A stretch of 64,000 bases of DNA. Origin: an uncultured Mycoplasma sp. (GTDB taxonomy: Bacteria; Bacillota_I; Bacilli_A; Mycoplasmatales; Metamycoplasmataceae). Below, piece by piece: positions 1 to 64,000 of this stretch; the stretch's first letter is position 1; each line of letters opens with the position of its first letter. Position numbers and translations under genes: made by a program. The notes beneath the pieces were generated by a model, which was given only the letters and a program-made list of their open reading frames with translations, did not search any database and had not been told where the DNA came from. The DNA lies in the NCBI GenBank assembly GCA_947040455.1, contig CAMRBN010000001.1, positions 114,646-178,645 on the forward strand. Reading direction: 5' to 3'.

Positions 1-731
1 ATGTAGTTATGCCTAAAGGTAAATACATTGCCATCCTTGGTCATAATGGAAGTGGAAAATCAACGCTATCAAAATTATTGGTAGGTCTTTACAAACCCAC
101 TGAAGGTGAAATTATCATTGATGGTATTAAGATGAGAATTAATTCAATTAAAGATATAAGAAAAAAAATTGGAATTATTTTTCAAAACCCAGATAATCAA
201 TTTATTGGTTCCTCTGTAGAAGATGATATTGCTTTTGGCCTAGAAAATAATTGTGTACCAAGAGAAGAAATAAAAGAAAGAATAATGACATTTTCTAAAA
301 AAGTAGGTATGAGTGATTTTCTTGAAAGAGAGCCTCACACATTATCTGGTGGACAAAAACAAAAAGTTGCAATTGCTTCAGTGTTGGCATTAAATCCTGA
401 AATAATTATATTTGATGAAGTGACATCCATGTTAGATCCAAAAGGAAAAACAGAAGTATTGAAGTTAATTAAAGAAATTCAAGAAAAAAGAAATAAAACC
501 TTAATTTCAATCACACATGATATGGATGAAGCTATACAAGCTGATCATCTCTTGGTATTTGCAAAAGGAAAACTCATTGCTGAAGGTAGCCCTAAAACTA
601 TCTTGAAAAATAAAGAGATAATAGAAATAGCAAAAATTGATTCTCCATTTATATATAAATTATCTTCTAAAATCAAAGGCATCAAACCTACTTTTAATTC
701 TAAGACATTGCTTGGTGAAATATGAAAATAA
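1..731 (+). CDS. ecfA1: ECF transporter ATPase 1, 5'-truncated by window edge
   Basis: ATP-binding subunit of an energy-coupling factor (CbiO/EcfA) vitamin or metal importer. The frame is open to the left edge, so the true start lies outside; the fold begins just before the Walker A motif (GHNGSGKST). The Q-loop (FQNPDNQ), the signature LSGGQKQ and Walker B ([12 protein letters not shown]) are intact, as is the switch His (SITHD). With UGA read as Trp the protein ends with W-K-stop, slightly beyond the first TGA. The end overlaps the ATG of the second ATPase by ten bases, so the pair is translationally coupled. EcfA1 and EcfA2 form a heterodimer under EcfT; the substrate-binding S component is not in view, so the substrate is unknown. 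Confidence 0.93.
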
Positions 732-1573
732 TAATCAAAGAAATAAGTCAAGAATTCCTTTCTGGTATGAATGATAAATTTAAGGCTATTGATTCTATTT
801 CTGCAGAAATCAATCAAGGTGAGTTTATCGGTGTCATCGGACACACTGGTTCAGGTAAAACAACCTTCATAGAACACTTAAATGCTTTATTAATTCCGAC
901 CAGTGGAGAATTGATTATTGACAATAAGGTTATTAAAAAATCTTGACGTAAAATTAAAAATGTCAAAGATATTAGAAAAAAAATTGGTATTGTTTTTCAA
1001 TTTGCTGAATATCAATTATTTGAAGAAACTATTGAAAAAGATATTATCTTCGGTCCTACAACTATGGGAGTAGGAAAAGATGAAGCGAAAGAAATAGCGA
1101 AAGAAATAATAGTTGAAGTTGGACTACCTTTAGATTATTTATCAAAATCTCCTTTTCAATTATCAGGTGGACAAAAAAGAAGAGTTGCCTTAGCTGGAAT
1201 CATGGCTATGAAACCTGATTTTTTAGTTTTTGATGAACCTACAGCTGGATTGGATCCTGCAGGGGCAAGAGACATATTGCAATTATTTAAAAAAATGAAT
1301 GAAAATGGCAAAACAATCATTATTGTTACTCATGATTTAGATAATGTATTAGAATATACCAATAGAACTTTGATGTTGTGTGATGGAAAATTAGTAAAAG
1401 ATGGTCCTACAATTGATGTGTTAGAAGATACAGACTTTTTAATAGAAAAAGCCTTGGAACCACCAAAATTATTAGCCTTTGCTAATGAATTGAGAAAAAA
1501 AGGTGTTCCTATTTCAAAAGTCAAAACAATTGATGAACTTGCGGAACAAATAAATATATATATGGAAAAATAA
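722..1573 (+). CDS. ecfA2: ECF transporter ATPase 2
   Basis: Second ATPase of the ECF module, 283 aa. One in-frame TGA (Trp) near residue 75 would split the gene in the standard code. Motifs in order: Walker [10 protein letters not shown] (about residues 40-48), Q-loop [10 protein letters not shown], signature LSGGQKRR, Walker [14 protein letters not shown]-loop VTHD. The C-terminal tail of about 60 residues with the [13 protein letters not shown] end is usual for EcfA2. It overlaps ecfA1 and is followed after 27 bases by ecfT, preceded by the Shine-Dalgarno-like stretch AAAGTGAGG. The order A1-A2-T is the conserved Firmicute/Mollicute arrangement, often next to ribosomal protein genes lying outside this window. 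Confidence 0.95.
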
Positions 1574-1600
1574 AAATTAACAAAAGAAAGTGAGGTAAAA

Positions 1601-2476
1601 ATGAAAATAAATATTGGACGTTATGTTCATTCAAATTCAGTGATACATAAATTAGACTCAAGAGTCAAACTTTTTGGTGCAATAGCATTTATTGTTTTAA
1701 TTTTACTATCTGATACATTCTTTACTTCTTTTATTTTATTAACTCCTTTAGTTATTGTTTTTTTAATAGCAACCAAAAAACCATTGAAATTAATTGGTAT
1801 GATGTTAACTCCTTTATGAATTGGAATATTTATATTTATAATTAATATTTTTACAAATCATGCACCACCTCAAAATGAATGAAAATGAGACATGAACATA
1901 TGAGTAGATGAACCATCTTGATCAATCCAAATTTCTTGAAAAACAATAGTTGATACATTGAATATAACTTTGAGAATATACTCTATTTTATTAGTTATGA
2001 CAATTTTGACATTAACTACCAAGCCAGTTTTATTAACTAAAGCTCTTGAATTTTATTTCATGCCATTAAAACTAATGAAAATTCCTGTTAATATTTTTAT
2101 TCAAATAATAACAATTGCATTAAGATTTATTCCGACATTATTAGATGAAGCTAGCAGGATACTAAAGGCTCAAGCTTCTCGTGGTGTTGACTTTTCAAAT
2201 GGAAATCTTAGAACGAAAGTAAAGGCGACAATAGTTTTAATTGTTCCCTTATTTGTATCAGCATTTGCAAAAGCAGATGATTTATCAAATGCTATGGAAA
2301 CAAGAGGATATGATCCATATGCTAAAAGAGTTTCTTATAGAACTTGAAACGCAACAGTTTTAGGGGGATTTTGTTTTATGGTATTGATTGGGATAATAGT
2401 GGTGATTAGCTTAATTTTGCATGGGGTGATTCCGATTCCTCAATGATGACAAAATATGCCAACAAGTTTGAATTAA
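1601..2476 (+). CDS. ecfT: ECF transporter transmembrane protein EcfT
   Basis: Membrane coupling subunit (CbiQ family), 291 aa. It links the two ATPases to interchangeable substrate-binding proteins. Several hydrophobic segments lie in the N-terminal half and there is one at the C-terminus. The cytoplasmic coupling region carries the two family signatures: an A-S-R-G motif (KAQASRGVDF) and an E-T-R-G motif (NAMETRGYDPY), which dock the ATPases. The central part contains many TGA-encoded Trp codons. Start chosen at the ATG after AAGTGAGG. The ligA gene begins eight bases downstream, so all four genes may be cotranscribed. Confidence 0.93.
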
Positions 2477-2483
2477 TATAATT

Positions 2484-4460
2484 ATGAATGAAATTAAAAA
2501 AGAAATAAATTTACTAATCGAAAAAATTAATAAATGAGATATAGAATACTTTGAAAACGATTCGCCAACTATAAGTGATCAAATTTATGATGCTACTCTT
2601 AGAAAATTAGTGAAATTAGAAATACAATACCCAAAATATTTAATGCCTGATTCACCCACAAACAAAGTTGGCTCAAATATTATAAATAAATTTAATAAAA
2701 TTACTCACAATAAAAAAATGCTCTCTTTAGATAAAGCTTATACTCAGCAAGATATTGAAAAATTTATCAACAATATCTTAAAGATATCACTTAATAAAAA
2801 AGAACTTTTTTATGTTGAACCTAAAATTGACGGATTGTCAATTGCATTGCAATATGAAAATGGAAAATTAATTAAAGCAATAACTAGAGGTGATGGTTAT
2901 ATAGGAGAAGATGTAACAGATAATGTTTTTAATGTTATTGATGATATTCCTTCTTCTATAAATTATCAAAATAATATTGAAATAAGAGGTGAAATCTTTA
3001 TAACTAAATCTGGGTTTAAAGAAATAAATAATATTGAAAATAAATTTTCTAATCCTAGAAATATGGCTAGCGGAACATTAAGACAAATTGATAAAAAAAT
3101 AGTCAAATCAAGAAATCTGTCTTGTTTTGTTTATGAAATAGTATCTCCTGAATTGCATTCAATAAATAATTTTAATGATTCTTTATTGTTTTTAAAAGAG
3201 GAGGGTTTTCAAACAATATCAACAAATTTATTGACAAATAACATTGAGGAAATTATGGAGTACATTAATGAATTTGAAAATAAGAGAGAAGAATTAGATT
3301 TTGAAACTGATGGAATAGTTATTAAATTAAATAATATTTCATATTACGAAAAACTAGGGTTTACTTCTAAGTTTCCAAAATATAATATTGCTTATAAATT
3401 CAATGATGAGTTGGTTTCCACCAAATTAATTGGCATAAGTATTTCTATTGGAAGAACAGGGATGGTAACCTATAATGCACAATTAGAACCAACCCCTTTA
3501 AAAGGTACAATTGTTTCTGCAGCAACTTTACATAACTTCAATTATATTCACAAATTAGGAATCAATGTTGGTGATGATGTATGAATTAAAAAAGCAGGGG
3601 AAATAATTCCTAAAGTATTTTCTCTTGCTAAGAAAAATAATGAAGATGAAGCTCAAAAAATATTAGATTGTAATTATTGTCACAAAAAATTATTTGATAA
3701 CGAATTAGAAACTGATCAATTTTGTAAAAATGATTTATGTCCTGAAATTAATATTCGAAAAATTATCCATTTCACCTCCAGAAAAGGCATGGATATTTCT
3801 GGCTTAGGTGAGTCATGAATTAGAAAATTCTATGAACTTGGAATTATTAAACGATATCCTGACATCTATCTATTAAATGAAAAAATCATTGAAATAAAAA
3901 AAATATCTAGAATTGGAGAAAAATCTTTAAAAAATCTTTTAATGGCAATTGATAATTCAAAACAAAATAGTTTGAGTTCTACCTTGTTTGCTATCGGGAT
4001 AAATCATTTAGGTGATAGAAATTGTAAATTAGTAGCATCTCAAATTAAATCATTAGGTAATTTTATTGATTTTGATTTTACTAAATTAAATAATATTAAA
4101 GACATAGGTCCTATCACCACAAATGCATTAATTGAGTTTCAATCTAGGGAAGAAAATATACAAGATATTGAAAAAATGATTTTATTAGGAATGAATCCTC
4201 AAGAGCAAATTAAAATTATTAATCAAAACACCTTCTTTGCCAAACATACTTTTGTCATTACAGGAAAATTTGTAATGAATCGAAATGACATAAAAAATAT
4301 CATTGAAAATAGTGGCGGAAAAGTTATGTCAGCAATATCCAGTAAAATAAATTATTTAATATGTGGAATTGATTTCGGAAACAAAAAAATCAAAGCTGAA
4401 GAATTGGGAATTAAAATAATTTATGAAGAAGCATTAATAGAATTAATAAAACAAATATAA
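2484..4460 (+). CDS. ligA: NAD-dependent DNA ligase
   Basis: Seals nicks in DNA using NAD+ as cofactor; essential for replication and repair. 658 aa, usual length for LigA. The start is an ATG whose downstream residues match the Ia domain (PTISDQIYD). The adenylated lysine lies in VEPKIDGLS (KxDG), followed by the nucleotidyltransferase motifs TRGDGYIGEDVTDN, EIRGEIF and NPRNMASGTLRQ. Four cysteines (CNYCHKK...FCKNDLC) form the zinc finger; helix-hairpin-helix segments and a C-terminal BRCT domain (FVITGKF ... NYLICG) complete the order. Two TGA codons encode Trp. No obvious Shine-Dalgarno precedes it; it lies close behind ecfT. Confidence 0.96.
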
Positions 4461-4516
4461 AAAAATGTTAAAATTTTAAATAATCAACAAAATTATAAAA
4501 AAATAAGGACAACATA

Positions 4517-5254
4517 ATGGCAGGACATTCAAAATGATCAAATATTAAACATCGCAAGGGAGCACAAGATGCAATTAGATCTAAAATATTTGCTAAGTTT
4601 TCAAAAGAAATAATGGTTGCTGCTGCACTAGGTGGTCCAGACATGAATTCTAATTCATCTTTAAGATTAGCAGTTACAAAAGCTAAGGCGAAATCAATGC
4701 CTAAGGCCAATATAGAAAAAGCAATTGAAAAGGGTTCAGGAAATGGATCTACAGGAGCAAACTTTAAAGAAATAATCTATTCTGGGAATCTTAGACACGG
4801 AGTAATTCTACTTGTGGTTTGTTTGTCAGATAATTACAATCGTGTTTCTTCTGAAGTACAATTTTTATTTAAAAAAGCAAATGGTTCTATTGGAAAAGCA
4901 GGTTCAATTCCTTATAACTTTGAAAGAAGTGGAATTTTGGAATTTGAACTGACAGATAAAGATGAAGATGAATTGACAATGATTGCAATTGATGCAGGAG
5001 CTTCTGATGTAGAAACTGAAGATGGTTATTTATCAATATATACTCAACCCGCTAATTTTAACAATGTAAAAGAATCATTGGAGAATAGTGGAGTTGAAAA
5101 TTTTGAAACTGCTGAAGTAACATATGTTTCTCATGAAAAAATCAAGCTTTCAAAAGAAGACACTGAGCAATTTATTGCAACACTTGAAAGATTTGAAGAT
5201 AACGAAGATATTCAAGATGTCTTCCATAATGTTGATTTATCAATTTTAGAATAA
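4517..5254 (+). CDS. YebC/PmpR-family probable transcriptional regulator or translation factor
   Basis: 245-aa YebC-family protein. The N-terminus [19 protein letters not shown] (with a TGA-encoded Trp) is the family's diagnostic sequence, followed by the conserved [15 protein letters not shown] stretch. Members have been described as DNA-binding regulators, and more recently as factors that relieve ribosome stalling at proline-rich runs; which applies here cannot be read from the sequence. The start codon is preceded by AAGGACAAC. It sits alone between ligA and topA, with a promoter-like element for topA immediately downstream. Confidence 0.94.
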
Positions 5255-5284
5255 ACTTTGCTTTGCTTATATATTTTTTTATGG

Positions 5285-5290
5285 TATATT
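5285..5290 (+). promoter_or_regulatory. -10 element of a probable leaderless topA promoter
   Basis: TATATT preceded by TGG gives an extended -10 (TGnTATATT) only seven bases before the topA ATG. A transcription start at the usual distance would fall on or next to the start codon. There is no Shine-Dalgarno between the two. A TTGCTT that could serve as -35 lies upstream. Confidence 0.45.
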
Positions 5291-5297
5291 TATTAAT

Positions 5298-7127
5298 ATG
5301 AATTATTTAGTTATAGTGGAGTCACCCAACAAAGAAAAGACAATTAAGAAGTATCTTGGAGATGAGTATGAAGTTTTAGCTTCTGTTGGTCATATAGTTA
5401 AAATGTCAACTTCTGGCGAAGGAAGATTGGGAATAGATTTTGAAAATTGAGAACCTAAATATTCAATTGAACCAAGCAAAAAAGATGTTGTGGAAAGATT
5501 AAAAAAACAAGCTAAGAAAGCAAAAATTGTTTATATAGCAACCGATTTAGACCGCGAAGGTGAGGCTATTGGTGATAATTTAGTTGAATTTTTAAACATT
5601 AAAGATAAATACAAAAGAATTAAATATAATGAAATTACCAAAGAGGCTGTTTTAAATGCAATTGCAAATCCAACTATCATTGATGAAGATTTAGTTAAGG
5701 CGCAAAAATCAAGAAGAATGCTAGATCGAATTATTGGTTTCAAATTAACTAATTTAATCAAAACAAAATTATCAAATTATCCAGTTGCTCCAACTGCAGG
5801 TAGAGTTCAATCTATTGCATTAAAATTAGTAGTTGATCGTGAAAATGAAATAAGAGCTTTTATTCCTTTTAAATATCACTTAATTGATGCTGTGATTAAC
5901 GAAGAAATAACTGCATCTTATTTTAATCCTGATAATAAAGAAATTGACAAAAAATGAATTATTCCTGAAAAAATAGAAGAAATTTACAATTCTTTAAAAG
6001 GACCTTTAGAAGTAGTTGAAATAACAACTACGATTAAAAATGATGCTAGCATAACTCCCTTAAAACAAGCTATTTTATATAGAAAAGCAGATATGTCTTC
6101 CAAAGCTACTCAATCAGCTTTACAAAGACTATATGAAGGTTATGGAGATGGAGGTCTTATTTCTTATCCTCGTACTGATTCTACAAGATTATCACTTCCT
6201 TTTTTAGTAGGTGCACAATCTTACATTAAAAGTGTGTTTGGACCTGAGTATGTTTCAAAAACCATTAAAGGTATTGCAGGTGATCAAGATGCCCATGAAG
6301 CTATTAGACCAACCGATATCGGTTTGACTCCAGAAAAAGCTAATGCCAAATATTCTTTATCATCTTCAGAAAATAAAATATATTCTTTAATATACTATAC
6401 AACCATGCAAGCTATTATGACAGTTCCTAAAAGAGAAATATTGAGATACAACCTTATGAATTCAGGTCATTTATTCAAATTGTCATCTTCAAAAGTTATT
6501 TTTGATGGATATTTGAAACTTAGAGGATATGAAAATTCAAAAGAATTACCTAAATATGAAAAAGGTCAAATGATTGATGTAAAAGAATATATAAACACCG
6601 CTCACGAAACAAAACCGCCTGCAAGATATAATGATGGATCTCTAATCCAGAAGTTAGATGAAATAAAAGTTGGTAGACCCTCTACCTTTGCCACAACAAT
6701 TAGTAAAATTGTTGATCGACAATTTGTTGAAAAAGAAGGGAAAGCCTTAAAAGCAACTGAATTTGGAGAAAAAGTTATCATAAAATTAATAGAAGGATTT
6801 CCGAACGAGATTACTGAAGGGTATACCGCTAGTGTAGAGGCAGATTTAGATTTAATAGCTGAAGGTAAGCTTGATTATAAAATTACTATGGAACAATTTT
6901 GAAATAGATTTAATGCATCTTATAAAACTGCAGAGCTAACATTAGAAAAAACTATTTTAATGCCAAAATTTGTTGGTGAAAATTGTCCTGAAGATAAAGG
7001 TGAATTAATATTTAAAAATTCTAGAAGCGGAGAAGAGTTTGTTGGATGTAATAATTTTCCTGAATGTAAATTTACAAAAAATCCTAAAGCTAAAAAAAGA
7101 TTTGCTTTTCTGAAAAAAATTAACTAA
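5298..7127 (+). CDS. topA: DNA topoisomerase I
   Basis: Type IA topoisomerase, 609 aa, relaxes negative supercoils. The TOPRIM domain is N-terminal ([17 protein letters not shown]; acidic triad DLDREGE). The catalytic tyrosine sits in [12 protein letters not shown], followed by [10 protein letters not shown] and the GRPSTFATT motif, all well conserved. It is shorter than the E. coli enzyme because only one C-terminal zinc-ribbon-like module remains. In that module the first knuckle keeps a single Cys (NCPEDKG instead of CPxCG), while the second (GCNNFPEC) is intact. TGA codons encode Trp. A bidirectional terminator follows within 35 bases. Confidence 0.96.
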
Positions 7128-7160
7128 TTTTATTTTTGCATTTGTCAAAAATCAAACATA

Positions 7161-7186
7161 AAAAAACTCTAATCAAAGAGTTTTTT
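7161..7186. terminator. Bidirectional intrinsic terminator between topA and the FtsZ-like gene
   Basis: Perfect 10-bp stem AAAAAACTCT / AGAGTTTTTT with a six-base loop, flanked by T-tracts readable on both strands. It lies between the convergent ends of topA (+) and the 373-aa gene (-), so it can terminate both. Confidence 0.8.
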
Positions 7187-7196
7187 TTATCAACAA

Positions 7197-8318
7197 TTAT
7201 TTTTGTTTAATTTTTTCTTGAGGATTTTCTAAAATTAATGTTCTAGTCGCTTCATCTTTAAATAACTTTTTAGATTCTTGTACTTGTGATAATATATTTT
7301 TGATATGCTCTTCAATATCTTCAGATTCTAAAATCATTTTTGATTCATCAACATTTAAAGCTAAAATAGTAATTTGACTATATATATCAATATCAAATTC
7401 ACCAATGTATTTACATATAATGAATTCCTTGTCTTCTCCAATAATAGAGGTTAAAATATATCTAATTCTATCAATCATTTTTTTAGTTATATAAGGGGTT
7501 TTAATTGTTACTATAAATGTCTTCGAGGCTTCAAATGAACCATGAAATATTGGGTTTGACAACGCTTGAACAATTGACAAATCTAATCAATCAATTTTAG
7601 AGTTTGAAATTCCGATGGTAGGAATTATCTTATTTACAAAATTTTTATTGTTTGCATAAAATAAAGATTTAATTAATGAAAAGTGATCAGGATTTAAATC
7701 AGGTTCTACAAATGGAACTACAAATGATTCAATTAAATCTAAAACAAATCTAGAAATAAAATGCTTTCTATTAACTAAGTTGGCTTCTTCATAAGCTTCA
7801 ATAATTGTTGATTCAGCAATCGGAATAAAAGGTTGAGAAAACTTAAGCGCTTCTTTCTTTAATCTATTATAAATTTTATCTTCTGAATTACTGGTAATAA
7901 AGTTTTCAACTACACAATGAAAAGAAAATACATCATAACGATTTAATATATACGCTAATTCAATAACATAAGAAAGCATAAAAGAATCTTGTGATTTATA
8001 CAAAATGATTGCTAAATCAGCATTTGCAACAATATCTTTTATTGCTTCAATATTATTTTGGAAAAATACTGGAGCAGGAATAATTTTTTCATTTTCCCTA
8101 GGAGAATTTCACGATAAAAATGATTCTTCAAATTTATTTTTACCATTTGGGTTATTAGTAAAATTATTTTCTGTTCCTATCTTAAAGAATCTTGTGTTGG
8201 CTCTAATAGATTTATGAATATTTTCAAAATTACCTAATTCAGTATCTGAAAAATATATAATTACAGTATTTGCAACATAATCTTTTTTGACATTTTTTAC
8301 TTCTTTTTTATTAAACAT
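7197..8318 (-). CDS. FtsZ-like protein lacking the tubulin GTPase signature
   Basis: 373 aa, a typical length for mycoplasma FtsZ. The ATG follows AAGGACGG at eight bases. By eye the chain aligns end to end with the FtsZ core: NTVIIYFSDTELGNFENIHK in place of the VIGVGGGGxNAVN strand, FFKIGTE for FIAVNTD, IKDIVANADLAIIL (about 93-106) for the strand before the signature, then YKSQDSFMLS in place of GGGTGTG, FHCVVENF for GVVTRPF, and FIPIAESTII for LIVIPNDRLL. The C-terminal half matches the FtsZ_C layout (SNPIF / ISSPLL; ITILAL / VTVIATG). All glycine-rich phosphate loops are gone, so GTP binding is unlikely. It is monocistronic and not in a dcw cluster. Homology is my inference from pattern, not a search; an unrelated alpha/beta protein is the alternative. 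Confidence 0.6.
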
Positions 8319-8416
8319 ATAATCCGTCCTTTTCAATGCTATCATAATTATTTTAATACAAAACAATGATAAATTATGTTCTAATTATAAATTAAAATTC
8401 ATTATTAGCATTAATT

Positions 8417-9343
8417 TTATTTAATTTTATTTCCAATTACTTTACCCGCTATTGAACCATCGGATGCCGCAGTAACTATTTGTCTAATCTTTTTTTCTCT
8501 AATATCTCCAATGGCATAAATACCACTTTCATTAGTTTCCATATCTTCATCAGTCATTATGAAACCTTTTGAATTAAAGATATCAAGGTGAGAAGCAAAA
8601 GAAGCCACTGGTAAAAATCCTATATAAGGAAATAAAGCATTTGCCTTCATATCAACTTCTTTACCTTCAATATTAACCTTTATTTCTTCTAAATTAGGGG
8701 TTCCATTTAATTTAACAACAAAAGAATTGTAGTAAAAATTAATGTTTTTAATCTTAGTTGCATTTTCTAAAATAACTTTTTCTGCAATAGATTCACTATC
8801 TTTGATAAAAATATTTACTTCACTAGCTAATGAAGATAAATAAATTGCTTCTTCAATAGCGCTATTTCCACCACCAATTATTGCAGCAGGTTTATCTTTA
8901 TTAAAGGGTCCATCACAAATAACACAATAAGAAACGCCTTTATTATCATATTCCCTAATACCTTCTACATCATCTGGAATTCTATTTATCATTCCAGTTG
9001 CAATAACAATTGTTTTACATTTTAAAATAGTATTGTTTTCTAATATAACTTCTTTATCTAAAGCGGATTTCGATTCTATTTTAACAACATTACCATATTT
9101 ATGTTCAACGCCAGCTTCTTTTGTGTGTTTCAACATTCTCAAGGCTAATTTTGCTCCAACAATTTCTTCATCACCTATTCAATTTTCAATTCTAAATGTT
9201 GAAGTCATTTTTCCACCAGGAGCCCCTTTTTCAATTACCAATACCTTTAAATTAGCTCTTGCAGCATAAAGAGAGCAATTTAACCCACCTGGGCCTGCCC
9301 CAATAATTATTAAATCATATATTTCTGATTTATCTTTATTCAT
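8417..9343 (-). CDS. trxB: Thioredoxin reductase
   Basis: NADPH-dependent flavoprotein that reduces thioredoxin, 308 aa. FAD-binding GxGxxG near the N-terminus (IIIGAGPGGLNCSLYAARA), redox-active CxxC in SYCVICDGPF, NADPH-binding GGGNSAIEEA, and the C-terminal FAD motif YAIGDIREKKIRQ are all present. Start chosen at the second possible Met, preceded by AAGAAGTG; the first Met would run into the end of lgt. It begins four bases after the lgt stop codon and is probably part of an hprK-lgt-trxB operon, a common Firmicute and Mollicute arrangement. Confidence 0.95.
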
Positions 9344-9347
9344 TAAT

Positions 9348-10244
9348 TCACTTCTTACCAACGGCTACCAATTGTGCTTTTTGTTGGGTTTTCAAAATAT
9401 ATTTTTTGGTTTTTCCAATAATTTCAATATTGTATAATTTAAATGATTTTTTATAGAAATAAAATACTAATGCCATTCCCAAAAGAATAGATATAACAGA
9501 AAGAATTGTATAATAAGCGTAAGATTCTTCACGAAGAGGTTCCATTGAAACTCTTGTCAATCCATATCAAATTAAATATAAAGCTCCTGGAGTACCTGGT
9601 TTAGTTAAACCTAAATTTAATACTACTCATACTATTAATACATAACCAATAAGCGATGAAATAGATTCATATAAAAATAACGGTGCTCTAAACTCTGGAG
9701 TTCCACCTGCTTCTGAAGCAATAAACATATGTGAAGAAATGAATGGACCTAATCAAGAAACTTCTCATTCTTGAACTATTTTTCCATAAACTTCATGATT
9801 GGCAAAGTTCCCTCATCTCCCAATTGCTTGACCAACTAAAACGGTTGGAAGAATTATTCCAAAAGTTTTCCTGATATCTAATACATCTTTATGTCTTCTT
9901 ATAAATAAAAGATTAAGAATTGTAGGAACTATTACACCACCTTGGATTGATAAACCACCTTCTCAAACTGCATATCAAGCAGAACCCGGGAAGGGATCAG
10001 TAGGATTATATATTAATCTTTCAAAAATATAAAATAATCTTGCACCAAGAATAGAAGTAGGGATAGTGATAATAATTATTTTTAAAAGTAAATCTAATGG
10101 ATAATTTTCTTTCTTTCAAAAATAAGCAACCGTCACAATAGAAATTAATATACCTATGATAATACAAAACGGATACAAAGGAATAAGGCTATTCATAGAA
10201 ACACCTTGAACATAACCATCAGAAATTTTATTCAAGTTTCCCAT
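9348..10244 (-). CDS. lgt: Prolipoprotein diacylglyceryl transferase
   Basis: Transfers diacylglycerol from phosphatidylglycerol to the lipobox cysteine of prolipoproteins, the first step of lipoprotein maturation in the membrane. 298 aa with about seven hydrophobic segments. The family signature GRWGNFANHEVYG and the later EAGGTPEFRAPLFLYES segment are clear. The ATG lies inside the 3' end of hprK (17-base overlap), implying coupled translation. Its presence fits the many lipobox-bearing proteins in this window, including the large LRR lipoproteins and YidC. The last 30 residues form a basic cytoplasmic tail. Confidence 0.95.
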
Positions 10245-11178
10245 TAGCCATACTCCTTTCTTCGATTAATTTTAAAACATCAACTCCACTTTGCTTAGAA
10301 ATTAATAAATTTGCTGCAGCAACAACTAATGAAGAAGCACTTCTTCCAGCCTTAACTGGTATACTCATTTTACTTATTTTACCACCTAAAATAGAATATG
10401 ATAAATTTTTATCACCAATTCGATCAAAATCAACTATATCTTTCGAATGAATCAATTCAACAACCAAATCAATGTTTGTCTTGGTTCTTATTGCTCTATC
10501 TCCATAAATTGTTCTTATATCCAACAAACCCAATCCCCTTGCCTCAAGAATATCTTTTGTAATTTCTGGAGAATATCCTATAAAATTATTTCCAATTCTC
10601 TTAATGAAAATAGCATCATCAGACACAAATATATGTTCTTTTTGAATTAATTCAAGAATTACTTCTGATTTTCCTATTCCGCTTGCTCCAATTATCATTA
10701 CTCCAACGCCATTAATAATAATCAAAGAACCATGAACAAATTCTGTTTGGGCGAATTTTTCTGCTAAATATACCCCAATAGTTGTTGTTAAAGAAGATAA
10801 TGGAATATCAGACAAGACAACAGGAACTTCATGTTCGGTTGCAATTTCTATAATCAATTTTCTATTTTCTTCATTTACTCCTGAAGAACAAATAATCAAA
10901 GGCGGTTTTTTGCAAATTAAAGTATTTAGAGCGTTTTCTCTTTCCTCATTTGAAATTGATAACATTCAATTTGATTCACTGGTTCCTCAACCAATTATGT
11001 TTTTAGAAATTGAATTTTCTCTATAAAAATAACCCTTTAACTCCAAGCCAGCTCTATTAATTGCTGGTCTTTGAATATTTGATCATTTTTTAATGGAGTT
11101 TTGATTAACAACCTCAAATTTGTTTTCTTGACAAAATTCTAAAACATTAATATTTGTTTGTAACACATTATTTTTCAT
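10228..11178 (-). CDS. hprK: HPr kinase/phosphorylase
   Basis: 316 aa. Phosphorylates Ser46 of HPr and removes the phosphate, tying PTS sugar uptake to carbon control; in mycoplasmas it acts without CcpA. The P-loop GASGIGKSE (about residue 155), the following SDDAIFI segment, and the HPrK signature region LEARGLGLLDIR are conserved. The start codon overlaps the end of uvrA by 11 bases and follows AAAGGAG. Two TGA codons in the first 75 residues encode Trp. Relevant partner in this window: the glucose PTS permease. Confidence 0.95.
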
Positions 11179-14005
11179 TATCTATAATCTCCTTTAAATA
11201 TTTTGCTGTTAATGAATGTTTATTATTAATAATTTGCTCTGGAGTTCCAGAAACAATTATCTTTCCACCTTTGTTTCCGCCACCTGGTCCAAGGTCAATA
11301 ATATAATCACTAGATTTTATTATATCAAGATTATGTTCAATAACAATAACAGTATCTCCATTATTTACAATTTTATTTAAAATATTTAATAAGTTTTGAA
11401 TATCATATGTGTGCAACCCGGTTGTTGGTTCATCAAGAATATAAATTGTTTTCCCGGTAGCGCTTTTTTGAAGATGTGTTGCAAGTTTAATTCTTTGAGC
11501 TTCTCCACCAGATAGAGTTGTTGCATTTTGACCTAATCTAATATAGCCTAATCCGACTTCTTCTAAAATTTTTAATTTTTCTCTAATTTTAGGTTTAGAT
11601 ATAAAGAAATTTAATGCTTCTTTAACACTCATCTCTAAAACATCAGATATATTTTTACTTTTATATTTTACTTCAAGTGTTTCTAAGTTATATCTCTTCC
11701 CTTCACAATGATCACAAACAACATAAACATTTGGTAAAAAGTGCATTTCTATTTTGATTGATCCATCTCCATTACATTTGTCACATCTTCCGCCCTTAAC
11801 ATTAAATGAAAATCTACCTTTTTCATAACCTCTAGCTCTTGACAATTCAACCATAGTAAAAACATTTCTTATATCGTCAAAAACTGTTGTGTATGTTGCA
11901 GGATTAGATCTAGGAGTTCGACCGATTGGAGATTGGGAAACTTTAACAATTTTATCAATGTTATAAATACCATTTATTTTCTTGAATTTCCCTGGCTTGA
12001 TATTCGGATTGGTTAATTCTTTTTGAAGAGCCTTGATTAAAACGTGATTGATCAAAGTGGATTTACCACTTCCAGAAACTCCTGTGACAGAAATTAATTT
12101 ACCTAAAGGAAATTTAACATCTATATCTTTTAAATTATTTTCTTTGGCACCAATAATTTCCAAAACTTTTCCATTTCCACTTCTTCGTGTTGTAGGAGTT
12201 TTTATTTGTCTTTTTTTCGATAAATATTGTCCTGTTATAGAATCATGATTTGACATAATGTCTTGTAGAGTTCCTTGCGCGACAATTCTTCCGCCATCTT
12301 CTCCAGCAAGAGGTCCGATATCAACAATATAATCAGCTTTTATAATTGTTTCTTCATCATGTTCAACAACTATTAAGGTATTCCCAATTTCCACCATGTG
12401 TTGTAACGTTTTAATCAGCTTAGCATTATCACTTTGATGTAATCCAATTGACGGTTCATCAAGCACATAAAGAACACCAACTAACTTAGAACCTATTTGA
12501 GTTGCTAAACGAATTCTTTGCGCTTCCCCACCAGACAAAGTTTCGGCAGTTCTATTTAAAGTTAAATAATCTAATCCAACATCTTTTAAAAAAGTTAGTC
12601 TATTAGAAAGTTCTTTCAATATTAAATTTGCAATTTGTTGTTCCACTTCATCAAATCGAAACAACAACAATTTCTCAATTGCTTGGTCTATTGACAAAGC
12701 CACAAAATCATTAATATTCATATCATTAATTTTTACTGATAAAGCATATTTATTTAATCTTTTACCTTTACAAAAATTACACTTAACTTCAGACATCTTT
12801 TTTTTATAATATTCTCTAACATCATCACTACTAGTATCTAAATATTTACGATCTAACTTAACAAAAACACCTTCAATAATATTGTGTTTTTTATAAGTGT
12901 TTTTTTTAGAAAAAATAGTATAAGAAATTTCTTCTTCAGAACCATATTTTATTATTTCTAAATTTTCATCAGTCATATCTTCTATGGGTAAATCTTTATC
13001 TATTTTGTAATAATTTAAAAGAGCATCAAATTCTTGTCATTCTAATCCATCTTTGCTTGGTATAAAACCACTAAATTCAATTGCCCCCTGATTAATAGTT
13101 AAAGCTTTATTGGGGATTAGTAAATCTATATCAGGTCTCAACATTAATCCGATTCCTTTACATGATTCACACATTCCATAAGGACTATTAAATGAAAATA
13201 ATTTAGGTTCTATTTTTGGCATTTCAAAATCTTTATTAATACAAGAGTATAATTGAGAATATTTTTCTTTTGTTTTTCCAACAATTTCCACATTAACCAA
13301 GCCCTTTGAATATTCTAAAGCGATAACTATTGCCTCTGAAATTCTTTCCCTTGTGTCTTCAGATAAAACTATTCTATCCACAACTATTTCTAAATCATAT
13401 TTTTTATTTTTAGGTAACGAAATTTCTTCATCTAAATTATAAAAAATACCATCCACTTTAATTCTTAAAAAACCTTCTCTCTTAAGGTTTTCAATTAACT
13501 TGTGATTTTCGCCTTTTGCTCCAGTTAAGACAGGAGAAAGAATCACCATTTTAGAACCATCTTCATTATTCATTATGGAATCCAAAATATCTTTTAATGT
13601 TTGTGCCGATATTTCAATATTATGTTTAGGACAATATGGTTTTCCCAATCTTGCAAATAATAATCTTAAATAATCATATATTTCAGTAATTGTACCAACA
13701 GTTGATCTTGGATTATTATGAGTTGTTTTTTGTTCAATACTAATTGCAGGCGATAACCCATCAATAGAATCAACATTAGGTTTTTTAGTTCCACCTAAAA
13801 ATTGACGAGCATAAGAAGAAAGAGAATCAATGTATCTTCTTCTTCCTTCCTCGTATATTGTGTTGAATGCTAGAGATGATTTACCACTTCCAGAAAGACC
13901 TGTAAAAACAACCAATTTGTTTTTTGGGATTACAACATCTATATTTTTTAAATTATTTTCTTTAGCGCCTTTGACGATAATAAAATTCTTTTTGTCTAAA
14001 TTCAT
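11168..14005 (-). CDS. uvrA: Excinuclease ABC subunit A
   Basis: Damage-recognition ATPase of nucleotide excision repair, 945 aa, full length. Two ABC modules each with Walker A (GLSGSGKSS near the N-terminus; GVSGSGKST in the C-terminal half), signatures LSGGEAQRIRLA and LSGGEAQRIKLA, and Walker B LDEPSIGL and LDEPTTGL. Zinc-binding CxxC pairs (CESCKG, CNFCKG, CDKCNGDG and CDHCEG) are kept. One TGA near residue 323 encodes Trp. A TATAAT box lies six bases before the ATG and there is no Shine-Dalgarno, suggesting a leaderless start. uvrB and uvrC are not in the window. Confidence 0.97.
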
Positions 14006-14011
14006 ATAATA

Positions 14012-14017
14012 ATTATA
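14012..14017 (-). promoter_or_regulatory. -10 element of a probable leaderless uvrA promoter
   Basis: TATAAT on the minus strand, six bases before the uvrA ATG, in the gap behind the Smr gene. No Shine-Dalgarno lies between. Transcription would begin at or beside the start codon. Confidence 0.45.
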
Positions 14018-14034
14018 AATTAATATTTGGTTTA

Positions 14035-14262
14035 TTAATAGTTTGTTTTGGTGACAAGATATGAACCAGAATTAATTTCTACACAATGTAAATCATGATA
14101 TTCATCCATCATATTCAAAAAGGTTGTTTGCATAGCACCCGTCCCTCTTCCTGTAATAACTAACAACTCAGTTTCATACTCATTAGATGTAAAAGACATT
14201 AATTCTAACAAAATTTTGCTTGTCGCCTCTTCAACACTAAGTCCGTGTAAATCTAATTCCAT
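14035..14262 (-). CDS. Stand-alone Smr-domain protein
   Basis: 75 aa consisting of little more than one Smr (small MutS-related) domain. The N-terminal LDLHGLSVEEA motif and the central VITGRGTGAM (H/TGxG-type) loop are diagnostic. Smr domains are nucleases or nucleic-acid-binding modules; stand-alone short forms have been linked to ribosome-collision or RNA cleavage functions in bacteria, but which role applies here is not visible. A strong Shine-Dalgarno (GGAGG) precedes the ATG. It is located just upstream of uvrA with 29 bases between and is divergent from the TsaC-like gene. Confidence 0.88.
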   Translation of the reverse strand: MELDLHGLSVEEATSKILLELMSFTSNEYETELLVITGRGTGAMQTTFLNMMDEYHDLHCVEINSGSYLVTKTNY

Positions 14263-14287
14263 AAAAACCTCCGCACAAATAATGTGT

Positions 14288-14293
14288 TATAAT
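14288..14293 (+). promoter_or_regulatory. -10 element of a probable leaderless promoter for the TsaC-like gene
   Basis: TGTTATAAT is an extended -10 (TGn plus consensus TATAAT) eight bases before the ATG. No Shine-Dalgarno lies between, so the transcript probably starts at or next to the start codon. Confidence 0.5.
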
Positions 14294-14301
14294 TTAATTA
14301 T

Positions 14302-14763
14302 ATGTTAAAAAAAGATGAAATCTTCATTACTACCACAGATACTTTAATTGGTATCGGTTCCAAAATCAGCAATGATAACCTCAAAACTCTTTATCGACTT
14401 AAAGAAAGACCATTGAATAAAAAAATTGTTGTTGTTCTTGGTTCGATTGAACAATTAGAAAAATTAGAAACAATAGATGATAAAACAATGGAATACATTT
14501 CACAATATTGACCAGGTGCCACAACATTGATCATTAATAATAATTCATATAGAATGCCAAACAATAAAAAATTGTTAAATTTGATCAAAAGGGAAGGTCC
14601 ATTCTTCTTAACTTCTGCAAATATTTCAGGAAAAGATAGTTGTCTAACAATTGAAGAAGCAAAAAAAATCTTTCCATCCATAAATAAAATATATAATTTT
14701 GGATATGGAACAAATGTTGCCTCATCAATAATAGATGTTGCAACTGGAAGGAAATTAAGATAA
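14302..14763 (+). CDS. Short TsaC/YrdC-family threonylcarbamoyl-AMP synthase
   Basis: 153 aa YrdC-domain protein, likely making threonylcarbamoyl-adenylate for the t6A modification of tRNAs that read ANN codons. Conserved features: TTDTLIGIG near the N-terminus, the LYRLKERPLNKKI loop (K-x-R-P), PGATTLII and the LTSANISGKD motif. It is notably shorter than typical TsaC (about 190 aa or more), with the loss falling in the C-terminal third; the mycoplasma versions tend to be short. One TGA encodes the Trp before PGATT. Its stop overlaps the start of rpiB by one base. Confidence 0.85.
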
Positions 14764-15188
14764 TGAAATTTATATTAGCAAATGACCATGGAGGTTATGA
14801 ATTAAAAAATGAAATTAAAGACTACTTATTGTCTAACAATTTTATTGTTGAAGATTTAGGTTCTGATGGAAAAAGTGTTTCATACGCTGAGTATGGAAAA
14901 AAATTAGCAGAGCAAGTATTAAAAGAACAGAGTTCTTTAGGAATCGGAATTTGTGGAACGGGTTTGGGAATTAGTTTTGCTGTAAATAGATTTAAAGGAA
15001 TAAGGGGGGCTAGACTAACATCTGTAGAAGACGCTAAAATGGCTAAAATTCATAATAATGCCAATATTTTATTATTTGGTGGTAGACAACAAAAAATTGA
15101 AGAAGTTATTGAAATGATAAATACATTTATCGAAAATGAATTTGAAGCAGGTCGTCACATTTCAAGATTAGAAGAACTTGATAGTTAA
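14763..15188 (+). CDS. rpiB: Ribose-5-phosphate isomerase B
   Basis: 141 aa RpiB/LacAB family enzyme interconverting ribose 5-phosphate and ribulose 5-phosphate. The start LANDHGGYELK carries the Asp/His pair; the catalytic cysteine lies in GICGTGLGIS (about residues 64-73), followed by IRGARLTSVEDAKMAKIHNNAN. LacA and LacB have the same fold, but with a single complete gene and no lac cluster RpiB is the better call. The ATG overlaps the TAA of the TsaC-like gene (TAATG), so the two form a small operon. Its 3' end overlaps the convergent YitT-like gene by four bases. Confidence 0.93.
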   Translation: MKFILANDHGGYELKNEIKDYLLSNNFIVEDLGSDGKSVSYAEYGKKLAEQVLKEQSSLGIGICGTGLGISFAVNRFKGIRGARLTSVEDAKMAKIHNNANILLFGGRQQKIEEVIEMINTFIENEFEAGRHISRLEELDS

Positions 15189-16189
15189 TCTATTTTAGAA
15201 TAATCAAAATTACCTGATTGATCTTCGATTTTGGTTCGTGTGATTCAAGCATTTGGATCAATTTCAATAACTTGATTTTGAATTTCTTTAAACTCAAGTA
15301 ATAATAAAACTGTTTCAATTGTATAAACTTTAACATCTGTATATCCAGAAATTGATTCTGTAATTTTAAAACCATGTCAATAATTTGTATCTCGAAAATG
15401 TTGAACTATTTCTTTGTGTTTTTTAGAATCTATCTTCATTACAACTTTTTTATATTTGGGATAAAGCTTGTTGATAATAAAAGAACTAAATAAAATATAA
15501 AATAACGAACAAATTGTTCTAATTCCAAATAATGAATCGTACTGACCACCAATATGTAATGCAACAATTGAACAAAATGATAACAACATTGAGATAATTC
15601 ATAAAAAATTACCCACATCTTTTTTACTTTTAGTAGAAAAATAATAAGCAACTATGTCCGTTCCCCCAGTAGAAGCGCCTGATTTTCAAGCAACACTAGC
15701 TGCAATTGAATTAATAAATAACCCTAAACTCACATAAACAAAAATAGGTCATGTAGAGTATCCTGGAGTATCTATAAGAGCAATGTCTCAACCTTGAATA
15801 ACAATAAATCAATCATTGATTGGTTCGCCAAATTCTCCAAGAATAAATCCTCAAAAAGAATTAAATAACATGAATAAAAAAGATAAAAAGATAAATTGTT
15901 TTTTTACTTTACTTCAAAAAAAGATAATCAATGGAATGTTTAAAGCGAAATATATTAATGTTACATATGGTTTTAATTCAGAAAAAAAATATAACAAAGT
16001 TTGAGAAATCGAAGAAACTCCTGAAGGAATCGTGTTAGCTTGCACTAAAAAGATAACAGTTCCAAATGCATAAAAAAATGCTGCAACAAATAATATTAAA
16101 ATTTTTTTTCATTCTTTAGATAAAAATTGGATTAGCGAAAATTTAATTTCTTTCTCTTTTTTTGTAAATAAATCATTTTTGTTATTCAT
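15185..16189 (-). CDS. YitT-family membrane protein
   Basis: 334 aa. The N-terminal two thirds contain five or six hydrophobic segments with the family hallmark SVAWKSGASTGGTDIVAYYF (positions about 150-170), where glycines and the Asp are conserved. The C-terminal about 90 residues form a soluble DUF2179-like domain (HGFKITESISGYTDVKVYTI). The function of YitT proteins is not established; they are widespread in Firmicutes and mollicutes. Start: ATG followed by a lysine-rich cytoplasmic N-terminus. Several TGA codons encode Trp. No terminator is visible between it and the convergent rpiB. Confidence 0.85.
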
Positions 16190-16216
16190 GTTTTTTATTA
16201 TATTATATTTTATTTA

Positions 16217-18001
16217 TTAATATCAAACAATTTTCAGTCAAGCATCATCATCAAAACCTAGTTTATCAGTCCTTGATTCATACATTTTAGGGATTCTAAT
16301 GATATCAAAAGGTGCGAATCAAGTGTGAAAGAATGGCTTTCCTCCAATTCTTGTCACACTTTTTGGTATATAAATATTTTCAATACTTAAATTTCCACTA
16401 AATGCTTCAGTGCCAATAAATTCTAAACCTTCAGGTAAATCTAATTGCGTCATTCGTTGATTAGAAGCAAAAGCTTCAACATCAATTGTTTTTAATTGTG
16501 AATTAGGTGGGAAAGTAGAAACTAATTTCTGACACATAGCAAACGCCGATACACCAATTCTATTTAATGTGGAAGGAAAGTTAATGATTCTTAAATTATC
16601 AGCACTATAAAAAGCTGAATTATCAATTTCCTTTAGAACACTACCTTCTTCAAAAGTAACAACTTCAAGATTATTGCTATGTCATGGACTAAATGAAGCA
16701 AAGGAACTTACTCCTATTCTAGTAACTGTATTCGGAATTTCAAGATTACGCAGACGACTAGGCAATATATCATAAAGAAGATAAAAAGCTTTATCGCCTA
16801 TTTCTGTATAACCTCTAAGATGATCTGCAGTTAAAGAAAAATCATCAATTCAAGAACCATTTTTTGAATAGTTATCAAGAACTATCTCTCTCGTTAAGAT
16901 ATTTGTTGTAACGACTTTAAAGTATAAAGATTCTAATTTATTATTGACACCATCAAAAGTTCAACCATCTTTACCAGTGATTATTATTTTATATCCTTGA
17001 ACAACGTCTTTTACATAGGATATATTAATTAATTTAATAACGTTAGTAGTCAATCCTGAAAATAATTTTTTAGCAGTATGAATAGTTGGAAGAGCGGGCG
17101 TCATTTCTACAACGGTGATTGGTTGTGTTTTTGTTTTCCTAGTGACACTAGAAAGCATGGCTGTTATTTTATTAGATTTAAGTGATCCTCAAGCTTCAAT
17201 ATTATTCTGTGGATAACCAGCAGCACCAAACTCTAAATTTACCTGAAATTGATCTGGACCTCTACCTATTAGACTTACTGATAATTGATTAATATTACTT
17301 TCATTAATACCATTAAATACTTTTGATAATACAGTTATATCTTGCATCCTGTGAGGTAAAGTTTTTAATTCATTATAATTGATGAGAGGATTATCTATAA
17401 GGGTAATCTTTCCTGCAACTTCTTTAGTTGGTAAAAAAGGCATTGAAGTTATCTTATTGGTTTTACCATCAAAAGTTCAATTATCTTTTGCAGTAAGTGT
17501 TACGGTTTTTCTACCTAAAGAAACATCAGTATATTTAAATCCTGAAAAAAATAAAAAGTTTTGCTGATTAATTCCATCAAAAAGTTTTTGAAGAAATTCA
17601 ATTCTCATTTGAGGATTATCAAATTCTTTCTGAATGATGTTTTCTGGTTGCTTTGCTTTTATTTCTGAAAGAGTGATTTTTATAACATTTGATTTAATAA
17701 TACTTTTGTCATTAAGTTTTAAAACCATAACAGCTGTTGAAGCAGGTTGTGTTTCTCAACTAATTTTAATAGTTTTAAAATTATCTACGGTAATACCATC
17801 AAAAACTTTTTCAACTGTTGTTAATTCAATTGAAGTTGAACGAGATTCAGTAAACGAAATAATCGGTGATTCCTTAGATTTAATATTAACATCAATTGTT
17901 CCATTACCAAATGAGTTACAACTAATCAATGTTCCTAATGGAATTATTGTTGTTAATAAAATAAGGGGACTTACCTTCAATAATTTATTTAATTTTTTCA
18001 T
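16217..18001 (-). CDS. Surface lipoprotein with Lipoprotein_17-like repeats and a C-terminal LRR_5 (BspA-like) domain
   Basis: 594 aa. The N-terminal signal ends in a lipobox (GTLISC), so the protein should be anchored on the outer face of the membrane. The first 400 residues hold about four repeats, each starting near VFDGI / LFDGI / VFNGI / LFSGL and ending with strands such as KTVTLTAKDNWTFDG or YKIIITGKDGWTFDG, which resembles the mycoplasma lipoprotein-associated type-17 domain. The last 170 residues are BspA-type leucine-rich repeats (ITEIG-like units: YTEIGDKAFYLL, VTRIGVSSFASF, LNRIGVSAFAMC, LEFIGTEAFSG). Host adhesion or variable antigen function is plausible but inferred. No neighbour obviously shares its role. 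Confidence 0.8.
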
Positions 18002-18030
18002 AAAACCTCTTTTCTTTTGTTTTGATTTAA

Positions 18031-19251
18031 TTACTTAATAATTACTTCAAATTTAGGAACTTCTTGTCTTTTGTTTTTGATAACTTTGAAAATAACTTTC
18101 CCTTCTCAATTGTAGACTAAATCAGTTTTAATATTTTTACCTGTTTCATTCATAATTCAATTAGATAATGTTTCTTTTGAAGCAAATTCAATATTTGTTG
18201 ATACACTAATGTTAGTCATTAGTGTATCACCAAGAATAATGAATTTGTGTGCTTCGATTTCTTTAATTCTTGTTTCTTTATCATGCTCATCATAGATTTC
18301 TCCAACAAGCTCTTCTAAAACATCTTCTAAAGTAATTAAACCAATAATTGCATTTTCATTGCTACTCTTTTTAACAAAAGCCATGCCCACAGCACTTGAC
18401 CTAAAGATATCTAGAACATGGTGTAAATTATTATTGATAGTAACTGTAGGCACTGCAATAATGTAATTAGTAATATCAGAACCTTCAGGTAAATTAAAAA
18501 TGTCTTTTAAAAGCAAAATACCAATAAATGTTTTTTTATTTTTAACTGGCAATCTAGAAAATCCTGTTTTTTGAAATACAACTTTAGCTTCCTCTAATGT
18601 TGCATCTTTTTTTAGATATGTTATTTTTTCAATTTTAATATAATGTTTTTTTATCTTTGTAGAATCTAAATCTAGAGCTCTAGTTGCTAAGGAAAGTTCT
18701 CGATGTTCTAAAACTCCTTCTTTATAGCCCATCTTTAAAATGGTTTTCATTTCATCTTCTGTATTTGTGATGTTAGATTCAAATGCAAATTTAGAAATCA
18801 AAAATGTAACAGGATAAAAGAATCATCTGAAGCCCTCTAAAATAAAAACTACTTTTTGCAAATAACCTCAAGCATATTTTTTAGCTAATATTTTTGGAAA
18901 AACTTCTCCAAATACAACCAATAAAGGTGTGGCTACAAATATCGGCAATAAAACTGTTAGATAATTATCAGCACCCAGCATACTAGTGAATAAAAAAGTT
19001 ATAATAGTTGAAATGGCAACGTTGGCTATATTGTTACCAATCAAAATTGTAGAAATGGTTCAACTAAAACTATTAACGTGTTTTTTAATCAACTTTCCTG
19101 TTTTGGGATGTTTTTTTAAGTTAGTTTCAATAGATGCTAATGACAATGAAGTATAAGCTGTTTCTGCTGCTGAAAAAAGTGCTGATAAAGCAAATAAAAA
19201 TAAAAGTAAAAGTATTAATAAAATTAATATTGGTAGTGGTAGTGGTTGCAT
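18031..19251 (-). CDS. CNNM/CorC-family (DUF21-CBS) membrane protein
   Basis: 406 aa. Order: DUF21 transmembrane domain with three or four hydrophobic segments (with the ALFSAAETAYTSLS signature), two CBS domains (around VFQKTGFSRLPV and ALITLEDVLEELVGE-like segments), and a small C-terminal CorC_HlyC domain. Family members are implicated in Mg2+ or other cation efflux. Start chosen at the ATG preceded by AGGAG at eight bases; a longer form would extend into the end of dnaB. It begins just past the dnaB stop codon, so it may be cotranscribed with dnaB and rplI. Confidence 0.88.
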
Positions 19252-19252
19252 A

Positions 19253-20593
19253 TTATTTACTCCTATCTGTAAATTTACCTTTGGCAAGATTAAAACCTAA
19301 TTCAATAGTTCCAACAGATCCATTTCTATGTTTGGAAATTATAAAATCGGTTTGTTGCAACATAACATCATGAGCAACTTCTTTATCTTTATTATAATAA
19401 TCTTCTCGATAAAGAAAACCAATAATATCAGCATCTTGTTCAATTGCTCCTGATTCTCTTAAATCTGACATCATAGGAGTTTTATCTTCACGTTGTTCAA
19501 CTTTACGACTCAATTGAGAAAGAGCAATTACAGGAATTTCCAACTCTCTTGCTAATTGTTTTAATGTTCTTGAAATTATAGAAACTTCTTGCTGTCTATT
19601 ATCAGAATTTGATTTATGTGATAATGGAATCAATTGTAAATAATCAATAATAACCAAGTCTAGTTTACCTTTGTTTTTTAGTCTTCTAGATTTTCAAACT
19701 ATTTCACTTAATTTAACAGTCGGTGAATCATCAATAAATAAATTAATTTTTTCAATTTTATCTTGTGCTAAGTACAATCTTTTCCAATCTGTTTCATCCA
19801 TTTTGGAAGGGTTTTTTAATTTGTTTCCATCAATATTTCCTTCAATAGAGATAATTCTTGTCAAGAGTTGATCAGAAGGCATTTCTAAAGAAAAAAAGGC
19901 TACATTGTGTGATTTTGAAACATTGTTTGCAATATTAAGAGCAAATGCTGTTTTTCCCATCGATGGACGAGCAGCAATAATTATCAAATCACCTTTTTGC
20001 AAACCAGATGTCATAGAATCAAGAGAACTAAAACCAGTAATTAATCCAGTTAATTTTGCATCGTCTTGTCTGCTCACAATATCATCAATTATTTTTTTAA
20101 CCAATATTTTTGATTCAACAAATTCATGCGTTTGTCTAGACCTTTCTAGTTCATACATAGTTGCTTGAAATTCTTCGATTAATTCTTCATAATTTACAGA
20201 AGGTAAATCAAGTTTATTTGAAATTACTTTTGTGGTATTATCAATTTTTCTCAAATTTGCTTTTGAAGCCAAAGTTTCAAAATAATTATTGATATTTGTT
20301 TCATAACCAGATGATTCGATAAGGTATTGAATGTATTTTCCATTGTCTACTTGGTCGAAAAGTTTTTTTTCTTTTAAATAATTAATTAAATTTGCACTTT
20401 CTATTAATTGATTTTTTTCAATAAGAAAATAAATTGCTTCAAAAATGATTTTGTTTTTAGGATTATGAAAATCTTCATGAGTTAAATAGGCAACCATTTT
20501 GGTGGCAACTGAATTATTTTGAATAGCTAAACCAAGGAGGGCTTCTTCAATTTCAGGAGAGTTATGAGTTTTTTTGGGTTGTATATTATTCAC
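19253..20593 (-). CDS. dnaB: Replicative DNA helicase
   Basis: 446 aa hexameric helicase that unwinds DNA at the fork. The N-terminal domain begins PEIEEALLGLAI, and the RecA-type domain has Walker A ARPSMGKTAFALN, followed by the SLEMPSDQL motif, Walker B LVIIDYLQLI and the arginine-finger region KQLARELEIPVIALSQLSR (H3/H4 type). One TGA encodes Trp before KSRRLKN. The start is GTG, inside the last codons of rplI (eight-base overlap), preceded by GGTGGTG. The rplI-dnaB pair is a classic bacterial neighbourhood. Confidence 0.95.
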
Positions 20594-21023
20594 TTTTATT
20601 CACCACCACTTTTAACATAGCTTCTATTTTATCAAAAATCTTTATCGGAACAAAAGTTGTTCCTAGTGATTCAATTTGAATATGAGGAACTGAATGCTTG
20701 CTTAAATGAAAACCAAGTTCTTTTAATTTTAAATTTACTTTTTTTGTAGTAATTGATCCATGAATAACCATATTTGTAACTTTCAGTTCAAACTCTAAAG
20801 TAAGTTTAGAAAGTTCTTCTCCCAACAGGATTGCTTCTTTTTGTTTTTCTTCAAAAATTTTATTTTTGTCGTCTAATCTTTTTTCTAATTTCAAATTAGA
20901 TGTTTTATTGATGGGCTCTGCGAATCCATTCTTTATAAGGAAATTTGTTCCATATCCAGAAGAAACTTCAATAACATCATTTACCTTACCATCTTTACAA
21001 TTTTTTATTATAATAACTTTCAT
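20586..21023 (-). CDS. rplI: 50S ribosomal protein L9
   Basis: 145 aa. The N-terminal RNA-binding domain (MKVIIIKNCKDGKVNDVIEV, SSGYGTNFLI) and the long connecting helix are clear; the C-terminal domain (GSITTKKVNLKLKELG) is more divergent. The start ATG is chosen at the canonical MKVI; a longer upstream reading frame has no support. It lies ten bases after gdpP and overlaps dnaB. gdpP-rplI-dnaB is a conserved order in Firmicutes, supporting one operon. Confidence 0.95.
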   Translation of the reverse strand: MKVIIIKNCKDGKVNDVIEVSSGYGTNFLIKNGFAEPINKTSNLKLEKRLDDKNKIFEEKQKEAILLGEELSKLTLEFELKVTNMVIHGSITTKKVNLKLKELGFHLSKHSVPHIQIESLGTTFVPIKIFDKIEAMLKVVVNKSE

Positions 21024-21033
21024 TTTTCTATCC

Positions 21034-23013
21034 TTAATTTTTATTACTAATAATTGCTTGAATAACATTATCAGTGAAAACTTCAATTGTTTCTTTGTTC
21101 TTAGAATCAGAAACAGCTGCTGATGCCGAGAAGTGACCACCACCACCAACTTCTTCAGCAATTATTTGAACATTTGTTTTAATTCCCCGAGCAGATAACT
21201 TGAAGATATCATTATCTGAACTGTGTTGCTTTTCTTGCTTAGCAATAACAAAAGCAGCTCTTCTGCCATCAATTCTTAAAATTTCATCAGCGGCCATAGA
21301 CACAACATCACTAGGTACCACTTCATCATATGAAGTCAATCAATAACCCGGTTTTATTTCTCTTAGGTTATTTAGTATTTTAACAATTAATTCGTGAATG
21401 TCATTCGATATTTTTAAAATAGAAATTGATTTTTCAGATTTAGCACCTCATTCTCCTAAGAGAGAAGCTGCAAAAAAAGTTTTTGAACTTGTTGATTTTT
21501 GAAATTGATTTGAATCCATATATAATCCATCCATTAGCATTTGAATTGTATTATTTGTTAAAATTGATTTCATATCATTAAATGCAATTAACTCTGTTAT
21601 TATTTCACAAGTTGAAGAAGCGGTTGATTCCACAAAAACATTTAAGTCAACAAGAATTTCATCTAACTTGGAAATTCTATGATGATCAAATATGAAAATA
21701 TTATGAGGGAGTGGTTTTAAAAATATTTTTGGATTTTCAACTCTTGATGAATCAGCACAATCCAATACTACAACCAATGTTTTTTTATCAGTAATAGAAT
21801 TAGCTTTTGATGCCGATATAAAAATCTTTGATTCATTGGCAATATATTCACTAATAGATTTCTTTGCAGTATCATCAAATGTTTGATTTTGGATATAAAC
21901 TTCTTTGTCAAAGTGTTTTGCTATTTCATATATAGCCATTGAAGAACCTATAGCATCAAGATCTGCAAATTTATGACCATAAATAATAACCTTATCAACT
22001 GATTGGTCTAAAAGCCTTTCTTTTAAGTGTTGAGAAATATGTTTAATTCTTGTACGACTTTCATTAACAGAAATTTCCGATTTAGAACCATAGTATCTTG
22101 GTTTTTCTTTTTCAGAAATAATTGTTACTTGATCACCGCCACGTGTTTGAGATTGTCTAATACCAAATTTCGCCATTTCATTTAATTTATCAAATTTATT
22201 TGAACCAATTCCAAAACCAATAGAAACAGAAACTTGAACATTTTTTAAATTATCATTATTTTTTAATGATTCAAATTCATAAAAGTTAGTTGTAATCATT
22301 TTATCCAAATTTGATTTATTGGTAATTAAAATAAATTTGCCATTTACATATTGACGAAAGGCTAAGTTGTATTTTCTAGAAATAGAATCTAATAAATTAA
22401 TTACCATTGATTGAACAATGAAGATGTCTTCTTCCGAAAGAATTGATTGAAATTGTTGAAAATTATCAATATCTAGTTCTCCAATTACAGTTTTTTCTAA
22501 TTCATGATATTTAATAGCTGTTTGTTCTTCTGTAATATCCTTAAATGTCACCATTAGTTGTTTAGGAAAATATTTTACTTGATAAAATAAATTATTTTTC
22601 GAAATAATTGTTTCATATTCTTCCATAATGGTAGTTATGTTCAACGAAGGAATTAATTCAATAATAGATTTGTTTATAATTTTTTTATTAAATCTAGAAG
22701 AAATGAAATCAGAAATTCAAATTATTTTTCCCGTAGATGATAATACAACAATGCCCATCCCAGAATTTGAAACAATATTTTCAAAATAGAAATTAACAGA
22801 TTTTTTAACATCAAAACTTCTTTCCATATTTCATTTGTAATTTCAAACAACAAAAAGCAATACAACAGGAGAAATAAATGAAAGCAATATAATTACAGGA
22901 AGTTTAATGGCAATATCAACATTTAATAAACTAATTAAAATAACAGTTGTTATGATTAATACAACAAATATAATTAATGTGATAATTCAAATTGCTTTTG
23001 TATTTTTTTTCAT
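21034..23013 (-). CDS. gdpP: Cyclic-di-AMP phosphodiesterase GdpP (GGDEF-like plus DHH/DHHA1)
   Basis: 659 aa. Two N-terminal transmembrane helices, a PAS-like region, a degenerate GGDEF domain (SIGFGIGSNKFDKLNEMAKF) and a C-terminal DHH-DHHA1 phosphodiesterase. The metal ligands are visible in KFADLDAIGSS (DxD), the DCADSS segment and the DHHRIS triad; GGGGHFSASA marks DHHA1. In Firmicutes GdpP hydrolyses c-di-AMP, so it should set potassium and osmotic homeostasis here too. It is the first gene of a gdpP-rplI-dnaB run. The promoter region is AT-rich without a clear Shine-Dalgarno. Confidence 0.93.
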
Positions 23014-23066
23014 AATTTATAATATATTATAACAATTTTATTGTGAATTTTAAGCATAAAAAGACA

Positions 23067-23093
23067 AACAAAACAACTTATAGTTGTTTTGTT
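23067..23093 (-). terminator. Intrinsic terminator of the rpsF-ssb-rpsR operon
   Basis: 12-bp perfect stem AACAAAACAACT / AGTTGTTTTGTT with a three-base loop, just after the rpsR stop on the minus strand and followed there by a T-rich stretch (TGTCTTTTTATG). It separates the operon from gdpP. Confidence 0.7.
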
Positions 23094-23110
23094 GCTTATT
23101 TAGAAATATA

Positions 23111-23365
23111 TTATTTTCTAACTCTTTCAGAAATGAAAGGTATTAGAGCCATAATTCTTGCTCTTTTGATACTTGTAGATAATAATCTTTGGTGTCTTGA
23201 ACAAGTTCCAGTAACTCTAGATGGTAAAATTTTACCATGTGAATTGATAAATCTACCAACCAAAGCAACATCTTTAAAATCGATATATTCAATTCTTTCT
23301 AAACAGAAAAAACACGGTTTCTTTTTAAAAATTTTTTTTGTTGGTTTTTTATTAAAATTATTCAT
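23111..23365 (-). CDS. rpsR: 30S ribosomal protein S18
   Basis: 84 aa, basic. The motif PCFFCLERIEYIDFKDVALVG and the C-terminal SRVTGTCSRHQRLLSTSIKRARIMALIPF are typical for S18; it keeps two CxxC-like cysteines at the N-terminus. Preceded by AAAGGAGC. Last gene of the rpsF-ssb-rpsR operon; S18 binds S6 in the 30S platform. Confidence 0.97.
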   Translation of the reverse strand: MNNFNKKPTKKIFKKKPCFFCLERIEYIDFKDVALVGRFINSHGKILPSRVTGTCSRHQRLLSTSIKRARIMALIPFISERVRK

Positions 23366-23399
23366 AATTTGCTCCTTTTTTTAATTTTTATTTAATATT

Positions 23400-23855
23400 T
23401 TATAAGTCTAATTCTCAAGGAACATCATCTTGTTCATTTTCCTCTTGAGAAAATGTTGCTTCTTGTGGATTAGAATTTTTCGGTTTTGTTTCAAATACAG
23501 CAGTGCTATAATCATCATTGCTTTTTCCTGACGTTCTAGCCAAAACTACACTTCTTGGTTCTAAGTGTTTAACTGATATCGGAACAACAGAGAATGAATT
23601 AATTATTTCACCTTTATCATTTTTATAACTTGAAGTTTGAATAGAACCATCAATTGATAGTAAATCTCCCTTATTGACATATTTACTAAAATAGTCTGCA
23701 GTTTTTCCAAAGATAGTTAATGATATGAAATCAGTGGTATCTTTTGAAAACTCTCTATTAACAGCCAAAGTCGCTCTTGCATATGTATTTAAATTTTTTG
23801 ATTCAAACATTGCTGGAGTAGATGAAATTCTTCCTACTAATAAAACTTTATTCAC
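23400..23855 (-). CDS. ssb: Single-stranded DNA-binding protein
   Basis: 151 aa. OB-fold start MNKVLLVGRISSTPAM with the FISLTIFGKTADY segment, followed by an acidic disordered tail. With UGA as Trp the tail ends DDVPWELDL, extending the canonical DDxPF tip, which recruits replication partners; in the standard code the protein would stop at DDVP. I place the start at GTG, two bases after the rpsF stop and preceded by GGAAGAAG, rather than at the upstream ATG inside rpsF. The gene sits between rpsF and rpsR as in most Firmicutes. Confidence 0.94.
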
Positions 23856-23856
23856 T

Positions 23857-24291
23857 TTATTCTTCTTCCGAAACAAATGGTTTTGGTTTTCTTATATATG
23901 GTTTTTTATTTATTGAATCATTTGATGTGTCAGAATTTTCATTTTCTTCTCTTTTAACATATGGTTTTTTAACAAATGGTTTTTTAATTTTTTTAGGATT
24001 AGCTTTTCTATTTAAACCTTTTTCAGAATCTAAATTGATAACCATTTGTCTTCAAATAACTTTTGTTATATTACACTTTCTTGTGAATTCAATAACTTCT
24101 TCACCAGTTGCTGAAACATTAATTAAAATGTAAATAGCATTTTTTGATTTATTGATTTTGTATGCTAATTCAGTATTTTCTAATTTTTCAACTTTTAAAT
24201 CTTTTGATTTAAAAGTTGATTCACACATTTCTTGTGCAATTTGAGAATTTGAACTAGGGTCTAAAATCAACATTATTTCATATTTTGACAT
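23857..24291 (-). CDS. rpsF: 30S ribosomal protein S6 with a basic C-terminal extension
   Basis: 144 aa. The first 95 residues are the S6 fold (MSKYEIMLILDPSS ... YKINKSKNAIYILINVSAT). The extension of about 50 residues consists of repeated short units KKPFVKKPYVKR ... KKPYIRKPKPFV, rich in Lys, Pro and aromatic residues and ending in an acidic EEE. Such low-complexity tails on ribosomal proteins occur in mycoplasmas. One TGA encodes Trp. The ATG has a full AAGGAGGT Shine-Dalgarno that can pair with an upstream CTCCTT in the leader. Confidence 0.95.
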
Positions 24292-24297
24292 GTTGAC

Positions 24298-24341
24298 CTC
24301 CTTATGGTCTATAATCTGGACTAATGTATTTAGTCAAGGAG
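24298..24341 (-). promoter_or_regulatory. Structured rpsF leader that can sequester the Shine-Dalgarno
   Basis: On the minus strand CTCCTT (24341-24336) is complementary to the AAGGAG of the rpsF Shine-Dalgarno (24303-24298). Between them lies a perfect 6-bp hairpin GACTAA / TTAGTC with a five-base loop. The two helices can nest, giving a two-stem structure. In many bacteria the S6:S18 complex represses its operon by binding such a leader motif; whether the required CCG element is present is not clear (CCAG follows the hairpin). A TTGACT also overlaps this region and could be a -35, in which case the structure would not be transcribed in full. Confidence 0.4.
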
Positions 24342-24400
24342 TTTAATTTACTCAATAAATATTATAATCTATATTTAAATAAAATTGTAAAATCTATTGT

Positions 24401-24971
24401 TTATTCATTTTTTAATGAATAAACAAACTCTCTTAATTTATCTATGTTTTTATTTTTTTGAGACGAACATAAGAATAAATTTGTAGAATCAAATGATGCA
24501 ATAATGGGATTTTGTTTCATTTTATGTCTTTCTGATTGTGTAGTGCGATCAATTTTTGTTCCTATTAAAATAATTTTGAAATTTTTTTGAGATAAATAAT
24601 TAAAGAAAAATACGTCTTCTTCAAGCATTCCATGTCTTGTATCAAACAATAAAAAAACATGTGATAGCTTTATTGAATTACTAAAATATTCATCAAGCAT
24701 AATATGCATTTTCTCTTTTTGACTTTTTGACATTTTTGCGAATCCGTAACCAGGAAGATCTACCACCATAACTCCTTTGCTTGTATCAAAATAATTAATA
24801 AGTTGAGTTCTTCCAGGGGTTTTCGAAGTTTTAGCTAATTTATTGTTATTTGACAAAGCATTAATCAATGAAGACTTTCCAACATTGCTACGACCAATAA
24901 AACAAACTTCTTGAAAGTCGTGCTCTAATCAGTTTTCCTGAGATGAAGATGATTTAATAAAATTTCACATA
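24401..24971 (-). CDS. engB: Ribosome-biogenesis GTPase EngB (YsxC), apparent frameshift near the start
   Basis: About 190 aa if intact. EngB assists 50S assembly. G1 GRSNVGKSS, G2-region TSKTPGRTQLIN, G3 DLPGYGFA and G4 GTKIDR are conserved. The only suitable start, ATG at 24971, opens a frame reading MWNF..., NWLEHDFQEVCF, then hits TAG; the GTPase frame has a stop at 24926-24928 and no ATG upstream of G1. The two frames meet at a run of five A (24899-24903, T5 on the coding strand): with four the protein would read EVCFIGRSNVGK, exactly as expected. So this is a one-base insertion: sequencing error, slippage-tolerant gene or real mutation. The gene is normally essential, which favours error or slippage. 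Confidence 0.85.
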
Positions 24972-24988
24972 TATTCAATAATACTTTA

Positions 24989-25414
24989 TTAATTAATTTT
25001 CAGTGATTTTTTGTGTCTAATCAATGCAGATGAAATATCTTTATAATGATATTCCGGGAAAAATAATATTGTTTCTAAATTATTATTAACGAAATTATTG
25101 GCATTGGCAAGGTTTAATTCATAATCAAAATCTATTTTTGATCTTGAACTACGGATCAAAAAACTAGCTCCAAGTTCATGTGCAAGCGTTGCTGTCAGCT
25201 TTGTTTTGTTGATCAAAACAATTACTTGAGGCTTATCTTTGAAAACATTTTGAATATTTTGTTTATTTAATTCAAAATCATTTTTCATTTTTTTATCAGG
25301 ATTAATAGTTACCACAATATATACTAAATCAAAAAGTTTAAGAGCTTTTTTAACTATAGATATATGACCTTCATGAAATGGATTGAAAGATCCTGGATAA
25401 ATTGCTATTTTCAT
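24989..25414 (-). CDS. coaD: Phosphopantetheine adenylyltransferase
   Basis: 141 aa nucleotidyltransferase making dephospho-CoA from phosphopantetheine and ATP. The nucleotide-binding GSFNPFHEGH (HxGH) is at residues 9-18 and the C-terminal ISSALIRH matches the ISSS-type motif. IRSSRSKIDFDYELNLANAN corresponds to the RGLR-sDFEYE segment of CoaD. It resembles NadD in the first motif, but the latter segments favour CoaD. No strong Shine-Dalgarno. It lies 17 bases before the engB start, with a terminator for the preceding operon just upstream. Confidence 0.85.
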   Translation of the reverse strand: MKIAIYPGSFNPFHEGHISIVKKALKLFDLVYIVVTINPDKKMKNDFELNKQNIQNVFKDKPQVIVLINKTKLTATLAHELGASFLIRSSRSKIDFDYELNLANANNFVNNNLETILFFPEYHYKDISSALIRHKKSLKIN

Positions 25415-25431
25415 ATTTTAATTTTACAACA

Positions 25432-25462
25432 AAACAAAAAAAACAAATATTTTTGTTTTTTT
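25432..25462 (-). terminator. Intrinsic terminator after the 1080-aa membrane protein
   Basis: Stem AAAAACAAA / TTTGTTTTT around a short TATT loop, followed on the minus strand by a long T-rich run. It closes the cluster that begins with the F1-like ATPase flank and separates it from coaD. Confidence 0.6.
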
Positions 25463-25492
25463 GTAATTATATAAAGTTTTTTATAAAGTTTT

Positions 25493-28400
25493 TTAGAACA
25501 ATCCTGGAATTACTAATCCACCAATTAATCCTAAAGCTGCCATACTTATTAATATTGCAATAATCAACATTGTTTTAACAACAGGTTTGCTTGATAATTT
25601 TGAACGTTTTTGAGTTCCAGCTAATGAAACTGATGAAACAACAATCATTCCAACCGCTATCAATCCAACCAATATAGGTCACACTATTTGAACATTTACA
25701 AAAGGATTGATTTGAAATAAAGCTGATTCTTCTTCAATAATTCTATCCAGAATATCTATACTTGTTTTTATTTCATTTGAAAATACTTTAGTTTGAGATA
25801 AATTCATAGAAAAGTCAGTTGTATACAATTCTATATCATTACCAATTTTTTGAATACGAGATCATATAAAGATATTTCTATAAGAAGTTATTCCAGCATC
25901 CAATATATTCATAATTTTTGCTTGGTCTTTTTCTGGAGAAGTAATTCCTATTGGAGTATTTTCTTTTCTAAACATTAAAGAATTGTAAATGTTTGAAGAA
26001 GTAATTAAAGAACTAAGCATGTTGTATTCATAATTTTTTTCCAAAATATTAACTTTTTCTCTTGAACTAGGATTTAATTTTTGAATAATTGTATCAATCG
26101 CTGTAGCAAAATCAACATCTCCTCATTTTAATTCAATCGCACTTCCTGTTTTTAAAGAATCTTCTGTAATATTGTTAATTCCAAAACCAAATGTTGACAA
26201 TAATCTATCATAAATGTTAATTGAATTTATTTTTGTTTGTGATGCTAAAGAATCAAAATTTGATAATGTATCTTGATTAGAAGCAAAGCTAGTAAACAAG
26301 TCTAAAACTGATTGCTCTCCACCATTAGTAGAAATCGCACTAAAAATTGAGTTTCCAAAATATGTTGTTCTTAAATTATATTCTTTGACACCAAAGTATA
26401 GTAAATCAAATAATGACTTCATTTTTTGAGAACCAGTTAATACTTCTGCTGTCTCTAAAACTTTCGGATTTGAACCTGTTCAATTAAATAACCCTTCTGT
26501 TTCATCAAATTTTAAAAACGAATTAACATCAGTAATTTTTACTTTGTTATCAACATTTGAATCTAAATATTTCTTAATTTGTTTATAATAAAATTCATTT
26601 ATTGGATTAATTAATACATCTTTCATTTCTGAAAATTTAATTCTTATTAGTTCCGCAAGTTGTTTTTGAATTAATAAATCTTTATTTTGACTTGTACTAT
26701 CAATAATTAACTTAACATTATCTAAAATCAATTGTCTTTGAGCTTTATTTTCAATTGATAACAATCTCTCTTTTACAATATCATTCGCAGTCCCACCAAC
26801 ACCAACTTGATAAATATTTTGAACATTTCATGGTTCAGAAGGCATTAATTGTTCCATTATTTTTTGATATGTAGCATACTCATCCACAATACTAGAATAC
26901 ATTTCTTTCCCTGTGTAATCATTAGATTCACTTCTTCAAGATATATCTTTATAAACTTTTCCCTCTTGAGAATAAGATATTTTGTTGTAAAGTTTTTGAC
27001 CTAATTTTTCTTTCCCAATAATCGAATCATTTGATCATGATTCATAAATTTTAGCTAAATAAGCAATAACTTCACTTTCTGAATTAACTCACTTAGACGC
27101 AATAGATGTTGATAATGCAGGTTTTGTTGTGGTATCTGCAACAAAACCAGGGTCTTCAAAGAATATTTTCTTAGTTAAAACAGTATTTAAAGATACAATG
27201 AATCCAGTTCTTGAAGGAATAGGAACACCAGATATAGCAAATCCCATTAAATCATTAAAATAAAGACCTTGTTTGTAAATATTTTTAGTTGTTGAAGTTT
27301 CAGTTTTTAAAGAAATAGATAATTGAGATAGATCATCATCAGAAACACCCATCTCAGCCATTACTTCATCAGAAAACTCAACTTTTGTAGAACTTATGTT
27401 ATTGATTGCACCTGCAAGCACACCTAAAGCTAAAGATTGTTTTTTAGTAGCTGAAACTTTATCACCTTCAAAACCAAAAAGATCCTTATAAACTTTGTCT
27501 TGATTAGTTTGGTAAAATAAATTTAAATTAAACTCTGTGTCATTACCTAAATAATATTCATATTTTTTATTGATTTTTGTATTTGAAGTTCCGCCAACAT
27601 CTGTAGAATTAGCACTTGAAACCATTAAGTCTGTTGAAAAAAATTTAATGTTTGTTATTGTATCATCTGTTGGATAAGTTGGAACATTAGAATCTATTGT
27701 AGAATTTACAATTCCAAAATTTGAAATACCAGAAACTTTTATATTACTAAATTGATCTCCGTCTTTTAATTTAACTACAACAAAAAGTTTTCCATTGCTT
27801 TTTGATAATACAAAATTGTCCATAACTTGCTTAAAGTTATTTCCTGGATCTTCCAATGAATTCATTCCCAAATTAGTTCATCTACCAAAAATTTCTAAAT
27901 CAGATTGGCTTTTTGACAATTTAATACTTGTATCTGTAACTTGTTGATTAGCATTTCTAATAATTAAGCTACCTCTAGCTGTCATACCTGTCAATGATGA
28001 ATTTGAAAAATCAAAATCTAATTTAATATCTTCTGAAATTGATGCTAAATCAATTTCCGCGATGGTTATCTCTGTTTTATAATCACCCGTTAAAGCAATA
28101 TCAGTCATTGCACCCGTTGTAAGATCAACAACTTTAGATGGTTTATTGCTCAAAGATCTTATTCTATGAGAATCACTTGTACCTGAAACAAAACCTGACA
28201 GTGTTTTTATATTAGCATTTAATTCATCTTGTGTTCCCGCAATTGCTGCAAATTCTTTTCAACCAAGAGTACCTTTAATTGTTTCTCAAATAGCAATATT
28301 ACCTGATGCACGCAATGATTCTCTAACCACTAAATTATCAGATCATTTAATTAAATCAGTAATTTTTGAAATTATATATTTAAAAGATTTTGTTTCTGAA

Positions 28401-28735
28401 AATTGAGTGAAGGTTGTTTCCAAGTTTGTTTTAATGTCTGTTCATTGTTTTTTTGCATTCACTAATTTAGCTGTTGTTTCTGCAGTTCCTGTATCAGGAT
28501 TTAGAAATGTAAAATTTTTAAAATAAAATTCTGAATTTGTCAAACTATCTTTAGAAACTTCATTCAAACTTCTATTTGAATCATAAGAATTATTTGCCAC
28601 TTGGTTGCTAGATAATTGATTGATTGATGATCCAACAAAACCTACTGAAGATAATAATAAAGTTGTTGTAGATGCAGCTATAACTCCAAATGTTTTTAAA
28701 ACTGAATATGCTTTTTTATTTTTTGATTTATTCAT
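25493..28735 (-). CDS. Large membrane-anchored protein with a 950-residue exterior domain (ATPase-cluster partner)
   Basis: 1080 aa, no recognised domain. One hydrophobic segment near residues 14-35, then a long hydrophilic region, then two closely spaced membrane segments at the C-terminus (IVWPILVGLIAVGMIVVSS and MLIIAILISMAALGLIGGL). Many TGA codons encode Trp. The central part is Asn/Ser/Thr-rich with regular helical stretches (for example around ENKAQRQLILDNVKLIIDS) and no cysteines of note. Its ATG lies two bases after the stop of the 12-TM protein, so the two are cotranscribed. Proteins of this size and topology accompany F1-like ATPase loci in mycoplasmas; I infer that it is the exterior arm of the same machine. 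Function unknown. Confidence 0.7.
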
Positions 28736-28737
28736 AT

Positions 28738-30222
28738 TTATGCCCCAATCTTATCTTGTGTTTTCACACCTTGTTTTTTATTTTTTTCACTCACTTCAAT
28801 TTCTTGAGTATTTTTTAATTTTTCGTTCTTATTATTTTTGTCTTCATAAGATATTTTTGAATAACTCAATAATTTAATTCCTAAGTTTATTGAAGAAGCA
28901 ATTAAGGCTGGTAATAAAGTTAAAATTATCATTTCTACCCCTTCAAAAATATTTGCTGCTGATTCTTGAGGAAATGTTGATTGAAATAAGACCATACCTA
29001 ATATTGCTAAATAAGCAACAACATTTACAATGGTAGATGTTGTATTTTTAATATTTGGAAAGTTAACACCAATTAAAATTGTTGAAATATTAATCACAAA
29101 TATTGCAATGAAACAAGTAGATAAAGACATATAAGCAGATATATCAACACCTTTAGCTAATCCAGCAATAATAATAGTTTTAATTAATATAAATCATGAT
29201 ATAAAGTCCATTAATATTGAATTATCAATACTTGATATCAACATATTTGTTTTACCTTTTTTACCCATTTTTTTAAATCATATAATTATCGCTACATATG
29301 TAATTAATATAACAGCATCTATAGACATAGAAACAATAGATAAAATTTCAATTTGATTCCCTGATCATACCGATAAAATTGGTAAAGCTTTTGTGATACC
29401 TAGAATTACCAAAGATAAAGCAGGCATTAAAATCATTAAGAAAGAAATATTTCTAAAGAAATCTATTTTTTGTATTTCTTGTTCTGTTTTGTTAGATAAT
29501 ATCAATTCTTTAAAAGTTCTAACATATGTAAATGAGAATGAAGTATATAAGAATCCCAATACAAATATAATTAATTGAGTTATCAAAAGAACTGTCGACA
29601 TTTGAGGCATAATTGAAATTCCTCATGATACCATTGCCAAAGTTGGAAAAATAATCATTGTAAATAAAGATAACTTAACTTTTAGTCATGAAGTAGGGAA
29701 AGCACCTTTTATCTTATATGTAGTAAAAAGTAATATTGATCCCATAAAAACAAATCAAGAAATTAATCCAATTCCAAAAACTAATGAACGAATTTGTGAA
29801 ACTTTCACAATTTCATCTATTGTTCCATCAGCAGGATAAGCAAATAAAGGAATAGACATAATTATTATTATTAACGATAATAATAATGCATTAACTAATT
29901 GCACAATATAATAATTAACAATAAAGAGTTTTTTTAGAGAGCCCTTATATACCCAAGAAATTAAACCCATTGAAAATAAACCCACAAATAAACCTATAAA
30001 AATATTTATAAAATCTATATATTGAAATTCCAACTTTGGAGATTGTGCTCCTGAAAACAAGAAAGATAGAGATAATAAAGAAATAAATAATGAATACATA
30101 AAATAAGAAGCTGCCTTCAAATAATTATCTCACCTTATTTTTTTAGTTAAAATATCTTTATTTTGTGTAATATAACCCTTGTTTCTTTCAAGGTCTAAAG
30201 ATTGTGTTGCTTCGTATGCCAT
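28738..30222 (-). CDS. 12-TM membrane protein of the F1-like ATPase neighbourhood
   Basis: 494 aa with about twelve hydrophobic helices separated by short loops, a hydrophilic N-terminus of 35 residues and a charged cytoplasmic C-terminal tail (KNNKNEKLKNTQEIEVSEKN-like). It matches no transporter family I recognise: no conserved charged pairs, binding-site glycines or ABC/MFS motifs. A good Shine-Dalgarno (AAGGAG, six bases) precedes the ATG. It is followed at once by the 1080-aa protein. Because the locus has no F0 a or c subunit, this protein is the best candidate for the integral membrane part of the machine, by inference only. Confidence 0.72.
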
Positions 30223-30342
30223 AGTTTTCTCCTTAATTTAATAATTTTTTTATAATTATAACACTTTAAATGTTAATTATATTTATTTTTAAGTATTTAT
30301 ATTTAATACTTTTTTATATGGTTTTTTAAAATTATCTTAATT

Positions 30343-31749
30343 TTATGAGGGCTTGAAACCTTTTGTAATATATGCTGTGTAAGGGTAACTTGCCTTAGGA
30401 TTAACTTTATTTTTTACCTCAACCTCAATAACAATGGCTGGTTTTCCTGATAAAATTACTTCAGAAGCCATGGTTACTTGGTATTCAAATTCTGGATATG
30501 ATGTATTACTAAATACAAATGCTTCAAAGTTATTAGAATTTATAATTTCTTTAATAGTTTTATTTTTGTAACTTGGAGAAATTGTAGGTTTTATTGTTAA
30601 TCGACCATAATCATCACTATTAATAATATTATTCAATTCATTTTGTTGAACTGACAACAATCCCGTTAACTTAGTTTCATATATTTTTGTATTAATACTT
30701 TCGTTTTGTGAAACCATGACTTTTACTACTAAAGATTCTTGTTTGACATCATCTTGTTCAGTTGTTGCTGAAATTATTTTGTAATTAAATTTTGGTATAG
30801 ATGGTAAATCTTTGAACATTAAGTATTTTTGAGAATTATTTTGATTAATAGATTCAATTACATCAGCTGCGGTTGGTTGAACAAAGGGATCATTTATCAC
30901 AATAGATAATTCTTTAGCATTTTCTATGAAATTAGAAGAATCTAAATTATAAAAATCTTTTATCATAACAGTTCCAGAAGAATTTTCTGATAATCCATCA
31001 TTAATCCCAAATAATATAATTGTTTTTCCTAATATAATGTTTGATGCGATTTGATTGTTTAATTCTTTATCAGTCAAAGTTGTTCCTAATTCTTTAAATC
31101 TAACTATAAAACTTTGTACTTGTTCAACAGTTGAATTACCATCTATGGTTAATAATGCATTTAATTTTGCACCATTATTGTTGTACACAAAACCCGATGA
31201 CTCTGCTTTAGAAAAAAAAGGTGAGTTAATAGTAATTGAGTCTGCAGTTACTGTTGTTCCAGGTTCAGGAAGTTTTGTAGTGTCAACACTCGAAGAATAA
31301 TTTGGTAATTCAAAAATTGTTTGTTGAATAACTGTTTGTGCAGAAATTTGAGAATTAGCAAATATATTTGTTAATTGAGTTGTATATTTAAGGCTCTCAT
31401 TATTCTTGTTGGTTATCTCTACTTCAACTTCTAAATTATTGACTGATTCTAATGATTTTTTAGATATTATTTTATAAGTCAAACTTGAATCATATCCTTT
31501 TACTTTTTCAAAAATAAAATCTTGATTTGTAGCATATAATTCCATTCACTTTGAAGAATATTTAGTCATTTTTTCACTAACTTTTGGCGCTATCTTCATT
31601 TGCATAGCTATATCTAAGTGTTCGGACGGAGTTTTTGTATTCTCTTTATAATAACTCATTACTGCTCATCCACTAGACGATGCACCTACACAAGCTAACG
31701 TTGAACCAACACCAATAATTATTCATTTTGCTTTTTTTGATATATACAT
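30343..31749 (-). CDS. Membrane- or lipid-anchored repeat protein of the ATPase cluster
   Basis: 468 aa. N-terminal hydrophobic segment WIIIGVGSTLACVGASSS with a Cys in a weak lipobox context, so either lipoprotein or single-pass anchor. The exterior part contains about three copies of a beta-rich unit: LTYKIISKKSLESVNNLEVE..., FNYKIISATTEQ...LVVKVMVSQ, and FEYQVTMASEV...IVIEVEVKNK, each ending in a Y-x-T/K-x-L strand. Related units are seen in the 150-aa, 440-aa and 1121-aa proteins of this locus. No enzyme motif. The stop lies 120 bases before the 12-TM gene. Function unknown. Confidence 0.7.
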
Positions 31750-31858
31750 TAAACCTCTTTAATTAATATTTTAATTCATATAATATTTTAATTCATAAAT
31801 TATAATACTTTTTTAATATTTTTATTTAAATTTATTAATATTCCTAAAATCAAATTAA

Positions 31859-34800
31859 TTATATATTATTCTTGATTAAATATTGCATTTTAGTAATTAA
31901 ATTAATGCCTGAATTAATATCATTATATACAATATTTGAATCACTTCCAGGTTTTACGGTTGCATTGATTCCAGAAAACGCACTATCATTAATAACTAAA
32001 ATATTTGATAAATCAATTTCAACTTGGTTATTGGAAAGTTTTAAATCCCTTAAAAAACCAGAAGATACAAAATAAATATCTTTATTAAATTTTATTTTGT
32101 CAATTTTTAATCCATTTAAATTTTTAATATTTTTAGTTATTCAATCTGAAGTTAAAATCATTTCCTTAAAATAAAGCACTCCATTTTCTAAGCTTCATGG
32201 TAATTTATTTGATGCAACAGAAGGAATAGGTGCTCTATCAACATATCTTCATTTATTTGTAGAAAAAGCACTTGCCGAAACATATATAACAGAATTAGGT
32301 ATGATAATTTTTTTCAAATTATCATTTTGAACAAAAGAACTATGTGTTATTTCAGCTTTTACACCATTTTCAAAAATTAAATCAGTAATGTTGTTTCCTT
32401 GAAATGAGTAATCGCCTAAAATTTTTAAATTTGATTTAAATCTTAATTCTCCTTTTAAATTATTGAATTTTTGTATATTAGAATTTTGAAAGGCATATTT
32501 GCCTATTATGTCAACCTTTTCCAAACCTACAACTTCATTAATTTTAATGTTTTGAAATATATAGTCATGTATCTTTCTTTCTCCATAAATACTCTCGGGA
32601 TCTTTAATCGTTAATTTGTTAATGGATTCTATATTCGTTTGCGAAAACCTTGAAATAGATGATTGATTTTCTGGTATCAAATCTAAATCTCAAATAACTT
32701 CTTCTATTTTAATCTTTTCTGTAAATAAAATATTTATTTGATTAATTGCATCTTCATAAGATTCATCAGAGTGATTTTTTGCAAAACTAAAATCAATAAC
32801 TACGCTTCCGTTGTTGTCTGAAACTAATCCCTCAATAAATTTTGATTTGTCTTCTATATTTATTTTAACACCCCCATCAAAAGAAGTTTTGGTCATTTTA
32901 GGAATAATACTAAAATTAGCTGATTTCAATTCTTTATTATTTAAAAATGCAAATGATCCAATAGATTTTATATTAGACAAACTAATTGTTGTTAAATGAT
33001 TTTGATTAAATGTATTATCCAAAATAATTTCTATTTTAGGGATTAATATCGAAGTTAGATAATTATTTTGAAAACCCCCTGTACCAATGGAAGTTACTTT
33101 AGGAAGATTTATAGAATTTAAGGTATTGTTGGAAAAAGAATTTTGGCCAATCTTAACAGCCAAAGGCATATTTAAATCACCTTTTAATGAAGATTTATAA
33201 AAAGCAAAATTGCCAACTTCTTCGATATTATTCAAAATATTTGTTTCTACTTTAGAAAGATTAATATCATAAAATGCATATTGAGGAATTGTTTTTATAT
33301 TTGTGGGCAATGTTAACCTTGTTATATCTATTGTCAAATATTTAATATTAGTATAAAAATTATCCACAAATATATTCGCTGAATTTTCCAAATTTAAATG
33401 GCCATCAACTAATATATTGATTAAATTTTCTGGCATATCTCTAATTACTTGCGCTCTTGAATTTGTTATTGAATTTACTAAACCATTTTCCAATAAACTT
33501 GTTTGGTTGGATATATAAATTTTATTAGGATTCTCAATATTTGATGTTTTAAATATATGTTGAAAATTTAAAGATGTTGGAGAAGCGTGATTTTCTAAAT
33601 GTAAATTTTGAACTATATTATTATTTGAATTTCCAGAATCAAAATAATTATTTAAATTATTTTTATAATCAGGAATATGATTAATTAAAGATTCTAAATT
33701 AAGAGTGCCATTTTTTACTAAATTAATAATTTGTGAATTAAATATCCTGTCAATAATCATGTTGCTTCTCTTAATTAATTGCATATTAATTGACAAGATT
33801 TTTTCTGAAATAATTAAATTTTTAATTTTTCATTTATTTAATGATAATTCATTATGTATATTAATATTTTCATTTCCATCCAAAATAACTTCATCAATAA
33901 TTAAAGTTAGTCCATTCATTTCATTTATAATTTTTTTTACTTGAGGGTCGCTGGATTGTTCGAATAATTTGCCATTCAATTTAATTGTATTAACTATTAG
34001 TGAATCTGGTTTATGACTTAATAATTTTAATAAATCTAAAAGTTCTTTAAGAGTTTTTATATTTTCGTGAAAAAAATTCATTGTTTTAGTTTTTTTATCA
34101 TAATATAAGCCAAGTCCAAATGAAAGTAAGTTTTTAAATTTTACATTAGAATCAAAAGAATTATTGTGTATTATTTTTATTTTATTTTCAGTGTCAAAAA
34201 CTAATATCTTATTGTTTAAAAACAATCTATCGCTCAACTCAACCACTTCACTTGGTAGTTTGATAGATGTAATAAAGTTTGATTCAAAATAACCAGTATT
34301 AATTTCTGCATTTTTCAACTCTCAATTTCTAAATTCAGAAAGATCAAGTTCTCCATAAACAGCTTTGCCTAATCATTTTTCATTAAATTTTATAACATCA
34401 TTGGTTGTTCTATTAACAAAAAGCACTTCGGCATTTATTCCTAAATTATCTTCTGAATTAATTTTTACACCTTCATTATTTACAACAAAAACATAAAGTG
34501 GTTTTTGGGAATTTTTAAAGTTATTTGTTATCGATATCGATAATTCTTTATTTAATTTTTTTTCACTTTTATCATTAATCAAATAAAAATATCCAATAAC
34601 TAATTTTTGATTATTAAAATCATATCTAGTTGTTTTGATATCGTTATTAAATTCAAAAGCAAATCCTGGAGGACATTGAATATCTAATATATTTAATCAC
34701 TCTTTACTTTCATTTTCTTTTGGCAAAAAAGTTCTTAAGAATTCTTTCAAAGTATATTTATTTTTATATTCTGTTTTTAAATTTAGAGATTGAAAATATG

Positions 34801-35224
34801 ATGTTACCGTTCTATCATAACTATGTCAAGACATAAAACCAGAAACCACGGAAGTAGTTTCTATCACTTTGTTTCCAATTGCAATAGAAATATTAAACTC
34901 AATTTTAGTTCCATCTATTATTTTGGAATAATCGAATTTAACACCGACATCTTTGCCTATGATTAAATTTTGAAAATCTGAAGATAATTCAAAATTATTC
35001 AAAGAAGTTTCAGGATTGCCAATATATAATTGAGCAGGATACTGCAAAATATTTGATGCTTGTTCTTCATTTGGAACAATAATTACTGAATTATTTTCCA
35101 AAAAATCATTTATCAAATTAATTGATAAATCCTCTGAGCTACTACATGAAGATAGCACAACAATAGGAGATGCGATGGTTGACAACAACATTATTGTCTT
35201 AAATATTTTCTTTTGTCTAATCAT
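31859..35224 (-). CDS. Very large BspA-like leucine-rich-repeat lipoprotein
   Basis: 1121 aa. Signal peptide with lipobox VVLSSC at about residue 27. The first 350 residues are beta-rich; from about residue 480 to 960 there are leucine-rich repeats of the LRR_5/BspA type (KTIPQYAFYDINLSKVET, NIEEVGNFAFYKSS, VKIGQNSFSNNTL, VTSIGTGGFQNNYL, IKSIGSFAFLNN, VDIIGKYAFQNSN, LKILGDYSFQGNN). Reading depends on several TGA = Trp codons; all segments are in one frame. BspA-like proteins bind host matrix or mediate contact between cells. It lies 23 bases after the 150-aa anchored gene, within the ATPase-associated run, so it may be the outermost component. Confidence 0.78.
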
Positions 35225-35247
35225 AATTCATTATCTAAAACTAAACA

Positions 35248-35700
35248 TTAATCAAATGGTTTATATTGCTCAAAAGAATCGGTATACTCCGAGTAAAATT
35301 CGCTAACCCTCGATATTTTAACACTTGGGTCAGTGATTAAATAAATGGTATAATCAAAAGTTAAAGTTGAGTTTTGAGATACAGGTGTAACTTTTGTTAT
35401 TTCGATATTATAAGAACGATTTTTTAATTCATTTTCTTTAGAAAAAGTAATATTTTTTACAACTACATTTTCCACCAAATGTTGACCATTAAGATTTGGT
35501 TCAGGCTCAGAAATCACAAAATTATTTTTTTGAAACAAAGAGCTTTCTTCTGCATTAAAAAAATCAATTATTTTTTTTTCTTCTGGTGTCATCTTATTAC
35601 TATTATAAGCATACATTGATGCAATTACAATTGCAGGAGTTCCAATTGCAATAATTGAACCTAATGTTATTAATGCTAATTTAGTATTTTTGTTTTTCAT
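35248..35700 (-). CDS. 150-aa single-pass anchored protein of the ATPase cluster
   Basis: 150 aa. One N-terminal membrane segment (LALITLGSIIAIGTPAIVIA) and an exterior domain of about 110 residues that carries one copy of the beta unit shared with neighbours (SYNIEITKVTPVSQNSTLTF). No cysteine lipobox. It contains no TGA codon. Located between the 36-residue membrane peptide and the large LRR lipoprotein. Not recognised beyond this. Confidence 0.65.
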   Translation of the reverse strand: MKNKNTKLALITLGSIIAIGTPAIVIASMYAYNSNKMTPEEKKIIDFFNAEESSLFQKNNFVISEPEPNLNGQHLVENVVVKNITFSKENELKNRSYNIEITKVTPVSQNSTLTFDYTIYLITDPSVKISRVSEFYSEYTDSFEQYKPFD

Positions 35701-35749
35701 TTTAACCTCTATTTTACTTTATTGAAAAAAGTACATTATTTTCACGCAA

Positions 35750-35860
35750 TTAAATTGCTAAAAAAATCAACAAAGTAATTGTAAATATCAACACTACTGC
35801 AAATACTAATCCACTAATCAATATATTGTTTTTTTTCTTATTTTTGTTTTTTTCAAACAT
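35750..35860 (-). CDS. 36-residue single-pass membrane peptide
   Basis: Too short for ordinary gene finding. Starts MFEKNKNKKKNNILI, with a strongly basic cytoplasmic tip, then one hydrophobic helix ending FLAI-stop. AAGGAC lies four bases before the ATG, and two TATAAT-like boxes lie further upstream behind the terminator of the ATPase genes. Position (between F1-like beta and the exterior proteins) and positive-inside topology support a real gene that could be a small membrane adaptor. Without homologs this remains tentative. Confidence 0.5.
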   Translation of the reverse strand: MFEKNKNKKKNNILISGLVFAVVLIFTITLLIFLAI

Positions 35861-35903
35861 GTTAAGTCCTTGTAAATTATATTTATTTTTTTAAATATTT
35901 AAA

Positions 35904-35928
35904 ATTATATCATAAATTAATAATTATA
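35904..35928 (-). promoter_or_regulatory. Candidate promoter (-10 boxes) for the downstream half of the ATPase cluster
   Basis: Two TATAAT hexamers on the minus strand (35928-35923 and 35909-35904), between the terminator after the beta-like gene and the 36-residue peptide gene. No convincing -35. They suggest that the membrane/exterior genes have their own transcription start. Confidence 0.35.
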
Positions 35929-35955
35929 ACATTGTTTTAAATATAATTTATTATT

Positions 35956-35980
35956 AAAAAAACACCTTTGAATAGTGTTT
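35956..35980 (-). terminator. Intrinsic terminator after the F1-like beta gene
   Basis: Short stem AAACAC / GTGTTT with a nine-base loop, followed on the minus strand by a run of seven or eight T. About 50 bases after the stop of the beta-like gene. The stem is only 6 bp, so read-through into the exterior-protein genes is likely. Confidence 0.5.
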
Positions 35981-36029
35981 CTTCAATAATATATCATTAA
36001 TCAATTTTTGATCAATTATGTATTTTTAA

Positions 36030-39666
<3,637 letters not shown>

Positions 39667-39683
39667 AAATATCCCCTTATTTT

Positions 39684-40277
39684 TTATTTCCTTATCTCTC
39701 ATGCCACTATTGACTTTAATAATACTTTTTTCGAAACTTTAATCACACTGTCTTGATGCTCTAAAAGTTTAAAGACATTATTATTTTTAGAATAATTCTC
39801 TGCCGAGAAATAATTCGATAATTGACTATATTCTTTCAATGCTGGTTGATTTTTAGAAATTTCTAACATATTTTCCAATTCTTCCAAATTGATGGTTTTC
39901 AAATTTGAAAAGTTTTTATAAATTTGAATTAGCATCTTGTCAGGAATTATATCAAATTTACCATTCAACATAACCAAATCCCCTAACTGATTCGATACCC
40001 TCATGACATCTTCTGCCATAACAAAAGATGTTTTTTCTTCATTTGTTGAAGATTCTCTATCTTTATACTTTACAACTAAAGCAGCTACATCATAAATTGT
40101 TATAATGTCAGAAGTGCTACCTCTTACTTTAAATGGTACACCCAACATTAATTCAACAGGTTTATAATCTACAGTCAATATTGTTATGCTAGTCACTATT
40201 TGACTTTCATCTAAATAGATCAATTTAAGTAAATCAGGATTAATGGCTGTAGTTAACGTTAATTCTCTTTTTTCCAT
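39684..40277 (-). CDS. 197-aa protein of the F1-like ATPase operon (possibly epsilon-like)
   Basis: No confident family. The first 110 residues are predicted beta-rich (LELTLTTAINP-like start, IITIYDVAALVVKYKDRE, SFVMAEDVMRV), which would suit an epsilon-type beta sandwich; the rest is helical. It ends ...SIVAWEIRK with a TGA-encoded Trp, where the standard code would stop early. The start overlaps the gamma-like gene by one base (TAATG). Order gamma-like, this gene, alpha-like, beta-like differs from the ATP synthase operon. The epsilon assignment is inference from position and strand pattern only. Confidence 0.6.
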
Positions 40278-41299
40278 TATTCCACCGCCCCTTTCACTTT
40301 AACCAAAGCAAATTCTTCTTCTTCTTCCCTTACTTTAAATGCTGCATATAGTAATAGAGATTGCATTGTAGACTCTTCTTTTCTAGTTCTATTATAAAGC
40401 ATTTTTAAATCGAATTGTTGTTCAGATAATTTATTTTTTTTCTCTTCAAGTAATTGAAGTTCTAAATTATACTGCTCAATATTACTAAGAATTTTAGTTT
40501 CATAAATGTTTTGCCTAATAATTGTTTTAGTTAATTGTTCATGCAATACATAGATGTTTGGGTTTCATTCCGCTTTATCAATGTTGATGTTAGACATAAT
40601 TTTCTTATGATGCAATATATATTCTTGCATAGATTTTATTTTAGTTTCATCAGTTGGTTCATCATTGCTAGTTCTTAATTTTTGTTTTTTGTCATTAGAG
40701 TTTGATAAAATATTTTCAAAAGGTAGAATTTGTTTTGAAACAACTGGTTCACTATGTAAGTTAGATGCTTGAGTAATCATCATTAGTGCTTTACTAAATA
40801 AATTATTTTTTATTCCTATTTCAACTAATTCACTAACCTTTTGAGAAAGTCCTTCTAAATCTTCAAATAATGAATATTCAAAATGCTCAATAACATTTAA
40901 TTCTAATTTTTGACAAATCGTATTAACATTAGTTCCAAAAGTAATAATATAGTCATTTGGAGTAACTACTTTAACAAGAGTTTCTTCTAATTTATCAAGC
41001 ATATTTTTTGAATATACATCTAATTTTTTTGGATCAACTAAGAAATACATAGTAGAATTAATTTTAGTTTTTTCAATTTTTTCGTTATCTCTATCAAAAA
41101 ACATTATTCCTCTTTTAACAAATCAACGTTCTTCCACTGCATTTAACAAATTCAAATTAACTGTTTTTAAATTTTGAATATTTTCTAATTTATTTACTTC
41201 TTGATTTAATAATTGCAAAACACGTATTTTAGATATTTCAACAAAGTTTAAAAAGAAAGTTAATTTTTCTGACTTATCTTTGACTTCTTTTAATTTCAT
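40277..41299 (-). CDS. F1-like ATPase gamma-like subunit
   Basis: 340 aa. It has the layout of F1 gamma: a long N-terminal helix (MKLKEVKDKSEKLTFFLNF..., where gamma has IKxRI-S), a central alpha/beta domain (STMYFLVDPKK ... DYIITFGTNVN), and a long C-terminal helix of about 110 residues rich in Lys/Glu ending RKEESTMQSLLLYAAFKVRE. This two-helix shaft would sit in the alpha-beta ring. Sequence similarity is too low to be certain. The ATG follows AAGGGG. It overlaps the next gene by one base. Confidence 0.65.
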
Positions 41300-41325
41300 A
41301 CAAAACCCCTTCTTCTTTTAATATT

Positions 41326-42147
41326 TTATTTTTCTTTTTTTGGATTGCTACCTAAAGAAAGTACAAGTTTGTTAAAACCACTTGCTGCTTTTTCATCAAC
41401 AAATAACGAAGTAATTCCACTAACTCCTCTAACCAATAAAGTTCCGATAAAAAATTCAACTTCATGTCCATTATTAAGGGCATTGTCCAACAATTTTATA
41501 AATGAATCAATAATTAAATAATTATTTCCTTCATTTTCTACCAATGAAGTTCATTCAACTATTCCGATTGGTGGCAATAATTTTGGATTTGCAATAGCAA
41601 CTGGAATTATTTTAGATTTATCAAAACGAATAACATCAATAATTAAAATTGGATTTAATACAACTGGATATCCTAAAATAATTTTTTGCATTACTGCATT
41701 TAAAAAATGATTTAATGTTTTTTCAACTTCATCTATAGTGATAATTACACCATCATAAATATAAATGTGTGTTTGCAAAACAAGATCTTTAATAGAAAAT
41801 TTTGTATTTCTTTGAAAAACTTCATTATAATTTCATACTGATTTATTTAATACTAAATTGTAACTTTCATATGAATCAATTGAAGATAACGGTTTGGCGT
41901 TTAAATCATTAAAGTGTTCTTCCAATGCATTTATTTTTTCAATTCTCATTTTTGAATCTTCTTCAATAAGTTCTTTTTCTGTTCTAACTACCGAAAAAGC
42001 TATTTCTTTTGTTTGTGAAATAATATCTTCATAAGATAATGTTCCTGCAAACTTTTTTCCCTCTTGCACAGATTTTGGTTCAAAAGAAACATTGTTCTCC
42101 AAATTATTTTGTTTATTTACTTCTAAGTCTCTATTTTTTTCTTGCAT
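41326..42147 (-). CDS. 273-aa protein, first gene of the F1-like ATPase operon
   Basis: Not recognised. The N-terminal 110 residues are charged and helical (KEIAFSVVRTEKELIEEDSK); the rest alternates strands and helices (IYIYDGVIITIDEVEKTLNH, LNPILIIDVIRFDKSKIIPV). No membrane segment. GACGAGGGA lies five bases before the ATG and a TATAAT box about 60 bases upstream, so the operon seems to start here. It may correspond to one of the conserved soluble proteins of the mycoplasma F1-like X0 loci. Confidence 0.6.
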
Positions 42148-42209
42148 ATAATTCCCTCGTCTTGATTTTTCAAAAATATTTTAATAAATTAATAAAATAA
42201 ATTTTCTCA

Positions 42210-42215
42210 ATTATA
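42210..42215 (-). promoter_or_regulatory. -10 element upstream of the F1-like ATPase operon
   Basis: TATAAT on the minus strand preceded by TATG, in the 200-bp gap between the 440-aa lipoprotein and the first ATPase gene. The rest of that gap is AT-rich and holds one 11-bp hairpin (42237-42267) without a T-tract. Confidence 0.35.
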
Positions 42216-42348
42216 ACATAATATTATTTTAATTTTAAACATTTATTTTAAATATCAATAAATGTTTTAAAAAAATTTTCTTTATGTCATAAATAAATCA
42301 TTAATATTATAAATCATTAATTAAATTTAATCTTAAAAAAATAATAAA

Positions 42349-43671
42349 TTATAGCAATTGTTTTATATTTATTATTTTATTAACACTTTTTGACATTTCA
42401 AAATTTGAATTACCGACTTTGATCAACATAACAAAAGTCAGAAATGTGTCAGAACTAGAGCTTACTGAAGAAATACTAACGGAAACTAATTTTGTTGGTT
42501 CAACACTATATTGTTGTTGAAAAACAGGTGGCACAAATATTCCGCCAGGTGTTTCAGTATTTATTTTTAAAATTTCTTCAGTATTTTTCCCAATAATCAA
42601 TCCTGGATTTTTTACCGTTGGCATAAAAGCAAGTGAGCTACTTTCAATTCTTTGCCCAATTTGAGAAGCCATTGAAGAATTTTTACTTGTATGTGTCGAT
42701 ATATTATTTTCTGTAGGATATTTAAAAGTAACATTTGGTTCATAAAAATAATAAAATTTACTAAATGAAAGATTATATTTTTCTTTGGCATAAGCCATTA
42801 CAGTACTATTAAAATAATTATCACTAACTGGAGTAACTTTAATTTTATAAATACCTTTCCGTGGATTAGATTCAACAAAGTCTACAGAATCAATATTAAA
42901 ATTATATTGAGTGTTGTTTGATGAAGTACGATTAGGTGGTTCAATTAATCTTTCTACCGAATAAGCATCCATGGCAGAAAAATTAGAAGCATTTTTTTTA
43001 ATAATAATTGGTCTATTATTTATTATTGAATCTTTCGAATAAAAATCTATATTAAAATTCTTACTTTTTTCAAAAATATCTTGCCTTATAGCTTGGAATT
43101 CATATCTTTTATTTTTATTATTTTTATCAATACCATTATATACATACATAGATGCTTCTAATTCTCTTGGTTCTTCTGTGGTTTCGTTTTCTATAATAAT
43201 AGTTTTCTCAGTATTAATTGTAAAAATTTTAGGTTTTGTAATAAATTTATTTGAATCTCTCAACCCAACATTAACATTAATTTCAAAATTAATATTTCCT
43301 TCACGATCAAAAGAAACAATATCTTTTTTAGTAAAATCTCATGAATAAAAAATACCATATTTATCATTAGTTTCAGCTATTTTAGGATCAGGTAAGATAA
43401 AAATATTTGATAATTGTTCATTGTTATTAATATTCATTTCAGAATTAGTCAATTGTTCATTGTTTGCACCTAAGTCCAATAAATGTATTTTATCCAATTT
43501 TAAATCATTACTAATCTTTAATTTTGTTGTATCTTTTAATTCCAAATCTAATAATTGATTTTCAATAGTATTATCAGAATTATTTGAACAAGATAAAAAA
43601 AATGTAATGGGAGCTATAGAAATAATGGACATTCCTAGAAATAATATTTTTTTAGTAAATTGTTTAGTCAT
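42349..43671 (-). CDS. Lipoprotein upstream of the F1-like ATPase operon
   Basis: 440 aa. Signal peptide and lipobox TFFLSC near residue 28; strong AAGGAG Shine-Dalgarno. The exterior domain is Asn/Ser-rich and mostly beta; it contains two units like those of the other cluster proteins (GIYKIKVTPVSDNYFNSTVM and VSVSISSVSSSSDTFLTFVM). That shared unit, and the colinear position, argue that it belongs to the ATPase locus although a 200-bp gap intervenes. No enzymatic motif. Function unknown. Confidence 0.7.
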
Positions 43672-43728
43672 TCTAACTCCTTTTTAAAATATTTAAAATT
43701 ATATCATTATTGTTGTTTCCTTGAAAAA

Positions 43729-44472
43729 TTATCTCAAAGCTCTAGCTGCAAACATAAGAACATTTACAAAGTCTATGAATAAACGAATTCCAAATATCAA
43801 ACCCAACCTTGTTAAATCTTGATTTGACATACCACCCGAAGATTCTATTTGATCAGATGTTCTTTGAATTCATCAAATATCAAAACCTATTCACAAAGAA
43901 AATATTACAATACCCATTAATGAATATCACTTTTCAGCTCTATCACCACCGAAGAAAATTAAAAAAATCGAAAAAATCATTAACCCTATTGTTGCAAACA
44001 TTAAAAATGGACCAATTTTAGAAAAATCAAATATTTTAAAAAAACCCAGTATACCCATTAATACAAAAATACTTGAAGGCACCAAAAATAATAAAAATAC
44101 ATTCTTCATTCCCTCAGCTTGAACACTAAATCCCGAATAATATAATGTTGATGAAACGAACAATCCTTGAATGAAAACAAAAACCATGTACATTAAAATC
44201 AGTGTTGATAAATTCAATCTTTGAACTAGAAGCGACATCCCTATTACTAAACCAATATTAACAACAAAAAGAATCGGTCATCCTTGTGATGTTGCTATTT
44301 TAGAAACTATATCCCCTATTGCTGGAACAGACATAACTAAATATGTCATTAAAAAAATAATAGCTACACCTAAACCCATTCACATTAGCGAATAAGATAT
44401 TAATCTATTTTTAGTTGAAGCTTTTTCTGCTGATTTTTGAAAAATCTTTGGAAAACTTTTATTTGAGTTCAC
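43729..44472 (-). CDS. Bax inhibitor-1-like (UPF0005/YbhL-type) membrane protein
   Basis: 247 aa with about seven hydrophobic helices. The penultimate loop and last helix (LTRLGLIFGIRLFIDFVNVLMFAARAL) resemble the BI-1 family end, in which a D-x-x-N/Q element precedes the last helix. GTG start, preceded by GGGGGATC, inside the end of degV (14-base overlap). BI-1 proteins in bacteria are pH-sensitive Ca2+ leak channels; the assignment here rests mainly on topology and the C-terminus. Confidence 0.6.
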
Positions 44473-45364
44473 CTTTTGATCCCCCAATCTTATCAAAATC
44501 ATATTTTTCAATATCATATTTTAATTTTAAAAAACAAGGAGTAACCGCTTCTAATCCAGTATGTATTGCAATTACAGGAGGAATAAATAATTCTATAAAT
44601 GGTTGTTTTTGTTTAGTTAATGAATTAATTTCTTGCATTAATAAATCTTTATCAACATTATTAGAATGACCAAACATAATTACTCAATCTTCAGATGATG
44701 AATTTAATTTTTTATAAATTTCAAATGTTGTATTGACTACTGTTTTGCTAAAAATTCTACCTTTTCCATATTTTTCTAATTTACCTTTTTTCAAAGTTAT
44801 TATAGGAACTATTTTTAACAATTTTGCAAGTTTAGCAGATGAAGGAGACAATCTTCCTCCTCTAACTAAATTATCATTAAATTTTGGAAAAAGAATCATA
44901 TTATTTAAGTCTCTAGGTGTTTTGTTTTCAATAATGTCTATACCTTCTTCAATAGTAAATTCTTTATTATTCACTCCGATTTCTAATTCAACCATCTCTT
45001 TAACAATAGGAATAGAAATATTTTCAGAATTAATAACATGAACATTTTCATATTTCTTAGAAGCCAATAGGACATTTTTATATTGAGATGATAAATGTTT
45101 TGAAATAGAATAAAAAACTACAAATGTATCAGGTTTAGATATTTTCTTTAATAAATTGTCAACTTGAAGAACTGAAGAGCAAGAAGTAGAAACTACTGAT
45201 TCCACTTTACAAATGTCAAAAAAATTACTTGAAGTGATTTCAACCCCATCTTCATATTCTTTACCGTCAATAGTTATGTAAAGGGGTAAATAAAATCAGC
45301 CTCTTGCTTCTGCTTCTTTTTTTGTCAATCCTGATGAAGAATCTACTACCATTACTAATTTCAT
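44459..45364 (-). CDS. DegV-family fatty-acid-binding protein
   Basis: 301 aa. N-terminal VMVVDSSSGLTKKEA and WFYLPLYITIDGKEYEDGV (with TGA-encoded Trp) are the family start; STSCSSV carries the lipid-binding Ser pocket and NLVRGGRLSPSSAKLAKLL is the conserved second half. DegV/FakB proteins present fatty acids to the FakA kinase for incorporation into phospholipids, suited to an organism that imports its fatty acids. A TATAAT box lies nine bases before the ATG without Shine-Dalgarno. Confidence 0.9.
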
Positions 45365-45388
45365 ATTAAAAGAATTATACAAAATAAT

Positions 45389-45952
45389 TTATAATTTTTT
45401 TAAATATTTTTTATTGAAAACACCAATAAAAGGAATGTTCCTCATTTTTTCTTTAACATCAAGACCAAAACCCACTAAGAATTCATCTGGAACTACAAAA
45501 CCAGAGATGTCAGCTTGAATTTGCGATTTGCGATTAGCAGGCTTATCAAGTAGAGTTACAATCTTTAAAGATTTTGGATTTCTTAAAATTAAATTCTCTT
45601 TAATTTTTTCTAACGATCTTCCGCTATCTATAATATCTTCTACTATCAAAACATCTTTGTTTCTAATATCTGTAATTAAATCCATAATGATTTTAATATT
45701 TCCAGAATTTGAAACCTCACCACCATACGAAGAAATAGTCATAAAATCTAAGGTATGTTCTGTTTTTATCGTTTTAATTAATTGTGCCAAGAAGGGAACT
45801 GAACCTTTTAATAATCCTATTAAAACAAGGTCCTTAGAATCGCTGTATGTCTCATCAACTCATGTAGATAGTTCAATTATTCTTTTTTCAATTTCTGCCT
45901 GTGTTAAAAGTATTTTAGTAAATCTTTCATCTTTAATATCTGTGGTATTCAT
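45389..45952 (-). CDS. hpt: Hypoxanthine phosphoribosyltransferase
   Basis: 187 aa purine salvage enzyme converting hypoxanthine or guanine with PRPP to the nucleotide. The PRPP-binding VLIVEDIIDSGRSLEKI motif is clear; LIGLLKGSVPFLAQL and FMTISSYGG precede it, and FVVPDEFLVGFGLD follows. Two TGA codons may be present outside the active site. It follows greA after four bases. Essential in organisms lacking purine synthesis. Confidence 0.94.
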
Positions 45953-45956
45953 TTTA

Positions 45957-46427
45957 TTATATTGTAATATTTATAATTTCAACTTCATATTTATCAGGAG
46001 CTTCAACGATAACTACATCACCTTTTTTGGATCCCATTAACGCAATTGCTAATGGTGATTGATTACTAATTTTATTTTCAAATGGATCAGTTTCATAAGT
46101 TGTAACAATTGTAAATTTTTCAGTTTGTGTAGATTTATCTCTTTGAATTTCAACAGTTGAACCAATTGAAACTGTTGAATTAGAAGATTGTTTTGTTAAA
46201 ACATCAGAATTTTCTAATAAATCTTCAAGTTCTATAATTCTGTCTTCAATTACACCTTGTTTTTCTCTAGCTGAATCAAATTCTGCATTTTCAGATAAAT
46301 CACCCTGAGCTCTTGCATCTTTTATTTCTTGAATTACTTGAACTCTATCTTTTTCTATTAATTTCTTTAATTCTTGTTGAAGTTTTTGTATTTTTTCTTT
46401 AGTAAGTAGTGTTTTTTCCATTTTCAT
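45957..46427 (-). CDS. greA: Transcription elongation factor GreA
   Basis: 156 aa. Rescues backtracked RNA polymerase. N-terminal coiled coil with the catalytic tip ARAQGDLSENAEFDSAREKQ (acidic D and E conserved), C-terminal FKBP-like domain with SPLAIALMGSKKGDVV. Start at the first ATG, with AGGA seven bases upstream. The intervening bases to hpt are four, so greA-hpt form a unit. Confidence 0.96.
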   Translation of the reverse strand: MKMEKTLLTKEKIQKLQQELKKLIEKDRVQVIQEIKDARAQGDLSENAEFDSAREKQGVIEDRIIELEDLLENSDVLTKQSSNSTVSIGSTVEIQRDKSTQTEKFTIVTTYETDPFENKISNQSPLAIALMGSKKGDVVIVEAPDKYEVEIINITI

Positions 46428-46444
46428 ATTATTTTCCTCATATT

Positions 46445-47140
46445 TTATTTTACAATTAAAATAAAACCCTTATATCAATTAAGAATATCATAATTAAAAT
46501 TACTTTTACTTATTTTACTTATTATTTCTTTTTTTCAAACTTTATTTTTAGTTACATTTGCAATTATAAACATACCTTTTTCTCTTAAATTATCAATATA
46601 CATTTCATAAGTAGGTAATCAATTTGTTTTCGCTGATAGTAATAATATAGCATCGTATTTTTCTAATTTATTAATATCTTTTAAAACACTTAATTTATGA
46701 CTAAAATTCAATTTTTCATTTGAGAGTACTTCATTATATTCTGCTTCATTAAATTCACTTGATAAAATATCAATATTGGCATTGGATTTATTTGATATAG
46801 CAATAATTTCATATGAAGTTTTATTACCTAGCATTAAAATTCTTTCAAAATTATTTTTAATAATTGTATTAATGCAAAATTCTACTATTTCATCATCTAA
46901 GGGATTTGATATAGCATCTCTTAATTCAAAAATAGGTTCTCCAAAATCTGTTCTTTGAATTACTTTTAAATGAGCATTGGTTATTGAATCTTGATTTAAT
47001 ATATCCATTTTGTCTTTTTTAATTGTTTTTTTTATTTTATAAACTTTAAATAAAATTACCGATAAAAATATTAAAGCAACGATAACGAATGCCACAGCTG
47101 AATAAATAAGAATATTTTTAGTTAATTCTGATATTGCCAT
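46445..47140 (-). CDS. Membrane-anchored protein, putative methyltransferase fold
   Basis: 231 aa. One N-terminal membrane helix (ILIYSAVAFVIVALIFLSVIL), then a cytoplasmic domain where FERILMLGNKTSYEIIAISN, DILSSEFNEAEYN and KYDAILLL follow the strand order of a SAM-dependent methyltransferase (GxGxx loop replaced by LGNKTS). I recall a mycoplasma-specific family described this way, but cannot confirm it here. Ends ...NWYKGFILIVK, with three TGA-encoded Trp. The next gene upstream ends four bases away. Confidence 0.6.
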
Positions 47141-47143
47141 GTA

Positions 47144-47419
47144 TTATTCTTCATCTTCAAAGATATCGTTTTCTTCATCTTCCATAAATTCATTAAATAT
47201 TTTTTCAACTATTTCTCACTCATCATCTTCAATCATTATTAATGAGTCATCTTCCGCTATTTTTGCAGGATGAACCATATCATTAATAGCATATAAAATA
47301 AAGGTGTCTCCGTTTTCTTCAAATGTGAACACCACTTCAGCTTCAACTGTTGTATCGTCTTCTAAAGTGATTGTTACAAATTTTGATTTTTTTTCTAATT
47401 TATCAATTATTTCTTTCAT
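47144..47419 (-). CDS. Small acidic DUF1292-like protein
   Basis: 91 aa. The pattern FVTITLEDDTTVEAEVVFTFEENG ... YAINDMVH resembles the DUF1292 (YrzB) family, followed by an acidic tail ending DIFEDEE. One TGA encodes Trp. A Shine-Dalgarno AAGGAGAAC lies upstream. Function unknown; it overlaps no neighbour but its stop is four bases before the methyltransferase-like gene. Confidence 0.6.
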
Positions 47420-47497
47420 ATATTAAAATAGTTCTCCTTATTATTATCTTAGATTAAAACAATAAAAAACATAAAATTAATTATGCTTTAATAATTA

Positions 47498-49378
<1,881 letters not shown>

Positions 49379-49389
49379 TTACCATAAAA

Positions 49390-49416
49390 TTAGCACACTA
49401 AACAAAATATTGCTAA
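49390..49416 (-). promoter_or_regulatory. CIRCE operator (HrcA-binding) upstream of dnaK
   Basis: Inverted repeat TTAGCACAC - 9 bases - TATTGCTAA, compared with the consensus TTAGCACTC-N9-GAGTGCTAA: eight of nine and seven of nine match, and the spacing is exact. It sits about 50 bases before the dnaK ATG. hrcA is present nearby, which completes the circuit. Confidence 0.8.
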
Positions 49417-49460
49417 AAAAATAAAATGCTTTGAAAGTTTGTTTTATTATTAGTAAATTT

Positions 49461-50339
49461 TTATTTTTTAGATACCAAAACACTAGCAGGAATAATTACA
49501 CGACCGTTTAATTTATATCCTCTATTTCTTAATTCAATAACTTTATCTTTTTTAAATTCTTTAGATTCAATTAATTCAACAATGTTGTGCAAAGCTGGAT
49601 CGAATTCATCGCCTATTTTAGGTTCTATAGGAGAAATTCCTGAAGATTCTAGAATAATAAACATTTGATTTACCAATAATTCAAACCCCTTAACATATCC
49701 AACAAGTTCTGGATTATCATTGTTTTTTGCACCAAATTCTACAGCCATATATAAATTATTTAATGGACTTAAAAATTTTTCAAAAAAGCTTTGAAATTGA
49801 AAATCTTTTGCATCTTTTAATTTTATTTCAAATTGTTTTTTATAATTTTCTTTGAAATCAGTTATTTGTTTTTGAGCAGTTTCAGATATTTCGATAATTT
49901 TTTTATTTAATAAATCATCATTTTTATTCATTTCAGTTATTTGATTTTGTAAAGTATTTATTTCTTTTTGTAAATTAGAAATTTCTTTTTTTGAATTTTT
50001 ATCATTTTTAGCATTATTTTTGACTGCAATGTTTTCATTCGGGAAAATTGAATTGGATTTATTATTTTCAAAATCATCATAACTATAAATCTCTAAATCT
50101 AATTCAACTATTTGATACGATGAATTAATTGGATTGTGATAATTAAAATCTATTCTTTGATTTTTCATTGTATAGTTCAAACCCAATAAAACACTAGATA
50201 ATCCAGGTAAAATAGTATCACTACCAACCACCATAGTAACAGGACCCGCCGAAGATAATCAATTATTATTTTTATCGTACATATTGTATTTAAAAGTTAT
50301 TACACCATTTTGTTTAATTTCATTATTATTTTTATTCAT
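49461..50339 (-). CDS. grpE: GrpE with an N-terminal FKBP/SlyD-like domain
   Basis: 292 aa, about 100 longer than ordinary GrpE. The C-terminal part is GrpE: long coiled coil (KKEISNLQKEINTLQNQITE), FFEKFLSPLNNLYMAVEFG, and the beta-wing GYKLNGRVIIPASVLVSKK. GrpE exchanges nucleotide on DnaK. The first 85 residues look like an FKBP-type insert-free domain: GVITFKYNMYDKNNNWLSSA, GPVTMVVGSDTILPGLSSVL, resembling SlyD (ILPGLExAL). Peptidyl-prolyl activity is uncertain. It starts 33 bases after hrcA. Confidence 0.88.
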
Positions 50340-50371
50340 ATAACAAATATTTTACATTAATATATTAAATA

Positions 50372-51352
50372 TTATTCCTTTAAATATTTTTCGATCATAT
50401 TCAATATATTTTTAGCCTTTGAATAATCCATTCTATGAGTTCCTACAATAGACATTTCTTTTGAAGAATCACCAATAGTTATTTTTTTAGAAACCATTGA
50501 TGATTTATCTTGACCAATATCTATTTTTAGGTTTTCTCCATAAAGACTTCTACCTTCTATAGAATCTCAAATAGATTCATGTTCAATCATATTGATTAAT
50601 TTAGCTAAATCTTGTCTATTAATTTCTTCTGATTCTATTATGAAAGATTTCCCATAAATTTTTCTATTGTGATTAATTGCAAAATCAAATATTTCATTTA
50701 CAAAAGTAACAATTAATTCTTCAGCATTTTTAATTTCATTTTTAAATATTTGAGATAACAAGGATAACTTTTCCCCCAAATCATTAATAGGTGTATCAAT
50801 TAATCTTTCCTGAATTAATCTAATCGCAATTTTTAGATCTCGGGATTTGATATTATCACTTAATGAAAAAACTTTAGTTTCCACTCTTCCAGTTGAAGTG
50901 ATTAAAACAATTATTGATTGATTATTATCAATTTCAGTTAAAGTAATGGATTTAAGTAATTCACTGTCATCAATACTTGAAGTAACAAAAGTTAAGCCTG
51001 ATAGTTCTGAAATTGCCTTTGCAGCTTGATCTATTGTTTCGTCTATAGAAACCCTTCTCCTAGAAAAAATATCTTTTAATTTCAATTCAATAATTTTGTC
51101 AGGAGAAGCAGTTAATTTTTCCGCATAATATTTTAAACCCATAATCGACGGAACTCTACCACTAGAAGAGTGATGTTTTTGAATATAACCTTCTTTTTCC
51201 AACACCACCATAATATTTCTGATAGTCGCAGAAGAAACTGTTAAATTATTTTGTTTTATTAAGTTTTCACTTCCTATAGGAAGTCCATATTTAATAAAAG
51301 ATTCAACAATCATTCTTAAATAATTATCTTGTTTTTTAATATTTTTATTCAT
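50372..51352 (-). CDS. hrcA: Heat-inducible transcription repressor HrcA
   Basis: 326 aa. Winged-helix N-terminus (GLPIGSENLIKQNNLTVSSA, ATIRNIMVVLEKEGYI, HSSSGRVPS), then the GAF-like domain (FSRRRVSIDETIDQAAKAIS; GLTFVTSS). It represses genes bearing CIRCE and senses GroEL in other bacteria; the clear operator here is in front of dnaK. A TATAAT is seven bases before its ATG, with no Shine-Dalgarno. Tail ends ...KYLKE. Confidence 0.95.
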
Positions 51353-51359
51353 ATATTAA

Positions 51360-51365
51360 ATTATA
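51360..51365 (-). promoter_or_regulatory. -10 element of a probable leaderless hrcA promoter
   Basis: TGTATAAT on the minus strand, seven bases before the hrcA ATG; no CIRCE copy is seen here, so hrcA-grpE may not be autoregulated. Confidence 0.45.
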
Positions 51366-51378
51366 CACTTTGTTTTAA

Positions 51379-53046
51379 CTATATTTTGATGTAGTTATCA
51401 ATTTCAAAGTAAACATTTTTACTTTCTGCATTAAAGATTATTGTTTTATCTTTAGCAAAGATGTCTAAGGTTTTATTTACAGCATTTAATTGATTTTTAT
51501 CTAGACAATATTCCAAAAAATCAAAGAGAATTATAAAGGTGTCAAAGTAAAGAGCTCTAGCTATTGATAACATTTGTCGCTCACTATCAGAAACTTGTAA
51601 ACCTTGAGAGTTTATGTTTTTATCTAATTTTTTTATTTTGGCAACTAAATCTTCTATTTCTAAAGATTTGACAATTCCGTTATATCTTTCAACGTCTGAA
51701 AAAAGCGTTTTAGCTTCTAATGAAGATGAAAATAATTTTGGAATAAGTGCTTGATATGCAATATTTTTTCTTAAGTAGTCTATTTCATATTCTTTTATAT
51801 TAATGCCATCTATCAATATTTCTCCAGAATCAATTTCATAATATCTTAGTAATAATTTAAAAATTGTTGTTTTTCCTTTTGCATAATCTCCATACAAAAG
51901 TGTTCTTTTATTTTTATCAATATGTAAATTAAAATCTTTAAATACTATATTTTTTTCACCATTAATTTGATAGGCAAAATTAACATTTTTAAATTCAATT
52001 TCTCCTAAAAATGATTTTTTATTTATTCCTTTATTTATTTCAAATTCTCAATTATGAAATTCTTTAATCCTTACCACCACTGCATTTAATGAAATCATAT
52101 CTGTTATCATATTAGAAGTTTGTTCAATTGGTATTATTAAAATATTTGATGCAATTACTAAACCTAAAAGTTCAGAAGAGGTAATTATTTCTTGAGACGT
52201 TAAAAGAGATCCGATTATTAAAACAGCACTCGAAACCAATATAGAAGCAGCAATTCCAGTCATCTTAAAAAAAGAGGTTTTTTTAATATATTTTTTGGCA
52301 GATTCATAATAGTTATCTTGTAGTAATTCAAATTTTTCAATTGTAGTTAGAGAATTGCTAAATGATTTAATTTCCGAAATCATTTGGACATGTTCTCCAA
52401 GACCGATACTCATAAAAGTATTTAACGCTTTATTTACTTGTTGATGATAAACTAAATTTTGCTTAAAAAAAGCATACACTAAAAGCGTGATAACATATAT
52501 TGATAAAGTTATTATTCCAGCTATTCAATCAACATAAAAAATAAAAGAAAAACCTCCAATAATTAAACAGAAAATAGTTACAACATTTTGTATCAATTTA
52601 GTTGCATAAATTTTAGCCTCTTTTAAATCATTAAAAATTCTGGAAAAAAATACTCCAATAGGTGTGTTGTCAAAAGTATTCATTGATAAATGATGTATTT
52701 TATTCATCATTTCAGTTCTAATGTGTTTTTCCATTTTTACTTCAAAAATACCGCCAATATAATTTAATAAAAAATAAAGAAAAATTTTAACCAAAGATAT
52801 TCCCAATAATATAGAAGAAACATAAATTATTTTTTGAGTATCTTTAGAAGCTGCAAATTGAGATATTAAAGAAGATAAGAAAGGCAAACTTATTGTTGTC
52901 AAAGAGATTAATATAGAAATTAACACAATGCTTATAGTTCACTTTTTATTTTTTTTGTAGTATGATAAAAAAAATAATCAAGATTCTTTGTAATTAGTTT
53001 TAATATTAGGATATTTGGAAATTGGGGTTTGTTTGTTTTTTTTCAT
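51379..53046 (-). CDS. Degenerate ABC exporter (membrane domain plus ATPase-like domain)
   Basis: 555 aa half-transporter. The membrane part has about five or six helices (ISIVLISILISLTTISLPFL etc.). The nucleotide-binding part retains a P-loop-like GDYAKGKTT, but the signature LSGGQ reads VSDSERQ, Walker B with its catalytic Glu reads IILFDFLEY, and the H-loop His is replaced (IIFNAESKN). So it may bind but probably does not hydrolyse ATP, or it works as the non-catalytic half of a heterodimer whose other half is elsewhere. Not clearly linked to hrcA, whose promoter is in the short gap. No strong Shine-Dalgarno. Confidence 0.8.
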
Positions 53047-53122
53047 TTAAATTTATTATATAGTATTGCACCTTGTTTTTATGTGATTATTATAGTTGGA
53101 ATCAAAAAATGTATAAAAAAAC

Positions 53123-53143
53123 TATCACTTTTAACAAGTGATA
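53123..53143 (-). terminator. Intrinsic terminator of the rpmH-rnpA-yidC operon
   Basis: Stem TATCACTT / AAGTGATA with a five-base loop directly after the yidC stop; on the minus strand it is followed by a T-rich tract (TTTTTTTATAC). Confidence 0.75.
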
Positions 53144-53148
53144 ATTTT

Positions 53149-55353
53149 TTAAACATATTTTATTAATTTTTCTCGGAAGATTTTAGTCTTCTGAATATGA
53201 TGAATTAATAGTGTTTGAAGCATGGTTCAGATACCACCAACAATTCAGTAAATTTGAACTCCAGCCTCAAATATTATTGCCATAAATATAAATATAACCA
53301 TAATAATATTTTGAGTTCTATTAGCTTTTTTCATTGCTGCTTTTTCTGCAACATTTGATCGTTCATTCATTCTCTTTTTATTTAGATATCTAGGTAAAAA
53401 TTGAGATCCTGCTTGCACTACCACAGCTAGTATGATTAAGAATAAGTATTGCCATTCTCCCGCAAATAACTCCCGCCAAGATGTTTGAGAAAAGTTAATT
53501 CCTCAGAGGGATGTGGATTTTATAAAAGGAATACCTTGAATAATTCTTCACATCGATAGAAATATTGGCATAGATACAAGTGTTGAAAGAAGAGGTGTTA
53601 ACATATTGATATTATTTTTTTTATAAAGTTCAGATGTTTCTTGTCTTTTTTTCTGTTCCATTTGCTTGTTGCCCTTATAAGCTGCATATTTGGCATCAAT
53701 TTTTGCTTTTTTAGGAGCAAGTGTTTGTTGTTTGGCTTGTGAAAATACAGATTTATATGTTAACAATAATGTTAACATTCTTGCAAGAATAACAGAAATA
53801 ACAATTGATAATAGCGCTACTCCTCCACCTAAGTTTGCTGGCAAAGAACCAACAAGAGAATTAACCAAATATGAAAGAGGGTAAACGACAAATCCATAAA
53901 AAGGCCCTAACCCTCACGCATCTGTTCAACTAACAATTGGCTTTTGACCAATAGTTGAACCATTTGATAAAAATTTATAAGCTTGACTGTTGCCTGCTCC
54001 AAATTCCAATTTAAAAGGGTTTGTGTTTGGAGTGGGTCATGCATCTGCATCATCTCCAGATAAATTCAACCTAGATATTGAATAACCTGACTTACTTAAT
54101 AAATCTACTATATTTGATTGATAATTCAATATTGCCATTCTCATTTCACTAGAATATCTTGCATTACTAAATTTTAAATCTTCATAAAATGTTGGGGAAC
54201 TAATTTGAGATGTTTTAGTTGTTGTTACTGGGGGGTTCTCAATAAATTTACCTGATTCTAAAGTATTTAAGTTGTTTAATCTTTTTTCAGAAATAGATAA
54301 ATCTTTAATTGCAGGATTTGAAGGTAATTTGTCAATCTCACTAAATTGATTGAATTGCATTACAACATTTACTAATGATTGTATGTAATCTCTTGAAAAT
54401 TTTTCTGATGCAAAACTATTAGATAAATCAACTTGTAAAACTATTTTTTCAAATTCAAAAGAATATTCGAAACTATTGATTTCATCAATATCAGCCTTTA
54501 CACTCACATCTAAGGGAGTAGTTCCGTCTTCTTTAAGGTATTGTCCTTTGTCATTAATTTTTACAGGAGTTAATGATCCAGGTCTAAAAGCTTGGAACTG
54601 ACCACCAATTCTGGCATTTTCTCAATTTGGAAGTTCATCTGTCTCTGGTTTTGTTTCAGGTAACTTTTGAATGAATATAGGTATATCGATAAGTTTGTTA
54701 GCATAATCATAAGTTAAAGTAGTGGAATTATTAATTTCATTTAATATTGAAGAATTCAAAAACAATAATTCATTTTCTTCAGCAGTCCCTCTAATTAATT
54801 GTCCCACTTCTGCAACACTATCAATATTTAAAGTATTATCAATTAACTGATTTTGTTCATTCACAATTCTTAAAGAAGATGAATAATTATCATATACACC
54901 ATATAAATTATCATTATTTGTTTGTGTACTAATTTGTGTTTTTAAAGACTCAATAGTGCCATCATCATTTGTTACCAAATAGTTTGCCTTAACATCTTGA
55001 ATTAATTTTTGTTCATACAATAGATTTCCAAATTCATCTCTAATATTATTACCATATTTATCCAATAAGGGACTATCTAAATTATTTACTATTTTATAAG
55101 TTGTAACAAAAGGAGCTATATCATTTTTACCACGATAAAATTCTATACCACTACCTGTAGTAGAGGATGATTTTATGGCAATAGATTGAATGCAACCAGT
55201 TAATGAAAGTCCTAAAAGGAAGATATAAAAACCAATTTTAACTCACTTAAAAGCTAGTTTAAAATTTTCTTTAGGGGTTTTTTTTATTTTATTATTATTA
55301 GATGACCCTTTGAAAAAATCATATTTATCTGATCTTTTAATTTGCTTGCTCAT
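53149..55353 (-). CDS. yidC: Membrane protein insertase YidC, long mycoplasma form
   Basis: 734 aa. Inserts proteins in the membrane, alone or with Sec. N-terminal lipobox in LSLTGCIQS, suggesting a lipid-anchored form as in many Firmicutes, then a large exterior region of about 350 residues, and the conserved C-terminal helices (GPFYGFVVYPLSYLV, NMLTPLLSTLVSMPIFLSMW, QAGSQFLP, GVQIYWIVGGIWTML) typical of the Oxa1/YidC core. Many TGA-encoded Trp. It lies five bases after rnpA and directly before the terminator. Confidence 0.93.
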
Positions 55354-55357
55354 TTAA

Positions 55358-55681
55358 TTACCTTTTCATTAATCTTTCTATAAATTTTACTATTTCTTTT
55401 TCTTTTTCAATATAAGTTAATTTCATATAATCTTTTCTTATTATTAAAATTATTTTATATTTTATATTCGAGTAATCCATATTTGAAACTATCGATCTTA
55501 TTTGTCTTCTCAAATAGTTTCTTCCTACAGCATTAATAAATTTTTTAGGAATAGATATTCCAATTTGAAATGAGTCATGTTTAACATAATATAAAATAAT
55601 ATTACTAGAAACAAATTGTTTTTTGTTCTTAATAATATCTTGAAATTCTTGAGTTTTTTTAACAATTTCGTGTTTTTTCAT
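55358..55681 (-). CDS. rnpA: Ribonuclease P protein component
   Basis: 107 aa. RnpA signature region IPKKFINAVGRNYLRRQIRSI (Lys/Arg-rich helix that binds the RNA) is visible; the N-terminus is divergent, as usual in mycoplasmas. It begins at an ATG overlapping the rpmH stop by one base. Confidence 0.92.
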   Translation of the reverse strand: MKKHEIVKKTQEFQDIIKNKKQFVSSNIILYYVKHDSFQIGISIPKKFINAVGRNYLRRQIRSIVSNMDYSNIKYKIILIIRKDYMKLTYIEKEKEIVKFIERLMKR

Positions 55682-55824
55682 TATTTATCTGAAACTGTTA
55701 ACTTAGATCTCCCTTTTGCTCTTCTTGCAGATAAAATTTTTCTTCCACCTGGTGTTGACATTCTAGCTCTAAAACCATGTGTTTTTGCATGTTTTCTTTT
55801 ATTTGGTTGATACGTTCTTTTCAT
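55681..55824 (-). CDS. rpmH: 50S ribosomal protein L34
   Basis: 47 aa, nearly all basic: [40 protein letters not shown], as in L34. Tail is LTVSDK. The order rpmH-rnpA-yidC next to dnaA is the bacterial origin signature. Translationally coupled to rnpA (TAATG overlap). Confidence 0.97.
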
Positions 55825-55984
55825 AGCATTCTCCTGTTTTGTAATTGAATTATCCTTATAAGATATAACAATTTATATTTAAAGTATAACAAAAATATTT
55901 TATTTATAGTTGAATACTATAAAATTTTCACTTTTTAAAAATTAATTCTAAATGTAAATGTAAATTAGTTTAAGATTATTAAAT
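55825..55984. other. rpmH-dnaA intergenic region, candidate oriC
   Basis: 160 bases of strongly AT-rich sequence between divergent rpmH and dnaA. It contains one DnaA-box-like TTATCCTTA (seven of nine to TTATCCACA) near rpmH and little else that meets the consensus. The location fits an origin, but boxes are too degenerate to be sure; further boxes could lie outside. A -10-like GATTAT lies five bases before the dnaA ATG. Confidence 0.5.
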
Positions 55985-57346
55985 ATGGATATGAATACAA
56001 ATACTAATCAATTATATACAAAAAATCTTTTAATTGAGTTCGAAAAAGAATTAAATGACCAATTAATATTTTCAAGCTTTATTAGAGGGTCTAAAGTTCA
56101 AGTCATTAGCAACAAACTCATTTATGTTGTTTTTACATCAAAAGAAAGCATTCAATACATTAATTCTAAATACCCTAAGGTTATAAAGTTAGTTAATGGA
56201 AGAATTTTTGGCAATAAAACAAAAGTTATTTACATTGACAAAGTCAGTTTTAGACAACTATCATCAAATTCTCCTGAACTATTGGTTGCTAATACAGATT
56301 TAATAAAAAAATCTAACATTAAGCAAAATTTAACATTTTCTGACTATATATCAGGTGATTTTAACCAAATTGTTATCAAAGGAGCTAATAAGATTATTCA
56401 AAACCCAGAAGTGTTATTTTCTCCGTTATTCATTTATTCTTCTTCTGGATTAGGGAAAACACATTTATTACATGCTATTGGCAATGAAATGATTACCAAA
56501 AATAAAAAAGTATGTTACATTAATCCAGAACTTTTTACCAAAAAAATTGTTCCTTTCTTGATGGATAATAATCAGGAAAAAATAAATAAAATAATTGATA
56601 TTTACAAAGATTTTGATGTTTTGATATTCGATGATATTCAAATGTATTCAGGAAAAAACTCCACACTTTCTGTATTGTTCAATATATTAAACCATCATAT
56701 AAATGAAAATAATCAAATTATTATTGCTTCTGATAAAGAACCGGAATTGTTAGGTGGATTTGAAGAAAGATTTATTACTAGATTCCAAGGAGGTTTAACG
56801 CTTGAAATCAAAAATCCTTCACATAATGATTTAATGCATATTTTAAAAGTCAAATTATCTAAAAATAACATTGATCCAACAGAGTGAGAAGAAGAGGCGC
56901 TAAACTTTATTGTCAGAAACCATTCAAATTCAATTAGAAATTTAGAGGGCGCTATAAATAGAATCAAATTTCATGAGGATGAAATTGGGAATATAAAATA
57001 TACTCAGCAAGTTGTGGGCAAAATATTCTCTTCTTTGAAACAACAAAAAGAAAACATTACCAAAGAAAGAATTGTTGATACTGTTTCTAAATATTATGGA
57101 TTGACAAGAACAGAATTGCAAAATAAAAGTAGAAGAAAAGACATTGTTCTAGGAAGACATATTTCTATGTGATTGATTAGAGATATGTTAGGATTAACTT
57201 ATAAAGAAATAGGTGTTTTTTTCAAAAATAGAGATCATTCAACAGTTCTTATGGCTATAGAAAAAATAGATACTCAAATGAAAATGAATGATGCTATCCA
57301 GTCAGCTCTCTTGAAATTAAAACAAAAAATTGAATTTATTACATAA
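55985..57346 (+). CDS. dnaA: Chromosomal replication initiator DnaA
   Basis: 453 aa. AAA+ domain with P-loop SSSGLGKTHLLHAIG, Walker B VLIFDDIQMYS, sensor I/II and the arginine-finger segment GGFEERFITRFQGG; C-terminal DNA-binding helix-turn-helix (LTYKEIGVFFKNRDHSTVLMAI, the DnaA signature). Two TGA encode Trp. No Shine-Dalgarno; a -10-like box is close to the ATG. The gene is not followed by dnaN but by a convergent gene. Confidence 0.97.
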
Positions 57347-60236
57347 ACAAAGTATATATTAAGTAGTATATTAATATTGCAGATAAAATCATAAAAATTC
57401 ATAATACAAATGATATTTTATAAAATCTAGTATATTTTCTTATACTTCTATTTTGAGTTGTGATATTTTCATATGAAATTATTCTCTTTACTTTTGTATA
57501 TTTGTCAATTCTTTTTTCACCTATCCATATAGTTGTCAAAAGAAGTCCTGACAATATGGTGGGAACTATAAAAAACAACAAAGTAGAAAGTAAAGAAAAT
57601 ATCTTTGAAATTTCATCAACTGATCCGTATTTAGTATCGAATAATTGTTCATATATTTGTGTCTGGAGTCACTGAGTTGTGCCTGACCCTCCAGGGGTTG
57701 GTGATAATGTATTGGCGCTATTTAATATTGTAAAGCCAATTATAAAATTAATATATTGACCACCTCATAATTTATCATTTGGTTTCATTAAACCTGTAGA
57801 TATTGCTAGTATTGCTCCTAAATTAACAAAATAGGGAAGGATTCTTCAAAATATAAATTCTAAAGTAACACCTAAATTTTTGAAAATAATAAAGGAGCTA
57901 GTTCTAATTTTCAAAAAAGCATATTTGAAGGAAGCAGCCTTGAAACTGGAATCTCTGGAAACAATAAAAGGATTAAATTCAATCAGTTTTATTCATGATT
58001 TAATAAATAGAGATTGTGCTCTTCTTGAAAATGAAAAAACAGCAATAAATGATGCCGCTATTATATTGCTAGTAAATCCTATTAAAACCATAATAATGAT
58101 GATTGTTGATTCTGCAGATCCAGAAAATAAAATATCACTATATGCAAATAATCCCATTGGAATAAAAATTAGCGCAATTAATGCACCAACAACTTGATAC
58201 AATAGAGACGATGCTAAAAAAGTGGCTATTAAAGATTCTCTTTCAAATGATTTTCTTTTTAAATATCAATATGAAGCAATATCACCACCAACAGATAAGG
58301 GTGTTATATTAGAAATAACTACAGCAATACTAGAACTAATAATCAAATGTCTTATTTTAACTTTTTGACCTTGAATTTTCAACATCCGACCAATCAATAT
58401 GGAATTACATATTATAGGAAACATAAACATTAGCAAAATAAAAGGTAACAAATACATCAAAAGATTGTTAGTTTGAATTAATTTATTAATTTTATCAAAA
58501 ATTGTCGATGATTGATCAGTCCCGCTATATAAAGTAGTAAACAAAATAACGAAAATGGAAATAAATATCCCAACAAAAATAAAATATTTTACAAAATCTT
58601 TTCAGTTAAAATTTTTTTTAGAATAATCGTCCTTAAACAATTTAATTGCTTCTACTATTTTTTTTTCTTGAATTATTAAATTCATATAGTTATCATTCTT
58701 ATATAAAGAAATTATTTTTTTAGATTTTTTAAGTTCTTCTTTTTTGTCAATAAATTTTAAAGATAAATATATCATTAAAGAGTTGGTTCTTTTTGAATGC
58801 ACAAAAGAAACTTTTGTTTTATCTGCAAGTATGACTTTGAATATTTTTATGTTGTTATTGTTTGTGTTTATTTTATCAAACCTAATTATTTTTTGATCTG
58901 CTAATTTCATGTCTTTAGAAAGAATATTAAAGAATTTCCTTACAGTAGCATCGTCAATTATTTGTTCATTAATAGAATGTCTAAATACACCATATTCAGC
59001 TATTATTTCTACCATGATGTCATAAAGAGATTTATTTTGACTTTTAAAAAAAGAAATCATTTCTAAAAATATTTGCAAATTATAAAATGGATCAGAAATA
59101 TAATTTTTTTGTCCTTCAGAAATAAAGTAATTAGTTCCGTTAGTGGCAAACAACATCTTTGAATCTAGATCTTTATTTGTATAAATTTCAGAATAAAAAA
59201 CCTGATATTCTTGAATTTTTATTTTGTTTTTTTTAGCTATTTCCGAAACTAAATCACCAGTACTAATATTACTAACAATATATTTATCCTGTCAATAATC
59301 TTTATCTTTTTGTAAATATTTTGTTTGATAATACAAGTAAATAGCACTCAAATCATTCATGTTAAAAAATTTATATTGTTTTTTATGACGAACAGCCATT
59401 TCAAAATAATTATTTCCAGAAAATAAACTGATTGCTACATCATGTTTTTTTCTTATGGAACTAAATATTGCTTTTTTAATATTTTTATTTGTATTAGGAT
59501 TGCTGTTTTTGGTTTCTACATATTTGATTTGATTTCTATTAAAAAATTTATGGACAATTTCAGAATTCATATTATAACTATTGTTAATTGAAATTTCTAA
59601 ATTTGATAAATTTTGTTCTAATGGCAATGTCGAAATGTAATTATCAACATCAAACAAAGGTAATAAATCTATTTTTTCATCATATACTCTCAAATTTAAA
59701 TCTAATGTATTAGTACTATTGCGATTAAATAACTCTGATTGATTTTGAGAAAGAAATGCTCCATGCTCATTAAGGAAACTTATTGATAAAAAATTTTTTT
59801 TAAATCTGTGTAAAGAAAAACAAATCATTCCTCCAAATGATTCATTCATATTTGAAAAATTAGCACCAAAATTTGAAGTTTCATTTATTGATGTAAAAAA
59901 GACTTTTATATTATAAACTTTGAGATATGATGCAAATACTTGCGAGAATACTTTTGCATCAAAATTTCCATCACTAACAACTAAAAATGATTTATTCTCT
60001 ATATTTTGTTCCTTTAAAAAAAAGACATATTGATCACCTATATTAGAAACAGTCAGATCATTTATTGAACTTGAAGAATTATTTATTTCAGAAATAATTT
60101 TTCCATTAATCATTTCTAACGAAGAATCTACTGTATTAATTTTCTCTTTAGAGTTTGTTATTTTTTGTAAAGACTTTAAAATTACATTAACATCAGTGTT
60201 ATTAACATTAATCTTGGGTAGTGTATCATTATTCAT
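57339..60236 (-). CDS. Catalytically dead phosphohexomutase fold fused to an MprF/UPF0104-type flippase domain
   Basis: 965 aa. Residues about 60-545 follow the domain order of phosphoglucomutase/phosphomannomutase: FLVVSDGNFDAKVFSQVFA, GGMICFSLHRF (in place of the catalytic TASHNP), LSQNQ, VAISLFSGNNYFEMAV (in place of DPDADR), YIVSNISTGDLVSEIAKK, and LFATNGTNYFIS (for FGYEES). The phospho-Ser, metal-binding DxDxD and substrate loop are all lost. From about 550 there are eight or nine membrane helices with PLSVGGDIASYW and SPTPGGSGTT, the signatures of the LPG_synthase_TM/UPF0104 family (lipid flippases). A TATAAT lies six bases before the ATG. The 3' end overlaps dnaA. The PGM part is inferred by eye. 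Confidence 0.7.
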
Positions 60237-60242
60237 TTAATA

Positions 60243-60248
60243 ATTATA
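60243..60248 (-). promoter_or_regulatory. -10 element of a probable leaderless promoter for the phosphohexomutase-flippase fusion
   Basis: TATAAT on the minus strand six bases before the ATG, between the ptsG terminator and the gene. No Shine-Dalgarno. Confidence 0.45.
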
Positions 60249-60263
60249 AATTATTATAACAAT

Positions 60264-60304
60264 AAAAAAAAAATAACCTTGCAGTTTTATTTGCTCGGTT
60301 ATTT
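60264..60304 (-). terminator. Intrinsic terminator of ptsG
   Basis: Stem AAATAACC / GGTTATTT (60271-60278 and 60297-60304) with an 18-base loop, followed on the minus strand by about ten T. Lies 13 bases after the ptsG stop. Confidence 0.7.
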
Positions 60305-60316
60305 AAATATTATTAT

Positions 60317-62770
60317 TTATTTATTTGGTATTAATTGGAAAAGAGGGTCACCTATTTCAATATTGCCTTTTTTAGCCAATATTTCAATTTTTCTACCTTT
60401 AATCGATTCGTTCAATACTAATATCGGACTAATGTTTGAAGCTGCTAAAAGTTTTAACTTATCTACATCAACTTCCACAATATTATCGCCTTTTTTAACT
60501 TTTTTTCCAGCTTTAACATGTGGTTTGAATATATTTACTTCTTTACCATTTTCCTTAAGACCTACAGAGTCAATACCTAAGTGAATCATAATACTTGTTC
60601 CACCAACAGATTTTATGACGTAGGCATGACCTCCAGGGAATACTAGTTCGACTTTACCATTTATTGGACTAACAATTTTTTGGCTAGTTGTTATTATTCC
60701 AACTCCATCACCAATCATTTTTTCTGAAAATGTTTGATCAGGAATATCAGTTATATCAACAACTTTACCAGCAATTGGCGAATAAATAATTAGTTTTTCT
60801 GTACTATTTTCCACATTTTTTTCCACAATGTTTGTTTTATGTTCATTTAAACTATTTATTTCTTCAAATAATTTTGATTCTAGAGAAGCATCAATTTCGA
60901 TATCTTCTTGTATTTTTATTATTTCATTCTTTATCAAATCTGCTCTTGAGCCGAAAATAGCATATACAGATTGAGCTGAAGGATTAATAACACCAGCAGC
61001 TCCTAAAGCCATTAATCGATCTCTATCAACAAGATCTTGTTCTGATATTTGAATTCTTAATTTTGTAATACATGCATCGGTATTTTTAATATTCTTTAAA
61101 CCACCATATGCTTGAATAATATTCAATGCTAATATTCTATTCTCTGACAAGTCACTATTTTTATTTAAGAAATCTTGTTTAGAAAATAGTTTAACATTTT
61201 CTCCTCTTCCAGGAGTTCCTATGTTGAATTTTTTGATTGCTCATAAAAAGAAGAAATAGTATATAGGAACATATGCTAATCCAATCAAAAGTGACACTCA
61301 AGCATTTGAACCACCCGGTATTTGAACAGCTCCATAAATTATTCAATCTAGTGCTCCTCCTGAAAAAGTCATTCCAATATGAGGGGCAATAGTAGGGAAC
61401 ATTAAACCTATTCAAACCATAAATCCAAATGATAACGCTGCCAATAGAGAGTGGAAACCTCAAAATAATCAAGGAGCTAAGAATAAGAATGTAAATTCAA
61501 TAGGTTCTGTAATTCCTGTTAAAAATGCAGTTGCTCCAGCAGATGCAACTAGAGATGCTGCCATTTTTCTATTTTCTTTAGGAGCAGCTGTTATCATTGC
61601 TGCTGCTGCTGCAGGCAATCCGAACATCATAAATGGATATTTACCTTGCATATATTGTCCTGCATTAACACCAGCTGAACCAATATTGCCAACTGTTGTT
61701 AATTCATTAAAGTGACTTGTATATACTGTTGTTGTAAAATCACTGAATTGAATTGTTTCCATTGATGTAACTCCACTAGCATTAATTACTTCTATTTGTC
61801 TTCCTGCTAAAAATGAATTTAGGAAAGCTCAAATTTGTTGATCACCTGAATAATTTTCTTGTATTGTTTGACCAGGATTTAATTCCATAGCTAATTGAAA
61901 TCATGTTTGACCACCTTTTAAGGCAATTCCATTCACAATCGCTAAATCATTTAAATCTAAAAATCCTCCAACACTTGAATATCAAAGAGGCGAATAAAAC
62001 GCATGGTGTAATCCAAATGGAACTAATGATCTTTCTATATATCCGAAAATAAACGCGTTAAATCCATACATATTAGAACCAAGTGCTCCACCTATAATAT
62101 TAAACAACATCCCTATTAATGGTCATAACATTAATAACAATAATGTTATAGGAAATAAAGCTGCAAATGTCACCACAGGAATAAATCTTACTCCTGAAAA
62201 AAATCCTAATATTGGTGGCATTTGTATGTCTTTAAATTTATTATATAAAAAGGCTACAGTAAATCCAACTATAAAACCTCCAAAAACAGAAGTTTGTAAT
62301 TGATGGATTCCTAAAACCGATCCGAACAAGGAACTAGGTAATCCATAATCGGAGAATCCTAATGATCCCGCCTTATAAAAAAGAATATCATAACCATCTC
62401 CATTTTTAACAATAAGAGATGCTTGAATTCCTGAAAAAACTAAAAACCCAACAAGAGCTGACAAACCTGCAGCCCCCGCGTCTTTAGTGAAAGCTATTGC
62501 TATAGCTATAGCAAATAAAACCGGTAAAGCACCAAAAATAACATCACCAGGAAGTTTTATGAAATTTCCTAAAACAATTAAACCTTCAATGTTAGCATTA
62601 GCGCCCTGTGTTGCTATCGTAGCACCTATTCCAAGAAATAAACCAGCTATGGGTAACATTGCAATTGGCAACATTAAACCCTTGGATAATTTCGCAATAA
62701 ATTCACGGCCCGCACCAGAACTTTTGGTTCTTTTGGGTAATTTACTTAAAAATGATAATTTTGAATTCAT
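60317..62770 (-). CDS. ptsG: PTS glucose-type transporter EIICBA
   Basis: 817 aa, domain order IIC-IIB-IIA. IIC: about ten helices beginning [20 protein letters not shown], with the conserved ITEPIEF motif. [14 protein letters not shown] with the phosphorylated Cys. [13 protein letters not shown] and [10 protein letters not shown], the latter with the active His. It takes up and phosphorylates glucose (or another hexose; specificity not provable). A region near 61.2-61.5 kb looks broken only if TGA is read as stop; it is a continuous frame in code 4. Shine-Dalgarno GAAAGGAA upstream. Regulated through HPr and HprK. Confidence 0.94.
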
Positions 62771-62838
62771 TTTTTTAATTTCCTTTCAATTTTTTTATTT
62801 TAATTATTATATTTTATATAAATCATTTTTGATTTATA

Positions 62839-62844
62839 TATAAT
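62839..62844 (+). promoter_or_regulatory. -10 element of a probable leaderless promoter for the two-TM protein
   Basis: TATAAT six bases before the ATG, without Shine-Dalgarno, in the region divergent from ptsG. Confidence 0.4.
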
Positions 62845-62850
62845 GATAGT

Positions 62851-63129
62851 ATGAATAACTTAAGAGACACAAGAATACAAATAGGAATTATTGATATTAA
62901 TATGACTCCTCATTGGGCATATTACATAGCAGGTTCTTTTTTTATTGTTCTTGCATTAATTTCTATTTTTTATACATACTATTTTTTGACTCACCCTTCA
63001 TCAGAAGAATTAATAAATGAGTCTAAGGGTTTTAAAAAACAATGATTTAAAAACAGAGTAGCTTTTATGTTTATGAGCGATGTCATTTGCATATTAGTGG
63101 CCATTTTTTTTATGATTAATGGATCATAA
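62851..63129 (+). CDS. Small two-TM membrane protein
   Basis: 92 aa. Two hydrophobic helices (YYIAGSFFIVLALISIFYTYYF and VAFMFMSDVICILVAIFFMI) joined by a basic loop of 25 residues (SSEELINESKGFKKQWFKNR). No known family. One TGA encodes Trp. It is divergent from ptsG and ends one base from the convergent coiled-coil gene. Function unknown. Confidence 0.65.
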
Positions 63130-63130
63130 T

Positions 63131-63799
63131 TTATTTGTTTTCTTTTTTGTTACTTTCTTTCTTTAAATACAAAGAGTAACTAGTTGCCATTATCACAGTA
63201 ATTGTTCCTATGGCAAAAAAAGATGCTCCAGTAATAAATAACGAGTCTCACATTTGATAATTGTCAAGTCTTGAAATATCATCTTTTGATTGATTCATTT
63301 TAGTAATTTTTTGATTATTATCTTTAATGCTTTGTTTTAAGGTCAATATTTCAGGACTATTTTTGCCATCTTCCAATTTAGTCTTGGCTGTGTTCAAAAG
63401 ATTTTTATTAGCATCTGTTCTGTTTTTGTCAAATTCAATTTGAGCTTTATCAACTGCTTCTTTAAGAGCAATTAATTTATCTTGTTCAATTATTAATTCA
63501 GCTTCTTCTTTTTGAATAAGTGCATTTAAAGCATTGTATTCAATACCACCTATTTTATCAGATTCTATTTTTAAGTTTTTTTTCAAATGATCAACATACA
63601 TTTTTTTTGTATCATAATCAGTTGTTTTTTCTTTTTCAAATGCTGTATTAATTCCGAAAAAACCAGAATTTTGTATTTCTGGTAAAGTATTTATATTATT
63701 ACCATACCCTCCAACAATAAAACACGATATTCCAATCGTTGCTATAGAGGCGGACAATATGGTTGTAATGGATAAAGTTTTTTTTAGATTTATTTTCAT
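63131..63799 (-). CDS. Membrane protein with a coiled-coil exterior domain
   Basis: 222 aa. N-terminal hydrophobic segment (SITTILSASIATIGISCFIVGG, with Cys but no clear lipobox), a central coiled coil of about 130 residues (KEEAELIIEQDKLIALKEAV; TAKTKLEDGKN), and a C-terminal membrane helix (FITGASFFAIGTITVIMATS) with a basic tail (KKESNKKENK). One TGA encodes Trp. Not recognised. Topology suggests a hairpin-shaped surface protein; mycoplasma adhesion or structural role is conceivable, not shown. Confidence 0.65.
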
Positions 63800-63835
63800 A
63801 TCACTACGTCCTTTTTTTATATAGATTTGGAAAAT

Positions 63836-63866
63836 TAAGCTTATTGCTTTAAAAACAATAAGCTTA
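63836..63866. other. Inverted repeat upstream of the coiled-coil gene
   Basis: 11-bp perfect stem TAAGCTTATTG / CAATAAGCTTA with a nine-base loop, about 37 bases upstream of the ATG. It has no T-tract on either side, so an operator or a processed structure is as likely as a terminator. Confidence 0.45.
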
Positions 63867-63901
63867 ATTAAAATTATACACCAAAATTAAAAAAAACAAA
63901 A

Positions 63902-63936
63902 AAAACCCCTTATTAATTTAGATTATAAGGGGTTTT
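63902..63936 (-). terminator. Intrinsic terminator of the gene entering from the right
   Basis: 12-bp stem AAAACCCCTTAT / ATAAGGGGTTTT with an 11-base loop, followed on the minus strand by a T-rich run, 13 bases after a stop codon in frame with the partial gene below. GC-rich core compared with the surroundings. Confidence 0.8.
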
Positions 63937-63949
63937 GTAATTTTGTTAA

Positions 63950-64000
63950 TTAATTATTTTTTGAATAATTTGTTGTTATTAAGTTTTTTATTTCTTTTAA
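63950..64000 (-). CDS. C-terminal fragment of a gene cut by the window edge
   Basis: A frame open to the right edge ends LKEIKNLITTNYSKNN-stop just before a strong terminator on the same strand. That placement suggests the end of a real gene; the 16 residues are too few to say what it is. Confidence 0.4.
   Translation of the reverse strand, partial: LKEIKNLITTNYSKNN

What the first reader, a model, noticed from the sequence alone, without database searches (positions are those of the whole stretch)
25493..43671. Eighteen-kilobase locus joining an F1-like ATPase to membrane and surface proteins, with no F0
Seen: alpha-like and beta-like proteins with intact catalytic motifs (P-loops, catalytic Glu, arginine finger), a gamma-like two-helix protein, two more soluble proteins, then a 36-aa membrane peptide, anchored proteins, a 1121-aa LRR lipoprotein, a 12-TM protein and a 1080-aa protein with a giant exterior region, all on one strand. 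Known: accessory F1-like ATPases (types 2 and 3; 'F1-like X0') exist in mycoplasmas; type 2 is associated with the MIB-MIP antibody-cleaving system, type 3 with gliding in M. mobile. Inference: this is such a motor, but with LRR/repeat lipoproteins rather than MIB-MIP proteins in place, so its output (adhesion, surface remodelling, secretion) may be new.
Basis: partly seen in the sequence, partly recalled or inferred. Interest (0 to 1): 0.9.

Follow-up and report, generated by a model that had tools for sequence, protein, structure and literature searches.

The report
Gliding motor with a swapped foot
A mycoplasma whose named relatives are uncultured encodes the F1-like gliding motor known from Mycoplasma mobile, yet searches of 12 genomes of its genus found no match to that machine's leg protein beyond a leucine-rich-repeat segment, while leucine-rich-repeat surface proteins sit close to the motor genes and, in two close relatives, on the homologue of the crank protein, and would likely serve as a different foot.

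Summary
Alpha, beta, gamma and a fourth subunit pass NCBI's 'gliding' models, and alpha, beta, gamma and GliD match the solved G1-ATPase twin motor of M. mobile (PDB 9io5). The 12-TM and 1080-aa proteins are ordinary Type 2 parts, moved downstream. New: the window's genus (12 genomes; the three that could be named are uncultured MAGs) keeps motor, membrane pair, P42 and, where assembled, a Gli521-like giant protein. No Gli349 leg was found (0 of 12, against 4 of 4 in genus g13). Instead a BspA-type LRR lipoprotein or its relative follows beta in 8 of 8 contigs long enough to tell, and a 440-aa lipoprotein precedes GliD in 9 of 9. In two close relatives an LRR block (about residues 140-1000) heads the Gli521-like protein, where Gli521's oval domain was not found. 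Gli349's foot also carries an LRR. I infer a gliding or surface-pulling machine whose leg was replaced by LRR adhesins. Motor identity is near certain; gliding and the foot swap are untested. New variant of a known kind.

The parts
42349..43671 (-). 440-aa lipoprotein, a family found full length only in this genus among 320 genomes, directly upstream of GliD
   Evidence: full-length matches in 11 of 12 genomes of the genus plus a fragment in the 12th; 35 other genomes of 320 give only matches within the first 162 of 424 positions (best E 8.5e-7; at most 5 candidates scored per genome); 16 proteins among 5.8 billion, a lower bound (7995 candidates scored). Model pLDDT 78.7, pTM 0.74, no clear PDB match.
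41326..42147 (-). GliD (MMOB1620-like), bridge subunit of the twin motor
   Evidence: PDB 9io5 G1-ATPase subunit D, E 1.4e-83, residues 17-264.
40277..41299 (-). G1-gamma (MMOB1630-like) shaft
   Evidence: NF045862 361.7 bits, cut-off 250; 9io5_G E 1.6e-60.
39684..40277 (-). MMOB1640-like internal gliding protein
   Evidence: NF045864 238.1 bits, cut-off 100.
38059..39702 (-). G1-alpha (MMOB1660-like); several relatives start about 12 codons later
   Evidence: NF045863 824.2 bits, cut-off 600; 9io5_D E 2.7e-200; motifs; lengths.
36030..38069 (-). G1-beta (MMOB1670-like) with about 200 extra N-terminal residues
   Evidence: NF045858 1045.4 bits, cut-off 850; 9io5_A E 2.3e-223, residues 119-673.
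35750..35860 (-). 36-aa single-TM peptide
   Evidence: in 5 of 6 subclade-A loci examined, window included (not in G145); in 0 of 2 subclade-B loci.
35248..35700 (-). 150-aa protein with one N-terminal TM, conserved in subclade A
   Evidence: relatives in G142, G143, G144, G145, G146.
31859..35224 (-). 1121-aa LRR lipoprotein; it or a relative follows beta in both subclades (in A after the 36- and 150-aa genes)
   Evidence: PF13306 E 1.2e-31; 8 of 8 contigs that run more than 140 bases past beta (in G146 only the N-terminal 275 aa are on the contig); B members PF13306 E 7e-22 and 7e-21.
30343..31749 (-). 468-aa protein, N-terminal anchor by eye; a related protein of about 600 aa stands before the 12-TM gene in subclade B
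   Evidence: profile match E 5.8e-7 over 174 columns; weak match of the family to Gli349 residues 36-175, E 4.7e-4, probability 32%.
28738..30222 (-). 12-TM protein, MMOB1610-like (label by TM count and by its place in genus g13)
25493..28735 (-). 1080-aa 3-TM protein with large exterior part, MMOB1650-like (label by topology, size and place in genus g13)
   Evidence: 15 of the 16 Type 2 genomes among 320; model pLDDT 75.8, pTM 0.50, no PDB match at E <= 0.001.
7197..8318 (-). P42 (Gli42), gliding machinery protein
   Evidence: NF045859 415.1 bits, cut-off 280.
63131..63799 (-). 222-aa protein that follows the Gli521-like gene in relatives
   Evidence: relatives in G143, G144, G146.
63954..63998 (-). 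last 14 codons and stop of a Gli521-like giant gene, cut by the contig end
   Evidence: all 14 residues equal the C-terminus of the 4534-aa protein of G143.

Best explanation
This is a Type 2 (G1-ATPase) motor locus of the Mycoplasma mobile gliding kind, predicted to turn ATP hydrolysis into movement of surface proteins through a 12-TM/3-TM membrane pair and a Gli521-like crank, with leucine-rich-repeat proteins likely in place of the Gli349 leg that was not found. Shown by sequence: motor subunits, GliD, membrane pair, P42 and the end of a Gli521-like gene in this genome; full Gli521-like genes in relatives; LRR genes near the motor and LRR on the crank homologue of two relatives. Inferred: alpha3-beta3 turns gamma as in F1; the 12-TM and 3-TM proteins carry the motion across the membrane to the rod and hook of the Gli521-like protein; the LRR block (about residues 140-1000 of that protein in G143 and G144) and/or the LRR lipoprotein grips the host surface, so that the cell glides or drags its surface. 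The 440-aa lipoprotein and the 468-aa protein would be mounts or adaptors of this altered surface part.
For: Four subunits over NCBI gliding cut-offs. Alpha, beta, gamma and GliD match the solved G1 twin motor 9io5 at E 2.7e-200, 2.3e-223, 1.6e-60 and 1.4e-83. Gamma over cut-off in 16 of 320 genomes of the order: 12 of this genus and 4 of genus g13. MMOB1650-like in 15 of those 16. P42 over cut-off in 10 of 12, plus a fragment. A profile of the Gli521 C-terminal part (hook) matched in 8 of 12, rod as well in subclade A; the window edge encodes its C-terminus. Gli349 over cut-off in 4 of 4 g13 and 0 of 12 here, 0 of 12 again with an LRR-free profile. LRR_5 at E 2.8e-134 on the G143 crank homologue and at 6.3e-12 on a g13 Gli349 (G134, residues 2739-2829); published work places an LRR and a binding-essential serine in the Gli349 foot (PMC7052211). 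Lipoprotein and LRR genes conserved beside the motor.
Against: No gliding has been seen; the relatives that could be named are uncultured MAGs. Gli349 is reported essential for M. mobile gliding (PMC7052211), so its absence may mean that these cells do not glide. 'Gli521' in g13 is my label, from size and place next to Gli349 as published, since the likely NCBI model was too long to run. BspA-type LRR proteins are numerous in these genomes, and the LRR part of the Gli349 model also rings in 3 of 14 control genomes, so an LRR beside the motor may be incidental. Subclade-A and -B LRR lipoproteins are only 21-28% alike in the compared region, and four other LRR proteins score better than the B ones against the A profile. 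In subclade B the Gli521-like protein of G139 shows no LRR and the membrane pair lies elsewhere. The LRR-crank fusion is seen in G143 and G144 only; in the window's own genome the gene is cut off. Gli521-like matches are missing in 4 of 12 genomes, the window's included. MMOB4860 matches are weak and under cut-off.
Confidence: 0.6

Rival explanations
1. The motor was kept but no longer glides: it drives another surface task (release, remodelling or pulling of lipoproteins), as Type 3 is thought to do for MIB-MIP.
For: No Gli349 found; lipoproteins next to the motor; Type 3 precedent with MIB-MIP (PMC12994834 passages).
Against: A Gli521-like crank homologue and P42, both of the gliding machine, are kept.
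Confidence: 0.22
2. Ordinary M. mobile-type gliding with a Gli349 that is too diverged to detect or was lost in assembly.
For: Long repetitive genes break assemblies: the Gli521-like gene of this genome is cut off at a contig end. The LRR segment of the Gli349 model does match. A weak match links the 468-aa family to Gli349 residues 36-175.
Against: 0 of 12 genomes with two profiles, where the Gli521 profile found matches in 8 of 12. Upstream of the Gli521-like gene in G143 and G144, where G134 and G136 of g13 have gli349, there is none.
Confidence: 0.12
3. Chance neighbourhood: LRR and other lipoproteins merely inserted beside the motor.
For: LRR lipoproteins are many in these genomes; A and B LRR proteins are not clearly one-to-one.
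Against: Same places kept in both subclades while the membrane pair moved; the 440-aa family is found full length only in this genus among 320 genomes.
Confidence: 0.1
4. A Type 3 F1-like X0 ATPase of the MIB-MIP kind.
For: Same general gene set (alpha, beta, gamma, 12-TM and 3-TM proteins).
Against: MSC_0618/0619 models under cut-off (381.5 against 570; 368.8 against 520), gliding models over cut-off; only two alpha/beta pairs over cut-off in the genome, so no separate Type 3.
Confidence: 0.02

Closest known systems
Type 2 ATPase / G1-ATPase gliding machine of Mycoplasma mobile, with relatives reported in M. pulmonis, M. agassizii and M. testudineum
   Same: alpha, beta with N-terminal extension, gamma, GliD, MMOB1640-, 1610- and 1650-like proteins, P42, Gli521-like rod and hook
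   Different: No Gli349 found; gene order changed (12-TM and 3-TM genes moved from before GliD and before alpha to after beta, or elsewhere); LRR and other lipoproteins near the motor; LRR where the oval domain would be on the crank homologue of two subclade-A genomes
Type 3 F1-like X0 ATPase with MIB-MIP
   Same: An accessory F1-like motor joined to surface proteins
   Different: Subunits fall under the Type 3 cut-offs; the surface genes here are LRR and unknown lipoproteins
BspA-type LRR surface proteins (PF13306; HupY/LrrG-like)
   Same: Repeat type of the 1121-aa protein and of the G143 crank N-terminus
   Different: Here tied by gene position, or by fusion, to a gliding-type motor

Membership tests
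Type 2 / G1-ATPase | alpha and beta pass the gliding-specific models | tested here: met
   824.2 (cut-off 600) and 1045.4 (cut-off 850).
Type 2 / G1-ATPase | gamma, GliD and MMOB1640 present | tested here: met
Type 2 / G1-ATPase | beta N-terminal extension (PGK docking, dimer contact) | tested here: inconclusive
   About 200 extra residues; alignment to 9io5_A begins at residue 119. PGK docking not testable here.
Type 2 / G1-ATPase | 12-TM and 3-TM membrane proteins (MMOB1610, MMOB1650) | tested here: met
   compared with the genes at those places in four g13 genomes, not with M. mobile itself.
Type 2 / G1-ATPase | gene order 1610-GliD-gamma-1640-1650-alpha-beta | tested here: not met
   order seen in 4 of 4 g13, changed here.
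M. mobile gliding machine | Gli349 leg | tested here: not met
   0 of 12 in this genus, 4 of 4 in g13.
M. mobile gliding machine | Gli521 crank (oval, rod, hook) | tested here: inconclusive
   C-terminal (hook) profile matched in 8 of 12 genomes, rod clearly in subclade A, oval not found where N-termini are assembled; own genome shows only the last 14 residues.
M. mobile gliding machine | P42 (Gli42) | tested here: met
   415.1 bits, cut-off 280.
M. mobile gliding machine | MMOB4860 internal protein | tested here: inconclusive
   matches under cut-off in 10 of 12.
M. mobile gliding machine | Gli123, GliE and MMOB5430 | not tested
   No model or query at hand.
M. mobile gliding machine | observed gliding | not testable with these tools
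   Sequence data only; named relatives are MAGs.
Type 3 / MIB-MIP ATPase | alpha and beta pass MSC_0619/MSC_0618 models | tested here: not met
   368.8 (cut-off 520) and 381.5 (cut-off 570).
Type 3 / MIB-MIP ATPase | MIB and MIP genes present | not tested
   No search for MIB or MIP was made in this genome.

The most novel reading that the evidence does not exclude
A legless gliding machine: in this genus the crank itself became the foot. A BspA-type LRR block took the place of the oval domain of the Gli521-like protein, the Gli349 leg was dropped, and the G1 motor pulls the surface directly through an LRR-tipped crank, helped by an LRR lipoprotein encoded within the motor gene run.
Probability: 0.33. 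Interest if true: 0.85.

Novelty: new variant of a known kind. Interest (0 to 1): 0.7.

Why it matters
The G1 motor has been reported in four species (PMC11864180), and Gli349 is held to be essential. A genus that keeps motor, crank homologue and P42 without a detectable leg separates the force-making core from the exchangeable gripping part. It offers a natural test of which parts pass force across the membrane (the 12-TM/3-TM pair, about 22% identical between genera) and which only choose the target. If the inference holds, it also shows that F1-like motors of mycoplasmas have been coupled to differing surface proteins.
Full report
What is there. The gene run at 25493-43671 was read under genetic code 4 and is as described. 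The genome is an 820-kb assembly in 16 contigs, 98.96% complete; the window is the right end of contig C1. Three close relatives could be named: uncultured Mycoplasma MAGs, whose contigs agree in length with those of G143, G146 and G144.

Motor identity. Beta, alpha, the 197-aa and the 340-aa protein pass NCBI's MMOB1670, 1660, 1640 and 1630 gliding models; the Type 3 (MSC_0618/0619) models stay under their cut-offs. Against solved structures, GliD, beta, gamma and alpha each find the M. mobile G1-ATPase entry 9io5 as best match. P-loops, catalytic Glu and arginine finger are present. The literature places Type 2 with gliding and Type 3 with MIB-MIP (passages of PMC12994834; parts 1-3 of 5 of PMC7052211; parts 1-3 of 5 of PMC11864180; part 1 of 9 of PMC3369863).

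Membrane sector. The 494-aa 12-TM and the 1080-aa 3-TM protein align along their length with the genes at the MMOB1610 and MMOB1650 places of four genomes of genus g13, at 19-23% identity, with profile matches at E 4e-21 and 1e-51. The MMOB labels rest on that gene order, on size and on published topology, not on a comparison with M. mobile itself. The MMOB1650-like profile hits 15 of the 16 genomes with Type 2 gamma over cut-off, plus one 126-position match at E 2.5e-4, among 320 genomes. The pair is thus standard Type 2 equipment and not new.

Distribution. Type 2 gamma is over cut-off in 16 of 320 genomes of the order: the 12 listed genomes of the window's genus (g1) and 4 of g13; 35 more match under the cut-off. 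An alpha tree groups the 12 at 99/99 with two subclades, A (7, with the window) and B (5). In g13 the order is 1610-GliD-gamma-1640-1650-alpha-beta, 4 of 4. In g1 it is lipoprotein-GliD-gamma-1640-alpha-beta, then LRR (in A after the 36- and 150-aa genes). In A the 468-aa, 12-TM and 3-TM genes follow further down; in B the pair lies elsewhere, after an anchored protein of about 600 aa that is related to the 468-aa protein (G139, G140, G147, G148; not found in G149, 70% complete).

Surface genes travel with the motor. An LRR lipoprotein or its relative follows beta in 8 of 8 contigs that run more than 140 bases past beta: G000, G139, G142, G143, G144, G145, G146, G148; in G146 only its first 275 residues are on the contig. 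The four that end in or just after beta (G140, G141, G147, G149) cannot be counted. The 440-aa lipoprotein stands before GliD in 9 of 9 contigs that reach there. A genome search gives full-length matches in 11 of 12 g1 genomes and a fragment in G146; 35 other genomes of 320 give only matches within the first 162 of 424 positions, best E 8.5e-7, with at most 5 candidates scored per genome. A search of 5.8 billion proteins gives 16 members, a lower bound because only 7995 candidates were scored.

The leg was not found. The Gli349 model is over cut-off in 4 of 4 g13 genomes and 0 of 12 g1 genomes. In g1 only the LRR segment (about positions 2660-2815) matches, a segment that also rings under cut-off in 3 of 14 control genomes or shares its search with them; G140 has no match at all. 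Because LRR candidates crowd that search, I repeated it with a 2600-column profile without the foot: 4 of 4 g13, 0 of 12 g1, all candidates scored.

The crank homologue remains. In g13 the giant gene beside Gli349 was taken as Gli521, by size and published order. A profile of its C-terminal part hits 8 of 12 g1 genomes: G139, G140, G141, G142, G143, G144, G146, G148; not G000, G145, G147, G149. In G143 and G144 it is a single gene of 4534 and 5591 aa about 20 kb upstream of the motor run, with no gli349 before it. Forty-five bases at 63954-63998, two bases from the window's right edge, encode the last 14 residues and stop of that protein, identical to G143. So the window's genome has it, but the contig ends there. 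Hook sequences match in both subclades and rod sequences clearly in A; the first 900 residues of the g13 Gli521 find no match, in G143, G144 and G139 whose N-termini are assembled or elsewhere.

LRR on the crank homologue. The G143 protein carries PF13306 at E 2.8e-134 in nine stretches, with LRR pattern matches from residue 143 to 963; G144 shows them from 147 to 1021. The G139 protein of subclade B has no Pfam match. The LRR block resembles resident LRR surface proteins of the window's genome, up to 48% identity over 544 residues, which suggests domain exchange. In g13, LRR_5 sits in Gli349 of G134 at 2739-2829; the literature places an LRR and a serine needed for binding in the Gli349 foot (PMC7052211).

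Other gliding parts. P42 lies inside the window at 7197-8318 (415.1 bits) and is over cut-off in 10 of 12 g1 genomes, with a fragment in G149 and none in G140. MMOB4860-like matches are weak, 10 of 12, none over cut-off. Gli123, GliE and MMOB5430 were not tested.

Structures. The 1080-aa model (pLDDT 75.8, pTM 0.50) and the 440-aa model (78.7, 0.74) have no clear match among solved structures.

Reading. Near certain: a Type 2 motor. Likely: it acts on the Gli521-like protein as in M. mobile. Inferred and untested: that cells glide, and that LRR proteins took over gripping from Gli349. My searches of the held papers for Gli349/Gli521/type 2 ATPase, for Gli521 with leucine-rich, for G1-ATPase with mycoplasma, and for mycoplasma gliding LRR metagenomes listed, by title and abstract start, no report of this genus or fusion; most subscription papers are not in that library.

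Noticed in passing
window 16217-18001 (-): A second LRR lipoprotein, 594 aa, PF13306 E 7.3e-26, not beside the motor genes.
   Followed up: partly
L109, L118, L119, L120 (genome G139): G139 carries at least four Gli521-like giant genes of about 2600-3400 aa or more, three of them cut by the fetched stretch or contig end: a paralogous family.
   Followed up: partly
L121 (G143), L122 (G144): The Gli521-like protein matches the same stretch of the Gli521 rod several times in tandem, so the rod seems lengthened by repeats; this may explain the contig break at the window edge.
   Followed up: partly
L083 (G016), L078 (G138): Genomes of two other genera hold distant gamma-like genes (E 1.9e-25 and 5.7e-16), G016 also a GliD-like one at 28.6% identity; possibly a further type of F1-like cluster.
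   Followed up: no
L079/L080 (G136): The Gli349 gene of this g13 genome carries a stop codon, and a transposase-like gene (by eye) lies between it and the Gli521 gene; described only.
   Followed up: no
window 43729-44517 (-): MAG0110-family membrane protein over NCBI's cut-off, directly upstream of the 440-aa lipoprotein.
   Followed up: no
L124 (G000:C1:56000-74000): A run of LRR surface proteins, up to 48% identical to the LRR head of the G143 crank homologue; a possible donor family.
   Followed up: partly
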